The notes beneath the pieces were generated by a model that was given only the letters and a program-made list of their open reading frames with translations, did no database searches and was not told the origin of the DNA. From NCBI RefSeq assembly GCF_000820025.1, contig NZ_CDBI01000057.1, forward strand, positions 32,935 through 96,934: DNA of 64,000 nt. Reading direction: 5' to 3'. This stretch comes from Aeromonas popoffii. GTDB lineage: Bacteria > Pseudomonadota > Gammaproteobacteria > Enterobacterales > Aeromonadaceae. The position numbers and the translations under genes are program-made. Of this stretch, positions 1 through 64,000 are shown piece by piece (the stretch's first letter is position 1; every line of letters starts with the position of its first letter).

Positions 1-146
1 TCTGCCTCTGCCTCTGCCTCGCCAGCAGACGGCTGTGACACCCAGGCCAGACCATATGGTTGTTATCCTGATACAAGCTAGCGCCTGCCAGCAGGATACC
101 CGTGTCAAGCCCCGGCTGGAGGACGGGTCGCACATGATGGACAACA

Positions 147-172
147 AAAAGGCGACCCTGAGGTCGCCTTTT
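147..172. terminator. Bidirectional intrinsic terminator
   Basis: An 11-bp stem (AAAAGGCGACC / GGTCGCCTTTT) with a four-base loop and T runs on both strands. It ends the minus-strand antiporter gene and whatever plus-strand gene lies to the left of the window. Confidence 0.75.
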
Positions 173-201
173 GCGTGTCTGCATCTATCTTGTCCGATGG
201 C

Positions 202-1524
202 TCAGAGCACCATGGCGGCAATCCAGCCGAAGAGGATGAGCGGGATGTTGTAGTGGATGAAGGTGGGCACCACGCTGTCCCAGATATGGTCGTGCTGGCC
301 GTCGGCGTTGAGGCCGGAGGTGGGGCCGAGCGTCGAATCGGAGGCGGGGGAGCCCGCATCCCCCAGTGCGCCGGCCGTACCGACCAGGGCTATGATGGCC
401 ATGGGCGAGAAGCCGAGGTGGATGCACAGCGGCACATAGATGGTGGCTATGATGGGCACGGTGGAGAAAGAGGAGCCTATCCCTATGGTGATCAAGAGGC
501 CAACCAGCAACATCAGGAAGGCGGCGAGGCCCTTCTGATCCCCGATCACCGCGGAGACGGACTGCACCAGGCTCTCCACCCCGTGGGTCGCCTTCATCAC
601 GGCGGCGAAGCCGGCGGCCGAAATCATGATGAAGCCGATGAGGGACATCATGCGCACGCCTTGGGTGAAGGCGTCCTGACTCTCGCGAAACTTGATGACC
701 CCTCCGCAGGTGAAGATGACAAAACCGGCCAGCGCCCCCAGCACTATGCTGTTGGTCATCAACTGCAGCCCCAGGGCCACGCCGATGGCCAGCAGGGCCA
801 CCCAGATGTGGTTGAGGTTGAGCTCGACGGATTCGGGTTCGGCGGCCAGGATCTTGCCCATGTCATACTGGCGTGGCTTGCGGTAGCTGATGAAGACAGC
901 GATCAAGAGACCGATGAACATGCCCAGTACCGGAATGGCCATCGCCAGTGGCAGCTGGCCGTGCTCGACCGGCACGCCGTTGTCGATCAGGTTCTTGGCC
1001 AGGATGTTATTGAGGAAGATGCCGCCAAAACCGACCGGCAACAGCATATAGGTCGCAGTCAGGCCGAAGGTGATGACGCAGGCCACCTGACGGCGGTCGA
1101 TCTGCATCTGGGCCATGACGTGCAGCAGCGGCGGGATCAGAATAGGAATGAAGGCGATGTGGACCGGGATCAGGTTCTGGGAGGAGATGGAGACCGCCAA
1201 CACTGAGGTGAGCAGCAGGCTCTTGACCCAGAGGATGCGAGAACTGCTGGCATCCTTGCCCAATTGGCTGATCACCTTGCGGGCCAGCAGGTCGGTGATC
1301 CCTGAGCGGGAGATGGCGACCGCAAAGGCCCCCAGCATGGCATAGGAGAGGGCGATTTCGGCGCCGCCACCCAGACCACCGGTAAAGGTGCTGAGGGTCT
1401 CCTGCAGTGAGAGTCCACCGATCAGGCCGCCGACGATGGCGCCGATGGAGAGGGAGACCACCACATTGATCCGCAGCAGGCTGAGCACCAGCATCAGCGC
1501 AACCGCGATAACAACAGGATTCAT
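202..1524 (-). CDS. Na+/H+ antiporter family transporter (YuiF/NhaC-like)
   Basis: A 440-residue integral membrane protein with about ten to eleven hydrophobic segments running the whole length, starting [19 protein letters not shown]. The glycine-rich first third and the central [20 protein letters not shown] segment resemble the Na_H_antiporter family that includes Bacillus YuiF, a proposed amino-acid/histidine permease. It would act in the inner membrane, exchanging or co-transporting a small substrate with Na+ or H+. It is a single gene: its start faces a 262-base gap before rnt, and a strong terminator follows it. Substrate cannot be told from sequence. The family call is fairly safe, the ion-exchange role is inferred. 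Confidence 0.8.
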
Positions 1525-1742
1525 TTGATTTCCTTATGGATTGTGTAGCTGTCTGTCATGTAAAAGGCCGTTAGTTTGCGAAAAATGTGACAAATGTCGA
1601 GTAAAAAATCAGGCAAAATGCCTATTGGCAGCATTCCCGGCTGACCCGGGGGGCCAAGGTGGGCGTGGGGGTGAAAAACGGCTTTGTATGGCCCTGATTT
1701 CGCTATTCTGGTCAAACCAGATTGATCTCGCCAACCTAATAG

Positions 1743-1768
1743 AAGAAGGCTGCCAGGGCAGCCTTCTT
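1743..1768 (-). terminator. Terminator after rnt
   Basis: An 11-bp perfect stem (AAGAAGGCTGC / GCAGCCTTCTT) with loop CAGG lies 19 bases past the rnt stop. The T run is short and broken on the minus strand, so this is a moderate call. Confidence 0.55.
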
Positions 1769-1786
1769 GCTTATTGCTCGTGCCGG

Positions 1787-2452
1787 TTATTCGCTCGCGT
1801 CGTCGGCGGCGGGGGCATCATCCGGATGGGCCGGTGGCCAGCCACCCAGGCTCTTCCAGCGGTTGACGATGTGACAGAACAGCTCGGTGGTGCGTTCTGT
1901 GTCATACAGGGCGGAGTGCGCCTCTTTATTATCAAACGGGATGCGGGCGCTCTGACACGCTTTGGCCAGTACGGTTTGTCCCAGTGCCAGACCGGAGAGG
2001 GCGGCGGTATCGAAAGTGGCAAACGGGTGGAACGGATTGCGCTTGAGGCCGGCGCGCTCGGCGGCGGCCATCACGAAGCCGTGATCGAAGGTGGCGTTGT
2101 GGGCCACTATGATGGCGCGGCCACAGTCGTGCTCCTTCATCCCCTTGCGAATGCCCTTGAAAATCTCGGTCAGCGCTTCTCTCTCGCTGACGGCACCGCG
2201 TAGTGGATTGAAAGGATCTATGCCGGTGAACTCCAGCGCCGCCTTCTCCAGGTTGGCGCCTTCGAATGGCTCGACGTGAAAATGAAAGATCTGGTCGGGC
2301 AGAAGCCAGCCATCCTCATCCATCTTGAGGGTATAGGCGGCGATTTCCAGCAAGGCGTCGGTTCTGGCATTGAACCCGGCGGTTTCAACATCGATGACGA
2401 CGGGGTAAAAGCCACGAAAACGGCCCTTGAGGGTGTGAACAGCGTCGGTCAT
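1787..2452 (-). CDS. rnt: Ribonuclease T
   Basis: A 221-residue 3'-5' exoribonuclease of the DEDDh family that trims the 3' ends of tRNA (CCA turnover), 5S and 23S rRNA. The Exo I motif [10 protein letters not shown] carries D21 and E23, Exo II is HNATFDHGF, and Exo III is [10 protein letters not shown] with the catalytic His and Asp. Length fits E. coli RNase T (215). The frame is open 23 codons further upstream, but the ATG at 2452 gives [19 protein letters not shown], matching the family N-terminus, so that start was chosen. It is divergent from motY, as in vibrios. The C-terminus has an acidic Asp/Ala-rich tail. Confidence 0.95.
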
Positions 2453-2847
2453 GGTATCTCGGTCGGCGTGAAATGAGGCGGCATTATGGCAAAAAAGCCG
2501 GCCCTTGTCCCTCATCCGCAACCATGAGACAGGTGTCTGATTCTATTATCGACACGCGGGCTTATCATTGACCACGTCAGGGAGCGCGATGAAGACGCTG
2601 GGAGTGGCGCACAAGATGTTGCCGGTGGTCTGCCAGCCGTTGCTGGCTTTGCGGTTTTACGATGGCGACGCAGGTGCAACCGCTACCTCACCGACGACAT
2701 ACACTCCCCGTGATAACCATACGCGAGGTGTACGAAGCCCATAGTCTGTACTCGGACACCTTACAGCAGAGCAGCGCCGAGCGGGATCTGCTGGCTTGCC
2801 AGTTTCAAGTTGATGGCGCGTTCTGCCCCTCACTGAGTGGTTTGCCC
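2453..2847. other. Intergenic region rnt-motY
   Basis: About 450 bases separate the divergent rnt and motY genes. Apart from the sigma-28 promoter at its right end I see no supported gene. A short frame from 2589 has a hydrophobic start but no homology I recognise and no convincing codon bias. Confidence 0.5.
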
Positions 2848-2874
2848 TAAAGCTTGTTTTGTCCTTGCCGATAC
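2848..2874 (+). promoter_or_regulatory. Sigma-28 (FliA) promoter of motY
   Basis: TAAAGCTT, 11 bases, then GCCGATAC. This matches the flagellar sigma factor consensus (TAAAGTTT-N11-GCCGATAA) at 14 of 16 positions with exact spacing, about 30 bases before the motY start. It places motY among the late flagellar genes. Confidence 0.9.
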
Positions 2875-2904
2875 CTAACGTGAGATCGTGTGGAGGGCAG
2901 GCAG

Positions 2905-3780
2905 TTGAACGCTTGGATGTTAGGGTTGGTCAGCATATCCGTGAGTATGCAGTTACAGGCGGGCGTTACCGAGTTTGGTGCCGGCCTGGATCAATCCGTC
3001 TGGCGCCTGACCTCGGACACGCAAGTGGAGTGCCGCCTCGAACACCCCATTCCCAACTGGGGTACGGGAGCCTTCGTCAGCCGGGCCAGCCGCCGGATCA
3101 ATCTGGATTTTGAACTCAAGGGGCTGCGCCAGCAGGCCCGGACCCAGACGGTCAGTCTGGGGATCATGCCACCAGTCTGGCGACCCGGCATCGCCGGACG
3201 GGAAGTGAGCCAGCTGCGCTTCTACCAGCAGTTCGATGGCCTGGTGGAGGGGCAGACCGCCTGGACCATGCTGGACGAGCTTGAGGGGGGGCGCATGCCG
3301 ACCTTCCAGTATCGCGATTGGTATCGCCAGAATCGACCGGTGCGGGTGTCGCTCTCCTCGGTCAACTTCCGGGTCAAGTATCAGGCGTTCGTGGATTGCC
3401 TGAACAGCCTGCTGCCATACAGTTTCAATGACATCGCCTTCAGCGTGCTCACCTATGACAAGAACAGCGACGAGCTGTCGCTGGCCTCCAAACGGCGGTT
3501 GGCGATGATCGGTGAGTATGTGAAGGTCGACAAGAGTATCGATGTGGTGGTGATCGACGCCTACAGCGACAGCTATGGCGGTCGCTGGCCGAACCAGAAA
3601 CTCTCCGAGAAGCGGGCCGATGCCATCAAGAAGGTGTTCGTGGATCTGGGTATCGAACCCGGCAAGATCTCGGTAGAGGGGCATGGCGAGAAGCGGCACG
3701 TCGCCTCTAACGAAACCGAAGGTGGCCGCGCCAAGAACCGGCGCGTGGTGATCAACATGGGGCGCAATGGCGCCATCTGA
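2905..3780 (+). CDS. motY: Sodium-type flagellar motor protein MotY
   Basis: A 291-residue outer-membrane/periplasmic protein of the T ring that surrounds the polar flagellar motor and helps anchor the MotA/B-type (PomA/B) stator. The N-terminus is a signal peptide (cleavage likely after LQAG), followed by a MotY-type domain of about 150 residues and a C-terminal OmpA-like peptidoglycan-binding domain (about residues 160-290) with NQKLSEKRADAIKKV and NRRVVINM. Start: a GTG at 2890 is in frame, but it would leave a leader of under ten bases from the sigma-28 promoter. The TTG at 2905 has GGAGG (2892-2896) eight bases upstream, so TTG is preferred. Confidence 0.9.
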   Translation: MNAWMLGLVSISVSMQLQAGVTEFGAGLDQSVWRLTSDTQVECRLEHPIPNWGTGAFVSRASRRINLDFELKGLRQQARTQTVSLGIMPPVWRPGIAGREVSQLRFYQQFDGLVEGQTAWTMLDELEGGRMPTFQYRDWYRQNRPVRVSLSSVNFRVKYQAFVDCLNSLLPYSFNDIAFSVLTYDKNSDELSLASKRRLAMIGEYVKVDKSIDVVVIDAYSDSYGGRWPNQKLSEKRADAIKKVFVDLGIEPGKISVEGHGEKRHVASNETEGGRAKNRRVVINMGRNGAI

Positions 3781-3800
3781 TGGGCGGTGACCCTTCAATG

Positions 3801-3827
3801 AAAAAGAGCGCTGTGGCGCTCTTTTTT
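3801..3827. terminator. Bidirectional terminator motY/gloA
   Basis: AAAAAGAGCGC / GCGCTCTTTTTT with loop TGTG sits between the convergent motY and gloA genes and has T runs on both strands. Confidence 0.85.
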
Positions 3828-3852
3828 ATGGGGATCTTGTCCTGGCGATGCC

Positions 3853-4266
3853 TTAGAGGCTGTCACCCAGGCCTGTGCCTGTGTCTTTCTTGGCGATCAG
3901 TTCAATTTTGTAACCATCCGGATCTTCCACGAAGGCAATGACGGTTTTGCCGCCCTTGACCGGGCCCGGCTCGCGGGTGATCTTGGCGCCGGCGGCACGC
4001 AGCGCATCGCAGGTGCCATAGATATCGTCTGCTTCCAGCGCAATATGGCCGTAGGCCGATCCCAGCTCATATTCGCTCACGCCCCAGTTGTAGGTGAGCT
4101 CGATGACGGACTCATCCTTCTCGTCGCCGTAACCGACGAAGGCCAGCGTGTACTTGTATTCGCTGTTCTCGCTCTTGCGCAACAGTTTCATCCCCAGTAC
4201 TCGGGTGTAGAAGTCGATGGAGCGTTGCAGATCGCCGACGCGTAACATCGTATGCAGGATTCTCAT
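3853..4266 (-). CDS. gloA: Lactoylglutathione lyase (glyoxalase I)
   Basis: A 137-residue cytoplasmic enzyme converting the methylglyoxal-glutathione hemithioacetal to S-lactoylglutathione. The four metal ligands of bacterial Ni-type GlxI fall at the expected places: H5, E56, H74 and E122. Two betaalphabetabetabeta modules of the vicinal-oxygen-chelate fold span the protein, and the length is normal for the family. It is convergent with motY and about 100 bases downstream of nth, which reads the same way. The ATG at 4266 is the only good start. Confidence 0.96.
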
Positions 4267-4368
4267 GACTTGGCTCTCCAGATAGGATTTACGTTGTACT
4301 GATATTCGATAGAAGAAGGGAGAACCCGGATCGACTGATGTGGCCGCATGGTGTGCAGGACCGTGTGT

Positions 4369-5010
4369 TCAGCTCTCCGGGTAGACCTTTTCTTTGTACT
4401 CGCAAAGGTCCTCGATGATACAGGAACCACAGCGTGGTTTGCGAGCCAGACAGGTGTAACGGCCGTGCAGGATCAGCCAATGGTGCACGTCCAGCTTGAA
4501 CTCGGCGGGCACCACTTTCAGCAGCTTCTCTTCCACCTGATCCACGTTCTTGCCCACCGCGAAGCCGGTGCGATTCGACACCCGAAAGATGTGGGTATCG
4601 ACGGCGATGGTAGGCCAGCCAAAGGCGGTGTTGAGCACCACGTTGGCCGTCTTGCGACCGACCCCTGGCAGGGCTTCGAGCGCTTCGCGGTTTTCCGGTA
4701 CCTCGCCGCCATGACGCTCCAGCAAGATGGCACAGGTTTTGATGACGTTCTCGGCCTTGGTGTTGAACAGGCCAATGGTCTTGATGTACTGCTTCACCCC
4801 GTCCACCCCTAGCGCTAGCATGGCGGCCGGGGTATTGGCCACCGGATAGAGCTTGTCGGTGGCCTTGTTGACGCTCACGTCAGTGGCCTGGGCCGACAAC
4901 AGCACGGCGATCAGCAGCTCGAACGGCGAGTGAAAGTTGAGCTCTGTGGTGGGGTGGGGATTGTCGTCCCGCAGCAGCTCCAGGATCAGCCTGCGTTTCT
5001 GGTTGTTCAT
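4369..5010 (-). CDS. nth: Endonuclease III
   Basis: A 213-residue DNA glycosylase/AP lyase that removes oxidised pyrimidines. The helix-hairpin-helix motif LPGVGRKTANVV contains the catalytic lysine. VDTHIFRV carries the catalytic aspartate. The C-terminal [4Fe-4S] cluster loop CLARKPRCGSCIIEDLC has the C-x6-C-x2-C-x5-C spacing. It is the last gene of the rsx operon, 14 bases after rsxE, an arrangement shared with E. coli. The ATG at 5010 gives the family N-terminus MNNQKRRLILELLR. The frame is open far upstream only because it shadows rsxE. Confidence 0.97.
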   Translation of the reverse strand: MNNQKRRLILELLRDDNPHPTTELNFHSPFELLIAVLLSAQATDVSVNKATDKLYPVANTPAAMLALGVDGVKQYIKTIGLFNTKAENVIKTCAILLERHGGEVPENREALEALPGVGRKTANVVLNTAFGWPTIAVDTHIFRVSNRTGFAVGKNVDQVEEKLLKVVPAEFKLDVHHWLILHGRYTCLARKPRCGSCIIEDLCEYKEKVYPES

Positions 5011-5024
5011 GGCTCTCTCTTGTC

Positions 5025-5783
5025 TCAGAGCTGGGTTGCGCGGGTGACCGCAGCCGGCACGTCGGCGTGTGCCTTGTCGGCAGCCTGCTTGCGGCCCAGC
5101 CAGTCGTTGATGGCGTTTTTGCCAGCGATCATCAGGCCCAGGCCGATGAAGCCGCCGGGAGGCAGGATCGCCAGCAGCAGGCTGGCGTCGGCGTGGAACA
5201 GTTCGATGCGCAAGGACTTGGCCCAATCCCCCAGCAGCAGATCGGCACCGTCGAACAGGGTGCCCATGCCGATGATCTCCCGCAGCCCCCCCAGCACCAG
5301 CAGCACCAGCGTAAAGCCCAGCCCCATCATGAAGCCGTCGAGGGTAGCCAGCAGGGGTGGGTTCTTGGAGGCATACGCCTCGGCCCGGCCTATGATGACG
5401 CAGTTGGTGACGATCAGGGCGATGAAGATGCCGAGCGCCTGATAGAGGCCATAGGTGTAGGCGTTCATCAACAGTTGCACGCTGGTCACCAGGGCGGCGA
5501 TGATCATCACATAGACGGGAATGCGGATATCCTTGGGCACCAGGTTGCGCACCAGGGAGATGGTGAGGTTGGAGCTGACCAGCACCGCCATGGTGGCCAA
5601 TCCCAGCCCCAGCGCATTGGTAAAGGTGGAGGAGACCGCCAGGGTGGGGCAGAGCCCCAGCACCTGCACCAGGGAGGGGTTGTTTTTCCACAGCCCTTGC
5701 AGCATCAGCTCCTTGAGCTCTTCACGACGGCCATTGCCCTCGCTGACCGGGCTCAGCCCGTCAATCACATCGACTTGTTCCAT
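5025..5783 (-). CDS. rsxE: Electron transport complex subunit RsxE/RnfE
   Basis: A 252-residue inner-membrane protein with about six transmembrane helices, one of the two homologous membrane subunits (with RsxA) of the Rsx/Rnf complex. In E. coli the complex keeps SoxR reduced; elsewhere it links NADH/ferredoxin to ion transport. Conserved stretches include [17 protein letters not shown] and [14 protein letters not shown] with the cysteines thought to sit near the membrane iron-sulfur site. The ATG at 5783 gives [11 protein letters not shown]; the frame is open 15 codons upstream. It is 16 bases after rsxG. Confidence 0.95.
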
Positions 5784-5799
5784 GGCTTGTGCTCCGGTG

Positions 5800-6432
5800 T
5801 TATGGGGTGGGGTCACAGGAGGGGGCATCCCGCAGCAATTCAGGGTGCTCCTGTTGTAACAGCAGCAGGTTCTTCACCGCCTTGACCACGGCGCGGGGGG
5901 TGATGGTGGCGCCGGTGAAGGCATCGAATTCACCGCCATCCTTCTTCACCGCCCAGCTTGCCTCGTTGTCGTGGTTGAGGAACTTGTCAGAAAAGCTGTT
6001 GATCCAGCTCGATTTCTTCAATTCTATCTTGTCACCAAGGCCCGGTGTCTCATTGTGGGCCAGCACCCGTACCGCACTGACGTTACCCTTGGCATCTGTG
6101 CCGACGATGAGACGAATGGCCCCACTGTAGCCGTCGGGGGCCACGGTTTCCAGCGCATAGCCGGTGATCTCGCCCCGCAGGGTCGCGGTGTAGAGCGGCA
6201 TGGCCTGATCGCTGCCCAGATACCTCCTGCTCTGCACCTGCTTGCAACTGGCCACCAGATCATTGTCATAGCTCCCCTCCGGCAACAGGGCCGAGAGGGT
6301 GCGCAGCTTCTCCAGCTGCTGCTGATGGGCGATCCGGTCACGGGTCAGCTCGTTGGTCAGCACCACCACGGCGGTGCAGGCCAGGGCAAACAGCGCCAGG
6401 GTGACGCCATTTTTGCGCATGCTCTTTAACAT
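5800..6432 (-). CDS. rsxG: Electron transport complex subunit RsxG/RnfG
   Basis: A 210-residue, single-span, periplasm-facing flavoprotein of the Rsx/Rnf complex. One N-terminal helix (about residues 8-28) is followed by an FMN-binding domain. The FMN attachment motif is [11 protein letters not shown], where the second threonine is the covalent attachment site in the family. The start at 6432 ([16 protein letters not shown]) has AGGAAAG upstream and matches the E. coli N-terminus; an upstream in-frame ATG at 6486 lacks a properly spaced ribosome site. The 123-base gap before it is the longest in the operon. Confidence 0.95.
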
Positions 6433-6555
6433 TGGATCTTTCCTGAGAGTGGGGTTTGCGCCAGGGTCATGTACGACGTGCTCCATCTCCCCTGAGGCGT
6501 GTCAGGTGGTCGTTCGGCGTGGCCACGCAGAGGTGGGTTATCCGCAGAATGTTAC

Positions 6556-7608
6556 TCATTTGCGGCGGGCTCCGTAGACCTTGGGGCGCGTCAGGCTGTC
6601 AATCAGCGGTACACAGAGGTTGGCCAGCAGCACGGCGAAGGCGAAGGCGTCCGGGTAGCCGCCAAAGCGACGGATGAGGTAGACCAGCACGCCGATCAGC
6701 ACGCCGTAGACCAGACGTCCACGAGGGGTGGTGCTGGCGCTCACCGGATCGGTGGCGATGAAGAAGGCCCCCAGCATGGTGGCGCCGCTAAACAGATGGA
6801 ACATGGGGGTGGCGGTGGCATCCGGCGTCATCAGATAACCCAGGGTTGCCGCCAGCAGCAAGGAGCCCAGAATAGCTCCCGGAATGCGCCAGTTGATGAC
6901 TTTTTGTTGCAGCAGGAACAGGCCGCCCAACAGGTAGCCGAGGTTGACCCAGCTCCAGCCGATACCGCCCCAGCCCTCGAACACGGCGTGGGTCATCACC
7001 TCGCCAGCGGTGAGCCCCTGGGTCAGCCCGGTCTTCAAGGTATCGAGCGGGGTGGCCATGGTGAGGCCATCCACCCCTTGCTTGAGCTGCGCCATGCTGT
7101 AGCCGTCCAGGCTGAAGCCGGTGAAGATGACGGACACCGCATCGCCGAAGCCTATCCCATAGGCGGCTATGCCCGACGGCGGCAGCCAGCTGGTCATCTG
7201 TACCGGGAAGGAGACCAGCAGCAGCACATAGGCCACCATGGCCGGGTTGAACAGGTTTTGACCCAGCCCGCCGTAGAGGTGCTTGGCGATGATGATGGCA
7301 AAGGCGGTACCGAGCACCAGCATCCACCAGGGCAGCAGGGGAGGCAGGGAGAGGCCGATCAGCACGGCGGTCAGCGCCGCGCTGCCATCCATCAGGGCGG
7401 GCTTGATGGGACGGCGGCGCAACTTGAGCACCAATGCCTCTGCACCCAGCGCTGTGACCAGCGCCAGCAGGATCTGGATAAGGGAACCCCAGCCGAAGAA
7501 CCAGATCTGGGCCAGCAGGCCGGGCAGGCAAGCCAGGATCACCAGCAACATCAGGGTTTGGGTCTGTTTGCGGTTATGGGCAAACGGCGCACTCGCGATA
7601 TTGAACAT
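6556..7608 (-). CDS. rsxD: Electron transport complex subunit RsxD/RnfD
   Basis: A 350-residue membrane subunit with about nine to ten helices, related to NqrB. The segment [14 protein letters not shown] matches the region that carries covalently bound FMN on a threonine in this family. It starts three bases after the rsxC stop, consistent with translational coupling, and has the standard family length. Confidence 0.95.
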
Positions 7609-7611
7609 GGA

Positions 7612-10473
7612 TCAGTGGCTCTTGTCGGTCGATGAAGAAGGGGATGCCTGCAGCGCGGCGTCGGCAGCCAGCTTTCTGGCTTTGGCGCGGGCCACGGCGG
7701 CGGCAATGGCCGCTTTCTTGGGATCGGCGTCAGTAACGACCTGTACCTGTGCTGTGGCCTGACGGGTATCCGCGTCAGCGACGACACCTGCGTCAGGCTC
7801 GGCGACGTTTTCATCCGCAGCGTGCGCGGCCTTCTTGGCTTTGGCGCGGGCGATGGCGGCGGCAATGGCTGCCTTTTTGGGGTCGACCTCGGCCGGAGCC
7901 GGTGCGGGGTCGAGTCCTCGCTCGGGTTCGGTCGCAATCGGCTCGGGCGCGGTGGCGATGTTTTCCTCCACAGCATGCGCGGCTTTCTTGGCCTTGGCGC
8001 GCGCGATGGCGGCGGCAATGGCTGCCTTTTTGGGGTCGATCTCGGCCGGAGCCGGTGCGGGGTCGAGTCCCTGCTCGGGTTCGGTCGCAATCGACTCTGG
8101 CGCGGCGGCGATGTTTTCCTCCGCAGCGTGCGCGGCCTTCTTGGCCTTGGCGCGAGCGATGGCGGCGGCAATGGCTGCCTTTTTGGGGTCGACCTCGGCG
8201 GGAGCCGGTGCTGGGTCGAGTCCCTGCTCGGGTTCGGTTGCAATCGACTCTGGCGCGGTGGCGATGTTTTCCTCCACAGCATGCGCGGCTTTCTTGGCCT
8301 TGGCGCGAGCGATGGCGGCGGCAATGGCTGCTTTCTTGGGGTCGACCTCGGCCGGAGCCGGTGCGGGGTCGAGTCCCTGCTCGGGTTCGGTTGCAATCGG
8401 CTCGGGCGCGGCTGCGATGTTTTCCTCCGCAGCGTGCGCGGCCTTCTTGGCCTTGGCGCGAGCGATGGCGGCGGCAATGGCTGCTTTCTTGGGATCGACC
8501 TCGGCCGGAACCGGTGCGGGGTCGAGTCCCCGCTCGGGTTCGGTCGTAATCGACTCGGGCGCGGCGGCGATGTTTTCATCCGCAGCGTGCGTGGCCTTCT
8601 TGGCCTTGGCGCGAGCGATGGCGGCGGCAATGGCTGCCTTTTTGGGATCGGCCTCGGCGCTGGGTGTCGCCTCTGTGACAGGGGTAGCCGCAGCGGCCGA
8701 TGTATCAGCGGTTGCTTCGTCAGGGGCGGTTTGAGCCGCCCTCTTGGCCTTGGCACGGGCCAAGGCTGCAGCGATGGCCGCTTTTTTCGGATCCGGCGCC
8801 TCTGGCGTGGGCGCAACGACGGCGGGCTCATCGCCGCTGGCCGCCTTGGCGGCGCGGCGGGCGAGGGCCTCCTGCTTGCGTGCTTCGCGGGCGGCCATCA
8901 TGGCGCTGTTGTCGGGCTGCTCAGCCGCTGTGCTGGTGGTCGTCTCCTGCTTGGCCTTGATGCGGGCCAGGGCTGCGGCGACCGGGTCTTCGCCTCCAGC
9001 GGCTGTCATGGCCTGGCGGCGCTGGGCTGCCGCCTCGGCGTGACGAGCCTCGCGGGCGGCTTTTTCCCGCTCGAACCGGGCCTGCTTGGCCTCGAAACGC
9101 TGTTTGGCACGCTCGGCTTTTTCTGCCTCGGCACGCGCCTCGCGAATATCATCCTTGGCAATCTTGTAGTACTGCACCAGCGGGATCTCGCTCGGGCAGA
9201 CCCAGGCGCAAGCGCCGCACTCGATACAGTCGAACAGACTGAGCGCTTCTGCCTTGTCGTATTCTTTGGCGCGGCTGTACCAATAGAGTTCCTGGGGCAG
9301 CAAAGTGGCCGGGCAGGCATCGGCACAGGCGCTGCAACGGATGCAGGCTTGCTCGGGGCCGGCGGGCGGCAGCTCGGCCCGGGTCGGGGAGAGCAGACAG
9401 TTGGTGGCCTTGACCACGGGGACCATGGCGTGGGGCAGGGTGAAACCCATCATGGGGCCCCCCATGATGACCCGTTGGTCCGCCTCGGGTTGCAGCTCGA
9501 AACGCTGCAACAGCCAGCGCACTGGTGTGCCCAGCAGTACCCAGGCGTTGCCCGGCTTCTTGAAGGCATCGCCGGTGAGGGTGACGATGCGGGAGATGAG
9601 CGGTTCGCCGTCGAGGATGGCGCGCTTGATGGCAAATACGGTGGCCACGTTGAGCACCATGATGCCCATGTCCACCGCCCGGCCTCCCTTGGGTACCTGA
9701 CGGCCGGTAAGCAGCTCTATGGTCTGCTTGGCACCGCCCGAGGGGTACTTGGTCGGCACCGTCTTGACCAGCACATCCTCATCTGTGGCGTGACGGGTCA
9801 GCTCGCCGATGGCGGCGGGTTTGTTGTCTTCCACCCCGATCAGGGTCAGCTTGGGCTTGAGCAGATGCTTGAGCACCCGGATGCCGTCCATGATTTCGTC
9901 GGCATACTCCTGCATCAGTCGATCGTCGGTGCTGATATAGGGTTCGCACTCCAGCCCGTTGACGATGAGGATCTCGGTCAGCTGACCGCGACCGTCCAGC
10001 TTGCTGTGGGTCGGGAACACGGCGCCGCCGAGGCCCGCAATGCCGGCCTGCTGGATGCGTTCCAGCAGCTCGCCCCGCTCCAGATTCCAGTAGTCGCTGC
10101 GGCCCTGCCGCTCACCCCAGGCATCTTCCCCATCCGGGGTGAGCGTGATGCAGAGATCATCGAGGCCGGAGGGGTGCGCTACCGTGTGGTGGCCGATGGC
10201 CGTGATGGTGCCCGAGGTGGAGGCGTGCACCGGCACGATGCGCCCCTTGTCGTAGCGGGTCAGCGGCTGACCTTTTTTGACCTTGTCGCCGACCTGTACC
10301 AGCAGATCGCCAGACGGACCTGCATGCTGGCGCACCGGAATGATGAGCTGGGGCGGCAGACCCGCGTCCACCACCGGGGTCAGGCTGGATTGGTGCTTGT
10401 TCTCGGGAGGGTGAATGCCGCCGTGAAAATCCCACAGAGTGCCGGCTTTGATGCGTTCGAGCAGATGCTGCAT
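7612..10473 (-). CDS. rsxC: Electron transport complex subunit RsxC/RnfC with expanded repeat tail
   Basis: A 953-residue peripheral subunit, the NADH-dehydrogenase-like entry point of the Rsx/Rnf complex. It has an N-terminal RnfC barrel domain, an NADH/FMN-binding domain (NGLECEPYISTDD), an SLBB-type segment, then two [4Fe-4S] motifs CIRCSACADACPATLLP and CIECGACAWVCPSEIPL ending near residue 450. After a charged coiled stretch comes a long Ala/Lys-rich tail built of eight copies of a DPKKAAIAAAxARAKA block, five of them in full 51-residue units. E. coli RsxC is about 740 residues with a shorter tail of the same type. Start MQHLLERIKAGTLWDF at 10473; the frame is open further upstream over rsxB. 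It is the third gene of the operon. Confidence 0.96.
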   Translation of the reverse strand: MQHLLERIKAGTLWDFHGGIHPPENKHQSSLTPVVDAGLPPQLIIPVRQHAGPSGDLLVQVGDKVKKGQPLTRYDKGRIVPVHASTSGTITAIGHHTVAHPSGLDDLCITLTPDGEDAWGERQGRSDYWNLERGELLERIQQAGIAGLGGAVFPTHSKLDGRGQLTEILIVNGLECEPYISTDDRLMQEYADEIMDGIRVLKHLLKPKLTLIGVEDNKPAAIGELTRHATDEDVLVKTVPTKYPSGGAKQTIELLTGRQVPKGGRAVDMGIMVLNVATVFAIKRAILDGEPLISRIVTLTGDAFKKPGNAWVLLGTPVRWLLQRFELQPEADQRVIMGGPMMGFTLPHAMVPVVKATNCLLSPTRAELPPAGPEQACIRCSACADACPATLLPQELYWYSRAKEYDKAEALSLFDCIECGACAWVCPSEIPLVQYYKIAKDDIREARAEAEKAERAKQRFEAKQARFEREKAAREARHAEAAAQRRQAMTAAGGEDPVAAALARIKAKQETTTSTAAEQPDNSAMMAAREARKQEALARRAAKAASGDEPAVVAPTPEAPDPKKAAIAAALARAKAKRAAQTAPDEATADTSAAAATPVTEATPSAEADPKKAAIAAAIARAKAKKATHAADENIAAAPESITTEPERGLDPAPVPAEVDPKKAAIAAAIARAKAKKAAHAAEENIAAAPEPIATEPEQGLDPAPAPAEVDPKKAAIAAAIARAKAKKAAHAVEENIATAPESIATEPEQGLDPAPAPAEVDPKKAAIAAAIARAKAKKAAHAAEENIAAAPESIATEPEQGLDPAPAPAEIDPKKAAIAAAIARAKAKKAAHAVEENIATAPEPIATEPERGLDPAPAPAEVDPKKAAIAAAIARAKAKKAAHAADENVAEPDAGVVADADTRQATAQVQVVTDADPKKAAIAAAVARAKARKLAADAALQASPSSSTDKSH
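7799..8665. repeat. Tandem 153-bp repeats inside rsxC
   Basis: A block beginning CGATGGCGGC recurs at 7851, 8004, 8157, 8310, 8463 and 8616, exactly 153 bases apart each time. The array keeps the reading frame and encodes 51-residue units. Two degenerate copies of the core block flank it, near 7690 and 8760. The units alternate between two types (HAAEENIAA and HAVEENIAT), which suggests expansion by a 306-base step. Confidence 0.95.
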
Positions 10474-10487
10474 GGTTACTCCGCTGT

Positions 10488-11051
10488 TTATTCCACTATC
10501 TTGACCGGAATGGCGACCTTGGCCAGATCCCACTTCCAGTTGTCGACCGTGGTCGGCACCGGGACCATCTCGATACAGTCGGTCGGGCAGGGATCGACAC
10601 AGAGATCGCAGCCGGTGCACTCGTCGGTGATGACGGTGTGCATCGCCTTGGTGGCACCGACGATGGCATCGACCGGACAGGCCTGGATGCACTTGGTGCA
10701 GCCAATGCATTGATCTTCATGGATGAAGGCGACTTTCTTGACCGGGATCGCGGTCTCTGCACTGCCCAGCGGTTGGGGTTCTACCCCCATCAGATCCGCT
10801 ATCTTGCGCATGGCGGCATCGCCACCGGGCACGCACTTGTTGATCTGATCGCCATTGGCCAGCGCCTCGGCATAAGGTTTGCAGCCAGGGTAGCCGCACT
10901 GGCCACACTGGGTCTGTGGCAACAGGGCATCGAGCTGATCGACGATGGGATCGGCTTCTACATGAAACTTGACGGCGGCAAAGCCCAGAATGATGCCGAA
11001 GGCCAGGGCCAGTAAAGCCAACACCAGAACGGCAAAGAGTATGTGAGTCAT
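10488..11051 (-). CDS. rsxB: Electron transport complex subunit RsxB/RnfB
   Basis: A 187-residue iron-sulfur subunit of the Rsx/Rnf complex with one N-terminal membrane helix, a [4Fe-4S] domain ([15 protein letters not shown]), and two ferredoxin-type clusters ([12 protein letters not shown] and [12 protein letters not shown]). It relays electrons between RsxC and the membrane part. The rsxA stop lies four bases before its start and rsxC begins 14 bases after its stop. Confidence 0.96.
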
Positions 11052-11055
11052 AGCG

Positions 11056-11637
11056 CTATATCTTGATAAGGCCGGTAAAGCCCATAAAGGCCAGCGACAT
11101 CAGGCCGGCGGTGATCATGGCAATCGACACCCCGCGAAACGGAGTGGGAACGTCAGCTGCCACCAAGCGTTCACGCATGGCGGCAAACAGTATCAGTACC
11201 AGCGAGAAGCCTGCAGCTGCGCCAAACCCGTAGATGATGCTCTGAAGGAAGTTGTGACGCTCGTTGATGCTCAGCAGCGCCACGCCCAGCACGGCGCAGT
11301 TGGTGGTGATGAGCGGCAGGAAGATGCCAAGCAGGCGATAGAGGGTCGGGCTGCTCTTGCGGATAACCATCTCGGTGAACTGCACTACGACGGCGATCAC
11401 AAGAATGAAAGCAAGGGTGCGCAGGTAGGCGATGTTCAGCGGGATCAGGATATAGTGTTCCATCAGATAGGAACTGGCGCTGGCCAGCGTCATCACGAAG
11501 GTGGTCGCCAGCCCCATGCCGACGGCGGTCTCCAGCTTGCCGGAGACGCCCATAAAGGGACACAGGCCGAGAAACTTCACCAGCACGAAGTTGTTAATCA
11601 GCACAGTACTGACCAATAAAAGCAGGTACTCAGTCAT
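11056..11637 (-). CDS. rsxA: Electron transport complex subunit RsxA/RnfA
   Basis: A 193-residue, six-helix membrane subunit paired with Rsx[15 protein letters not shown] and [16 protein letters not shown] carry the conserved cysteines. First gene of the rsxABCDGE-nth operon; the promoter must lie in the 112-base gap shared with the divergent eamA gene. Confidence 0.96.
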
Positions 11638-11749
11638 GGGAGATGGGTTATCCGGTTTGAAGGCGGCGGTATTATCTGATTTTAGGTCTCCTTAAACAAC
11701 CGCAAGGCCGCATGGTTATTATTCAAATGGCCAATTTCATGGAGGAAAT

Positions 11750-12646
11750 GTGCGCCCTTTACCCATTTTTACCCTGACCCTGGCAATGCTGCTCTGGTCC
11801 AGCTCCTTTATCGCCCTCAAGCACGTGTTGGGGATCTGGGGCTTCGGTCAGGTGCTGTTCATGCGGATGAGCGTGGCCGCGCTTTGCTGGCTGCTTTGCT
11901 ACCGCTATCTGGGCAATTTCACCTATCAAAAAGGGGACTGGCGCTGGCTGGCCCTGATGGGGGGACTGGAGCCCTGCCTCTATTTCCTGCTGGAGGTGAA
12001 TGCCCTGCGCTACACCAGTGCCGGGCAGGCGGGCATGGTTTGTGCCATGTTACCGCTCATCGTGGCCCTGGTTGCCTTTGTGCTGCTCAGGGAGCGGGTC
12101 AGTCGCCGCCAGTTGCTCGGGTTTGCCATCGCCATCGTCGGCATCGCCCTGCTGGGGCTGAGCAGCGGAGTGGACGAGTTTGCCCCCAACGCCCTGCTCG
12201 GTAATAGCCTGGAGATGGGGGCCATGCTGTGCGCCGCCATCTATGCCGTGGTATTCAAGAAGCTCTCCAGTCGTTACAGCGTGCTGACCCTGACCGCGTT
12301 GCAGGCTTTTATCGGTACCCTCTTCTTTGCCCCCTTCGCTTTCCGCGAGCCCTGGCCGACGGCCTGGGCCTGGCAGGACATGGTGGTCATCGTCTTCCTC
12401 GGTGCCTTTGTGACGCTCGGGGCCTACTTGCTTTACAACTGGTCGGTGACCCAGGTCAAGGTGACGCTGGCGGCGGCCTATGTGAACCTCATCCCGGTGT
12501 TTACCCTGTTGCTGGCTTATCTGCTGCTCGGTGAAACCCTGACGTCGCTGCAGTGGCTTGCCTGTGGCGCCGTTCTGCTGGGTATTGCTGTTGGGCAACT
12601 GCCTGCTCGGCGCAAGGTACGCGAGCCTGTTATCGCCGACAGCTGA
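11750..12646 (+). CDS. EamA/DMT family transporter
   Basis: A 298-residue inner-membrane protein with ten predicted helices in two homologous five-helix halves, typical of the drug/metabolite transporter superfamily EamA. Motifs include TLAMLLWSSSFIALK at the N-terminus and the second-half YLLLGETLTSLQWLACG. The start is a GTG at 11750 with GGAGG at 11741-11745; the overlapping ATG at 11748 is in another frame and stops at once. Divergent from rsxA. The substrate (often an amino acid or metabolite exported) cannot be told. Confidence 0.88.
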   Translation: MRPLPIFTLTLAMLLWSSSFIALKHVLGIWGFGQVLFMRMSVAALCWLLCYRYLGNFTYQKGDWRWLALMGGLEPCLYFLLEVNALRYTSAGQAGMVCAMLPLIVALVAFVLLRERVSRRQLLGFAIAIVGIALLGLSSGVDEFAPNALLGNSLEMGAMLCAAIYAVVFKKLSSRYSVLTLTALQAFIGTLFFAPFAFREPWPTAWAWQDMVVIVFLGAFVTLGAYLLYNWSVTQVKVTLAAAYVNLIPVFTLLLAYLLLGETLTSLQWLACGAVLLGIAVGQLPARRKVREPVIADS

Positions 12647-12660
12647 TCTGTCCCCCGCTA

Positions 12661-12744
12661 CCGGGACGCGCTGGTGCTTTTGGCGGCCAGTTGCTGCACT
12701 TCGTCCGCCACCACGGCAAAGCCGCGCCCCGGGGCCAGCCCGGT
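12661..12744 (-). pseudogene. Relic of a methyl-accepting chemotaxis protein
   Basis: In the eamA-fabV gap the minus strand reads [20 protein letters not shown] followed by KSTSASR and a stop (12658-12660). [11 protein letters not shown] is the near-invariant hairpin tip of the chemoreceptor signalling domain; compare [20 protein letters not shown] in the intact receptor at 43843-45855. Only about 28 recognisable codons survive, with stops on both sides and no start, so this is debris of a lost gene. It is unlikely to be expressed. Confidence 0.75.
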
Positions 12745-12871
12745 TTTGGCCGTGCGGGGCCGTGAATCTGTTCATTTTCCCCGCAGTTCAACACATCAGA
12801 GCACCCTATCACGGCAAGATGAGGTATCTTATGCACCGATTTCATCCATTTAACGGATCCGAGACCCCTAT

Positions 12872-14065
12872 ATGATTATCAAACCCAAGGTTCGCGGCTT
12901 TATCTGCACCACCACTCACCCGGTTGGCTGTGAGGCCAATGTTCGTCGCCAGATCGCTTACACCCAAGAGCAGGGCATGATTGCCAATGGCCCCAAGCGG
13001 GTGCTGGTGATAGGCGCCTCCACCGGTTATGGTCTGGCCTCCCGGATTGCCACTGCCTTTGGTAGCGGCGCTGCCACCATTGGCGTCTTCTTCGAAAAGC
13101 CGAGCAGCGAGACCAAGACGGGCTCCGCCGGTTGGTACAACTCAGCCGCCTTCGACAAGGCCGCCAAAGAGGCGGGTTTGTATGCGAAAAGCGTCAACGG
13201 CGATGCCTTCTCCAACGAGTGCCGCGCCAAGGTGATCGAGCTCATCAAGGCCGATCTGGGTCAAATTGATCTGGTGGTCTACTCCCTGGCCTCACCAGTG
13301 CGCAAGATGCCACAAACCGGTGAAGTCGTGCGTTCTGCCCTCAAACCGATCGGTGAGGTCTATACCACCACCGCCATCGATACCAACAAGGATCAGATCA
13401 TCACCGCCACCGTCGAGCCGGCGAACGAGGAAGAGATCCAGAACACCATCACCGTCATGGGCGGTCAGGATTGGGAGCTGTGGATGGCTGCCCTGCGTGA
13501 CGCGGGTGTGCTGGCCGACGGCGCCAAGTCCGTCGCTTACTCCTACATCGGCACCGATCTGACCTGGCCCATCTACTGGCATGGCACTCTGGGCCGCGCC
13601 AAGGAAGATCTGGACCGCGCCGCTACCGCCATCCGTGGCGATCTGGCTGCCAAGGGCGGCACCGCCCACGTGGCCGTGCTGAAATCCGTGGTGACTCAGG
13701 CCTCTTCCGCCATTCCGGTGATGCCGCTCTATATCTCCATGGCCTTCAAGATCATGAAAGAGAAGGGCATTCACGAGGGCTGCATGGAGCAGGTGGATCG
13801 CATGATGCGCACCCGTCTCTATGGGGAGGCGCTGGTACTGGACGAGCAGGCCCGCATCCGTATGGATGACTGGGAACTGCGTGATGACGTGCAGCAGACC
13901 TGCCGCGATCTGTGGCCCTCCATCACCAGCGAGAATCTCTCCGACCTGACCGACTACACCGGCTACAAGCAGGAGTTCCTGCGCCTGTTCGGTTTCGGTC
14001 TGGCCGAGGTGGATTACGAGGCGGATGTCAACCCGAACGTGACATTCGACGTAGTCGAGCTCTGA
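12872..14065 (+). CDS. fabV: Enoyl-[ACP]/trans-2-enoyl-CoA reductase FabV
   Basis: A 397-residue NADH-dependent reductase for the last step of the fatty-acid elongation cycle, a FabI isozyme known to be insensitive to triclosan in Vibrio, Pseudomonas and Yersinia. The Rossmann motif [11 protein letters not shown] sits near residue 48, and the catalytic Y-x8-K is Y235/K244 in [10 protein letters not shown]. The N-terminus [20 protein letters not shown] is typical. No FabI is visible in the window. It is monocistronic with a strong terminator. Confidence 0.96.
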
Positions 14066-14087
14066 TCCTGACGCAAGCGAAAACAGG

Positions 14088-14120
14088 GCCCCCTCTTTGG
14101 AAAAAGAGGGGGCTTTTTTT
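14088..14120 (+). terminator. fabV terminator
   Basis: GCCCCCTCTTT / AAAGAGGGGGC stem with a short loop, followed by seven T's. Confidence 0.9.
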
Positions 14121-14220
14121 ATCAACGCAATGGTGTGGCGGTGGCGTGGTTGCCTCGCACTATGGTCGTGAGAGGGATAGCGCCACATTGGTTGCCATCA
14201 TCATGGCGCGTAAGATGAAA

Positions 14221-14243
14221 AAAAGGCTCCAAAGGAGCCTTTT
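14221..14243 (-). terminator. alaA terminator
   Basis: AAAGGCTCC / GGAGCCTTT stem; on the minus strand it is followed by seven T's, 17 bases past the alaA stop. Confidence 0.85.
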
Positions 14244-14260
14244 GTTGCAATGAGTTGTGC

Positions 14261-15475
14261 TTACTGCTTGTAACCCTTGAGGAAGCGGGCGAGGCGGCCA
14301 ATGGCCTCTTCCAGCTCCTCTTCACGGGGCAGGAACACCAGTCGGAAGTGATCCGGCGCCGGCCAGTTGAAGCCGGTGCCCTGCACCAGCAGCAGTTTCT
14401 CTTGCTGCAGCAGGTCGAACACCATTTTCTGGTCATCGCGAATGTCATACACCTTGGGATCCAGGCGCGGGAACATATAAAGCGCCCCCTTGGGCTTGAC
14501 GCAGGAGACGCCGGGGATCTCGTTGAGCAGCTCCCACGCCTTGTCGCGCTGACGGCGCAAGCGGCCGCCCGGCAGGATCAGCTCGTTGATGCTCTGGTAG
14601 CCACCGAGCGCGGTCTGGATGGCGTGCTGCATCGGCACGTTGGCACACAGCCGCATGGAGGCCAGCATCTCCAGCCCCTCGATATACCCCTTGGCACGGC
14701 CCTTGGGACCGGTAATGACCATCCAGCCCTGACGGAAGCCGCAGGCACGGTAGGCCTTGGAGAGGCCGTTGAAGGTCACCACCATCACATCGTCACACAG
14801 GGTGCAGACGCTGGTATGAGAGATGTCGTCGTAGAGGATCTTGTCATAGATCTCGTCGGCGAAAATGATGAGGTTGTGCTGGCGGGCGATTTCGATCACC
14901 TCCAGCAGGAACTCGCTGCCGTAGACGGCGCCGGTCGGGTTGTTGGGGTTGATCAGCACCAGGCCGCGGGTGCGCGGCGTGATACGGGCGCGGATATCGT
15001 CGAGATCCGGATACCAGTCGGCGCCTTCGTCGCAGCGATAGTGCACCGCATGACCACCGGAGAGGGTGACGGCGGCAGTCCAGAGCGGATAGTCGGGGGA
15101 GGGCACCAGCATCTCGTCGCCGTTGTTGAGCAGCGCCTGCATCGCCATCACGATCAGTTCGCTCGCGCCATTGCCGATGTAGATATCATCGATATCGACC
15201 TTTCGCATCCCTTTTTGTTGGTAGTACTGCATCACCGCCTTGCGGGCCGAGAAGAGCCCCTTGGAATCGCAGTAGCCCTGACTCAGCGGCATGTTGAGGA
15301 TCACATCCTTGATGATCTCTTCCGGCGCATCGAAACCGAACGGGGCCGGGTTGCCGATATTGAGCTTGATAATGCGGTGGCCTTCGTCTTCGAGACGGCG
15401 AGCCTCTTTATGCACCGGGCCGCGAATGTCATAGCAGACATCGTCGAGCTTGTGCGACTTGTCGATAGTGAACAT
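14261..15475 (-). CDS. alaA: Glutamate-pyruvate (alanine) aminotransferase AlaA
   Basis: A 404-residue PLP-dependent class I/II aminotransferase making L-alanine from pyruvate and glutamate. PLP-binding features include the INPNNPTGAVYG loop, FADEIYDKILYDD and the Schiff-base lysine in FNGLSKAYRACGFRQG. Length and N-terminus (MFTIDKSHKLDDVCYDIRGP) match E. coli AlaA (YfbQ). It is a single gene with its own terminator. AlaC and AvtA are other alanine enzymes, but the sequence fits AlaA best. Confidence 0.93.
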   Translation of the reverse strand: MFTIDKSHKLDDVCYDIRGPVHKEARRLEDEGHRIIKLNIGNPAPFGFDAPEEIIKDVILNMPLSQGYCDSKGLFSARKAVMQYYQQKGMRKVDIDDIYIGNGASELIVMAMQALLNNGDEMLVPSPDYPLWTAAVTLSGGHAVHYRCDEGADWYPDLDDIRARITPRTRGLVLINPNNPTGAVYGSEFLLEVIEIARQHNLIIFADEIYDKILYDDISHTSVCTLCDDVMVVTFNGLSKAYRACGFRQGWMVITGPKGRAKGYIEGLEMLASMRLCANVPMQHAIQTALGGYQSINELILPGGRLRRQRDKAWELLNEIPGVSCVKPKGALYMFPRLDPKVYDIRDDQKMVFDLLQQEKLLLVQGTGFNWPAPDHFRLVFLPREEELEEAIGRLARFLKGYKQ

Positions 15476-15837
15476 GGTGAGTGTGCTTCCTTCCCCGTGG
15501 GGACGCGTTGGCGAAAAAGGCGATTTTTAGTATCAAATTTCTTTTCCTCTATTCTTCACAGAATTGAATGCTAGAACAATCTTATTATTAGTAGAATTCC
15601 CTGATTTTTAGCCTTCAAACAGGGTTGCTGAAACGTTAAATTCAGCACAATCGTTTGTGTGAGCCGAGGTTCACTAGTGAAAGATGAGGGGCTGATTAAC
15701 AAAGTTGCCCAACTGTGTTGAAATATTCGCATCCAATGGCACGATTGGCTTGCGATAAAAAGTCGTGGCTTGTCTCCTGTGTGGCGCCTTGGCGCGTCGT
15801 TGATGGGCCTATTTTGGTCATCTGTTGAGGTATTTCC
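15476..15837. other. Intergenic region alaA-DUF1653
   Basis: About 360 bases, noticeably more AT-rich than the flanking genes, lie between divergent alaA and the DUF1653 gene. It holds an inverted repeat TGCTGAA (15626-15632) / TTCAGCA (15641-15647) with an eight-base spacer, a possible operator. No gene was found. Confidence 0.4.
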
Positions 15838-16050
15838 ATGCACGCACCCGCGCCCGGCCGTTATCGCCACTTCAAGGGAGGGTTTTATCAGGTGCTCACC
15901 CTGGCCCTGCACACCGAAACCCGGGAGCCGCTGGTGATCTATCAATCCGAGCAGGATGGGGTCGTCTATGCCCGTCCTGTCGCCCTGTTCATGGAGTGGA
16001 TCGAGCATCAGGGGCAGGTGGTGAGCCGCTTCACCCCGACCGCGGGCTGA
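15838..16050 (+). CDS. DUF1653 domain protein
   Basis: A 70-residue cytoplasmic protein with the DUF1653 pattern: PGRYRHFKGGFYQVL, then REPLVIYQ and ALFMEWIEH. Its function is unknown. It is followed by a terminator shared with convergent grxA. Confidence 0.88.
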   Translation: MHAPAPGRYRHFKGGFYQVLTLALHTETREPLVIYQSEQDGVVYARPVALFMEWIEHQGQVVSRFTPTAG

Positions 16051-16068
16051 ACGGCGGTTTGCACCATC

Positions 16069-16095
16069 AAAAAAGGCGCCATCAGGCGCCTTTTT
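16069..16095. terminator. Bidirectional terminator
   Basis: AAAAAAGGCGCC / GGCGCCTTTTT with loop ATCA lies between the convergent DUF1653 gene and grxA. Confidence 0.85.
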
Positions 16096-16110
16096 CCCAT
16101 GCGGGGGAGC

Positions 16111-16374
16111 TTACTGGTAGAGACCCAGGTTCTCTTTGGCATAGGCTTCGAAATCGGTGCAGCCACCAAGGTGCTGCTCGTCCAGGAAGATTTGCGGCAC
16201 TGTATTGACCGGCTTGCCGGCGCTCTTGGCCAGATCTTCTTTGGTGATGCCTTCGGCGTGGATGTCCACGTAGCGGAATTTGAAGTCATCGCGCTGCTCG
16301 GTCAGCTGCTCGGCGACCTGTACGGCACGGACACAGTAGGGGCAACCCGGGCGACCAAAAATCACTGCAAACAT
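16111..16374 (-). CDS. grxA: Glutaredoxin 1
   Basis: An 87-residue dithiol glutaredoxin that reduces ribonucleotide reductase and protein/glutathione disulfides. Active site C11-P-Y-C14, cis-proline in NTVPQIF, and the glutathione-binding GGCTDFEA. Matches E. coli GrxA (85 residues). GGAGAA precedes the ATG. Confidence 0.95.
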   Translation of the reverse strand: MFAVIFGRPGCPYCVRAVQVAEQLTEQRDDFKFRYVDIHAEGITKEDLAKSAGKPVNTVPQIFLDEQHLGGCTDFEAYAKENLGLYQ

Positions 16375-16551
16375 ATTTATTCTCCGTTCTTTAAGCCGTT
16401 TTTGTATGGCCGTTGATATGAGGCCGGCAACAGCATAGCCATGCCTCGTGGCGACTTGAAGCCGAAATTATCGATACCGTGATTCGAGTGGGCCTATTGC
16501 CGCATCGCGGGTCGGCGATATGGCGATGGTTGCCCCCCGATCCTCAGCAGC

Positions 16552-17988
16552 TCACTGCGGCTCGGCAATCTGGATCGGCTGCTGTTGATAGATGCTCTCA
16601 AGCACCCCTTTCTCGAACACTGTCCATGGCCAGGCGGCCTTGCTGGCACGGTAGCGCTCATGGGTGGCGGGATCCTGCGACAGGCCGCGCTGGAACATCA
16701 CGAAGGCTTTGCGCTGGCCGCCTGCGGTATCGATGAAGCCGGCCAGATTGGAGGTGCCGGTGATGGTGCCTGTCTTGGCATGCACCTTGTTTTTCATCAT
16801 GGGGGCGGTGACACTGCGCCGCCAGGCCAGGGTGCCATCCACCTGAGAGCTGGGCAGCAACTTGATGAGACCGAGTTCGGCATCGTTTTTCTGGATGAAG
16901 TTGAGCACTGACAGCATCTGGCGGGCGCTGATGAGGTTGTGGGCCGAGAGACCCGAGCCGTCGGCCAGGGTGGCGTTGCCTAGATCGATACCGTTTTTGG
17001 TCAGGATGGCACGCACTGCCATGGTGCCGCTGCGATAGCTGCCCGGCTTGTTGTAGTAGTGACGGCCCACGGTTTTGAGGAAGGTGTCGGCGTAGAGGTT
17101 GTCAGATTTTTTCAGCATCTTGGAGAGCATGATGGGCAATGAGACCGAATAGTGGGTGCCCAGCGTCTCGGCACCGATCGGTGCCTTGTGGGTCACTCGC
17201 AGCAGCCCCTCGTGCTTGATGCCGGCCCGGTTCATCGCCCAGCGGATGTTGTCCCAGCCCCAGGCTTCCACGTCATGGATGGCGAAACGCAGACCCTGAG
17301 GCTCCTTGTTCGGGGTAATACAGCCCTTGAGCTCGTAGAAGTTGCCCTTGGCCATGTCCACTTCCAGCGCGCAGAACTGGCGTGCCATGTCGCCGTAGCT
17401 CATCACTTCCACATTGTCGGCGCCGATGCCGATGGCCACGCCGGTGGCCACATTGCCGGTGGCCGGTTTGCCAATCTGGGTAGCGGTGATGGTGCCATAG
17501 GCGCAGTTCTTGTCGATGATGACAGACGATACAGGGGCAGCGAAGCAGAGGGTCTGATCCCCCCACGACCAGCCGTTGCCGCGCTCGTAGCCGTTGTAGG
17601 CGCCGGTGTTGACGTAGACGTTGCCCTTGATGCGGGTGACGCCGAGCTGTTTGAACAGCGCCAGCAGATCCATTCGGGAGAGGGTGGGGTCGCCGACGAA
17701 GTTGATCCAGATGTCGCCTTTGATGGTGTCACCCTGTTTGGCGCCCGGCTGGGCCTGAATGTCGGTGGCAAAGCGAAAATCTGCCCCGAGCTCGAGGCGG
17801 GCGGCCAATGCGGTAAGCACCTTCATGGTGGAGGCGGGGGCGATCATCTGATCCGCATGACGGGCAAACTCAACGCCGTTATTGCCCTGCACTATGATGG
17901 CGTACTGGCCACCCTGAGGGGGCGTCAGCGGGGCGGCCTGAGCCGCCAGAGAAAAGAGAGCACAAAAACCAATCAACAGCCGCTGCAT
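16552..17988 (-). CDS. dacB: D-alanyl-D-alanine carboxypeptidase/endopeptidase (PBP4)
   Basis: A 478-residue periplasmic penicillin-binding protein of peptidase family S13 that trims pentapeptides and cleaves D-Ala-mDAP crosslinks. Signal peptide cleaved near LAAQAAP. The three active-site motifs are present: S53-T-M-K56, SDN (in KKSDNLYAD) and KTG (in HAKTGTITG). The length matches E. coli DacB. It stands alone, downstream of radD on the same strand. Confidence 0.94.
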   Translation of the reverse strand: MQRLLIGFCALFSLAAQAAPLTPPQGGQYAIIVQGNNGVEFARHADQMIAPASTMKVLTALAARLELGADFRFATDIQAQPGAKQGDTIKGDIWINFVGDPTLSRMDLLALFKQLGVTRIKGNVYVNTGAYNGYERGNGWSWGDQTLCFAAPVSSVIIDKNCAYGTITATQIGKPATGNVATGVAIGIGADNVEVMSYGDMARQFCALEVDMAKGNFYELKGCITPNKEPQGLRFAIHDVEAWGWDNIRWAMNRAGIKHEGLLRVTHKAPIGAETLGTHYSVSLPIMLSKMLKKSDNLYADTFLKTVGRHYYNKPGSYRSGTMAVRAILTKNGIDLGNATLADGSGLSAHNLISARQMLSVLNFIQKNDAELGLIKLLPSSQVDGTLAWRRSVTAPMMKNKVHAKTGTITGTSNLAGFIDTAGGQRKAFVMFQRGLSQDPATHERYRASKAAWPWTVFEKGVLESIYQQQPIQIAEPQ

Positions 17989-18052
17989 AAGATCCTCTAA
18001 CGTGACGAAGGGTGTCGGCAGTGCGATGCCGACCCTGATAATTCAACCTGGT

Positions 18053-18085
18053 GTTACCCGTCGATGCGGGATCGACGGGGGTAAC
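18053..18085. repeat. Inverted repeat between radD and dacB
   Basis: GTTACCCGTCGAT and ATCGACGGGGGTAAC form a 13-bp stem with a two-base bulge, 28 bases past the radD stop. No T run follows on either strand, so it may block 3' exonucleases or be a rho-assisted end. Its function is not known. Confidence 0.5.
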
Positions 18086-18112
18086 GCAATTCATGCCGGT
18101 CGCCAGTGACTA

Positions 18113-19873
18113 TCACGCCATCGAGTTGGCGGTGCGATAGCGGCCGTCATAATCAAAAATCTTCTCTTTTATCTGCCAAAAACGGCCCGATTTGCGGGCG
18201 ATGACAAAATCCGGATGACGGAACTGACTTTGCGCGGCCAGCACGCTCGCCAGGGTGGTGAATTCGGGCTCCAGCCCCGGGGCGGGCCAATGATGACGCA
18301 CAAAGCGCTGTTGAAACAAGCGTTGTGCGCCCGGGGAGTGAAAACCGAAGTATTCACTCAGGGTCAGACCATCCTCATCGTGGTAGGTGACCTCCAGCCG
18401 TTCCCCCTGTTTGCCGCGCCCTGCGGTGAGGGTCAGCCCCGCGCAGCGAATGACCATGCAATCCTTGAGATTGAGGGCTTCTTTGAGTTTGTCGTCCGGA
18501 TCCACCAGCAGCTGATCGCAGCTCTGGCAGCGGCGGGCGGCGATGTCGTTTTCGGCGCCGCAGGCGGGGCAAATTTTTGACCGAAAGCGGTAGTCGCACT
18601 CCTCGCGGTTGCCCTCGTCATCTTCAAACAAGCCCTGACAGCGGCGGCCATAGTGCTCAATCACCTTGCCATCCTCATCGGTTTTACCCCAGAAGGTGTT
18701 GGCAAAGCCGCAGGCGGGGCATGGCACCTGCACAGGCTCGGTGCCGGCGTGAGGCCTGGGCTCCCCTACCTCGGGGGCAAACAGATTGAAGTTGTTGCCC
18801 GCATAGTCGAGCACCAGACAATCGGCCTTGCCCGGCGAGAGGCGCAGGCCGCGGCCGACGATCTGTTGATAGAGCGAGACCGACTCGGTAGGCCGCAGCA
18901 TGACGATGAGATCCACGTGGGGGGCATCGAAGCCGGTGGTGAGCACGGCCACATTGACCAGAAACTTGAGCTCTCGCGCCTTGAAGGCATGGATCAGGGC
19001 GTCGCGCTCCGGGCCCGGCGTCTCGCCGGTGATCAGGGCCGCTTGCTCCCCTTTGGCGCCGAGCAGGCCGTGGACTTCGCTGGCATGCTCGACTGTGGCG
19101 GCGAAGATCATCACCCCTTGCCGGTCGGCGGCGTACTCCAGCACCTGGCTCAGGATATGGGGGGTAACCCGCTGCTGGCGTTTGAGCTTGCCATTGAGAT
19201 CCGCCTCGCTGAACAGGCCGTTCTCCCGCGCCACCAGCTTGCTGAAGTCATAGTGGACGATGGGGGCATCGACGAGACGGGGTGGCGTCAGGTAGCCGTT
19301 TTTCACCATGAAGCGCAGGGGCAGCTCGAACACGCAGTCGCCAAACAGTCGCTCGCCGTGACTCTTCACCATGCCGTGGTAGTGGCGCCGGTAGATCCAG
19401 CCCAGCCCCAGCCGATAGGGGGTGGCGGTGAGACCCAGAATTTTGAGAGCCGGATTGGCGGCCTTGAGATGCTCGATCACCTGATGGTACTGGCTGTCAT
19501 CATCGAGCGAAACCCGATGACACTCGTCGATGATCAGCAGCGAGAAAGCGCCGTCGAAGGCCGCCAGATTGCGGGCGACCGACTGCACCGAGCCAAACAC
19601 CACCTGCGCGCTCGCCTCCTTGCGGGCGAGGCCAGCGGCGAAGATATCGGCCTTGAGCCCCCACGCCTCGTACTTGGCGTGGTTCTGCTCCACCAGCTCC
19701 TTGACGTGGGCCAGCACCAGCACTCGACCACGGGCCTTGCGGGCCAGTTCGGCGATCACCAGACTCTTGCCCGCTCCGGTGGGCAGCACTACCACGGCGG
19801 GATCCGGGTGCTTGCGAAAGTGGCTGATCACGGCGTTGACGGCGTCGGTTTGATAGGGTCTGAGAACGAACAT
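18113..19873 (-). CDS. radD: DNA repair helicase RadD (YejH)
   Basis: A 586-residue superfamily 2 helicase-like ATPase. Walker [10 protein letters not shown] is near residue 35, the DEAH-type box is DECH, motif III is [10 protein letters not shown], and the helicase-C half includes a [13 protein letters not shown] motif VI. The C-terminal half has cysteine pairs CPACGF and CPACGAEND...CQSC suggesting zinc ribbons. Length equals E. coli RadD (586), an accessory factor for RecA-mediated strand exchange and double-strand break repair. Confidence 0.92.
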
Positions 19874-19941
19874 GGGGAGTGGCGTTTGGGCATGGTGCGG
19901 CGCAGGATGGCGCCATTATAGGGATCTTGGCGCCACAAAAA

Positions 19942-19970
19942 CAGCGGGCCGGCATGATGCCGGCCCGCTG
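19942..19970 (-). terminator. Terminator of the yiaVW-like operon
   Basis: A perfect 14-bp stem (CAGCGGGCCGGCAT / ATGCCGGCCCGCTG), followed on the minus strand by TTTTTG. It ends the YiaW/YiaV-like pair. Confidence 0.8.
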
Positions 19971-19986
19971 GGAGGGATTGTGCTGA

Positions 19987-21024
19987 TTAATGGAAGGGGA
20001 AGATGTAGTTCATCCAGCTCGCCATGCGCAGCAGTATTTTCCGCATCACGGAGACATGGTGGAAGTAGTGGGTGTAGACAGCGGCCTGCCCACTGGAGCC
20101 TGCAATCACCTGATACTTGGCCCACTCGGGGTCAGTGATGGAGATGACCACCGGCAGCCGACCCGGACGCACTGCGGTGGTCTGATCCAGTAGTCCCAGG
20201 TTGGCCTGTACGTTACCGGCGGCAATGGCCGGAACCACTGCCGTCACCTTGCCCTTGAAGATCTTGCCGGGCACGCCATCGATCACCACTTCCGCCTCGT
20301 CGCCGACGGCCAGACGCTGCATGCTGTTCTGCCAGAACCAGCCCACATAGGCTGTATCGTTCTGGTGGATGAAGGTCATCACCGGACGGTACATGAAGGG
20401 GGTGGCGATCATGCCGGGGCGCAGGGCCAGTTGTACCACATGGCCATCACTCGGGGCATAGACCACGTTTTGGGCCAGCTGATACTTGGCTTCCAGCAGC
20501 TGGGCTTGCAGATCGTTCAGGGTGGCTTTCTGCTGGTCAATCTGGGCCACGATATCGTCTACGTTGGCCTGGCTGACATCCAAATCTCGCTGTTTGCCTA
20601 CATTGCGTTGCATCAGCTCTTTGGCGCGATCCCGATCCAGCTTGGCGGAGCGCAGTCTCGCCTCAATGGACTTGAGGTGCTCGCGGTTGGATTCGACCCG
20701 TGCGGTAAGGCTCTCCACTTTCAGGCGAAACGGCTCGTCATCGATGCGAAACAGCACATCCCCTTTTTTCACCGGCTGGTTGGCCTGCACCGGAACCTCA
20801 ACGACCCGGCCCTTGACCAGCGGCACTATGGGGGTGGAGACATAGTAGTTGCGCGCCATCTCGGAGTAGGGGTGGTTGTAGTTCATCAGCATGATCAGGG
20901 TGCCGATGAGCACCACGCCACCCAGTGCTGCGGTGGGGACGGTCCACTTGTTGAGCGGAATGCGGAAAATCTTGAACACGACCACGCACAGTGCTGTGTA
21001 GGTCAGGATCAGTAGCAGGTCCAT
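19987..21024 (-). CDS. yiaV: HlyD-family membrane fusion protein (YiaV-like)
   Basis: A 345-residue periplasmic adaptor with one N-terminal membrane anchor preceded by a second hydrophobic segment, a biotinyl-lipoyl-like half motif (VKGRVVEVPVQANQPVKKGD), a long coiled-coil hairpin (about residues 100-180), the second half YAPSDGHVVQLALRPG, and a beta-barrel domain. It starts three bases after a DUF3302 gene, the same pairing as yiaV-yiaW in E. coli. No partner ABC or MFS pump is adjacent. Gene name is by synteny and similarity of architecture. Confidence 0.8.
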   Translation of the reverse strand: MDLLLILTYTALCVVVFKIFRIPLNKWTVPTAALGGVVLIGTLIMLMNYNHPYSEMARNYYVSTPIVPLVKGRVVEVPVQANQPVKKGDVLFRIDDEPFRLKVESLTARVESNREHLKSIEARLRSAKLDRDRAKELMQRNVGKQRDLDVSQANVDDIVAQIDQQKATLNDLQAQLLEAKYQLAQNVVYAPSDGHVVQLALRPGMIATPFMYRPVMTFIHQNDTAYVGWFWQNSMQRLAVGDEAEVVIDGVPGKIFKGKVTAVVPAIAAGNVQANLGLLDQTTAVRPGRLPVVISITDPEWAKYQVIAGSSGQAAVYTHYFHHVSVMRKILLRMASWMNYIFPFH

Positions 21025-21027
21025 GAT

Positions 21028-21366
21028 TTATCCCTGTTGTTCAGTCTGTTCGATGGTATGGATGCGCGTTTTGAGATCGGTGAGCTCCTGCTTGAGCAGT
21101 TGTATCTCGTCCTCATCTTGCTGAAGGCGCTGGTTGAAGCCCCATCCCCGCTCGGGGCGATAGAGGGTGGCCCAGATCCAGAGGAATGGCCAGAGTACAT
21201 GCAGGGTAAACAGACTGACCCAACCTGCAACGTGAATGGCATCCTGATGGGGGTGCTGGCGGTGTTTGGCTATTTCATAAGGAATATCGTGGATCACGAT
21301 GACTCCGTAAAAAATGACCAGCCCGACAAAGATGAGCAGGCCAAGGGCAAAATAATCAAGGAACAT
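21028..21366 (-). CDS. yiaW: DUF3302 inner-membrane protein (YiaW-like)
   Basis: A 112-residue protein with two helices (about residues 5-25 and 50-70) and a C-terminal coiled segment. DIPYEIAKHRQHPHQDAIH and the WPFLWIWATLYRPERGWGF patch are typical of DUF3302/YiaW. The start at 21366 has GGAGAC four bases upstream; the frame is open 15 codons further. Function unknown; co-transcribed with the HlyD-type gene. Confidence 0.82.
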   Translation of the reverse strand: MFLDYFALGLLIFVGLVIFYGVIVIHDIPYEIAKHRQHPHQDAIHVAGWVSLFTLHVLWPFLWIWATLYRPERGWGFNQRLQQDEDEIQLLKQELTDLKTRIHTIEQTEQQG

Positions 21367-21610
21367 GGGGGTCTCCAGAGGTTTGATATACAACCAATCA
21401 TTGGATTCCATTTTTTATAAAGCAATGGGGAATCACACGTTTATCGGTTTTGAGGACGGCATCTTAAGCAACATTGTTGTACTGGAGCTTAAGTGAGTCT
21501 GAAGTCGTCAAACAGTATGGTGTGCCATACGTCGCAAGTCCAAAAAAGTCCTATCGATGACAATGACTTACTGGAGAAGTATGACACCACTGGCGTGAAA
21601 TGAGTAATGA

Positions 21611-21639
21611 AAAGGGAGCCTAAATGGCTCCCTTTTTTT
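21611..21639. terminator. Terminator of the CstA-family gene
   Basis: AAAGGGAGCC / GGCTCCCTTT stem with T runs on both strands, 21 bases past the stop of the transporter gene. Confidence 0.8.
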
Positions 21640-21660
21640 CAGTGTTTGAATCGGTCAACG

Positions 21661-23076
21661 TTAGCTGGTGCTGCTCACCAGTGCCGGTCTGAATTTCACC
21701 AGGAAGGCCACCGTCGTCACCAGGGTGCAGATGAGGCCTATGATGGTGGAGATGCCCATTTCCAACCCGAAACCTATGGGGGCGTTGGCCAGATAGGTAA
21801 ACACCACGGCGGTCATAAACATGGCAGGGATGGTGCAGACCCAGTGCAGCTTGCCTTCTTTGGCCAGATAGGCCGCCGCAGTCCACAGCATGATGACGGC
21901 CGTGGTCTGGTTGGCCCAGCCAAAGTAGCGCCAGATCACCCCGAACTCGGCCTTGGAGATGATGAAACCAAGGATGAACATGGGGATGGCGATCAGCAGA
22001 CGCTTGACCAGCGGCCTCTGGGTCATCTTGAGGAAGTCCGCCACGATCAGGCGAGCACTGCGAAACGCGGTATCGCCTGAGGTGATGGGCAGGATCACCA
22101 CGCCGAGGATGGCGAGGATGCCGCCCACGGTGCCGAGCAGGCTGGTGGAGACTTCATGTACCACAGCCGCCGGGCCGCCGTTGGCCATGGTGGCGTTGAG
22201 CGCTTCGGTGCTGTCGTAGAAGGAGAGACCCAGGGTACACCAGATGAGAGCGATGATCCCTTCACCGATCATTGCGCCGTAGAAGATGAAGCGACCGGAC
22301 TTTTCGTTCTGCATGCAGCGAGCCATCAGCGGTGACTGGGTGGCGTGAAAGCCCGATACCGCGCCACAGGCGATGGTGATGAACAGCAGCGGCCACAGCG
22401 GCAACTCGGTCGGGTGCAGGTTGGAGAAGTCCATCCCTGTGTTGTAGAAGCCTTTGCCGGAGACAATCAGACCAATGATAAGGCCGACTGACATGAACAC
22501 CAGCAGTGCGCCGAAGATGGGGTAGAAACGGCCGATGATCTTGTCGATGGGGACGATGGTCGCCAGGATGTAGTAGGCAAAAATCGCCACAATCCAGTAG
22601 ACCATATCGGTGGAGGTGAGGTTGGCGAGCAAGCCTGCCGGGCTCAGCACGAACACCACGCCAACCAGCATCAGCAGTACCACGGCAAACAGGTTCATGA
22701 AGTGCTTGGCGACGGTGCCCAGATGCTCGCCGACCACGGTCGGTACCGAAGCGCCCTTGGCGCGCACCGACAGCATGCCGGAGAAGTAGTCGTGTACTGC
22801 GCCGGCGAAGATGCAGCCAAACACGATCCACAGCATGGCGACCGGGCCGTAGAGGGCACCGAGGATGGGACCGAAGATGGGGCCGACGCCTGCGATGTTG
22901 AGCAGTTGTACCAGATAGACTTTTTTGTCCGACATGGGGACATAGTCCACCCCGTCAGCCATGGTGATGGCGGGGGTGGCGCGCTCGGGTTTCGGGCCGA
23001 ATATCCGCTCGATGAATTTGCCATATATGAAATAGCCGGCGACAAGTAGGCCGACACATAGGAAGAACCAGATCAT
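21661..23076 (-). CDS. CstA-family transporter (short form)
   Basis: A 471-residue membrane protein with about 13 helices, starting MIWFFLCVGLLVAGYFIYGK and carrying the CstA signature GVGPIFGPILGALYGPVAM plus HDYFSGMLSVRAKG. CstA and BtsT of E. coli are about 700 residues and import peptides or pyruvate; this belongs to the shorter branch of the family. It lies directly downstream of a BtsR/BtsS-like pair on the same strand, separated by 140 bases with a CRP-like site. By analogy with BtsSR-BtsT it may be their target and take up pyruvate, but that is inference. Confidence 0.87.
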   Translation of the reverse strand: MIWFFLCVGLLVAGYFIYGKFIERIFGPKPERATPAITMADGVDYVPMSDKKVYLVQLLNIAGVGPIFGPILGALYGPVAMLWIVFGCIFAGAVHDYFSGMLSVRAKGASVPTVVGEHLGTVAKHFMNLFAVVLLMLVGVVFVLSPAGLLANLTSTDMVYWIVAIFAYYILATIVPIDKIIGRFYPIFGALLVFMSVGLIIGLIVSGKGFYNTGMDFSNLHPTELPLWPLLFITIACGAVSGFHATQSPLMARCMQNEKSGRFIFYGAMIGEGIIALIWCTLGLSFYDSTEALNATMANGGPAAVVHEVSTSLLGTVGGILAILGVVILPITSGDTAFRSARLIVADFLKMTQRPLVKRLLIAIPMFILGFIISKAEFGVIWRYFGWANQTTAVIMLWTAAAYLAKEGKLHWVCTIPAMFMTAVVFTYLANAPIGFGLEMGISTIIGLICTLVTTVAFLVKFRPALVSSTS

Positions 23077-23191
23077 TACTACGCTCCTGCATTGTTATTT
23101 TTTAGTATGCGTCGCGAGTTTAAAACGCTTGCTTCTCTCTGGCAGGCGAAACCTCCCGAGTGGCGCTTTGGCGCGCCGAGTGGTCAGCGGC

Positions 23192-23207
23192 TGTGATCAG
23201 GCGCACA
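23192..23207. promoter_or_regulatory. Candidate CRP site upstream of the CstA-family gene
   Basis: TGTGATCAGGCGCACA (TGTGCGCCTGATCACA on the other strand) matches the CRP half-sites TGTGA and TCACA at 9 of 10 positions, 116 bases before the transporter start. Carbon-starvation transporters of this family are CRP-controlled in E. coli. Confidence 0.55.
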
Positions 23208-23216
23208 TTCCCTGGG

Positions 23217-23921
23217 TCAGTCCAGCCCCAGTTGATCTTTTAGCTCCTTGAGATAGCGACGGCTGACCGGCACCCGGGCGCCGCTCGGCGTGAGGATCTC
23301 TGCCAGCTGGTTATCCAGCAGCCGGATCTCGAAGATGGCCTTGGGGGAGACCAGGTACTGGCGGTGGCAACGCAACAGGAGGCTCTTCTCCTCCAGGGAT
23401 TTGAGGGTGAGCTGGGTGTGGAACAGCTCCCCCTGACAAGCCACGTGGACGCCGCCGAGATCGGAAAAGGCATACTCCACCTGAGCGATCGGCAGCAGCC
23501 GTACCCGATTGTGCAGATAGCCCGGAATGTGTTCGATGGTGGGGGCCAGCCGCTCGACCGGCTGCGGGGAGATATCCTGCTTGAGGCGAGCCAGCGTCTT
23601 GGCCAGCCGTGCCGGTTCCACCGGTTTGAGCAGGTAGTCGAAGGCGTTCTCCTCAAATGCCTGAATGGCATACTCGTCGAAGGCGGTGACAAACACGATG
23701 CGGGGCAGGGGATCGAGCATGGCTACCAGTTCCATGCCGCTCAGCTTGGGCATCTGGATGTCGAGAAACACCACATCCGGTTTGAGCTGCTGGATCAGTG
23801 GCAGCGCCTCGATGGCGTTGGCCGCTTCACCGACTATCTCGATGGCGGGATCGCTGGCAAGGTGCAGTTTCAGCTCCTCGCGGGCGTAATGTTCGTCATC
23901 AACAATCAGGGTGCGGATCAT
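23217..23921 (-). CDS. btsR: LytTR response regulator (BtsR/YehT-like)
   Basis: A 234-residue response regulator. The receiver domain has the acidic pair D8-D9 and phospho-acceptor D54 (VVFLDIQMPKLSG), followed by a C-terminal LytTR DNA-binding domain (about residues 130-234) with LLRCHRQYLVSPKAI. Its ATG overlaps the stop of the sensor kinase gene (ATGA), indicating coupling. In E. coli BtsR responds to pyruvate with BtsS and activates btsT. YpdB is the other close relative; the neighbouring CstA-family gene favours BtsR. Confidence 0.87.
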   Translation of the reverse strand: MIRTLIVDDEHYAREELKLHLASDPAIEIVGEAANAIEALPLIQQLKPDVVFLDIQMPKLSGMELVAMLDPLPRIVFVTAFDEYAIQAFEENAFDYLLKPVEPARLAKTLARLKQDISPQPVERLAPTIEHIPGYLHNRVRLLPIAQVEYAFSDLGGVHVACQGELFHTQLTLKSLEEKSLLLRCHRQYLVSPKAIFEIRLLDNQLAEILTPSGARVPVSRRYLKELKDQLGLD

Positions 23922-25588
23922 GGTTGCTCCTTGGGGATGGTGAACGAAACCCGGGTCCACTGCTCCGGCTCGCACGCAATGGTCACGCCGTAGCGCTCGC
24001 CAAAGGCGCTCTTGAGCCGTCGGTCGACGATGGTCATGCCAAGACCGTCACCGGCGGGCCTTTCTTGCCAGGCGCCGGCGTTGTCTTCCACATGGATGGT
24101 GACACTGGTGGTATGTTCCTCGGTATAGAGGCGAATGCGCCCCTGTTCCAGCAGCGTCGAGATGCCGTGCTTGATGGCATTTTCGATCAGCGGCTGCAGG
24201 GTGAAGCTTGGCAGGCGCAAGGTGGCCAGGTGGAGCGGGATCTCGTTGACCACCGTCAATCGGTCGCCAAAACGGGCTAGCTCGATCTCCAGATAAGACT
24301 GGCAGTGCTCCTGCTCCTCCTGCAGGGTGGCCAGCCCGCTCTGGCGCTTGAGGTTCTTGCGAAAGAACAGCGACAGGTGCAGCAGCAGATCCCGCGCCTT
24401 GTCGGGATCGCGCCGGGTGATGGCACTGATGGTATTGAGGGTGTTGAACAAAAAATGGGGGTTGATCTGGGCCTGGATAAGTTTCAACTCGGACTGCACC
24501 AGCAGCCGCTGATGCTGCTCCAGCCGACCGGCCAGCAGTTGCTGTGACAGCAGGTTGGCAATCCCTTCCCCCAGGGTGTGGTTGATCTTGAGAAACAGCC
24601 GCTTCTTCGGTTCATAGAGTTTGATGGTGCCGATCACCCCCTTGTCACCCTGCAGCGGGATCACGAGCACAGAGCCCAGCTGGCAAGCAGGCGAGAGGCT
24701 GCAGCGATAGGGCTGGCTGTTGCCATCGGCAAACAGCACCTTGTTGTGCGTGATGGCCTTCATGGTGGTGGCTGACGCGATGGGCGTACCTGGCAGATGG
24801 TGATCTTCTCCGATGCCGATAAAAGCGAGGATCTTGTCGGTATCCGTGATGGCGACAGCACCTACGCCGGTCTCCTCCTGAATGATGCGGGCAATCTTGC
24901 GGCTCGCCTCCGGGGTAAAGCCCTGGCTCATGATGCCGACCGTGCGATTGGCGATATTGAGCGCTTTGGCGGAGAAGACCCGGGAGAATTTTTCATACAT
25001 CCGCTGCTGGTCGCGGATCATGCTGATAAAGAGCGCGGCGCCGCAGGAGTTGGCCAGGATCATGGGGGTGGCGATGGTGCGCACCAGCAGCAGAGCCTGC
25101 TCGAACGGGGTGGCCACCAGCAGGATGATCAGCATCTGCATGATCTCGGCATAGAGGGTGGTAAAGAAGGCGATACGCGGTTCAAACAGGGCATCTGTCC
25201 GCCCGGAGCGCATCAGCCGCCAGTGCACCAGCCCCCCCAGCAAGCCCTCAAGGGTGGTGGAGATGGCGCAGGCGAGATCGGTAAATCCCCCTAGCGTGTA
25301 GCGGTGCAGGCCACCGGTCAGCCCTACCAGAAAGCCCACCAGCGGGCCTCCCAGCAGCCCCCCCAATACGGCGCCGACTGCCCGGGTGTTGGCGATGGCA
25401 TCATCGATATCGAGCCCGACATAGGTGCCGAGGATGCAAAAGCTGGAAAAAATAATGTATATCAGTATCTTGTGAGGAAGTCTGACGGAATAGTTGGCCA
25501 GGGGACGCAGCAGCGGACTCTTGGAGAAGAGATAGGCGATCACCAGACTGACGCTCATCTGTTGAAGCAGGGAGAGGACCAACTGCAT
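23918..25588 (-). CDS. btsS: Sensor histidine kinase, LytS/BtsS-like
   Basis: A 556-residue membrane kinase with about six N-terminal helices (5TM-LYT type, residues 1-210), a GAF-like domain, a His-kinase box INPHFLFNTLNTISAI carrying the phosphorylated histidine, and a C-terminal ATPase domain with N box LQPLIENAIKHGI and G box DGLGMTIVDRRL. Length matches E. coli BtsS (561), the pyruvate sensor. It is cotranscribed with the response regulator. Confidence 0.88.
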   Translation of the reverse strand: MQLVLSLLQQMSVSLVIAYLFSKSPLLRPLANYSVRLPHKILIYIIFSSFCILGTYVGLDIDDAIANTRAVGAVLGGLLGGPLVGFLVGLTGGLHRYTLGGFTDLACAISTTLEGLLGGLVHWRLMRSGRTDALFEPRIAFFTTLYAEIMQMLIILLVATPFEQALLLVRTIATPMILANSCGAALFISMIRDQQRMYEKFSRVFSAKALNIANRTVGIMSQGFTPEASRKIARIIQEETGVGAVAITDTDKILAFIGIGEDHHLPGTPIASATTMKAITHNKVLFADGNSQPYRCSLSPACQLGSVLVIPLQGDKGVIGTIKLYEPKKRLFLKINHTLGEGIANLLSQQLLAGRLEQHQRLLVQSELKLIQAQINPHFLFNTLNTISAITRRDPDKARDLLLHLSLFFRKNLKRQSGLATLQEEQEHCQSYLEIELARFGDRLTVVNEIPLHLATLRLPSFTLQPLIENAIKHGISTLLEQGRIRLYTEEHTTSVTIHVEDNAGAWQERPAGDGLGMTIVDRRLKSAFGERYGVTIACEPEQWTRVSFTIPKEQP

Positions 25589-25746
25589 AAAAAACGTTCC
25601 TCAGAGTCCGTGCCGAAAAAAGCGGCAGTCATGAATAAGTGTGATCAGGATCTTGTTCTGTGAGCAAGGTGCGTTCGATTGTGGGCGAAGTTTGCCAGAA
25701 ACGTGAAATAAAACCATATCAAATCAGCATGTTAAATTGATATTTG

Positions 25747-25752
25747 TATAAT
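25747..25752 (+). promoter_or_regulatory. Possible -10 element of a small RNA
   Basis: TATAAT, a perfect -10 hexamer, lies about 26 bases before a compact folded element and terminator. The -35 region at 16-18 bases is weak, so this needs an activator or is only a candidate. Confidence 0.45.
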
Positions 25753-25758
25753 CGCCCC

Positions 25759-25853
25759 AGGGTTGGTATTGCTGGATGGAGCATGAATGTATCCGCTGGA
25801 TACGCCACACGGAGGTGGCATGCTCCGCCCGGCCCCCTGGCTGGGCGTTTTTT
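25759..25853 (+). ncRNA. Candidate small RNA with three-way junction and terminator
   Basis: About 95 bases in the gap between btsS and the HD-GYP gene can fold without mismatches. P1 pairs GGAGCAT (25778-25784) with ATGCTCC (25820-25826). P2 is GTATCC/GGATAC (25789-25803). P3 is GCCAC/GTGGC (25804-25819). P2-P3 and P3-P1 abut with no unpaired base. A nine-bp terminator stem and six T's follow at 25826-25853. Both flanking genes read on the minus strand, so this is an independent plus-strand unit. The P3 loop contains ACGGA, similar to a CsrA target. No family is recognised. Confidence 0.55.
25826..25853 (+). terminator. Terminator of the candidate small RNA
   Basis: CGCCCGGCC / GGCTGGGCG stem (one G-U pair), four-base loop, then TTTTTT. 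The T run is only on the plus strand, where no protein gene ends. Confidence 0.85.
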
Positions 25854-25914
25854 ATCCAGGGTCGGCAGTGACCCCTTTTGAAGGTAATTGGGCAATTATT
25901 CAGGTTTGTCCAAT

Positions 25915-25943
25915 GAGTTATCCCCAGCTTCTGGGGATAACTC
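25915..25943. repeat. Perfect 13-bp hairpin at the end of the HD-GYP gene
   Basis: GAGTTATCCCCAG / CTGGGGATAACTC with loop CTT; it overlaps the stop codon of the HD-GYP gene. No clear T run follows, so it may be a weak terminator or a 3'-end stabiliser. Confidence 0.6.
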
Positions 25944-27177
25944 AGAAGGCAAAATAGTAACAGAAGCGCCGGGTAAGGTTAAAAAACAGCCTTTGTCCCT
26001 CATCCAGGTCTTCTTGCTTGATAAATGACTTGATGGTGCGCTCATCCTCCCGCAGATCCAGCATGGCCACCCCTTCCGGTCGCTGCGCTTTGAGGTAGGG
26101 CAGTACCTTGGGTTTGAGGGGCATGGTGGGCTCGGTTGAGAGCACCAGCGCCACAGAGTCGTCGGAGAGCTGCACCAGCGAACCGGGGGGATAGACTCCC
26201 AACACCTTGATCAGCAGCTTGACCAGGTCCTGATCGAACTTCTTCTGGGACAGCTTGTAGAGCTGGCTGATGGCCTGGCTCGGGGCGGCCGGGGTCGCAC
26301 TGCTGCGCGGGTGCAGCAGCTCGTCATAGTAGTCCACCAGTCCGATTATCCGTGCCAGTGGCGGGATCTCGCCGCCCTTGATGCCCAGAGGAAAGCCGCT
26401 GCCATCGAGCCGCTCGTGGTGCAGATGGGCCACCTGGCGGATCTTGAACTCAAATGCCTGCAACTGGGTCAGCATCTCCAGCCCGTACTGGGGATGCATG
26501 TTGAGAAAGTTTTGCTCTGACTTGTTGAGATCCCCTCGTTTCTGGGTGATCTGGCTCGGGATTCTCAGCTCTCCGATATCGTGTACAAGGCCTGCCAGTC
26601 CAGTCTCCTCGATCTCGATGGGGTTCATGCCGAGTTCCCGGGCCATCAGCATGGCGATGAAAGCCACGTTCAGGCTGTGCTGCAGCAATATGTCGGTGTG
26701 CGGGCTGCGAATGAGATGCAGGCCGAGTGGCCCCTCGTGTTCACTGATACGGGCGGCGGCATTGCGCACTATTTGCGCCGTATTAGCCAGCCCTTCGTCA
26801 GGCTTGAGGTTGAGGGCCCCCAGTGCATCGCGCAGCTCGGACATGGATTGGCCAAAGGCTTTGTCGGCGGCGCGCAGGGAGCGGCGGAAAGCTTTCTCGT
26901 CGAAGGGAGTGAGGCCCGTGTCTATGACCTCATCGATGATCGACAGATCGGGGCCGGCGGCGGGAATATCGCCGCGCAAGATGGGCTCTATGGGCAGGTC
27001 GCTTTTGTCCGGATCCACCATCAACAGATTGAGGTCGAGATGGCGAATGATGTCGAGTTGTTGCTGATCCTTGATCTTGAAGGCATTGAACATAAAAGGG
27101 TGACTGGTCCATCCCGTGGGGAGATGGATGTAGTGGCCGATCCGTAACTGCTCTATCGAGGCTTGTATCAGCGACAT
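25942..27177 (-). CDS. HD-GYP domain protein, probable cyclic-di-GMP phosphodiesterase
   Basis: A 411-residue cytoplasmic protein. An N-terminal DUF3391-like region (IEQLRIGHYIHLPTGW, about residues 1-120) is followed by an HD-GYP domain (about residues 150-340) with HSLNVAFIAML, GLVHDIGELRIP and HHERLDGSGFPLG. HD-GYP enzymes hydrolyse cyclic di-GMP at a two- or three-metal site. Two signature positions are changed: the canonical HDIGK has Glu in place of Lys and the GYP triad reads GFP. The metal-binding His/Asp residues appear intact, so activity is plausible but not certain. Confidence 0.87.
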   Translation of the reverse strand: MSLIQASIEQLRIGHYIHLPTGWTSHPFMFNAFKIKDQQQLDIIRHLDLNLLMVDPDKSDLPIEPILRGDIPAAGPDLSIIDEVIDTGLTPFDEKAFRRSLRAADKAFGQSMSELRDALGALNLKPDEGLANTAQIVRNAAARISEHEGPLGLHLIRSPHTDILLQHSLNVAFIAMLMARELGMNPIEIEETGLAGLVHDIGELRIPSQITQKRGDLNKSEQNFLNMHPQYGLEMLTQLQAFEFKIRQVAHLHHERLDGSGFPLGIKGGEIPPLARIIGLVDYYDELLHPRSSATPAAPSQAISQLYKLSQKKFDQDLVKLLIKVLGVYPPGSLVQLSDDSVALVLSTEPTMPLKPKVLPYLKAQRPEGVAMLDLREDERTIKSFIKQEDLDEGQRLFFNLTRRFCYYFAF

Positions 27178-27245
27178 GTGCTAACTCGAGGTCCATGAAT
27201 GCTTACCAACAAGCTAGCAAAATTAGAGAGATAGACAAACAAAAA

Positions 27246-27267
27246 AGCCCGCGCATGTGCGCGGGCT
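27246..27267 (-). terminator. adhE terminator
   Basis: AGCCCGCGCA / TGCGCGGGCT stem followed on the minus strand by TTTTTTG, 20 bases past the adhE stop. Confidence 0.9.
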
Positions 27268-27287
27268 CTCTAGTTCAAGTCCGATTA

Positions 27288-29963
27288 TCAGGCCTTGGAT
27301 TTTTTCTTGTTGTCCGCCTTGGTCTCAGCCTTGGCTTCCACCTTGGTTGCGACTCGTGCTTCCTCGGTAAAGGGGCGACCGTAGTAGGTGTCCATCAGTA
27401 TGGCTTTGAGCTCGGTGATCAGCGGGTAGCGCGGGTTGGCACCGGTGCACTGGTCATCGAAGGCTTCCAGCGCCAGCTGGTCAACCTTGGCCAGGAAGTC
27501 GGCTTCGTTCACGCCTGCTTCACGGATGGAGGCAGGGATGCCCAGAGTGGCTTTCAGCTCATCCAGCCAGGCCAGCAGCTTCTCGATCTTGGCAGCGGTA
27601 CGGTCACCGGCTGCGCTCAGACCCAGGTGGTCAGCCACTTCGGCATAACGACGGCGAGCTTGCGGACGGTCGTACTGGGAGAACGCAGTCTGCTTGGTCG
27701 GGTTGTCGTTGGCGTTGTAACGGATCACGTTGCTGATCAGCAGGGCGTTGGCCAGGCCGTGCGGAATGTGGAATTCTGCACCCAATTTGTGTGCCATGGA
27801 GTGACACACACCCAGGAAGGCGTTGGCAAACGCGATACCGGCGATGGTGGCTGCGTTGTGTACTTTCTCGCGAGCAACCGGATCGTTGGCACCGTTCTGG
27901 TAGCTGGACGGCAGGTACTCTTTCAGCAGTTTCAGGGCTTGCAGCGCCTGACCGTCTGAGTACTCGTTGGCCAGTACGGAAACGTAGGCTTCCATGGCGT
28001 GAGTGACTGCATCCACACCGCCGAAGGCGCACAGGGATTTGGGCATGTTCATGACCAGGTTGGCATCCACGATGGCCATGTTCGGGGTCAGCTCGTAGTC
28101 AGCCAGCGGGTACTTCATGCCGGTGGCGTCGTCGGTCACGACCGCAAACGGGGTGACTTCAGAACCGGTACCGGAAGTGGTGGTGATACAGACCAGTTCG
28201 GCCTTCACGCCCATTTTCGGGAACTTGTAGATACGCTTGCGAATGTCCATAAAGCGCATGGCAAGATCTTCAAACGCGGTATCCGGGTGCTCGTACATGA
28301 CCCACATGATCTTGGCGGCATCCATTGGTGAACCACCACCCAGTGCCAGGATAACGTCCGGCTTGAAGGAGTTGGCCATCTCGGCGCCCTTGCGAACCAC
28401 CGACAGCGTCGGGTCAGCTTCTACTTCGTAGAATACTTCCACTTCCATGTTCAGCTTCTTGAGCAGACGAACCACGTCGTCGGCATAGCCGTTGTTGAAC
28501 AGGAAGCGGTCGGTGACAACCATTGCACGCTTTTTGCCTTCCAGATCACCGAGGGCGATCGGCAGGGAGCCACGACGGAAATAGATGGATTTCGGAAGTT
28601 TGTGCCACAGCATATTTTCTGCCCGTTTTGCGACTGTCTTCTTGTTGATCAGGTGCTTGGGACCGACGTTCTCGGAGATGGAGTTGCCACTCCAGGAGCC
28701 GCAACCCAGGGTCAGGGAAGGAGCAAGAGCAAAGTTGTACAGGTCACCGATACCACCCTGGGTGGAGGGGGTGTTGATCAGGATACGAGCGGTCTTCATC
28801 TTGTCGCCGAAGTATCTGATACGGTCCTGGTTGCGATCCTGGTCGGTGTACAGACCAGAGGTGTGACCGATACCACCGATGTTGACCATGGTGCAGGCCA
28901 TCTCGACGGCTTCTTCGAAGTTCTTGGCGCGGAACATACCCAGGGTCGGGGAGAGCTTCTCATGAGCGAACTCATCTTCAGCGCACAATTCCAGGCCTTC
29001 ACCGATCAGGATCTTGGTGGTGGCAGGCACAGTCACGCCAGCCATGGCGGCGATCTTGGTGGCCGGCTGGCCGACGATATCTGCGTTCAGCGCGCCGTTG
29101 ATCAGCAGCACTTTACGTACCTTGTCCGCTTCATCTTTGGACAGGATGTAGCCATCGTGGTTGGAGAAACGCTCTTTCACCTGGTTGTAGATGGAGTCAA
29201 CGACGATAACAGCTTGCTCGGAAGCACAGACCACACCGTTGTCGAAGGTCTTGGACATCAGAATGGAGGCAACGGCGCGTTTTACATCGGCGGTTTCGTC
29301 GATGACGATCGGCACGTTACCGGCACCCACACCGATAGCAGGCTTACCGGAAGAGTAAGCGGCTTTCACCATGCCCGGGCCACCGGTGGCCAGGATCAGG
29401 TTGATGTCGTTGTGCTTCATCAGCGCGTTAGAGAGCTCAACGGACGGTTGATCGATCCAGCCGATGATGTCTTTCGGTGCACCAGCGGCCACGGCTGCGT
29501 CCAGTACCAGCTTGGCTGCGGTATTGGTGGAGTTCTTGGCACGTGGGTGCGGGGAGAAGATGATGGCGTTGCGGGTCTTCAGGGAGATCAACGATTTGAA
29601 GATCGCGGTAGCGGTCGGGTTGGTGGTCGGAACGATACCGCAGATGATACCGACCGGCTCGGCGATGATCATGGTGCCCATCTCGTCATCCTGGCTCAGG
29701 ATGCCGCAGGTCTTCTCGTCTTTGTATGCGTTGTAGATGTATTCGGAGGCGAAGTGGTTCTTGATAACCTTGTCTTCGATGATCCCCATACCGGACTCTT
29801 CCACGGCCATCTGGGCCAGGGGGATACGGGCATTGCTGGCGGCCAGGGCGGCGGCACGGAAAACCTTGTCTACCTGCTCTTGCGAGAAGCTGGCGAATTC
29901 ACGCTGTGCTTCTTTAACGCGGGCGACCAGTGCATCCAGTTCGGCCAAATTGGTTACTGCCAT
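27288..29963 (-). CDS. adhE: Bifunctional acetaldehyde-CoA/alcohol dehydrogenase
   Basis: An 891-residue fermentative enzyme that reduces acetyl-CoA to ethanol in two NADH-dependent steps and assembles into spirosomes. The aldehyde dehydrogenase half (1-440) has its catalytic Cys in [12 protein letters not shown]. The iron alcohol dehydrogenase half (450-870) has [10 protein letters not shown] and [15 protein letters not shown] with metal ligands. A Lys/Ala-rich tail ends the protein. Its start is followed upstream by an FNR-like site. The adhE-ychE-opp order is the same as in E. coli. Confidence 0.97.
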
Positions 29964-30123
29964 GTTTATCTCCTGATGATTTGAAAACTGTTTAGTAAGA
30001 GCTTGGCAATGCCCGGCAATTATAGTCGCCTTGTCAAGGCGAGAATCACTACAAGGGGGTATTTACATGCCTTACTAAATTGCTTTCTGAGTCGATTATA
30101 GAGCGCGGCTGACTCAGAAAAAG

Positions 30124-30137
30124 TTGATCTGGATCAT
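30124..30137. promoter_or_regulatory. FNR-like site upstream of adhE
   Basis: TTGATCTGGATCAT matches the FNR consensus (TTGAT-N4-ATCAA) at 9 of 10 positions, about 160 bases upstream of adhE. This fits anaerobic control of a fermentation gene. Confidence 0.65.
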
Positions 30138-30258
30138 GTGTAACAAAAGAACAAAAGAAATTTTGTTTCACAATACATGTCTTTTGGATGTTACACGAAT
30201 GTAGCTTGAGGAGAAAGTGGACTGAATGGCGCGTGAACAAGGCGCTACACACCATCTT

Positions 30259-30538
30259 TCAAGCAGTTAGCACGATTACGTCCCGGTGTCCTCGGGTCGG
30301 GGCCTGGGGCAGTATGGGGGCCGTATTGTGATAGAAACGGCGATCATCCAGGAGCAGATACCCACCAGCGTTTAATTCTTGTTGAAAAAATGGTTGTTCT
30401 TTTAATCCATGATCGCGCTGAAGATGGCCGCCACTGACACCCTCATTGCCGCCGGTCAAAAAAGCCGAGCAGGGGATCGACCGTGCCTGCCGGCTGCGAA
30501 GCCAGGCGCCATTGCAACTTGATGTCCATATCAATCAT
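30259..30538 (-). pseudogene. Relic of a 2OG-Fe(II) dioxygenase-family gene
   Basis: The minus strand encodes GNEGVSGGHLQRDHG, then YLLLDDRRFYHNTAPI and GHRDVIVLTA before a stop. This resembles the C-terminal half of the 2OG-Fe dioxygenase_2 family (amino-acid hydroxylases), where a LDDxRxYHxxxPI and HRDxLxxTF pattern ends the protein. The start-like ATG at 30538 reads MIDMDIKLQWRLASQPAG in a different frame that stops after 31 codons. The two frames meet at a run of six T's (C then TTTTTT on the minus strand), so both a frameshift and loss of the N-terminal half are likely. Confidence 0.6.
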
Positions 30539-30807
30539 TAAAAAATCCTTGTTTGCTGAGAGAAAATGTCGCACCAAAACGGCATGGCCACATAAAACTC
30601 GAAGTGATTTTATCAGCGTGTTAAATGGTGACGATGTTTATTAACAAATCAATATGTTGAATTTTGGCTATACATTAGAGGAACTAACTGAAAAGCCACG
30701 GAAAGGGTGAGATTATTTGATTGGTGCAGGTTGAGGGCATGGTGTAAATTTACGCTCGGTTTATCGGGGTGGCCCGCGTGGCTTTGCTTACCTTCTGGAT
30801 GGCGCCT

Positions 30808-31443
30808 ATGGCAGCAATTGACGTCTCTTTATATCTGAAGTTTTTCATCGGTTTGTTCGCGATCATCAATCCGCTGGGATTGCTGCCGGTTTTTGTCAGT
30901 CTGACCGGCCATCAAACCCCGGAAGAGCGGATGAAGACCAACACCACCGCCAACATTGCGGTGATGATCATCCTGCTGGTCTCCATGTACATGGGGCAGC
31001 TGATCCTGGACGGTTTTGGTATCTCGCTGGCGTCGTTTCGCATCGCCGGCGGGTCGCTCATCACGCTGATCGCCTGGTCCATGCTGCAGGGCAAGCTGGG
31101 GGAGGTGAAGCATAACAAGCAGGAGAAAGGGGAGCTGGCTGCGCGGGAATCAGTCGCTGTGGTGCCGCTGGCACTGCCGCTGATGGCGGGTCCGGGTGCC
31201 ATCTCTTCTTCTATTGTCAACGCCAGCCAGAGTACCTGGTCCCAGATGCTGGGCATGTCGCTGGTGGTGATGGTATTTGCCTTCTGCTCCTGGCTCATCT
31301 TCCGCGCCGCCCCCTTGTTGTTCAAGCTGATGGGCAACACCGGCATCAACGTGGTCACCCGGATCATGGGTCTCATCATGATGTCGCTCGGCATCGAGAT
31401 CATGGTGGCGGGGATCAAGGGGGTCTTCCCCGGATTGATGTGA
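30808..31443 (+). CDS. ychE: MarC/UPF0056 family membrane protein YchE
   Basis: A 211-residue inner-membrane protein with six helices; KFFIGLFAIINPLGLLPVF and the LALPLMAGPGAISS motif are typical of the MarC family. Function is unknown despite the name. It lies between adhE and oppA as in E. coli. The frame is open from a GTG at 30769 and an ATG at 30799; the ATG at 30808 gives an N-terminus of family length, but no start has a clearly better ribosome site. The 270 bases upstream (to the dioxygenase relic) are AT-rich and hold no gene. Confidence 0.9.
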   Translation: MAAIDVSLYLKFFIGLFAIINPLGLLPVFVSLTGHQTPEERMKTNTTANIAVMIILLVSMYMGQLILDGFGISLASFRIAGGSLITLIAWSMLQGKLGEVKHNKQEKGELAARESVAVVPLALPLMAGPGAISSSIVNASQSTWSQMLGMSLVVMVFAFCSWLIFRAAPLLFKLMGNTGINVVTRIMGLIMMSLGIEIMVAGIKGVFPGLM

Positions 31444-31462
31444 TTCAGGTCTGTTTTGTCTG

Positions 31463-31490
31463 AGCCGGTCCTCGTGACCGGCTTTTTATT
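31463..31490 (+). terminator. ychE terminator
   Basis: AGCCGGTC / GACCGGCT stem, loop CTCGT, then TTTTATT. Confidence 0.8.
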
Positions 31491-31722
31491 GTTTCTTTTT
31501 TGTTGGTCATTTCCTAGAATCGAGCGGGTCTGTATAAAAAGCGTCTGCAACGCCATATTTAAATGCTGAATAATTGGCTGAAAGCTGTTTTTTTAACCAT
31601 GAAGCCCAGCTTGGTCTGATGATATCTATTGCATTATTAGAATTGTCAGGGAATTATGCTGGCAGCGGGTATTTATCTCGTTGATGGACAAACGCATGGA
31701 ATGTTCTTGTTGGAGTAGGGAA

Positions 31723-33342
31723 ATGACTCATAAAAAAACAATGATTAACACACTGCTGATGGCTGCCCTGTTTGGTGGCGTCAACGTGGCTCAGGCTGCC
31801 GATGTCCCGGCGGGAACCAAGCTGGCTGAAGTCCAGCAACTGGTCAAAGGCAATGGCTCGGAGCCGGCTACCCTCGACCCTCATAAAACCGAAGGAACGG
31901 TTGAATCCAATATTTTGCGCGACCTGTTCGAAGGTCTCGTCTCTTCCGGTCCCAAAGGGGAAGTGCTCCCTGCCATGGCCGAGTCCTGGGAAACCAAGGA
32001 CAACAAACACTTCGTATTCCACCTGCGCAAAGATGCGAAATGGTCCAATGGTGAACCGGTTACTGCCCACGATTTCGAGTTCGCCTTCAAGCGGGCCGTG
32101 GATCCCAAGACTGGCTCTCCCTACGCCTGGTACATGGAAATTCCGACCATCCTCAACGCCAGCGAAATCATTGCCGGCAAGAAGCCGTCTGACACCCTGG
32201 GCGTGAAGGCGACCGACGATTACACCTTTGAAGTACAGCTTGAAAAAGCGATTCCTTACTTCGTCAGCATGCTCTCTCACACCACCACCTACCCAGTCCC
32301 GAAGAAGGTGATCGAGAAGTTTGGTGACAAGTGGACCCAGCCGGAAAATATGGTATCCAACGGCGCCTATAAGCTCAAAGATTGGGTGGTCAACGAGCGT
32401 GTCGATATCGAGCGTAATCCCAACTACTGGAATAACAGCAAAACGGTGGTCGACACGGTGAGTTACCTGCCGATCCAGTCTACCAATGCTGAGTTGAACC
32501 GCTATCTGGCGGGCGAACTGGATCTCACCTACAACATGCCCATCGAACGCTTCAAGCAGATGAAAAAAGAGAAGCCCGATGAGGTGCAGGTGAGTGGCTA
32601 TGTGGGGACCTATTACTACACCTTCAACACCAAGAAAAAACCCTATGATGATGTGCGGGTACGCACTGCGCTCACCTATGCCATCGATCGCAATGTGATA
32701 GCCGACAAGGTAATGGGCAAGGGAGAGACCCCAGGCTATGCCCTGGTGCCGGACTTCGTTGATGGCTTCAAACCTGTTGCCCCGGCCTGGTCCAAGTTGA
32801 CCCAGGCGGAGCTCGATGCCAAGGCCAAGGCGCTACTGGCCGATGCCGGTTACGGCCCGGGTAATCCACTCAAGTTTGAACTGCTCTACAACACAGATGA
32901 CAACCACAAGAAAGTGGCCGTCGCCGTCGCCTCCATGTGGAAAAAGCTGGGGGTAGAGGTCAGCTTGGTGAACCAGGAGTGGAAAACCTATCTGGAGACG
33001 CTCAAGCAAGGTCAGTTTGACGTGGCTCGTCGCGGTTGGATCGCCGACTACAATGAAGCCTCCTCCATGCTGGATCTGATGCAGACCACTCACGGTAACA
33101 ACGATGGCAAGTACTCCAATGCTGCGTTTGACAAGTTGATGGACGAGTCACGCGATCAGGTTGATGCGGATGCGCGCAACAAGCTCTATGTCCAGGGCGA
33201 AGAGATCCTGGCCAAGGACATGCCGATTGCCCCTATCTATCAGTACGTGACCTCTCGCATGGTCAAGCCCTATGTGGGCGGCTATCCGGCCAACCCGCTG
33301 GATAACCTCTACAGCAAAGACATGTACATCATTGCCCACTGA
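31723..33342 (+). CDS. oppA: Periplasmic oligopeptide-binding protein
   Basis: A 539-residue extracytoplasmic solute-binding protein (family 5) that delivers oligopeptides of two to five residues to OppBCDF. A signal peptide (MTHKKTMINTLLMAALFGG, cleavage after AQA) precedes the mature protein. Family features include DPHKTEGTVESNILRDLFEG and ARRGWIADYNEASSMLDL. The ATG at 31723 with AGGG just upstream was chosen over in-frame upstream starts because it gives a clean signal peptide. First gene of the opp operon. Confidence 0.96.
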   Translation: MTHKKTMINTLLMAALFGGVNVAQAADVPAGTKLAEVQQLVKGNGSEPATLDPHKTEGTVESNILRDLFEGLVSSGPKGEVLPAMAESWETKDNKHFVFHLRKDAKWSNGEPVTAHDFEFAFKRAVDPKTGSPYAWYMEIPTILNASEIIAGKKPSDTLGVKATDDYTFEVQLEKAIPYFVSMLSHTTTYPVPKKVIEKFGDKWTQPENMVSNGAYKLKDWVVNERVDIERNPNYWNNSKTVVDTVSYLPIQSTNAELNRYLAGELDLTYNMPIERFKQMKKEKPDEVQVSGYVGTYYYTFNTKKKPYDDVRVRTALTYAIDRNVIADKVMGKGETPGYALVPDFVDGFKPVAPAWSKLTQAELDAKAKALLADAGYGPGNPLKFELLYNTDDNHKKVAVAVASMWKKLGVEVSLVNQEWKTYLETLKQGQFDVARRGWIADYNEASSMLDLMQTTHGNNDGKYSNAAFDKLMDESRDQVDADARNKLYVQGEEILAKDMPIAPIYQYVTSRMVKPYVGGYPANPLDNLYSKDMYIIAH

Positions 33343-33368
33343 ATAACATAACAAGTCGCATAACAAGC

Positions 33369-33395
33369 AGGCCCGCCAGACGGCGGGCCTTTATT
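33369..33395 (+). terminator. Attenuator-like hairpin between oppA and oppB
   Basis: AGGCCCGCC / GGCGGGCCT stem with loop AGAC then TTATT lies in the 96-base gap. A partial terminator here would give an excess of oppA mRNA over the membrane genes, or protect its 3' end. Confidence 0.65.
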
Positions 33396-33438
33396 ACAAC
33401 CGCGACCCTTTGGAAGCTGTACAGGACAGGAATTGTCT

Positions 33439-34359
33439 ATGTTGAAATTCATTTTTAAACGGCTATTGGAAGCGATCCCGACACTGCTGGTCTTGATCAC
33501 CGTCTCCTTCTTCATGATGCGTTTCGCGCCGGGCAACCCCTTCACCAGCGAACGTGCCCTGCCGCCGGAAGTGTTGGCCAATATCGAGGCCAAGTACGGC
33601 TTGGACAAGCCCATTGGCGTGCAATACCTCACCTACCTGGGCAACCTGTTACGGGGCGATCTGGGCCCCTCTTTCAAATACAAGGACTTCAGCGTCAATG
33701 ATCTGGTGAGCCAGGCGTTGCCTGTTTCCGCCAAGATCGGGAGCGCGGCTTTCGTCTTTGCCGTCTTGCTGGGGGTCACTTTCGGCACCATAGCGGCCTT
33801 GAAACAAAACACTATCATCGACTATCTGCTGATGTCGTCGGCCATGGCCGGGGTGGTGATCCCGGGCTTTGTGCTGGCACCCTTGCTGGTGCTCTTCTTC
33901 AGCATCTATCTGGGCTGGTTCCCGGCCGGTGGCTGGCAGGGGGGGGGCATCCAGTTTATGGTGCTGCCGGTGTTCGGCATGATGATGTACTACATCTCCG
34001 CCATCTCGCGCATCATGCGTGGCAGCATGATCGAGACCATGAACTCCAACTTCATCCGTACCGCCCGTGCCAAGGGCCTGCCGCTGCGTCACATCATACT
34101 GAAACACGCGCTGCGTCCGGCCATGCTGCCGGTGGTCTCCTATCTGGGCCCGGCCTTCGTCGGCATCATCACGGGTTCCGTGGTGATTGAGACCATCTTC
34201 GGTCTGCCGGGAATTGGTCAGTTGTTTGTCAACGGTGCCCTCAACCGTGATTACTCCATGGTGCTCGGGCTGACCATTCTGGTCGGTGCCCTCACCATCA
34301 CCTTTAACGCCGTGGTCGATATTCTCTATGCCTTTATCGATCCCAAGATCCGTTACTAA
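33439..34359 (+). CDS. oppB: Oligopeptide ABC transporter permease
   Basis: A 306-residue inner-membrane permease with six helices, same length as E. coli OppB. The coupling-helix EAA loop is in IRTARAKGLPLRHIILKHAL. The start is the ATG at 33439, giving MLKFIFKRLLEAIPTL. Pairs with OppC to form the channel. Confidence 0.96.
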   Translation: MLKFIFKRLLEAIPTLLVLITVSFFMMRFAPGNPFTSERALPPEVLANIEAKYGLDKPIGVQYLTYLGNLLRGDLGPSFKYKDFSVNDLVSQALPVSAKIGSAAFVFAVLLGVTFGTIAALKQNTIIDYLLMSSAMAGVVIPGFVLAPLLVLFFSIYLGWFPAGGWQGGGIQFMVLPVFGMMMYYISAISRIMRGSMIETMNSNFIRTARAKGLPLRHIILKHALRPAMLPVVSYLGPAFVGIITGSVVIETIFGLPGIGQLFVNGALNRDYSMVLGLTILVGALTITFNAVVDILYAFIDPKIRY

Positions 34360-34373
34360 GTCGGGAGTAGATC

Positions 34374-35285
34374 ATGGTTGTCACAACTGAGAAACGCGAA
34401 GCCATAGCGGCGTTCGCACAGCAAGTGGAAGTGGTGGAAGGACGCTCCCTGTGGAAGGATGCCCGTCGCCGTTTCCTGCGTAACAAGGCCGCGCTGACCA
34501 GCCTCATCATACTGACCATTATCGGTCTGGCAGTGATAGTGGGGCCGCACCTGTCCCAATATACCTTCGACGATCCGGACTGGGGCGCGATGCAGGCGGC
34601 ACCGGATATGGAAACCGGCCACTGGTTCGGTACCGACAGTCTGGGGCGCGATCTGTTCGTGCGTACCCTGCTGGGGGGCCGCATTTCGCTGATGGTCGGC
34701 ATCATGGGCGCCATGGTGGCCGTGGTCATCGGCACCCTGTATGGCGCGGCTTCCGGTTTTATCGGCGGTCGGGTCGATAGTCTGATGATGCGCGTACTCG
34801 AGATCCTCAACGCCTTCCCTTTCATGTTCTTCGTGATCATGCTGGTGACCTTCTTCGGCCGCAATCTGGCGCTCATCTTCATCGCCATCGGGGCGGTGAG
34901 CTGGCTCGACATGGCGCGGATCGTGCGAGGCCAGACCCTGAGTCTCAAGAGCAAGGAGTTTATCGAGGCGGCCCACGTCTGTGGCGTCTCCAAGTGGAAG
35001 ATCATCACCCGCCACATAGTGCCGAACGTACTCGGTATCGTGGCCGTCTACGCCACCTTGCTGGTACCGGGCATGATCATGTTTGAATCCTTCCTGAGTT
35101 TTCTGGGCCTCGGCGTCCAGGAACCCATGACCAGCTGGGGTGCTCTGCTGGATGAAGGCTCCAAGTCGATGGAAGTGGCCATCTGGCAACTCCTGTTCCC
35201 CGCCGGTTTCATGGTGGTGACCCTGTTTTGCTTCAACTTCCTCGGGGATGGTCTGCGTGACGCCCTCGATCCGAAAGATCGTTAA
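34374..35285 (+). CDS. oppC: Oligopeptide ABC transporter permease
   Basis: A 303-residue inner-membrane permease partnering OppB. It has a cytoplasmic N-terminal extension (LWKDARRRFLRNKAALTS), about six helices and the EAA loop FIEAAHVCGVSKWKIITRHI. It begins 14 bases after oppB. Confidence 0.96.
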   Translation: MVVTTEKREAIAAFAQQVEVVEGRSLWKDARRRFLRNKAALTSLIILTIIGLAVIVGPHLSQYTFDDPDWGAMQAAPDMETGHWFGTDSLGRDLFVRTLLGGRISLMVGIMGAMVAVVIGTLYGAASGFIGGRVDSLMMRVLEILNAFPFMFFVIMLVTFFGRNLALIFIAIGAVSWLDMARIVRGQTLSLKSKEFIEAAHVCGVSKWKIITRHIVPNVLGIVAVYATLLVPGMIMFESFLSFLGLGVQEPMTSWGALLDEGSKSMEVAIWQLLFPAGFMVVTLFCFNFLGDGLRDALDPKDR

Positions 35286-35339
35286 TCGAACATCGGATCG
35301 ACAGGAAAGCATCACGAAAGATCGATAAGGAGTTTTTAT

Positions 35340-36320
35340 ATGAAGTTACTGGATGTAAAAGATCTGCGGGTCGAGTTCAAGACCCCGGACGGCAATGTGG
35401 TGGCGGTCAACGACCTCAACTTCTCCCTGGCGGCTGGCGAGACTCTGGGGATCGTCGGCGAGTCCGGCTCCGGCAAGTCCCAGACCGCATTTGCCATCAT
35501 GGGGCTGTTGGCCAAGAACGGCATCATCACGGGGTCGGCCAAGTTTCAGGGCGACGAAATCCTCAACCTGCCGGAACACAAGCTCAACAAGATCCGCTCC
35601 GAGAAGATCGCCATGATCTTCCAGGATCCCATGACCTCTCTTAATCCCTACATGAAGGTGAAGGATCAGCTGATGGAAGTGCTGATGCTGCACAAGGGGG
35701 TGAGCAAGGCCGCAGCGTTCGAAGAGTCGGTACGCATGCTGGATGCGGTGAAGATCCCCGAGTCGCGCAAGCGGATGAACATGTACCCCCACGAGTTCTC
35801 CGGCGGTATGCGTCAACGGGTGATGATTGCCATGGCCCTCTTGTGCCGGCCACAGCTGCTCATCGCCGATGAACCGACCACGGCGCTGGACGTGACGGTG
35901 CAGGCCCAGATCATGACGCTGATGAACGAGCTAAAGCGCGAGTTCAACACCGCCATCATCATGATCACCCACGACTTGGGTGTGGTGGCGGGCATCTGTG
36001 ACAAGGTGCTGGTGATGTACGCCGGTCGTACCATGGAGTACGGCCGGGTGAACGATATCTTCTATCGCCCGAGTCATCCCTATACCGAGGGTTTGCTGCG
36101 CGCTATTCCCCGCCTCGACACCGAAGGGGAAGAGCTGCCTACCATTCCGGGCAATCCGCCCAACCTGCTGCGTCTGCCCACCGGCTGCCCCTTCCAGGAG
36201 CGCTGCCACCGTGTCAGCGGGATTTGCGGCCAGCAGTCACCGATCCTGACCCCGTTCAACGACGGCCGCGAACGGGCCTGCCATTGGGTATCGGATGCCA
36301 TGATCAAGGGGGCGAATTAA
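35340..36320 (+). CDS. oppD: Oligopeptide ABC transporter ATP-binding protein
   Basis: A 326-residue ATPase subunit: Walker [13 protein letters not shown] signature FSGGMRQRV, Walker [14 protein letters not shown]-loop MITHDLG. The C-terminal oligopeptide-transporter extension has Cys residues ([15 protein letters not shown]) that form the [4Fe-4S] site seen in this subfamily. AAGGAG precedes the ATG. Confidence 0.96.
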
Positions 36321-37316
36321 ATGGGTGCTGACAAGAAACTGCTGCTGGAAGTGTCTGACCTCAAGGTCCACTTTAGCATCAAGAGTGACAGAGCCTGGCC
36401 CTGGGCCAAGCCCTCGGCGTTAAAGGCGGTAGACGGGGTGACTCTGCGCCTGTACGAGGGGGAGACCCTGGGTGTGGTGGGCGAGTCAGGCTGTGGCAAG
36501 TCCACCTTCGCCCGTGCCCTGATAGGCCTGGTACCGGCCACCGACGGCAAGGTGGTGTGGCTGGGCAACGATTTGACCAAGCTAGATCAGAAGGCGCTGC
36601 GGGAGAAACGCAAGGAGATCCAGATGATCTTCCAGGATCCGCTGGCCTCCCTGAATCCGCGCATGACCATAGGCGACATCATCGCCGAGCCGCTCATCAC
36701 CTTCTATCCCAACCTCTCCAAAGAGCAGGTGAAGGAGAAGGTGCGCACCATGATGACCAAGGTGGGCCTCTTGCCCAACCTGGTCAATCGCTACCCGCAC
36801 GAGTTCTCCGGCGGCCAGTGCCAGCGGATCGGGATTGCCCGGGCACTGATCCTGGAACCCAAGATGATCATCTGTGACGAGCCGGTCTCTGCGCTGGATG
36901 TCTCCATCCAGGCCCAGGTGGTGAACCTGCTCAAGGCTATCCAGAAGGAGATGGGCTTATCGCTCATCTTCATCGCTCACGACTTGTCGGTGGTCAAACA
37001 CATCTCGGATCGGGTGCTGGTGATGTATCTGGGCAATGCGGTGGAGCTCGGCACTCGCAAGGAGATCTTCGCAAATCCCTTGCACCCCTATACCAAGGCC
37101 CTGATGTCGGCCGTGCCCATTCCGGATCCGGATCTGGAGCGCAGCAAGGTCATCCAGATCCTGGAGGGGGACTTGCCATCTCCCATGAACCCGCCGTCCG
37201 GCTGCGTGTTTCGCACCCGCTGCCCGGTGGCTGGCCCCGAGTGTGCCAAGACCCGCCCCATGCTTGAGGGAAACTTCGACCATGCGGTCTCCTGCCTCAA
37301 GGCTGATCCGCTTTGA
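36321..37316 (+). CDS. oppF: Oligopeptide ABC transporter ATP-binding protein
   Basis: A 331-residue ATPase partner of OppD: Walker A GESGCGKST, signature FSGGQCQRIG, Walker B MIICDEPVSALD, and the C-terminal GCVFRTRCPVAGPEC cluster. The ATG directly abuts the oppD stop codon. Last gene of oppABCDF. Confidence 0.96.
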   Translation: MGADKKLLLEVSDLKVHFSIKSDRAWPWAKPSALKAVDGVTLRLYEGETLGVVGESGCGKSTFARALIGLVPATDGKVVWLGNDLTKLDQKALREKRKEIQMIFQDPLASLNPRMTIGDIIAEPLITFYPNLSKEQVKEKVRTMMTKVGLLPNLVNRYPHEFSGGQCQRIGIARALILEPKMIICDEPVSALDVSIQAQVVNLLKAIQKEMGLSLIFIAHDLSVVKHISDRVLVMYLGNAVELGTRKEIFANPLHPYTKALMSAVPIPDPDLERSKVIQILEGDLPSPMNPPSGCVFRTRCPVAGPECAKTRPMLEGNFDHAVSCLKADPL

Positions 37317-37340
37317 TGGTGGTTTGTTGAACGTGTTTTC

Positions 37341-37361
37341 GGGGCTCCCAGATGGAGCCCC
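37341..37361 (+). terminator. Possible opp operon terminator
   Basis: Perfect GGGGCTCC / GGAGCCCC stem 24 bases past the oppF stop; the following GATTAACTT is a poor T run. Confidence 0.45.
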
Positions 37362-37424
37362 GATTAACTTGGGCAAGAGGGGAAGATCTCCCTTGGCGTT
37401 CTCTTTGGCCACTGTTACTCTTTG

Positions 37425-37550
37425 CCTAACAAGGGGAGTAACTTCTCGCTGGTTTGTCGTCATTACGGTGCACCCATATCCTGCAGTGCACCCGGCAGCC
37501 GGGCAGTCGATGAAAATGGGCTGTAAGTGAGACCTTGCCGAGAGGCAAGG
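37425..37550 (+). promoter_or_regulatory. yybP-ykoY (manganese) riboswitch
   Basis: The leader carries both conserved parts of this aptamer class: GGGGAGTA at 37433-37440 and GAGACCTTGCC at 37529-37539, joined by stems. P1 closes by CAAGG (37430-37434) pairing CCTTG (37533-37537). The class senses Mn2+ and turns genes on; in E. coli it controls alx and mntP. An alx/terC gene follows here, which supports the call. Confidence 0.88.
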
Positions 37551-37568
37551 CGTATCTGCTCCAAACGC

Positions 37569-37602
37569 AAGCCCACGCCTCTCGGACGTGGGTTTTGTCA
37601 TT
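37569..37602 (+). terminator. Riboswitch-controlled terminator
   Basis: AAGCCCACG (37569-37577) pairs CGTGGGTTT (37587-37595), followed by a T-rich stretch (TTTTGTCATTTTT). Its loop GCCTCTCGG (37577-37585) is exactly complementary to CCGAGAGGC at 37538-37546 in the aptamer's 3' edge, forming a competing antiterminator. Confidence 0.75.
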
Positions 37603-37618
37603 TTTGGGAGGGATAAAA

Positions 37619-38569
37619 ATGGGTGAATGGTGGATGTGGACCGGTTTCTTCAGCATAGTGCTGGTCCTGTTATGGATTGACATACGCTTTGTCGGTGGTG
37701 GCAGGTCACACAAGGTGTCCCTCAAAGAGGCGGGGATCTGGTCTCTCATCTGGATCAGCGTGGCCCTGCTCTTCAACCTGGCCATCTGGTTTTGGCTGGA
37801 TCACAGTGCTGGCCGTGACATTGCCAACCAGAAGGGATTGGAGTTCCTCACCGGCTACCTCATCGAGAAAGCGTTGGCGGTGGATAACGTCTTCGTCTGG
37901 CTGATGCTGTTTAGCTACTTTGCCATTCCGGCCGAGCTGCAGCGCCGGGTGCTGCTGTACGGGGTGTTGGGCGCCATCGTGATGCGGGCCGGCATGGTGT
38001 TCGCGGGCAGCTGGCTCATCGAGCAGTTCCACTGGATCCTCTATCTGTTCGGCGCTTTCTTGCTACTGACCGGTGCCAAGATGCTGTGGGCGGCCGACAA
38101 GGAGCCAGATCTGGCCAACAACCCGCTGCTGGGCTGGATGCGCCGCCGCTTCAAGGTGACCGAGACGCTGGAGGGGGAGAACTTCTTCGTCTGGCGTGAC
38201 GGTGTGCGTTATGCCACGCCGCTGCTGCTCATTCTGGTGCTGGTGGAGGTGAGCGATCTCATCTTCGCGGTGGACAGTATCCCGGCCATCTTCGCGGTGA
38301 CCACGGATCCCTTCATCGTGCTGACCTCCAACATCTTTGCCATCATGGGTCTGCGCGCCATGTACTTCCTGCTGGCTGGTGTGGCTGATCGCTTTGCCCT
38401 GCTCAAGTACGGTCTGGCGCTGATCCTGATGTTTATCGGGGTCAAGATGCTGTTGCTGGATATCTTCAAGATCCCGACCGGCATAGCACTCGGTGTCGTC
38501 GCGCTGATCCTGCTGGTGTCCATGGGGCTAAGTATCTTTGTGACCCGTAAAAAGAAAAAGGTGGCTTGA
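37619..38569 (+). CDS. alx: TerC/Alx family membrane protein
   Basis: A 316-residue inner-membrane protein with about nine helices; the TerC signature acidic residues lie in EKALAVDNVFVWL and VEVSDLIFAVDSIPAIFAV. In E. coli Alx is alkali- and Mn-induced and is proposed to export Mn2+. Start at 37619 follows GGGAGGGA; the open frame upstream covers the riboswitch terminator and is not coding. The last 24 codons are repeated just downstream. Confidence 0.93.
   Translation: MGEWWMWTGFFSIVLVLLWIDIRFVGGGRSHKVSLKEAGIWSLIWISVALLFNLAIWFWLDHSAGRDIANQKGLEFLTGYLIEKALAVDNVFVWLMLFSYFAIPAELQRRVLLYGVLGAIVMRAGMVFAGSWLIEQFHWILYLFGAFLLLTGAKMLWAADKEPDLANNPLLGWMRRRFKVTETLEGENFFVWRDGVRYATPLLLILVLVEVSDLIFAVDSIPAIFAVTTDPFIVLTSNIFAIMGLRAMYFLLAGVADRFALLKYGLALILMFIGVKMLLLDIFKIPTGIALGVVALILLVSMGLSIFVTRKKKKVA
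38483..38554 (+). repeat. 72-bp direct repeat, copy 1 (3' end of alx)
   Basis: This 72-base stretch in the last codons of alx recurs at 38621-38692 with a single mismatch. It starts ATAGCACTCGGTGTCG. Confidence 0.95.
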
Positions 38570-38578
38570 AGGCGCTGA

Positions 38579-38701
38579 ACATCATCTCGGAGGGGACAGT
38601 TCCAGATCCCCCTGAATGACATAGCACTCGGTGTCGTCGCGCTGATCCTGCTGGTGTCCATGGGGCTAAGTCTCTTTGTGACCCGTAAAAAGGCTGCTTA
38701 A
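38579..38701 (+). pseudogene. Orphan second 3' end of an alx-like gene
   Basis: After the alx stop, an open frame from a stop at 38576-38578 reads QFQIPLNDIALGVVALI and ends FVTRKKAA with a stop at 38699-38701. It parallels the true tail IFKIPTGIALGVVALI, which ends FVTRKKKKVA. The identical core is 38621-38692; about 20 further bases upstream are similar but diverged. No start or ribosome site is evident. It looks like the leftover tail of a second alx allele. Confidence 0.75.
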
Positions 38702-38806
38702 GCGCGGCCTTCCATAAGGCACTCACAAAAAGGGCTCCCGCAGGAGCTAATGCAAGTCAGTTAAGAGAATGTGAGTCCAGCCCGCGAGGTATAAGGGCCA
38801 AAGAGT

Positions 38807-38836
38807 GAGGGAGGCATGATGCCTCCCTCTTTTTAT
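38807..38836 (+). terminator. Terminator after the alx region
   Basis: GGGAGGCAT / ATGCCTCCC palindrome followed by TCTTTTTATT. From here to 38992 I see no gene. Confidence 0.8.
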
Positions 38837-38992
38837 TGGATGCCTGTCAGGGCAAAGGTGTCAGCCACATTGACGCGTTAACCCTGGCACAGCTCCTGTT
38901 ATTCAACCTTTCTAATATTCAGTCACAAAAGTGCTTAAGTGACGGGTGTTACGTATCCGCGGGCCGTTTTTCTATCTTGCTGGCGGGAAAGA

Positions 38993-40252
38993 TCACGCCT
39001 TGGCGGTATCCACCTCACCCAGCGGCTCGGTTTCACCCAGGCTGTCTTCGGTCTTGGCCACTACGCTGGCGGCGATGGCATTGCCCAGCACGTTGGTGGC
39101 GGAGCGACCCATGTCGAGGAAGTGATCTATGCCGAGCAGCAAGAGGATGCCAGCTTCCGGAATATGGAACTGGTTCAGGGTGGCGGCTATGACCACCAGA
39201 GAGGCGCGCGGCACGCCGGCCATCCCCTTGGAGGTGACCATCAACAACAGCAGCATGGTGATCTGTTGAGCCAGGGAGAGCTCTATGCCATAGGCCTGGG
39301 CGATGAACATGACCGCGAAGGTGCAGTACATCATGGAGCCGTCCAGGTTGAAGGAGTAACCCATGGGCAGCACGAAGCTGGCGATGCGCTTGTCACAGCC
39401 GAACTTCTCCAGTCGATCCAGGGTCTTGGGATAGGCGGCCTCGGAGCTGGCGGTGGAGAAGGCCAGCAGGATGGGCTCGCGGATCATGGCCAGCAGGGTC
39501 AGCACGCGGCGGCGAATGAACAGGCTGCCCATGGCGATGAGCAGCAGCCAGAGGCAGGCCAGGGCCAGATAGAACTGGGCCATAAAAGTGCCGTAGGTGG
39601 CGAGTATGCCGAGCCCTTCCTTGGCAACCATGGCGGCGATGGCACCGAACACGGCGAACGGCGCGAAGTTCATCACGTAGCCTGTCACCTTCAGCATGAT
39701 CTCGGCGGCGCTGGCCATCAGCTTGACCACGGGTTTGGCGGCATCGCCCAGAGCGGCGGCGGCCAGTCCGAAGAAGAGGGAGAACACCACTATCTGCAGG
39801 ATCTCGTTGGTGGCCATGGCCTCCACCACGCTTTTCGGGATGGCGTGGGTGACGAAGTCCTTGAGGGAGATGGCACCGGCGACCACGCCGGAACTGGCAG
39901 TATCATCCGGCAGGGAGAGGGAGAGCCCCACACCCGGTTGCATCAGGGTGACCATCACCAGACCCAGGGTCAGGGAGAGCAAGGAGGCCAGCATGAACCA
40001 GCCCAGGGTCTTGGCACCGATGCGGCCCACGGTACGGGTATCACCCATCTTGGCGATACCGACGACCAGGGTGGTGAAGACAAGGGGAGCAATGATCATC
40101 TTGATCAGTCGCAGGAAGATATCGGTCAGTATGGTGATGTCACTGGCAAAGCCAGCAGCCTGATCCGGGGCAAACATGCGATAGCCCTGACCAGTCAGGA
40201 TGCCAACCAGCATTGCGATGAGGATGGCAACCGTCAATTTATTCATTTTCAT
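38993..40252 (-). CDS. Dicarboxylate/amino acid:cation symporter (DAACS family)
   Basis: A 419-residue inner-membrane symporter of the GltP/DctA fold: eight helices and two re-entrant hairpins, with the SSEAAYP serine-rich hairpin (FSTASSEAAYPKTL), the GYSFNLDGSMMY motif in TM7, and GIDHFLDMGRSATNV in TM8. Transports glutamate/aspartate or C4-dicarboxylates with Na+ or H+. Start at 40252 (MKMNKLTVAILIAMLV). Which substrate is used is not clear. Confidence 0.92.
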   Translation of the reverse strand: MKMNKLTVAILIAMLVGILTGQGYRMFAPDQAAGFASDITILTDIFLRLIKMIIAPLVFTTLVVGIAKMGDTRTVGRIGAKTLGWFMLASLLSLTLGLVMVTLMQPGVGLSLSLPDDTASSGVVAGAISLKDFVTHAIPKSVVEAMATNEILQIVVFSLFFGLAAAALGDAAKPVVKLMASAAEIMLKVTGYVMNFAPFAVFGAIAAMVAKEGLGILATYGTFMAQFYLALACLWLLLIAMGSLFIRRRVLTLLAMIREPILLAFSTASSEAAYPKTLDRLEKFGCDKRIASFVLPMGYSFNLDGSMMYCTFAVMFIAQAYGIELSLAQQITMLLLLMVTSKGMAGVPRASLVVIAATLNQFHIPEAGILLLLGIDHFLDMGRSATNVLGNAIAASVVAKTEDSLGETEPLGEVDTAKA

Positions 40253-40457
40253 GGGGGGGTCCCAGTTTTGATAAGTGCAACGCGTTGAGGGTGGCAGGGG
40301 GGCCACTTCAAGTCCGTTTTTGTGATCCGGGCAGTAGATCCCTGACAGCCGGTGTGCTTGCAGCATGCCTAATCCGGGGGGGTAAATCCAGAGTCTTGTA
40401 GCAGAATTTTATGTTGCCATTAGTTGTATGTGATATGGATCTTGCATTTCATCAATA

Positions 40458-40985
40458 TTAATCACTGTTTATTTTGATATTGGCGAGATAACTGGCTTGC
40501 ATGCCCTGTTCATTTAACGAGCGATGAGACAGGGTGAAGATCAGCAGGGCCGAGGTGGTGTGCTGTACCTGCATCTGCGCCAGAAAGGGGTCCGGCTCGT
40601 CCGTATCAAAGCCGAATACCGGATGCGAGGGGCTGACCCTGACCGCATCCCGCGACAGGGTCAGCTCGTTCACCTCCACCCACTCGTAGCCCTGGCTCAG
40701 TGCCATCTCACCCGCCCGCTTGAGCACATACTTGCGGGCCGTCTCCCGATCAATCAGCTCGTTACCAACAAACTCCAGCTGCCACTTGTCGGGGCCAAGT
40801 TGTGTCTGGGAGAAGCCGGTCTGGCCGTTCCAGAATGATTTTTCGCTGTGATAAGGGGTGGCACAGCCGAGCAGCAGGGCGCTCAGCAGGCAGGCCAGCA
40901 CCAGATCAGGCAGGCTTGCGCCGTTGGCAAACCGTCGTGCATGACGACGGGAGCAGAAGGAGAGGGGGGGCGGATGTTGCATCAT
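40458..40985 (-). CDS. CC0125/CC1285-like lipoprotein
   Basis: A probable 175-residue outer-membrane lipoprotein. A rather long basic N-region (SRRHARRFANGAS) precedes a hydrophobic stretch and the lipobox LLLGC. The mature part begins CATPYHSEK and has LGPDKWQLEFVGNELIDRET and a GYEWVEV segment, the pattern of CC0125/CC1285 family lipoproteins. Function unknown. The start is uncertain: two adjacent ATGs at 40985/40982 lack a good ribosome site and the frame is open to the tRNA side. Confidence 0.75.
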   Translation of the reverse strand: MMQHPPPLSFCSRRHARRFANGASLPDLVLACLLSALLLGCATPYHSEKSFWNGQTGFSQTQLGPDKWQLEFVGNELIDRETARKYVLKRAGEMALSQGYEWVEVNELTLSRDAVRVSPSHPVFGFDTDEPDPFLAQMQVQHTTSALLIFTLSHRSLNEQGMQASYLANIKINSD

Positions 40986-41081
40986 GAGGGCCGTTTGGCG
41001 AAACACCTCACCACTACAGCACAAACCGATCCGTGAGACAATCGCCGGTCGGGTCACCGTGGGGATACTGGGGATAAAAGA

Positions 41082-41109
41082 AAAGGCCTTGTCGTTTGAC
41101 AAGGCCTTT
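41082..41109 (-). terminator. tRNA-Pro terminator
   Basis: A perfect 12-bp stem (AAAGGCCTTGTC / GACAAGGCCTTT, loop GTTT) followed on the minus strand by TTCTTTTATC, directly after the tRNA. Confidence 0.85.
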
Positions 41110-41120
41110 ACCGGGGAATT

Positions 41121-41197
41121 TGGTCGGTGTGAGAGGATTCGAACCTCCGACCCTCTACACCCCATGCAGATGCGCTACCTGGCTGCGCTACACACCG
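41121..41197 (-). tRNA. tRNA-Pro(GGG)
   Basis: A 77-nt cloverleaf on the minus strand: acceptor CGGTGTG/CACACCG, D stem GCGC/GCGC, anticodon loop ATGGGGT with anticodon GGG, T arm GGAGG-TTCGAAT-CCTCT and an encoded CCA. Closely matches E. coli proL. Confidence 0.97.
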
Positions 41198-41392
41198 ACG
41201 GAGTCAGCTCGGCTGACGGGGGCTGAGTTTATGGAGATGCCCCGATCCTGTCAACAGGGGAAATCCCACTCCGAGACCGTTTGCCTGCTTTACGAGCAAT
41301 TGGCGTTCAAAGTACCGCCATGGCGGCGACATCGGCCATTGAGGGCCCATGTCAGGGGCCTTTTGCTGCGCAGGTTTCAACCCACCATGAAA

Positions 41393-41418
41393 GCGGCCGC
41401 CCCGGAGGCGGCCGTTTG
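41393..41418 (-). terminator. Possible terminator of the dihydroorotase-family gene
   Basis: AGCGGCCGCC / GGCGGCCGTT stem 17 bases past the stop. Only short T runs follow. Confidence 0.5.
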
Positions 41419-41435
41419 CATCAGTGATGAAGGGA

Positions 41436-42779
41436 TCAGCGGTTGAAGGTCAGCCGCTTGCCCAGCACCTGATCGGTGACCTGACCGTTTTGCCAGGCGA
41501 TCTGGCCATTGACCAGGGTCATCTCCACCGTGCTGTGGAAGCGGTAACCGTTGAAGGGGGACCAGCCACACAGGTAGAGCAGGTTGCTGTCGTTGACCAC
41601 ATAGGGCTTGCCCAGATCCAGCAGCACCAAGTCTGCGAAGTAGCCCTCACGAATGTAGCCGCGATCCTGCACCTGGAAGCGCTCGGCTACCGCGTGGGAT
41701 GTCTTCTTGACGATAGTCTCCAGTGAAAACACGCCGTTGTGGTAGAGCTCCAGCAGCGCCAGCATGGAGTGCTGCACCAGAGGGATACCGGACGGCGCCT
41801 TGAAGTAGCTGTTCTGCTTCTCCTCCCAGGTGTGGGGAGCATGGTCGGTGGCGATGATGTCCAGCACGTCGTTGCGCACCGCATCCAGCAGGGCGTGCTG
41901 GTCGGCGGCTGTCTTCACCGCCGGGTTGCACTTGATCTGGCTGCCCAGGGTATCGTAATCCGCCTCGTTGAAGAACAGGTGGTGGACGCACACCTCGGCG
42001 GTGATGTTCTTGTCTTTGAGTTCGCTAAGGTCATGGCTGGCGGTAAACAGCGACAGCTCCTTGGCGGAGGTGAGGTGCAGCACGTGCAGCTTGGCCCCGT
42101 ACTTTTTCGCCAGACCCACCGCCATGCTGGAGGACTTGTAGCAGGCCTCGTCATTGCGAATGCGACCGTGCTCGCGCATCGGCACATCCTCGCCCCACTT
42201 GGCGCGGGCTTCGTCTTCCAGCACCTTGATGGAGGGGGTGTCCTCGCAGTGAGTGACTATCATCACCGGGCTCTCGCGGAAAATCGCCGCCAGTGTCTCC
42301 TGGTTGTCCACCAGCATGTTGCCGGTCGAGGAGCCCATGAACACCTTGACCCCGCAGGATTGCTTGGGATCGAGGCGCTTTATCTCGTCGAGGTTGTCGT
42401 TGGTGGCGCCGAGATAGAAGCTGTAGTTGGCGGCGGAGGCGTTGGCGGCTATCTGGTATTTGGCTTCGAGGGCATCGAGGGTAGTGGTCTGGGGATTGAC
42501 GTTGGGCATCTCCATGAAGCTGGTGGTGCCCCCTGCCACGGCTGCCCGGGATTCACTGGCGATGGTCCCCTTGTGGGTCAGGCCTGGCTCACGGAAATGG
42601 ACCTGATCATCGATCATCCCGGGGATGAGGTGGCGACCGGTTGCATCTATCACCACGGCATCGGGCGCCTCTATGTGAGGGGCGATCCGGGCGATCCGTT
42701 CCCCTTCAATCAATACATCCGAGGCATAGATGCGGCCTTCATTGACCAGGGTGGCATTCTTGATAAGCAATTTGTTCAT
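41436..42779 (-). CDS. Dihydroorotase-family amidohydrolase
   Basis: A 447-residue metal-dependent hydrolase of the class I dihydroorotase/allantoinase group (ring closure of carbamoyl-aspartate in pyrimidine synthesis). The metal/substrate strand reads PGMIDDQVHFREPG, the carboxylated lysine is in GVKVFMGSSTGNML, then MIVTHCEDT, LHVLHLTSA and DIIATDHAPHTWEEK. In classical enzymes the first metal pair is H-x-H; here the first His is Gln (QVH), a variant shared, as I recall, with a Bacteroidetes/gammaproteobacterial branch. Start at 42779; monocistronic. Alternative: another cyclic amidase. Confidence 0.87.
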   Translation of the reverse strand: MNKLLIKNATLVNEGRIYASDVLIEGERIARIAPHIEAPDAVVIDATGRHLIPGMIDDQVHFREPGLTHKGTIASESRAAVAGGTTSFMEMPNVNPQTTTLDALEAKYQIAANASAANYSFYLGATNDNLDEIKRLDPKQSCGVKVFMGSSTGNMLVDNQETLAAIFRESPVMIVTHCEDTPSIKVLEDEARAKWGEDVPMREHGRIRNDEACYKSSSMAVGLAKKYGAKLHVLHLTSAKELSLFTASHDLSELKDKNITAEVCVHHLFFNEADYDTLGSQIKCNPAVKTAADQHALLDAVRNDVLDIIATDHAPHTWEEKQNSYFKAPSGIPLVQHSMLALLELYHNGVFSLETIVKKTSHAVAERFQVQDRGYIREGYFADLVLLDLGKPYVVNDSNLLYLCGWSPFNGYRFHSTVEMTLVNGQIAWQNGQVTDQVLGKRLTFNR

Positions 42780-42858
42780 GGGGGAGTCCGGTTCCTTTGT
42801 CAGTGATCGCGGGTCATAATATCGCAAACTGCACTTTCTCTGTAGCAAGGCCTGACTG

Positions 42859-43758
42859 ATGAAGTTATTTGTAAGAGATTTGACCGTGATCGACTCCAGC
42901 TACCTGTGTGAACGCCGTGGCATGGTAGGGGAGAGCTGGCTGGTGGATGTCGAGATGAGCGGCGAGCTCAACGAGATGAGCATGCTGCTTGACTTTGGTC
43001 GGGTGAAAAAACTGATCAAGTCGATCATCGATGAAGAGGTGGATCACAAGCTGCTGGTACCGGCCGAATGCGCCCTGGTCCATGTGGCCCATCTGGAGGG
43101 GGAGGAGAGCACGGTCGATCTGCTGCGCCCTGGCCGCTCTATTCACTTGCGCTGCCCCACTCAGGGGTTTGCCTTCATTCCGGCGCCCCAGATAGACAAG
43201 GAGTCCGTCACTCGCTATCTGCTGGCGGTGCTGGCCCGGCGGCTGCCCGGCAACATCAAGGACTTGGCGCTGACCCTGCGCCAGGAGCAGATTGATGGCG
43301 CCTTCTACCACTACAGCCACGGCCTGAAAAAGCACGATGGCAACTGCCAGCGCATCGCCCACGGCCATCGTTCTCCCATCGAGATCCATGTGGACGGTGA
43401 GCGCGATGGTGAGCTGGAGCTGAACTGGGCCGAGCGTTGGGCCGATATCTACCTTGGCACCGAAGAGGACAAGGTGGCTCTCGGCGAACTGAGCCTGAGC
43501 GAGCTGGCCAAAAGCACCCTGAATGATACGGCCAACACGCAGCCGGGTGAGCACTACCTCGGCTTCAAGTACGTGGCCCCTCAGGGATTGTTCCAGCTTG
43601 CCATGCCGGCGGGGGAGGTGGAGATGATCGACACCGATACCACCATAGAGCTGCTGGCCTGCTACATAGCCCGTGAAGTGAAAAAAGCGGTGGGTGACAA
43701 GTTTGTGAAAATCGTGGCGTATGAAGGGGTGGGCAAGGGCGCCATCGCCTACGCCTGA
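42859..43758 (+). CDS. Two-domain 6-pyruvoyl/6-carboxy-tetrahydropterin synthase-like protein
   Basis: A 299-residue cytoplasmic protein made of two PTPS/QueD-like domains. The C-terminal domain (about 145-299) keeps the zinc/catalytic pattern YHYSHGLKKHDGNCQRIAHG (His, Cys and HGH) and the final YEGVGKGAIAYA glutamate. The N-terminal domain (about 1-100) aligns with QueD but reads DSSYL and GES where QueD has AAH and HGH, so its zinc site is lost, while it keeps LLDFGRVKKLI and EEVDHKLL. Likely role: pterin or queuosine-type precursor chemistry, not assigned. Divergent from the dihydroorotase gene. Confidence 0.82.
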   Translation: MKLFVRDLTVIDSSYLCERRGMVGESWLVDVEMSGELNEMSMLLDFGRVKKLIKSIIDEEVDHKLLVPAECALVHVAHLEGEESTVDLLRPGRSIHLRCPTQGFAFIPAPQIDKESVTRYLLAVLARRLPGNIKDLALTLRQEQIDGAFYHYSHGLKKHDGNCQRIAHGHRSPIEIHVDGERDGELELNWAERWADIYLGTEEDKVALGELSLSELAKSTLNDTANTQPGEHYLGFKYVAPQGLFQLAMPAGEVEMIDTDTTIELLACYIAREVKKAVGDKFVKIVAYEGVGKGAIAYA

Positions 43759-43783
43759 TCCCGCGTTCGTTGTCAGAATAACC

Positions 43784-43807
43784 AAGGCCCCGCATCTGCG
43801 GGGCCTT
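43784..43807. terminator. Terminator between convergent genes
   Basis: AAGGCCCCGCA / TGCGGGGCCTT stem between the PTPS-like gene and the chemoreceptor gene, with moderate T content. Confidence 0.65.
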
Positions 43808-43842
43808 GTCGTTTCAGGGCAATGGAAAAACAGACTGCCTGA

Positions 43843-45855
43843 TCAGGCGCTGAGTCGGAAGTGTTTGACCAGGCTCTCCTGCTGCTCGGCCAGGGAGTCG
43901 AGCTGCTGGCTGGTCTCGGCCACCCGCTCAATCCCCTGATAGTTGAGATCCGAGATATCCGAGATGCGGTTGAGGTTGGTGGCGATGTCGGCGCTGGTGG
44001 CCTGCTGCTGCTCGGCGGCGGAGGCGATCTGGCTCGACATGTCACTGATCAGCACCACTATCCCCTGCACCTCCTCCATGGCGTTGTTAGCGTGGGAGCT
44101 CTGGCTCACGCAGCTGTCCATCTCGCGGGAGCACTCCTGCATGACGGTGACCGCCTTGGCGACCCCCTGCTGCAGGTTTTCGATCATGGTCTGGATCTCG
44201 CTGGTGGACTGGGCGGTGCGTCCCGCCAGGCTGCGTACCTCGTCGGCCACCACCGCAAAGCCGCGGCCCTGCTCGCCGGCCCGGGCCGCCTCGATGGCGG
44301 CGTTTAGCGCCAGCAGGTTGGTCTGTTCGGCGACGCCGCGAATGACGTCGAGTATGTTGCCGATCTGGTTGCTCATGGCGCTCACATCGCCGATCACCTT
44401 GCCGGTCTGCTGCAACTTGCCCGCCAGCTGATGGGTGGTGGTGATGTTGCCGGCCATCACTTTACGACCTGTCTCTGAGGCTTTCTCCACGTCCTGCACC
44501 CGCTCCAGGGTCTGGTTGGCTGCCTGGGCCACTTCACGCACCGAGGCTTCCATCTGGGTCATGGCGGCAGCGACCGAGGCGGTTTCCTGGCGCTGTTTCT
44601 CCAGATCCACCCGCACCGATTCGGTGGTGTGGCGGTTGTCGTGGGCGGTGGCGTTGAGCTGGGTCGAGGCCTGGGAGAGCTGGGTCAGCACGTTCCCCAT
44701 CTGCTGGATCAGCAGGTTGATCTGGCTGCCGAGCTGGCCAAACTCGTTCTTGCTGCGAAAACCGATGCGCTGGGTCATGTCGCCCTGGGTCACCTCGGTC
44801 AGCACCCGTAGCAGCTCCTTGAGCGGGCGGCGAATGGCCTTGCCCAGGGTGTAGGCCACCAGAATGGCCACCAGTATAGCGATGGCGATGCTGATCCCCT
44901 GGGTGAGTGTGCTCTGGGCCTGCACCTTGCCGGAGGCGCGTATGTTGTTGTTCATCAGCAGCTGGCTCTGGTCGGTGATCCCCTCCAGCTTGCGCTGGAT
45001 GCTGACGATGAGTTTGCTGGCCTGCTTGCTCTGCTCGCGCATCCGCTCTTGCTGCTGCATCAGCGCCAGGTACTGGGAGAGCACCCCTTCGCTGGCGGTG
45101 GTATCGCGCACGAAGCCGTGCACGTAGTGGCCCATGTCATTGTCGAAGTTTTTGAGCTCTCCCTGCAGATCCTGGATGGTGCTGTTGAAGCCTTCTATCT
45201 GCATTTTGTTGCGTTTGAGCGCCCCCGCGATGGGGGCGGGTATGGTCTGGTTGAGCGCATCCATGGTGGAGAGTTCGATGGCGGAGAGTTTGGTGGTCAG
45301 GGTCTCGGACAGCATCTTGATGAAGTTGTCGTCTATGGTGACCATCATGTCCCCCAGGCTCTTCTTGAACTGGGGCAGACTGACCTGGAACTGCCCCTTG
45401 GCCTGGTTCACTTTGTGCAAGCGAATGAGCAAGGCCTGATGTTCGGCAGGCAGGGTGCCGGTCAGTTGCAGATAGTCGCTGACCAGCGTGCTCAGTGCCG
45501 CCATCTCGCCCTGCAGTTCAGGGTGAGCCGCCGCCTGCCGACTGAGGGTGGCGAGCGTCTTGTCGACCTGAGCCTTGGCCTGTTGTAGCGCGGCCACCTC
45601 GGCCTGGATCTGCTTGGGATCCTGCTCGGTCAGCACGTCGGTGAGCCACTTGTTGGCGCTGAGCAAACTGATCTGGGTCTGACTGCTGGCGATCACCAGT
45701 GGCATGGATTGCCGGGTGACCTGATCCAGCGCCTGATTGAGCTCGCGCTGGCTGCGAAAGGTGAGTACCGAGGAGGCCGCCATCACGGCCACCAGAATGG
45801 CAAAGCCTAAATAGACCCTCTGCAAGATGGAGAGGTCTGACATTGTTTGTTTCAT
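43843..45855 (-). CDS. Methyl-accepting chemotaxis protein
   Basis: A 670-residue transmembrane chemoreceptor. TM1 is near residues 12-30, followed by a long (about 280-residue) helical periplasmic sensor domain, TM2 near 315-335, a HAMP domain ([19 protein letters not shown]), and a cytoplasmic signalling domain with the hairpin tip [20 protein letters not shown]. The large helical sensor suggests a helical-bimodular (HBM-like) ligand domain. Ligand unknown. ATG at 45855 or 45843. A sigma-28-like promoter lies upstream. Confidence 0.93.
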
Positions 45856-45956
45856 TATTGTCCCGCTTTATATGCAAAAGTCCCTTGCCTGAATACCCCG
45901 TCCATTTGATACCCTGCTACCACCCTGGGCGAGTGACGCCATCTGACGTCTTCCGG

Positions 45957-45983
45957 CTATCGGTATTTTTAACAATAACTGAA
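45957..45983 (-). promoter_or_regulatory. Possible sigma-28 promoter of the chemoreceptor gene
   Basis: On the minus strand TTCAGTTA, 11 bases, ACCGATAG. Spacing is exact for FliA and the -10 matches 6 of 8, the -35 only 5 of 8. It lies about 95 bases before the start. Confidence 0.45.
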
Positions 45984-46105
45984 GAAAATGGGACAACGGC
46001 TGTGTCAAATGTTGGCTTGTGTCACACTTGACACCCCTTGATGACCACCTCGGGAGCAACTTGAGGTGGGTGTTGAATTTTCTTTTTCATATAAAGGAGT
46101 TATCC

Positions 46106-46456
46106 ATGGCGCAAGAAACCATTTTCAGCAAAATCATCCGTAAAGAGATCCCCGCCGACATCCTTTATCAAGACGAGCTGGTGACCGCATTCCGGGACAT
46201 CCAGCCCAAGGCCAAGACCCATATCCTGATCATTCCCAACGTATTGATCCCCACGGTCAACGACGTGGAAGCCGAACATGAGCTGGCCCTTGGTCGCATG
46301 TTCACGGTGGCGCGCAAGCTGGCAAGCGAGGCCGGGATTGCCGAGGATGGCTATCGCCTGATCATGAACTGCAATCGCCACGGCGGGCAGGAGGTCTACC
46401 ACATCCACATGCATCTGCTGGGGGGTCAATCCCTGGGGCCGCTGCTTAGCCTGTGA
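46106..46456 (+). CDS. hinT: Purine nucleoside phosphoramidase, HIT family
   Basis: A 116-residue cytoplasmic HIT protein hydrolysing AMP-lysine-type phosphoramidates. The histidine triad is [11 protein letters not shown], preceded by [14 protein letters not shown] at 46094-46099 sets the start. It heads the hinT-COG3014-ycfL-lpoB-thiK run; the next gene overlaps its stop. Confidence 0.95.
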
Positions 46457-47880
46457 TGCTTCGGTTTCCCCGTCTGGCCGCTCTTCTGCTGGTCAGTGCC
46501 CTGCTGGGGGGCTGCGCCTCCCACTGGCAGGACATATTCGTCTCCTATTCCGATCAGATGGCGCCGCTGCGCAACCAGCTGTTGCTGGGGCACGCCGCCG
46601 AGGCGTTGCCAGCGGTGCGCGAATCCACTCAAGGGGACGACAGCTATGTGCTGGACCGGCTCGAGCAGGGCCGCATCGCCTGGCTGGCAGGTCAGGATAC
46701 GGGCAGCAAGCAGGCGTTCACCGCCGCCGACAGCCGCCTTGAGTGGGAAGACAATCAGGCCCAATACCGGCTGAGCCAGGGGTTGGGTCAGGCGGGTAGC
46801 CTGCTTACTAACGATCAGAGCATGGCTTACCTGACGCCGGATTATGAGCGCACCATGCTGCATCACTATCTGGCGCTCAATTACCTGCAACGGGGAGATG
46901 CCGACGGCGCCCTGGTGGAGGTACGCCGGGCCAATCAGGTGCAGGAGCGGGCCCTCAAGGCACGGGCGGGGGAGCTGAACAAGGCCAGAGAGAAGCGGGC
47001 TGAAGCCACTACAGAGCGCGAGATGCGCCAGATGATGTCGCACGGGGCTCCGGATCTCGACCGGCTGATTGGCCAGGTGAAAAACGGCTTTCAGAACGCC
47101 TATACCTTCTATTTCTCTGGCGTGCTGTATGAGGCTGCCGGGGATCTTAACGATGCCTGGGTCGACTATCAGCGTGGCTACCAGATAGCGCCGGACAACC
47201 AGAGCCTGCAGGATGCCTTGCTGCGCCTCGCCCGTTTACGGGGCTCCGCGGACGAGATCCGCGAGACCGAGAAGAAAGTGGGTCGCAAGGCGCCGCCGCT
47301 TGCCAAGGATCAGGGGCAGCTGGTGGTGCTGTTTGAAGATGGCTTGATCCCGGCGCGGCGCGAACTGTTCCTGCCGCTGCCCATCGCCACCTCTCGCGGT
47401 GATTTTCGCACCTTTACCGTTGCCATCCCCTATTACGACAATAGAGCCAGCCAGACAGGTCCCCTTGTCGTCTCGGTTGGCAAGCGAATCGAGCAGACCA
47501 GCGAGCTGGTCAGGCTGGAAGCGCTGGCCGCCAAGGATCTGCAGGAGCGGTTGCCGGGCATGCTGACCCGTCAGGCGCTGCGGCTGGTGGCCAAGGAGCA
47601 GCTGAGGCACACCGCCGCCAAAGAGGGGGGCGATGTGGGCAATATTCTGGTCGGCATCTTCAATATCCTCTCGGAGCGGGCCGATACCCGCAGCTGGCTG
47701 ACGTTGCCGGCCCTGGCGTCCAGTTGGCAGGGCATGCTGCCGGCTGGCGAGGTACAGCTCACCCTGGGGGCGGGCAGCGCCCAGCGCCAGGTGCCACTCA
47801 CCATCCACAAGGGACACACCACCCTGGTCTGGGTACAGCGCCTCGGGGCTGGCTTGACCACCCGCGTTATGCCGTTATAA
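46456..47880 (+). CDS. COG3014-family lipoprotein
   Basis: A 474-residue lipoprotein: signal [19 protein letters not shown] with lipobox LLGGC. The N-terminal half is helical and TPR-like (HHYLALNYLQRGDADGALVE; YLSGVLY-type repeats near FYFSGVLYEAAGDLNDAW). The C-terminal half is beta-rich. The ATG overlaps the hinT stop (TGATG), implying coupling. Uncharacterised; its place between hinT and lpoB suggests a link to envelope or peptidoglycan assembly. Confidence 0.88.
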   Translation: MLRFPRLAALLLVSALLGGCASHWQDIFVSYSDQMAPLRNQLLLGHAAEALPAVRESTQGDDSYVLDRLEQGRIAWLAGQDTGSKQAFTAADSRLEWEDNQAQYRLSQGLGQAGSLLTNDQSMAYLTPDYERTMLHHYLALNYLQRGDADGALVEVRRANQVQERALKARAGELNKAREKRAEATTEREMRQMMSHGAPDLDRLIGQVKNGFQNAYTFYFSGVLYEAAGDLNDAWVDYQRGYQIAPDNQSLQDALLRLARLRGSADEIRETEKKVGRKAPPLAKDQGQLVVLFEDGLIPARRELFLPLPIATSRGDFRTFTVAIPYYDNRASQTGPLVVSVGKRIEQTSELVRLEALAAKDLQERLPGMLTRQALRLVAKEQLRHTAAKEGGDVGNILVGIFNILSERADTRSWLTLPALASSWQGMLPAGEVQLTLGAGSAQRQVPLTIHKGHTTLVWVQRLGAGLTTRVMPL

Positions 47881-47942
47881 GGATGGCGTGACAGATACGA
47901 TAAACCGGCGTGACCTGTGGCCTGCCGGCGAAGGAGATCAAG

Positions 47943-48335
47943 ATGAAAGCATACGGTTTGGCCCTGGCGATGCTGCTGACCGGCTGCGCCACCAATACGT
48001 CCGGCGTGGCGCTCTATGGCGCGGCGGGGGCGGCACCCGTGCAGGAACAGCATCAGAACGTCAATGTGACCCTGACCGAACTGAGCCGGCGCGAGCAAAA
48101 TGGCCTGCTGCAGGTCAATGTGGCTGCGGCCAGTACCCAGCGTGGCGATAACAGGCTGCAATATCTGTTCTATTGGTATGATGAGGCGGGGCAGGAGGTG
48201 GCCAGCGATGGGCGCGGCTGGACCCCTATTCAGCTCCACGGCTATCAGAGCCGCACCCTATCAGCCCTGGCGCCGAGCCCGGCCGCCCGGGGATACCGGA
48301 TTTATGTACGCGAAGTGATTGAGGAATCCTACTGA
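47943..48335 (+). CDS. ycfL: YcfL-like (DUF1425) lipoprotein
   Basis: A 130-residue lipoprotein with lipobox LLTGC and a beta-sandwich pattern (YLFYWYDEAGQEV, then GWTPIQLHGYQSRTL). It matches E. coli YcfL in length, motif and position immediately before lpoB; its stop overlaps the lpoB start by one base. Function unknown, presumed partner of LpoB. Confidence 0.88.
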   Translation: MKAYGLALAMLLTGCATNTSGVALYGAAGAAPVQEQHQNVNVTLTELSRREQNGLLQVNVAAASTQRGDNRLQYLFYWYDEAGQEVASDGRGWTPIQLHGYQSRTLSALAPSPAARGYRIYVREVIEESY

Positions 48336-48931
48336 TGAAAATGAATCATGCCCTGCTGATATTGACTGGCGCCCTGCTGCTCGGCGGCTGTTCCAGCACC
48401 ACTGTCAGCTATGGCGACCCGACCGAAACCGAGACGGTGACAGTGGACTACGGTTCATCGGATCTGCAGGCCATCGCTGACAAGATGGCGGACTCCATGC
48501 TCGCCTCGCCGGCCACCAGCGAGATCACCGCCGGCGGTCGTCCGGTGATGTTTATGGACTCCATCCGCAACAAGACCTCGGAGCACATAGATACCGAGGC
48601 CATCACCGACACCATCCGCACCAAGTTGTTGCGGTCCGGCAAGTTCCGTTTCGTCGACATGAGCAAGGTGGCGGCGGTCAAGCAGCAGCTTGAGTACCAG
48701 CAGGGCAGCGGCATGGTGGATCCCGCCTCCATGGTGCGTCTGGGCAAGCAGACCGGGGCCCGTTACATGATCTATGGCAACCTCGCCAGCATCGTCAAGG
48801 ACAATGGCAAGGTGAAGAATGTCTACTACCAAATGACCATGAACCTGATGGATCTGCAAAACGGCGAGCTGCTGTGGGCCGATCAGAAGGAGATCCGCAA
48901 ACAGGCGAAGAAATCCACCTTTGGCTGGTGA
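48335..48931 (+). CDS. lpoB: Penicillin-binding protein activator LpoB
   Basis: A 198-residue outer-membrane lipoprotein (lipobox LLGGC) that stimulates the synthase PBP1B across the periplasm. The globular domain reads VMFMDSIRNKTSEHIDTEAI, LRSGKFRFVDMSKV and ARYMIYGNLASIV, typical of LpoB. The linker between the lipid anchor and domain is short (about 25 residues) compared with E. coli's longer disordered linker. Confidence 0.93.
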   Translation: MKMNHALLILTGALLLGGCSSTTVSYGDPTETETVTVDYGSSDLQAIADKMADSMLASPATSEITAGGRPVMFMDSIRNKTSEHIDTEAITDTIRTKLLRSGKFRFVDMSKVAAVKQQLEYQQGSGMVDPASMVRLGKQTGARYMIYGNLASIVKDNGKVKNVYYQMTMNLMDLQNGELLWADQKEIRKQAKKSTFGW

Positions 48932-49754
48932 TCTGGCGGCGCTCGCGCTACTGGCCAGCCTGCCGGCCCCCTGGTGTTCGGGGCGGCTGGAAGCGCTGGC
49001 CAGCGGCCTGACCAACTGCAACTATCGACTGCGCCTCCCCTCGGGGCGCAGTCATTTTTTGCGGCTCGGTCATCCGGATCCGACGCGGCTCGGCATCGAC
49101 AGGGCAACCGAGTGGCAGCTCTATCGGGGGGCCATCGGTCAGGGGTTGGCGTTGCCCTGCCATCACAGCGACCTCGCCAGCGGCCTGATGTTGCTGGATT
49201 GGTGCGATGAACCCAACTGGGCCGAGGCGCCCCCGCCATCCGCCGAGCAGCCCCGTTTGCTGGCCGAGGTGCTGGTGCGACTGCACCGGCTGCCGGTGCC
49301 CGCCGTGGTGATGGCGGTGCGGGCTCATGCTGCCGGTTATCGCGGCCGCCTGGCCCGGATCCCTGAATGGTTGCCTGCGCTGGAGCGGGGGCTGATCGCC
49401 AGCCGTGAGCCGGCCGATTGCTGGCTCCCTTGCCATCATGATCTCAATCCGGCTAATTTGTTGGGGTCGCGCCCCTGGGTCATCGACTGGGAGTATGGCG
49501 CCGCCGGCCATCCCGGTTTCGAGGTCGCCAGCATACAGCGCACCCACGGCTGGAACGACGACCAGCGAGAGGCACTGGAACAGCGCTATCTTGAACGGGC
49601 AGGGGGGGCGCTGGGAGCAAAGGGCTTTCAGAGTCAGGCCTTCTTGCCCTGGGTCGACTACATAGGGCTGCTGTGGGCGCTGCTGATGGCCGAGCAAGCC
49701 CCCGGGCCCGATTATCAGGCGTTGATCGACAGCAATCGTCAACGGCTGGAGTAG
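48921..49754 (+). CDS. thiK: Thiamine kinase-like phosphotransferase
   Basis: A 277-residue aminoglycoside-phosphotransferase-fold kinase, thought to phosphorylate thiamine in salvage. Catalytic loop CHHDLNPANLL (HxDxxxxN) and metal-binding VIDWEYG are present. Start is uncertain: a TTG at 48921 inside the lpoB tail keeps the frame. It follows lpoB as in E. coli, but nagZ does not follow. Confidence 0.84.
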   Translation: MAGDLAALALLASLPAPWCSGRLEALASGLTNCNYRLRLPSGRSHFLRLGHPDPTRLGIDRATEWQLYRGAIGQGLALPCHHSDLASGLMLLDWCDEPNWAEAPPPSAEQPRLLAEVLVRLHRLPVPAVVMAVRAHAAGYRGRLARIPEWLPALERGLIASREPADCWLPCHHDLNPANLLGSRPWVIDWEYGAAGHPGFEVASIQRTHGWNDDQREALEQRYLERAGGALGAKGFQSQAFLPWVDYIGLLWALLMAEQAPGPDYQALIDSNRQRLE

Positions 49755-49870
49755 TGCCGGTGGCGGGGTTGTCAGGGGCGGCTCGACACGCATCGCCCAC
49801 GTTTCAGTGGCTGGCCCTGACAGGATCAGATCGAGATGAATCATTAACTCGTCAACCGTTGGAGTAGTGC

Positions 49871-50728
49871 ATGGTGACCTCCTTTTCCTGGCGTCAGCCC
49901 CGCAGCTGGAGTCTGTTGTTGCTCTGCCTGCTGTTGCTGGGCTGTTCCACCCGGGTGGTCTATTACTGGCTGGACGTGGCCATCGTCTGGCAGCTGGATG
50001 ACTACTTCTCGCTGGATCGCAGCCAGAAGCGGCTGCTGGGCAACGAGGTCAAGGGGCTGATGGCCTGGCACCGTCAGTATGAGGTGCCCCGTTACGCCGA
50101 TGATCTGGACGCGCTGGCCAAGGCGGTGGTGAGCCCCATGAGCCCGGCCCAGGTCTCTCTTCATCTGGAGGCGGCCCAGCAGAGCCTGACTCGCACCCTG
50201 GAGAACACGGTTCCCCGCGCCGTCCGGCTGGCCCGTACCCTGACCGAGGAGCAGGTGGCCCTGTTCATGAAGGACAGGCTCAGCCGGCAGACCGAGCGGG
50301 AGCAGGATTTTGCCCGCCAGCCCAAGGCCGAGCGGCTCAGGGAGTTCACCGACAGGATGAACAAGCGGCTGGTGTTCTGGATTGGGGAGGTGAAGCCGGC
50401 CCAGGCGCCGCTGGTGGCACAGTGGGTGGCGTGGCAGTACGAGTTGCAGGCCCCCTGGCTGGAGTTCCAGAGCGCCTGGACCAAGGAGCTGGACAGGCTG
50501 ATGCAGCAGCGCCAGAGCCCGGACTTCGGCGCCCAGCTCACCGCCCTGTTGCAGCAGGGGGATGGACTCATGGATGGCCGTTTCACCGGCTACACGGATC
50601 AGTCCCGCCAGCGCACCGTCAACTGGCTGAGCGCCCTGAGCCAGTCGCTGGACATCTCCCAGCGCGCCCATCTCTACACCCTGCTCAAGGGCTATGCCCG
50701 CGATTTCAGGCAGATGTCGCAGGGGTGA
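49871..50728 (+). CDS. DUF6279-family lipoprotein
   Basis: A 285-residue, all-helical lipoprotein: signal with LLLLGC lipobox, then VVYYWLDVAIVWQLDDYFSL, the conserved opening of DUF6279. Function unknown. It starts 117 bases after thiK and may share its transcript. Confidence 0.85.
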   Translation: MVTSFSWRQPRSWSLLLLCLLLLGCSTRVVYYWLDVAIVWQLDDYFSLDRSQKRLLGNEVKGLMAWHRQYEVPRYADDLDALAKAVVSPMSPAQVSLHLEAAQQSLTRTLENTVPRAVRLARTLTEEQVALFMKDRLSRQTEREQDFARQPKAERLREFTDRMNKRLVFWIGEVKPAQAPLVAQWVAWQYELQAPWLEFQSAWTKELDRLMQQRQSPDFGAQLTALLQQGDGLMDGRFTGYTDQSRQRTVNWLSALSQSLDISQRAHLYTLLKGYARDFRQMSQG

Positions 50729-50853
50729 GTCTTGTTTTCGGCAGGGCGCCGTGCGAGGTTTGATGGCCCTGCCGCCCTTGTCCTTGTTGGGCGCCTGTGG
50801 TAGTTTGCCCTTTCTATTATTCGGGAATTAACTTTTTGAGCCTGTTGGACAAA

Positions 50854-51309
50854 GTGAAACTGGCGTTGATGACACTGCTCATCTCGCTCACTCTGTTGCT
50901 CTCTACCGTCTCGGTGGAGGGGCTCAAGGCATCCGCGCCTCAGGCCGCTTCCCAGCATGGCCAGCTGATGAATGATGTCGGCACAGGCGATCAGCCCGAT
51001 ACCGCGCGGGTGATCCACAGCGCCAGCGACAGCGACGACGGTGTCGTCAAGTTTGTCGGCTCCTACCAGAATCATCTGCTGCGGCTCGAACACTCCCTGC
51101 GCAGTGATCACCAGCCCGGCAGCGTCGTCTACGAGCTGATCATGAGCTGGTCGCAGCAGGCTATCCTGCTGCTGCTCTGTGGCCTGCTGCTCTACGCGGC
51201 CCTCTTCTACCCCAAAAACAGCTTCCGCGACTGCTTTGCCACCATTCACCGGCACAGGTTGCAACGTCAACACCTGCAATACCGCTTCTCCCAGAGTTAC
51301 CTCGCCTGA
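50854..51309 (+). CDS. Hypothetical membrane-associated protein
   Basis: About 151 residues from a GTG at 50854: signal-like MKLALMTLLISLTLLLST, a polar middle with no family I recognise, then one transmembrane helix (AILLLLCGLLLYAALFYP) and a basic C-terminal tail rich in His/Arg/Gln. The likely topology is N-terminus cleaved or in, middle in the periplasm and tail in the cytoplasm. It precedes secD2. The start could also be ATG 50869 or an upstream TTG. Confidence 0.6.
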   Translation: MKLALMTLLISLTLLLSTVSVEGLKASAPQAASQHGQLMNDVGTGDQPDTARVIHSASDSDDGVVKFVGSYQNHLLRLEHSLRSDHQPGSVVYELIMSWSQQAILLLLCGLLLYAALFYPKNSFRDCFATIHRHRLQRQHLQYRFSQSYLA

Positions 51310-51465
51310 TCCCGATGGGGTCCGGCCTTGCTGCACTGCCTCATCGTCTCCTGTAAAGCCTGCTCACCGCGCGTGAACGGGCCCTGATCTCATTTATGTT
51401 TTCTTGCGTACCGCCCCCGCCATGGGTGGCGAGCGCGCCGCCTTCTACTGACAGAGGCTTTTGCC

Positions 51466-53268
51466 ATGAGCAAAAAGAGTCGTACCACCCTGAATCGCAT
51501 GAGCATGTGGCAGTATGCCCTGCTGCTGCTCATGCTGGTTACCTTTGCGTTTTACTCCCTGCCCACCTTCTTCGGTGAGCAGCCTTCCCTCGGCCTGCAC
51601 GGCCAGACCAGCCTGACCGAGGCGCAGCGCACCCTGCTGGCCGACAACCGGATAGTGCCGGTCAAACAGGTGCAACAGAAAGAGCGGGTCGAGCTGGTGT
51701 TCAACAGCCAGTCCGAACAGCAAAGGGCCAAGCAGCTGCTGGAGCAGCAGGGCTATGACAGCGCGGCCCTGACCCTGGAGTTCTACTCCAATGCCCCGAC
51801 CTGGATCAGCCAGCTCGGCGCTTCCCCCATCAAGCTCGGGCTGGACTTGCGCGGCGGCTCCCAGCTGCTGATCGGGGTCGATCTCAGCTTCGTGGTGGAC
51901 AACCAGACCAGAAACCTGGTGGACACGCTGCGCACCCAGTTTCGCGAGGCGCGCCTGCGGGGCGCCAACGTGGCCCGGGTGAGCGAAGGGGAGGTGAGAG
52001 TCACACTGCCCGAGGTGGCCGATCAGGCACCCTGGCTCAACATCATCAAGGATTCCGCCGGCACCCGACAGGATCAGTGGATCCTCAATCGCAGCGGCAA
52101 CGAGCTGCGACTGGTGATGAGCGAGACCGAGCGCGCCCTGCTGGCCAACAACGCCGTGACCCAGAACCTGTCGATCCTGAAAAAACGGATCAACGAGCTT
52201 GGCATCGTCGAGGCCTCGGTCCAGCGTCAGGGCCAGGATGGCATCCGCATCGAGCTGCCAGGGGTGCACAATCCCAAGCAAGCCAAGGAAGTGATAGGCG
52301 CCACTGCGTCGCTGGCCTTCTACGAGGCCCAGGCCGACAGCCGCTTTTTCATGGCGGATCGCAGCGGTCAGGCGGTCGGTCTGGCCCGCAAGCCGGTGCT
52401 GACTGGTGAGCACATCGTCGATGCGCGCGCCAATATGGGCGAGATGGGCCAACCCCAGGTCAATATCGTGCTCGACAGCCTGGGTGGCAGCAAGATGAAC
52501 CAGTTCAGCCGCCAGCACGTGGGCAAACCGATGGCCACCGTCTTCACCGAATACAAGACCAACGCCCAGGGCCAGCTGCGTGCCCAGAGCGAGGTGATCA
52601 ACGTCGCCACCATCCAGACCGCCCTTGGCAACCAGTTCCGCATCACAGGCATTGGCAGTTTGCCTGAGGCGCAAGAGCTGGCCATGCTGCTGCGGGCCGG
52701 TGCCCTCACTGCGCCGCTCAAGATCCTGGAAGAGCGCTCAATCGGCCCAACTCTCGGCTTGCAGAACATAGAGGCGGGCTTCACCGCGCTGGCGTTCGGC
52801 ATGGCGGGCATGATGCTGTTCATGATGGCCTGGTATCGCAAGTTCGGCTGGGTCGCTATCACGGCGCTCATCGCCAACCTGCTGATGCAGGTGGGCATGC
52901 TGGCCGTGCTGCCGGGGGCCGTGCTGACCCTGCCAGGGATCGCCGGTCTGGTACTCACGGTCGGCATGGCGGTGGATACCCATGTGCTGATCTTTGAGCG
53001 GATCAAAGACCGCCTGCGGGAGGGGGGGAGCCTTGCCAACGCCATCGACTTTGGCTATCGCTCGGCGTTTCGCACCATCTTCGATGCCAACATCACCACC
53101 CTGATCTGCGCCGTGGTGCTCTACTCCATCGGCTCGGGCCCGCTGCAGGGCTTCTCCATCACCCTGATCCTGGGTCTCATCTCCAGCATGGTGACCGGCA
53201 TCTGGGGCACCCGCGCCATCATCAACCCCCTGTGGGGCAAGTGCAGCGACAAGCTGCTGAGGGTGTGA
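51466..53268 (+). CDS. secD: Protein translocase subunit SecD (second paralogue)
   Basis: A 600-residue RND-fold membrane protein that, with SecF, uses the ion gradient to pull exported proteins out of the SecYEG channel. TM1 is followed by the signature LGLDLRGGSQLLIGVD and a large periplasmic P1 domain, then five helices at the C-terminus. The TM4 proton/sodium site reads GMAVDTHVLIFERIKDRL; most SecD proteins have VDANV. No yajC or tgt precedes it, so this is likely the accessory secD2 rather than the housekeeping copy. Confidence 0.9.
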   Translation: MSKKSRTTLNRMSMWQYALLLLMLVTFAFYSLPTFFGEQPSLGLHGQTSLTEAQRTLLADNRIVPVKQVQQKERVELVFNSQSEQQRAKQLLEQQGYDSAALTLEFYSNAPTWISQLGASPIKLGLDLRGGSQLLIGVDLSFVVDNQTRNLVDTLRTQFREARLRGANVARVSEGEVRVTLPEVADQAPWLNIIKDSAGTRQDQWILNRSGNELRLVMSETERALLANNAVTQNLSILKKRINELGIVEASVQRQGQDGIRIELPGVHNPKQAKEVIGATASLAFYEAQADSRFFMADRSGQAVGLARKPVLTGEHIVDARANMGEMGQPQVNIVLDSLGGSKMNQFSRQHVGKPMATVFTEYKTNAQGQLRAQSEVINVATIQTALGNQFRITGIGSLPEAQELAMLLRAGALTAPLKILEERSIGPTLGLQNIEAGFTALAFGMAGMMLFMMAWYRKFGWVAITALIANLLMQVGMLAVLPGAVLTLPGIAGLVLTVGMAVDTHVLIFERIKDRLREGGSLANAIDFGYRSAFRTIFDANITTLICAVVLYSIGSGPLQGFSITLILGLISSMVTGIWGTRAIINPLWGKCSDKLLRV

Positions 53269-53383
53269 TCGTGACCCCTGCATTCACTTTGTGCCATCGC
53301 GTCGCGCGTTCGAGCCTGCTCCGCGCCTGCGCCACGCGCTTCCGGTTGGGAAGCCCGAGTCAGCTGTTGTTGAGGATAAAACT

Positions 53384-54298
53384 ATGTTGAGAATGATCGT
53401 TGCCATGGGGTTGACCCGCTGGCGTTACATCGGGTTGTGGATTTCCGTGCTGCTGACAGTGGCGAGCATAGCCGTGCTGGCCATCAACGGGTTGTCGCTC
53501 GGGCTCGACTTCACTGGCGGCATATTGCTGGAATTTCGCATCCAGACCCTGAAAGAGGCTCATGAACTGAACGCCCTGCTGAGCGCCCCGCTGGCAGGGG
53601 CGGTCGAGCTGAGCGGCGCCGGTATCCCGGGGGAGTGGCTCATCAAGCTGCCGCCCCACGAGCTGCCCTGGCCGGCCGAAGAGCTGGCACTCATGCTGGG
53701 TCAACAGCTCAACTTGCCGGTGGAGCTGCTGCGCACCACCATCGTCGGCCCTCAGGTGGGCGCCGAGCTATTCCAGCAGGGGATGCTGGCGGTGCTGGTG
53801 GCGTCGCTCGCCATCTCCGCCTACCTGGCGGTGCGCTTCGAGTGGCGTCAGGCCATCGGCATCCTGGTGTCGGTGCTGCACGACGGTCTGGTGGCCCTGG
53901 GGCTGCTGGCACTGTTCCACATCGAGTTTGACCTCAACGTGATCGCCGGCCTGATGGCGGTGATCGGCTATTCGCTCAACGACAGCATCGTTATTTCGGA
54001 CCGGTTGCGGGACATCTTGAGCTCACGCACCAAGCTCTCCATCCACGACTGCTCGGACGTGGCGATCAAGGCGACGTTCAGCCGCACCATGATCACCTCG
54101 GGCACCACCCTCTTTACCGTGGGCGCCTTGCTGTTGTTCGGGGGCGACGCCCTCTACGGCTTCGCCTTCACCCTGTTCGCCGGCATCCTGGTGGGGACCC
54201 TCTCTTCCATCACGGTCGCCTCCACGGTGCAGGAGCTGCTGGGTCTTTCGCCCCAGGCCTACCAGAAGAAAGAGGAGGAGTTGGCAGAAGCGGCGTGA
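53384..54298 (+). CDS. secF: Protein translocase subunit SecF (second paralogue)
   Basis: A 304-residue partner of SecD with six helices: LDFTGGILLEF (usual LDFTGGT.. motif) and GYSLNDSIVISDRLRDIL, where most SecF have VVFDR. The open frame extends upstream, but the ATG at 53384 has TGAGG and gives a normal N-terminus (MLRMIVAMGLTRWRYIG). It lies 115 bases after secD. Confidence 0.91.
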   Translation: MLRMIVAMGLTRWRYIGLWISVLLTVASIAVLAINGLSLGLDFTGGILLEFRIQTLKEAHELNALLSAPLAGAVELSGAGIPGEWLIKLPPHELPWPAEELALMLGQQLNLPVELLRTTIVGPQVGAELFQQGMLAVLVASLAISAYLAVRFEWRQAIGILVSVLHDGLVALGLLALFHIEFDLNVIAGLMAVIGYSLNDSIVISDRLRDILSSRTKLSIHDCSDVAIKATFSRTMITSGTTLFTVGALLLFGGDALYGFAFTLFAGILVGTLSSITVASTVQELLGLSPQAYQKKEEELAEAA

Positions 54299-54323
54299 TG
54301 CCCCTTGTTCACTCCCTGCATGC

Positions 54324-54350
54324 AAAACGGGCCCATCGGGCCCGTTTTTT
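54324..54350. terminator. Bidirectional terminator secF / DUF924
   Basis: AAAACGGGCCC / GGGCCCGTTTTTT stem between convergent genes. Confidence 0.85.
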
Positions 54351-54365
54351 ATCTCTGCGGGTAGC

Positions 54366-54968
54366 CTAGAAGCCGGAGCCCGGTTGCTGCAAAAATTCAG
54401 CCTCCTCCGCAGTGCTGGTGCGACCCAGGATGGCGTTGCGGTGAGGGAAGCGGCCAAAGCGCTCGATGATCACCTGATGACGGCGGGCAAAGTCGGCAAA
54501 CCCTTCGAAGGTGGCCTGCGCCTGTGTGTTGACCTGCTCTGCTGCCAGTGCTTCGAACAGGGTCACGCTGCGGACTTGCTGCTCTCGCGATTCGGCGTGC
54601 TCCAGCGGCAGATAGAAGAAGACCCGGGCCAGCGGGGAGAGCGCCTTGTCTGCCCCCAGCGACAAGCCTTTGAGGCAGAGATCCCGGGCCCCGGCATCTT
54701 GGGCAAAGGCGCCTGGGGTGGCGCGATGGATGTTGCGTGGCAGTTGATCCAGCAGCAGGATCAGCGCCAGCCGGCCGACGGGCACCTCGGCCCAGTGGGC
54801 CAGAGTGCCAGTGGCGGCAGCCTCGGCCAGTGCCCCAAAGCGGCGGGTGATCAGTGCATCGGTTGCGCTGCTTTTTCCCCACCAGAGGGGGGCTTGCCGT
54901 TGGGCGCGGGTGGCGTCGTCGGTGTCATCGCCAAACCAGAAATCGAGTAGAGATTGCCAGGGTTGCAT
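54366..54968 (-). CDS. DUF924-family protein
   Basis: A 200-residue soluble, helical protein with the DUF924 features LLDFWFGDD near the start, LILLLDQLPRNIHR, LPLEHAESREQQ and FGRFPHRNAILGR. Function unknown. Start at 54968. Confidence 0.88.
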   Translation of the reverse strand: MQPWQSLLDFWFGDDTDDATRAQRQAPLWWGKSSATDALITRRFGALAEAAATGTLAHWAEVPVGRLALILLLDQLPRNIHRATPGAFAQDAGARDLCLKGLSLGADKALSPLARVFFYLPLEHAESREQQVRSVTLFEALAAEQVNTQAQATFEGFADFARRHQVIIERFGRFPHRNAILGRTSTAEEAEFLQQPGSGF

Positions 54969-55279
54969 GGGAACTCCTTGAGCCGGGATGACTCGGGGTG
55001 AAGCAGGGTCCATTGACCCTGGTGTGGTTGCGGCCTTACGGGCGACTTCTCGTTACACTGTGCCATCTTTTGCCTGAAATAAGGACCCCCCTCTGGTCGG
55101 TCCTCGCGTGTGGCGTCTGCCCTGCTCGATGATAAGGCCTTCGTACCGGCCACTGTGTCTCCTGTTTGCTGACTTGGATGGGGGCTGGGCAAATGCCGAC
55201 CGCCTTCGTACTATCGTCAGTGGCACTCGCCCGCAGAGGCGATGCCACCCGACCTGGATGCAAACAAACAAGGACAGTT

Positions 55280-57058
55280 ATGAACCCACCCGTTTGGCTG
55301 GATGATCACATCTATGCCGCCCCCGATTGCCCGGCAATCGACGCCGATTTCCAGCGTGCCCGCGAGGCCCTGAACAGCCTGCAACGCTTGCTGGATGAAC
55401 TGCCCAAGACCACCGACATCAATGCCTTGCGCCACTTGCTGCGGGCCATCAGATCCTGCTGGACTGATGTGCGTCGGCTGGAATGGAACAGCCAGACCTA
55501 TGCCTATAACCGGCTCAGCCGAGATGGTCGCGACGAGGCGGCCAAGGTGCTGCTCTCCCGGGGTCAGCAGTTGCAGGCGACTCTGGCCCAGCTCAGCAAA
55601 CCGGTGACCCTGTTCTGGGCAAGCGCTCCCGAGGGGCAGGTGCGGGCCCTGTTGCAGGATCCCGAGCTGTTCGAGCTGGCCTACCTCATCCGTCATGATC
55701 GCCGCCTGCAGGATCAACGGCTCTCCTTGGAGAGCGAGCAGCTGATCGAGGGGCTCTCGGTGGATGGGCTGCAAGGCTGGGGCGATCTCTACGACAGTCT
55801 GGTGGGCCGACTCAGGCCCGTGGTGGAGGGCGAACCCATGGGACTGGCCCAGGCGGACAACTTGCTGGCTCACCCGGATCGGGCGCGCCGTGCCAGCGCC
55901 TGGCACGGCATCCAGGCCGCCTGGCAGGCAGAGCAGGAGACGGTGGCCGCCATCCTCAACGCCATCAACGGCTGGCGTAACGAACTCGCCGCCCAGCGTG
56001 GCAAGGTGCACAGGCTCGATGCGCTGGATGTCTCCTGTCATCAGAGCCATATCGAGCGTACCACCCTGGATACCCTGATGGCCGAGGCTGACGCCCACAA
56101 AGCGCTGGGACGGCGAGCCTTGCGCGCCATGGCCAGCGCCCAGCAGATCATCGATTTTGCCCCCTGGGATCTCTATGCTCCGGCGCCCGCCGCGCCCTCA
56201 GCCGCGCTCAGCTTCGAGCAGGCGCTGACCCTGGTGGCCGATGCCTTCGCCGGGTTTGACCCCGAAATGGGGGCCTTTGCCCGCATGATGGCCAAGCAGG
56301 GCTGGATTGATGCGGCTCCCAGCGCAAACCGGCGCAGCGGTGCCTACAGTACCGAATATGCCGATCCTCCCGAGCCTCGGGTGTTTCTCACCTTCGAGGG
56401 CACCATGGACAACCTCATCACCCTGGCCCACGAGCTTGGGCACGCCTGGCACAGCTGGCTGTTGCGGGACCTGCCGCTGGAGCAGCGCGACTACCCCAAG
56501 ACGCTGGCCGAGACCGCCTCTCTGTTTGCCGAGGCCCTGGTGCGTGATGCCCTGTTGGCCGCCACCGACAACATGGAGCAGCGCAGGGCCATCGCCTGGC
56601 TGGACGGGGAGCGCGCCGCCAGCCTGCTGCTCGACGTTCCGGCCCGCTTCACCTTCGAGCGAGCGCTGGTGGCGGCGCGGGAGCAGGGCTATGTGGGGGC
56701 AAGCCAGCTGCGGCAGATGATGAAATCCGCGCAGCAGCAGTGCTATGGTGACACCCTCAGCCAGTACGACGAGCTGTTCTGGGCCAGCAAGGGCCACTTC
56801 TCCATCGCCGATATCGGGTTTTACAACTACCCCTACCTGTTCGGCTATCTGTTCAGCCTGGGGCTTTATGCCCAGAAGGAGCGGGCCGGGGGCGAGTTTG
56901 CCCACGCCTATCGCGCGCTGCTCATCGACACGGGCCGCATGAGCGCCGAGGATCTGGTGGAGAAACACCTGGGAGTCGACATTCGCGAACCCGCTTTCTG
57001 GCAGGAGAGCCTGCGCTATGTGGAGGAGGCGGTCGAGCGCCTCGAACGACTGGTGTGA
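55280..57058 (+). CDS. M3-family metallopeptidase (oligoendopeptidase F-like), copy 1
   Basis: A 592-residue cytoplasmic zinc peptidase. The HExxH motif is in TLAHELGHAWHSWLLRDLP with the third ligand glutamate in TLAETASLFAEALV. The N-terminal half is helical as in oligoendopeptidase F. The start at 55280 gives MNPPVWLDDHIYAAPDCP. A close paralogue follows 155 bases later; both share N-terminal and active-site segments, so they arose by tandem duplication. Confidence 0.9.
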   Translation: MNPPVWLDDHIYAAPDCPAIDADFQRAREALNSLQRLLDELPKTTDINALRHLLRAIRSCWTDVRRLEWNSQTYAYNRLSRDGRDEAAKVLLSRGQQLQATLAQLSKPVTLFWASAPEGQVRALLQDPELFELAYLIRHDRRLQDQRLSLESEQLIEGLSVDGLQGWGDLYDSLVGRLRPVVEGEPMGLAQADNLLAHPDRARRASAWHGIQAAWQAEQETVAAILNAINGWRNELAAQRGKVHRLDALDVSCHQSHIERTTLDTLMAEADAHKALGRRALRAMASAQQIIDFAPWDLYAPAPAAPSAALSFEQALTLVADAFAGFDPEMGAFARMMAKQGWIDAAPSANRRSGAYSTEYADPPEPRVFLTFEGTMDNLITLAHELGHAWHSWLLRDLPLEQRDYPKTLAETASLFAEALVRDALLAATDNMEQRRAIAWLDGERAASLLLDVPARFTFERALVAAREQGYVGASQLRQMMKSAQQQCYGDTLSQYDELFWASKGHFSIADIGFYNYPYLFGYLFSLGLYAQKERAGGEFAHAYRALLIDTGRMSAEDLVEKHLGVDIREPAFWQESLRYVEEAVERLERLV

Positions 57059-57213
57059 CGGGCTGGCTCCTCTGATCGCATTGGCTGACCAGACTGGCCG
57101 TTCGGGGTCGCCCCGGCGGCCTCTGTTTCTTTCGTGGCGGGCCTGCAGCGGCCTGGCCACGCGCATTTCACCCCGGGCAGCCTCTGCCCCCAGATATTGA
57201 TGACGAGCGTTTG

Positions 57214-59022
57214 ATGCAGCAACGAATTTACCCACAACAGTGGCACAACCAGCATATCTATCCCGCCCTCGATTGCCCCGAGCTGGACGCTGACATGAGC
57301 CTGGCCCGTGCCAACCTCGCCGAGCTGGCCGGTTTTATCGACGGTCTTGCCCCGATGCTGGAGAGCACCGATGCCTTGCCCGATTTTTTACGGGAAGTGC
57401 GCCTGCGGACTCGGGACATTCACAACATTGGCTGGAACGTGGCGATTCTGGCCGCATGCCGCGGCAGTCAGGATGCGCGGGATCCGCAGGCCAAGCAGCT
57501 GGCGTCCCGTGCCCGCGCCCTCAACGCCGATCTGTTCAAGACCCTGGCACCGGTGGAAGACTTGATGCTGGCACTGCCCGAGCCCGAGTTTGAGCGGCTG
57601 ATGCAGGACCCCTTGCTGGGGGAGGAGGCGTACCGGCTGCGCCATGAGCGCCGGCTGCAGGATCAGCGCCTGCCGGTGGAGGCGGAGCAGCTGGTGATTG
57701 GGCTTGGCACCGATGGGCTGCACGCTTGGGGCAACCTCTACAACGATCTGGTGGGCAAGATCCGCCTCGTGATTGACGGCCGCGAGATGGGGCTGGCCGA
57801 GGCGAGCAACCTGCTTTCCAGCCCGGTGCGGGCCCTGCGCCGCGAGGCTTTTGACGCCATCAGTGCCGGCTGGGAAGGGGAGCAGGAGACGGTGGCGGCC
57901 ATCCTCAATGCCCTCAATGGCTGGCGGCTGGAGCTGGCGCGCCAGCGCGGCAAGCAGCGTGTGCTCGATGCGCTGGATCTCTCCTGCCATCAGAGCCATA
58001 TCGAGCGCACCACCCTGGATACGCTCATGGCCGAGACGTATCACGCCCGGGGTCTGGGCCAGCGGGCGCTGGGGCTGATGGCCCGGCAGCTTGGCATCAC
58101 AGATCCGGGGCCGGAGGACTTGTTTGCACCGCCCCCGGCCGCCAGCAGCCGCGCCATCCCGTTCGAGGAGGCGATCGCAATCATCGAGGGGGCTTTTGCC
58201 CGCTTTGATCCCGAGATGGGGGAGTTTGCCCGCATGATGGCCGAGAAGGGGTGGATTGATGCAGCGCCCACGCCAAATCGCCGCACCGGCGCCTACTGCA
58301 CCAAGTTTGCCGATCCGGTGGAGCCGCGGGTCTTTGTCACCTATGCCGGCACCATGGACAACGTCATCACGCTTGCTCACGAGCTGGGTCACGCCTGGCA
58401 CAACTGGGTCATTCGCGATCTGCCGATGAGCCAGCGTCGTTACCCCATGACGCTGGCGGAGACCGCCTCCATCTTCGCCGAAACCCTGGTGCGCAGCGCC
58501 CTGTTTGAAAAGGCCCAAAGCCCGGAAGAGCAGCGGGCCATCGCCTGGGCGGAAGCCGATGGCGCTGCCACCTTCCTGGTCAACATTCCGGCCCGCTTCG
58601 ATTTCGAGCAGGCGCTGGTGGCGGAGCGGGCGCAGGGCTATGTGTCGGCAGAGCGACTCAAGGCGCTGACCGACGAGGCGTGGGGCCGCTGGTATGAGGG
58701 GAGCCTGACCCACTATCACCCCATGTTCTGGGCGGCCAAGGCGCACTTCTCTATCGCCGGGTTCGGCTTTTACAACTACCCCTATCTGTTCGGTTATCTG
58801 TTCAGCCTCGGGGTCTATCAGCAGTTGATGAGCCGCAAGGCGGCGGGGGAAACGAATGTGGCCGAGGCCTATCGCGCCCTGTTGCGCGATACCGGCCGTA
58901 TGAGCGCCGAAGATCTGGTGGCAAAACATCTGGGTCAGGATATCCGTGAAGCCGCGTTCTGGCAGGGCAGCATGGCGCTGGTGGCGGCGGCGGTGGATCG
59001 CTTCGAGCAGACCTGCGGTTAA
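57214..59022 (+). CDS. M3-family metallopeptidase (oligoendopeptidase F-like), copy 2
   Basis: A 602-residue paralogue of the preceding gene, with TLAHELGHAWHNWVIRDLP and TLAETASIFAETLV at the active site and the shared WHNQHIYPALDCPELDAD N-terminus. The start is the ATG at 57214 (a TTG precedes it directly). A strong terminator follows. Confidence 0.9.
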   Translation: MQQRIYPQQWHNQHIYPALDCPELDADMSLARANLAELAGFIDGLAPMLESTDALPDFLREVRLRTRDIHNIGWNVAILAACRGSQDARDPQAKQLASRARALNADLFKTLAPVEDLMLALPEPEFERLMQDPLLGEEAYRLRHERRLQDQRLPVEAEQLVIGLGTDGLHAWGNLYNDLVGKIRLVIDGREMGLAEASNLLSSPVRALRREAFDAISAGWEGEQETVAAILNALNGWRLELARQRGKQRVLDALDLSCHQSHIERTTLDTLMAETYHARGLGQRALGLMARQLGITDPGPEDLFAPPPAASSRAIPFEEAIAIIEGAFARFDPEMGEFARMMAEKGWIDAAPTPNRRTGAYCTKFADPVEPRVFVTYAGTMDNVITLAHELGHAWHNWVIRDLPMSQRRYPMTLAETASIFAETLVRSALFEKAQSPEEQRAIAWAEADGAATFLVNIPARFDFEQALVAERAQGYVSAERLKALTDEAWGRWYEGSLTHYHPMFWAAKAHFSIAGFGFYNYPYLFGYLFSLGVYQQLMSRKAAGETNVAEAYRALLRDTGRMSAEDLVAKHLGQDIREAAFWQGSMALVAAAVDRFEQTCG

Positions 59023-59044
59023 GGGGACTCAGGCAGGTGAACGT

Positions 59045-59080
59045 GCCGCCGGGCAGTCTATCTGCCCGGCGGCTTTTTTT
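59045..59080 (+). terminator. Terminator of the M3 peptidase pair
   Basis: GCCGCCGGGCAG / CTGCCCGGCGGC stem, loop TCTAT, then seven T's on the plus strand. Confidence 0.9.
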
Positions 59081-60476
59081 ATGGTTGGGGGTCGACTGGC
59101 CGTACCGGGCCCACCAGCAGGGGTCTGGGCTGGTGGCTGAGATCCGGCTGGTAGCCGTTGAAGAAGAGATTCAGCAGCACCGAGCTCAGGGTCGCCAGCA
59201 GGATACCGCTGTGCAGCAGCGGCTGCAGCACGGCGGGAAAGTGCTGAAAGAAGTGGCCGGAGACGGTGGGGATCATGCCGACCCCTAAGCTGATGGCGAC
59301 GATATAGAGGTTGTGACGATTGCAGTTGTAATCGGCCCGCGCCAGGATGCGAATGCCGGTGGCCAGCACCATGCCGAACATGACGATGCCGGCGCCACCG
59401 AGCACAAAGGGGGGAATGGAGGCGACCATCAGTGACATCTTGGGGATCAGGCCAAAGGCGAGCAGTATCCCCCCCGACATGACGCAGACCCAGCGACTCG
59501 ACACCCCGGTCACGCTGACCAGCCCGATATTCTGGGAAAACGAGGTGTGGGGAAAACTATTGAAGATGCCGCCGATGACGGTGCCTATGCCGTCTACCCG
59601 CAGCCCTCGCACTATGTCGCCCCGAGTGGCCGGGTGGCCGACTATGTCGCCGAGGGCCAGAAACATCCCCATGGATTCGATGAAGGTGATGAGCATGATG
59701 ACGGTGAGGGTCGCGATGGAGATGGGATCGAAGGTGGGCCAGCCAAATGCGAACGGCACTATGGGGGCAAACCAGGCCGCCTCATTGAGGCCGGTCAGGT
59801 TCACCTCGCCCATGCCGATGGCGATGACAAAGCCGAACAGTATGCCGAGCAGCACAGAGATGTTGCTGAAAAAGCCTTTGGTGAAGCGGGTCACCAGCAA
59901 GATGAAGGCGAGCACCAGGAAGCTGGTGCCTATGTAGCGCAGGCTGCCGTACTCGGGATTGTCCTTGCCCCCCGCCATCCAGTCGATCCCCACCTGCATG
60001 ATGCTGATCCCGATGGAGGTGATGACCACACCTGTCACCACGGTCGGAAAGAGTGGCATCAGGCGGCCGACCAGGGGAACCAGCAGGGTGGAGATGATCC
60101 CGGCGGCGATGGTGGCACCGAAGATGCCGGTCAGCCCCAGATCCGGGTTGGCACCGATGGCCAGCATGGGCATGACGGCGGCGAAGGTGACCGACATGAT
60201 GACGGGCAGCCTGATCCCGGCAAACCGGCCTATCCCCAGACACTGCAGCAGGGTGACGATACCGCAGCAGAACAGATCAGAGCTGATGAGGTAGGAGATC
60301 TGTGCCTTGGGCAGCCCCAGGCTGCCGCCGATCACCAGCGGCACCGCCACGGCACCGGCGTACATCACCAGCACATGTTGCAAACCCAGGGTAAAGAGCT
60401 GGCCAGGGGGGAGCATGCGTTCCACTTCATCGACGGGGCGGCAGGTGGTCGTCCCGGGGGGATTGGTCTGGTTCAT
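59079..60476 (-). CDS. NCS2-family nucleobase:cation symporter
   Basis: A 465-residue membrane protein with about 12-14 helices. Signature QHVLVMYAGAVAVPLV near the N-terminus and FNSFPHTSFSQNIGLV in the second half place it with xanthine/uric acid permeases (XanP/XanQ/UacT) rather than uracil carriers. Substrate not decided. Start at 60476 (MNQTNPPGTTTCRPVDEV). Monocistronic. Confidence 0.9.
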   Translation of the reverse strand: MNQTNPPGTTTCRPVDEVERMLPPGQLFTLGLQHVLVMYAGAVAVPLVIGGSLGLPKAQISYLISSDLFCCGIVTLLQCLGIGRFAGIRLPVIMSVTFAAVMPMLAIGANPDLGLTGIFGATIAAGIISTLLVPLVGRLMPLFPTVVTGVVITSIGISIMQVGIDWMAGGKDNPEYGSLRYIGTSFLVLAFILLVTRFTKGFFSNISVLLGILFGFVIAIGMGEVNLTGLNEAAWFAPIVPFAFGWPTFDPISIATLTVIMLITFIESMGMFLALGDIVGHPATRGDIVRGLRVDGIGTVIGGIFNSFPHTSFSQNIGLVSVTGVSSRWVCVMSGGILLAFGLIPKMSLMVASIPPFVLGGAGIVMFGMVLATGIRILARADYNCNRHNLYIVAISLGVGMIPTVSGHFFQHFPAVLQPLLHSGILLATLSSVLLNLFFNGYQPDLSHQPRPLLVGPVRPVDPQP

Positions 60477-60961
60477 GAATACATCACTCCTTGCGGCCCG
60501 AGCGGTACGGCCGGGCAAGATGGGGCTGGCCCCCCCGCTCAGGGATTATGGGCTGGACGGGGATGCGAGCGCAGACCTTGTGCGCGGGCAGGCAGGATCG
60601 GCGTGGATGGCCACCCCGGGTGCGCACCCATGGACGTTGGTACTGCACAAAACGTGCGCATTGGCTTAGCGGTGGCACGTTGGCTGGCGGTTTTGTGGAC
60701 GGGATCACAGGGTGGGAAGGTTGTGGGTGGGTTATCGTTGGCCGGCCTGCGGGGCGGGCTCTCACATTGGTAGCTGGCGTATCATTTCTGCCTTGCGGGC
60801 TCTCACTTTGATACGCGTGCGGGGGTAAAGGCATCCTGGTTCTGGTTTCATCCGCAACCGCAGGCGTGATCCAAAGCAAGAAAGTGGGATGTTTTGGTGG
60901 CGCAGAGCCCTGCCGCTGGGGTAGTTTCGATAGAACCGACACAGTTTATGAGGTCTTGTCC
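60477..60961. other. Intergenic region upstream of the NCS2 permease and ycfP
   Basis: A 485-base divergent region with no supported gene. It holds a 12-bp palindrome GGGTGCGCACCC (60618-60629), a direct repeat GCGGGCTCTCAC at 60754 and 60795, and an inverted repeat GCGTATCA (60777-60784) / TGATACGC (60809-60816). These may be regulator sites. Confidence 0.4.
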
Positions 60962-61501
60962 ATGATCATCTATCTTCATGGTTTTGATGCCACCAGCCCC
61001 GGTAATCATGAAAAAGTGCTGCAGTTGCAGTTTATCGATGATGATGTGCGTTTTGTGCACTACAGCACGGTTCACCCCCGTCATGACATGAGCCATCTGC
61101 TCAAGGAAGTGAAGAAGCAGCTCGACATGAGCACAGACCCCAAGCCCCTCATCTGCGGGGTGGGGCTGGGAGGCTACTGGAGCGAGCGGATCGGCTTCTT
61201 GTGCGGCATCAAGCAGGTGATTTTCAATCCCAATCTGCACCCCGAGATCACCATGCAGGGCAAGATAGACAGACCGGAAGAGTACGAGGATATAGGCACC
61301 AAATGTGTGTCTGAATTTCGTAGTAAAAATTCAGGAAATTGCCTCTGCATCCTTTCCGTTCAGGATGAAATCCGCGATAATGGCGAAATTGAGCGTGAAT
61401 TGAAGAATTATTACAACATCCTGTGGGATGAGCGAGAGACTCACAAGTTCAAGAACATCTCTCATCACCTGCAACAGATGAAGGCTTTCAAGGAAGCCTG
61501 A
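60962..61501 (+). CDS. ycfP: UPF0227/YcfP esterase-like protein
   Basis: A 179-residue alpha/beta-hydrolase-like protein, [20 protein letters not shown], with [14 protein letters not shown] as a nucleophile-elbow-like turn. In the family the Ser is usually GSSLGG; here GVGLGG lacks serine, as in E. coli YcfP, so catalysis is doubtful. Position before ndh matches E. coli. Confidence 0.9.
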
Positions 61502-61530
61502 TTGCTCGTCACGTCATGGATTCAACTATC

Positions 61531-61551
61531 AAGGGAGCCGATGGCTCCCTT
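61531..61551 (+). terminator. ycfP terminator
   Basis: AAGGGAGCC / GGCTCCCTT stem then CGCTTTAAT; it overlaps the ndh leader. Confidence 0.7.
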
Positions 61552-61579
61552 CGCTTTAATGGAACCGAGGTAATTAACC

Positions 61580-62872
61580 ATGACCAATATTGTTGTCGTC
61601 GGCGGCGGGGCTGGCGGTTTGGAGCTGGCCACCAGTCTGGGTCGCAAGCTGGGCAAGAAGAACAAGGCCAGGATCACCCTGGTCGACCGTAACCGTACCC
61701 ATCTGTGGAAACCCCTGCTGCACGAAGTGGCCACCGGCTCCATGGACGCGGGTATCGATGCCCTGAGCTACCAGTCCCATGCCAAAAACCACGGTTTCGA
61801 TTTCCAGTTGGGCACCCTCACCGACATCAAGCGCGATGAAAAGCGCATCGTGCTGGCGAAGATAGTCGACGAGAACGGCGACATAGTGGTGCATGAGCAG
61901 GAAGTGCCGTATGACATCCTGGTGATGGCGATCGGTTCCGTGTCCAACGACTTCAACACCAAGGGCATCAAGGATCACTGCATCTTCCTGGACAGTCCCT
62001 CCCAGGCACACCGCTTCCACAACAGCATGATGAACCGCTTCCTGCAGTTCGCCACCGAATACCAGCCCGGTGACAAGGTGAAGATCGCCATCGTCGGCGG
62101 TGGTGCCACCGGGGTCGAGCTCTCCGCCGAGCTCTACAACGCGGTGGAGCAGCTCTATGCCTACGGTTTCAAGCACCTCACCACCGACAACCTGAAGGTG
62201 ACCCTGGTGGAAGCGGGCCCCCGCATACTGCCGGCGCTGCCGGAGCGCATCAGCGGCGCCGCCCATCAGGAGTTGGTGAAGCTGGGGGTGGACGTGCGTA
62301 CCGCCACCATGATCACCGAAGCCACCGCCGAAGGGTTGCACACCAAGGACGGCGAACTCATCGAAGCGGATCTGATGGTGTGGGCTGCCGGCATCAAGGC
62401 ACCGGATTTCATGAAGGATATCGCCGGGCTCGAGACCAACCGCATCAACCAGCTGGTGGTGAAAGAGACCCTGCAGACCAGCCGTGACGAGAACATCTTC
62501 GTCATCGGTGACTGCGCCGCCTGCCCGCAGCCAAATAGCAAGTTCGTGCCGCCACGCGCCCAGTCCGCACACCAGATGGCGACCCGTGCGTGCAAGAACA
62601 TCCTGGCCAAGCTGGCGGGTGGCGAGATGAAGCCCTACCTCTATCATGATCACGGTTCGCTGGTCTCTTTGAGTCGCTTCTCCACCGTGGGCAGCCTGAT
62701 GGGCAACCTGATGCGTGGCTCCATGATGGTGGAAGGCCACATAGCCCGCATGGTGTACATCTCGCTCTATCGGATGCACCAGGTTGCCCTGCACGGCTAC
62801 GTCAAGACTGGCCTCATCATGCTGGTGGGCCGCATCAACCGGGTGCTGCGCCCGACGCTGAAACTGCACTAA
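61580..62872 (+). CDS. ndh: NADH:quinone oxidoreductase type II
   Basis: A 430-residue peripheral, non-proton-pumping NADH dehydrogenase. FAD Rossmann motif [13 protein letters not shown] at the start, NADH motif [18 protein letters not shown], and the FAD-contact [16 protein letters not shown]-terminal amphipathic helices for membrane attachment. Follows ycfP as in E. coli. Confidence 0.95.
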
Positions 62873-62904
62873 GCCGCAGTCGGAACAGCCGGTGCTGAAC
62901 GCAC

Positions 62905-62938
62905 AAAAAAGGAGAGGCCAGGCCTCTCCTTTCTTTTT
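62905..62938. terminator. Terminator between ndh and the toxin gene
   Basis: AAAGGAGAGGCC / GGCCTCTCCTTT stem with T runs on both strands. Confidence 0.85.
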
Positions 62939-62952
62939 ATGTGATTCGTACG

Positions 62953-63753
62953 TCAGGAGGCATCATTGATCAGCGTTTTCACCTCCATCAGTGCAGCAGT
63001 GAAGAAGAGTCGCGCTACTTCAGGATCCCTCTGGCCAGCATCGTGGGCCACGTTGGCTATGTCGCCACCGAGGATGGTAATGGTGTTGCCGACCTTGGTC
63101 AGGCGATCTATCAGTGTGCTGAAGTTCTGAGAGAAGGCGTTGGTTTGTCCGAGGAAGCCTTGCTGGCGCTGGATCTGCCCCGTTATCTGGCTGACTTGTC
63201 CTTCCAGACTGTTCACCTTGCTCTGGGCTTGCGACAAGGTCACCGCCATGGCGATCAGGCCGGGTAGCCCCAGTAGCCCAAGGCCCAGCAGGTAAAGTTT
63301 CTTCTTGTTCAGCTCATCCAGCTCTTGGCGGGCTCCCGCCAGGCTTGACTGCAGCCCGGCGATGGTGGCCTGCAGCTCGACGCCAATCCGCTGCAGGTCC
63401 AGGTTGTCCTGTAGGATACGGCTATTGGCGGCTTGGCTTGCCCCCAAGGTGTGGGCCATCAAAGACTGGATCGGCGTTATCTCATCCTGCACCAGATTAA
63501 TGAAGTCCTGCAGGGACTGGGGCGTGAGGCCGTTGGGGTTGGCCAGCTGCTGCTCCAGCTGTCCCTCAAGGCGTTGACCGAAGACCAGCACCTGTTGCTG
63601 CATCGTCAGCACCTCGGGTAGCAGATTGGCAATGACCTCGGTCACATTGTGCTGAATGTTGATGGCGCCCTGGGGGAGCCCGCTAAAGGACTGTATGGTG
63701 GCTTCTGCCTGCTGCATGTTGGCAATAGCCTGGGATAAGATTCCGTTGCTCAT
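62953..63753 (-). CDS. ahlC: Alpha-helical pore-forming toxin component (AhlC-like)
   Basis: A 266-residue all-helical protein of the ClyA/HBL/Nhe superfamily type: long amphipathic helices (about 30-60, 80-150, 175-225) and a central hydrophobic head LYLLGLGLLGLPGLIAMAVTL (153-173) flanked by coiled coil. No signal peptide. Size, architecture and a similarly helical partner gene upstream (45 bases away) fit the C component of the Aeromonas tripartite toxin AhlABC. Naming as ahlC is from memory of the family; the subunit identity is inferred. Confidence 0.7.
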   Translation of the reverse strand: MSNGILSQAIANMQQAEATIQSFSGLPQGAINIQHNVTEVIANLLPEVLTMQQQVLVFGQRLEGQLEQQLANPNGLTPQSLQDFINLVQDEITPIQSLMAHTLGASQAANSRILQDNLDLQRIGVELQATIAGLQSSLAGARQELDELNKKKLYLLGLGLLGLPGLIAMAVTLSQAQSKVNSLEGQVSQITGQIQRQQGFLGQTNAFSQNFSTLIDRLTKVGNTITILGGDIANVAHDAGQRDPEVARLFFTAALMEVKTLINDAS

Positions 63754-63798
63754 GGTGTCTTCTCGATAGGGAGAGGGCGGTGGTCCGCCCTCTGGGCA

Positions 63799-64000
63799 TC
63801 AGGCGGCCAGGCGGCCGACGAAATCGGCTATGGTGGCGGTCCTGGGTACTTGTATGGGGCTGACACCGGCCATCTGTGCTTTGATGGTGTTCACGTCGGT
63901 GAGCACTGTCTTCACTGTGGTGTCGGCGGCGGTCAACCAGAGCTGGCGGATGTCGTCGCCGCTGGTGATGCCCTTGTCCAGATCAGTGATCAGGCTGCCG
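63799..64000 (-). CDS. ahlB: Partial gene, probable AhlB-like toxin component
   Basis: The last 66 codons of a minus-strand gene cut by the window end. They read LITDLDKGITSGDDIRQLW, then a helical Thr/Val-rich stretch and RTATIADFVGRLAA, stop at 63799-63801. Consistent with the C-terminal helix of an alpha pore-forming toxin subunit. Subunit letter is inferred from order (B before C). Confidence 0.5.
   Translation of the reverse strand, partial: GSLITDLDKGITSGDDIRQLWLTAADTTVKTVLTDVNTIKAQMAGVSPIQVPRTATIADFVGRLAA

Follow-up and report, generated by a model that had tools for sequence, protein, structure and literature searches.

A plus-strand small RNA gene, conserved in Aeromonas, very likely exists at positions 25779-25853 of the 64,000-nucleotide stretch of DNA analysed here (the window). 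Its layout is that of a three-way junction (25779-25825), supported by pairing, RNAalifold and tree-mapped events, followed by an intrinsic terminator (25826-25853), and our covariance model, R1, scores at least 82.9 bits on each of 32 copies. On balance, our best reading is that this is a genus-specific, independently transcribed RNA of about 75 nt that offers a single site to CsrA beside a btsSR-cstA-type locus. Whatever its partner may be, it constitutes a conserved RNA family, defined by the alignment of its homologues, that escapes every Rfam threshold here. We place the putative 5' end at 25779, the first conserved base of the RNA, because conservation picks up again there, and the 3' end would lie at the T run.

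The junction consists of P1 (25779-25784/25820-25825, 6 bp), P2 (25789-25794/25798-25803) and P3 (25804-25808/25815-25819), and the terminator of a 9-bp stem (25826-25834/25839-25847) followed by six T. P2, P3 and the terminator with its T run are present in the MFE fold just as an earlier, sequence-only reading of this DNA had drawn them; P1 comes out one pair shorter. That reading had given it seven pairs (25778-25784/25820-25826), of which six are conserved, whilst the seventh falls away because base 25778 varies (18 of 32 homologues have G) and its partner, C25826, belongs to the terminator, where it had been counted as well. For 25778-25826 the MFE structure, at -23.0 kcal/mol, is a three-way junction whose linkers measure 4, 0 and 0 bases; 6 of 3000 dinucleotide shuffles fold at least as stably, and 25747-25860 folds with z = -2.59. 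The two junction strands without unpaired bases, which had been thought improbable by chance, are indeed there but only mildly unusual: three-way junctions with two or more zero linkers arise in 34 of 3000 dinucleotide shuffles and in 15 of 2132 49-mers sampled from the window. A scan also located the terminator, one of 2 such sites in the 2.5-kb region, where shuffles lead one to expect 1.4. It is covariation in homologues, and not the zero linkers, that lifts the structure above chance.

Applied to the homologues, RNAalifold returned the identical structure unprompted. Pairing is kept in 99.6% of 801 cells (31 distinct alignment rows), whilst slid versions of the alignment structure pair in only 31.4-41.6%, and two-sided, compensatory changes occur at 8 of the 26 pairs, a number matched by none of 500 shuffles. 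As shuffles keep the relatedness of the rows, we also mapped the changes onto a 30-tip tree, which yields 11 two-sided events (5 in P2, 2 in P3 and 4 in the terminator, where 3 of 9 pairs are affected) and 17 one-sided events; just 2 of all mapped events end in a non-pair. P2 and P3 covary; P1 does not, five of its six pairs being constant and the sixth departing by mismatches alone, in 2 rows. On the plus-strand reading, 33 cells are G-U and none A-C, which places the RNA on that strand. Compensatory change was the test by which the sequence-only reading had proposed to stand or fall, and its central claim, a structured plus-strand RNA with its own terminator and no assigned family, comes through on these changes and on the failure of any Rfam family to reach threshold. 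The predicted ensemble leaves unpaired the GAAU linker, the P2, P3 and terminator loops and the U tail; the P2 and terminator loops drift among homologues, though unpaired, and the GAA of the linker is nearly invariant. The 3' half is largely invariant too, including the strand CATGCTCCGCCC (25819-25830), which runs through the end of P3, the 3' side of P1 and the start of the terminator and is the same in all 32 homologues. In one natural variant (L014, genome G025), a 9-nt deletion takes out P2; P1, P3, its loop and the terminator remain.

How widely is this RNA distributed? We searched the intergenic region in 37 Aeromonas genomes, the source genome counted, and found the RNA together with its upstream block between the btsS-type and HD-GYP-type genes in 32. 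Among the other five, G009 keeps both neighbours (btsS 70% identical) around a 228-base gap; G027 has the HD-GYP gene and lacks a btsS match; in G029 the HD-GYP gene is present and btsS has a 58% match on a different contig; and G006 lacks a btsS match, its HD-GYP match reaching 36% at best. In G020, where the RNA was not found, the btsS match runs into the end of a contig and HD-GYP matches reach 37% at most, so a copy may have gone unseen. In a midpoint-rooted tree of the HD-GYP gene (33 rows, a single gene), G009, G027 and G029 group apart from the 30 carriers, and this tree, along with the locus survey, ties the RNA to the btsS/HD-GYP locus. Among 75 genomes of the family, 63 hold some R1 match at E up to 1, the extra matches being nearly all weak; the best outside the 32 copies scores 34.7 bits, and we do not accept these as homologues, the seven that were aligned resting mainly on GC-rich terminators. 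An even draw of 394 genomes of the order gave matches at E up to 1e-5 in 20 genomes, all Aeromonas, both of these searches being run with Infernal's stricter filters. Exact patterns scanned against one genome each of 84,980 species returned 24 loci, all titled Aeromonas, in a scan that misses diverged copies and outside which near records may fall. In the searches made, at family, order and 84,980-species scale, the RNA is restricted to Aeromonas. Neither is it a dispersed repeat, the source genome holding one full copy and other matches having E values of 0.18 or worse. A phage collection gave no match, and a plasmid collection gave two records. NZ_AP026896.1 (A. caviae, 4.94 Mb), titled plasmid pKAM479_3, is probably a mislabelled chromosome; the second, linear and 85.7 kb long, also carries cstA, HD and alcohol dehydrogenase genes nearby and is probably chromosomal DNA.

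The candidate CsrA site is the P3 hexaloop, ACGGAG in the window (25809-25814, plus strand). In 32 of 32 homologues it reads ANGGAX directly on the stem, and only N (C in 26, T in 6) and X (G in 29, A in 3) vary; ACANGGANGT is likewise found in all 32, and in the 24 named-species loci, where the search pattern demanded it. The loop stays open in the predicted ensemble, and in L016 and L027, where a C-G pair of the P3 stem has become U-A by compensated change, the loop core is unaltered. A hexaloop ANGGAX set directly on a stem, with N and X variable, is the high-affinity Csr/Rsm site, as described, with the hairpins of RsmZ as the model, in the consulted part of PMC4005645; by this rule for CsrA-binding RNAs every homologue carries the predicted site. 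We consider it reasonably probable that CsrA binds here. With this constancy the P3 loop moves from the speculation of the sequence-only reading to the leading hypothesis, whilst the two further GGA triplets that it had noted in the 5' part do not hold up as sites: at 25763-25781 homologues have 0, 1 or 2 such triplets in 9, 8 and 15 cases, respectively. Several observations temper the assignment. ANGGA hexaloops are not rare in themselves, as ANGGAN loops on at least 5 stem pairs number 7 in the window (both strands), against a mean per triplet of 3.6, and the constancy of the loop is not independent evidence, since the 3' half as a whole is largely invariant. Against a CsrA ligand, moreover, stands its single conserved site, compared with 22 and 17 GGA in the CsrB copies of the source genome, and G009, which retains both neighbours without the RNA, speaks against a reading built on CsrA and this locus. 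A conserved ANGGA was not found in the cstA-type leaders, 4 of 17 having one, in differing places.

If CsrA does bind, P1 and P2 would form a scaffold on which P3 displays one hexaloop of the high-affinity type, making the RNA a small CsrA ligand: perhaps a decoy with one site, or else a molecule occupying one face of the CsrA dimer. It would act beside the CsrB-type sponges of the same genomes; indeed, CsrB-family RNAs lie above cut-off in all 37 Aeromonas genomes (at least two such matches in 35), and CsrA was found in 36, the exception being 80% complete. This would add a further, differently wired input to the Csr network of Aeromonas, and a 75-nt RNA with one such loop offers a natural test of a single site versus many-site sponges.

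The neighbourhood raises the question of what such an input might report. The RNA is divergent from a minus-strand set made up of a btsS-type (LytS) sensor kinase gene (23918-25588; Pfam 5TM-5TMR_LYT and His_kinase, without an NCBIfam match, and named from its position beside btsR), a btsR-type response regulator gene (23217-23975 as the ORF is listed; NCBIfam PRK11697 BtsR, above cut-off) and a cstA-type transporter gene (21661-23076; Pfam CstA). It faces an HD-GYP-type gene (25942-27177, minus strand; Pfam HD_5 and DUF3391), with adhE beyond. BtsS/BtsR-type systems respond to pyruvate in the genera tested, Aeromonas among them, according to the excerpt of PMC5552118, and in E. coli CsrA inhibits synthesis of CstA as well as BtsT, both of them transporters (PMC7730263, in the part consulted). 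The position of the RNA may accordingly couple CsrA activity with carbon or pyruvate state, a link drawn from the neighbourhood.

Among known RNA families none fits, as had been claimed: cmscan of the whole window against Rfam gave tRNA only, with no family over threshold at the RNA. CsrB/CsrC (RF00018) does not appear for 25590-25945 even among matches with E values up to 5. The likeness to CsrB/CsrC lies in the proposed working part, a GGA motif offered to CsrA in a hairpin loop, and the stem core CCAC/GTGG of P3 recurs in one hairpin of the second CsrB copy of the source genome; the difference is one of scale, about 290-315 nt with 22 or 17 GGA in the source genome against about 75 nt with one conserved site; the RNA neither scores above the gathering cut-off of RF00018 nor has the many GGA hairpins of that family. 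The best sub-threshold families, at 20.5 bits each, are RF02278 (Betaproteobacteria toxic small RNA) and RF02837 (anti-hemB), whose gathering scores are 50 and 49.5, the terminator making up much of the aligned part; a 'betaproteobacteria toxic small RNA' is predicted in A. salmonicida J223 (PMC8780938, consulted in part). Of RsmX, RsmY and RsmZ, the last supplies the model hairpins for the ANGGAX rule, whereas our RNA has a single conserved site, and the only Rsm-type match is RsmV, a 26-base piece of which scores 10.9 bits where the gathering score is 100. McaS and GadY are likewise short sRNAs, proposed to antagonise CsrA (PMC7652899, from the portion seen); at our RNA no Rfam threshold is reached. 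With conserved structure on the strand predicted to be transcribed and an intrinsic terminator, the RNA resembles a trans-acting sRNA in these two respects. It is not named among the titles and abstract openings listed by searches of the Aeromonas literature, a body from which subscription journals are mostly missing, so the RNA may already be in print.

The predicted promoter of the RNA would lie in the conserved sequence upstream, and yet not be the element first proposed. The perfect TATAAT at 25747-25752 exists in the window, and there alone: its second base is G in 29 and A in 3 of 32 homologues, and the hexamer is kept in 1 of 32, for which reason we reject it as the promoter of the RNA. 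Conserved instead is a block of 20 bp, TTAAATTGATATTTGTRTAA (25732-25751, plus strand; 32/32), a candidate promoter or activator region that contains the TATAAT bar its last base, just outside; elsewhere in the source genome it has one match within 3 mismatches, at 3 mismatches. Eleven bases past the block in all 32 rows sits TTGnTATT(G), a candidate -10-like element (25763-25771, plus strand; TTGNTATT in 32/32). This is a poor sigma-70 match, and a promoter scan of the region found none, so what is conserved looks like a promoter region without clear sigma-70 hexamers. At 25722-25734, AATCAGCATGTTA, a candidate regulatory site also written AATCAGNNNGTTA, fits WATCARNNNNTTR, which we take to be the IHF consensus, in all 32 homologues, the differences falling on N positions; exact WATCARNNNNTTR matches number 7 in the window, both strands taken together. 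Apart from this IHF-like site, we know of no factor that fits the conserved upstream blocks, and the GacA/UvrY box, TGTAAGN6CTTACA, is absent from them on inspection of the conservation table by eye. In most rows TTGATATT occurs twice upstream of the RNA (25737-25744 and 25763-25770, 26 bases apart), the fourth base of the second copy varying. On the btsS side, TGTGATC at 25640-25657, in the btsS upstream region, resembles a CRP half site, and TGTGA within it is nearly invariant in 32 rows.

Could the RNA work by base pairing? To this we would give a minority chance: P1 would open, perhaps with Hfq, and CATGCTCCGCCC would pair with the Shine-Dalgarno regions of mRNAs, the P3 loop then being a stability or CsrA element. 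CUCC is the core of an anti-Shine-Dalgarno sequence; the invariance of CATGCTCCGCCC (32/32) exceeds what pairing alone requires, P1 shows no covariation, and GGAGCGU, which occurs in the Shine-Dalgarno region of all 17 cstA-type leaders examined, is a possible pairing partner of AUGCUCC. Such an RNA need not shun CsrA, as the base-pairing sRNAs McaS and GadY are reported as CsrA binders in the excerpt of PMC7652899. On the other hand, the predicted fold ties up the CATGCTCCGCCC strand in helices, and the leader match is generic, being one of 74 instances of GGAGCRT close before an ATG in the source genome (22 in a reversed-pattern control); a 14-base complement matches exactly only the RNA itself, with 65 matches at up to 2 mismatches against 35 in the control. 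The main work of the RNA may be as a decoy or in base pairing. As an observation on the leaders themselves (23077-23226, minus strand, and 16 further loci), GGAGCGT lies just before the start codon in all 17.

We regard it as unlikely that a different protein partner, or the shape of the RNA, accounts for its action and that ANGGA stands in the loop fortuitously. The whole fold is conserved, the GAA linker is nearly invariant as well, and the 20-bp upstream block has no assigned explanation; variation in the loop, however, is confined to the two positions at which Csr/Rsm proteins accept change (PMC4005645, in the part available). Slightly less likely still is a minimal dual RNA, in which the rigid junction presents one CsrA hairpin while the invariant P1 strand becomes free, upon binding or refolding, to pair with ribosome-binding sites; were this true, a single 75-nt Aeromonas RNA would connect CsrA with pyruvate sensing in two ways. 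That the region is a minus-strand btsS leader, or that the fold arose by chance, is very improbable: the region does lie upstream of btsS, and two zero linkers do turn up in shuffles (34/3000), but the T run is on the plus strand, the pairs covary, and the count of G-U over A-C cells (33 versus 0) disposes of the leader. Least credible is a short protein gene from the ATG at 25783, which is present in 31 of 32 homologues with first codons alike in many rows, and which we reject on in-frame stops in L016 and L027, the loss of the start in L027, differences at first and second codon positions that track the stems, and a reading that diverges past the terminator loop.

In the surroundings of the RNA, a second near-invariant stretch lies at 25894-25945, past the HD-GYP gene (L118, L119, L120), and includes a perfect 13-bp palindrome (arms 25915-25927/25931-25943) without a T run. 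A match over this stretch occurs in 36 of 37 Aeromonas genomes, RNA-less ones included. The palindrome looks like an integration site: in G018 it holds a tyrosine-integrase island of about 7.2 kb, flanked by two copies of CCAGCTTCTGGGGATAA and carrying a Phage_integrase-family gene and a Resolvase-family gene, and in G002 it is split likewise, over two contigs.
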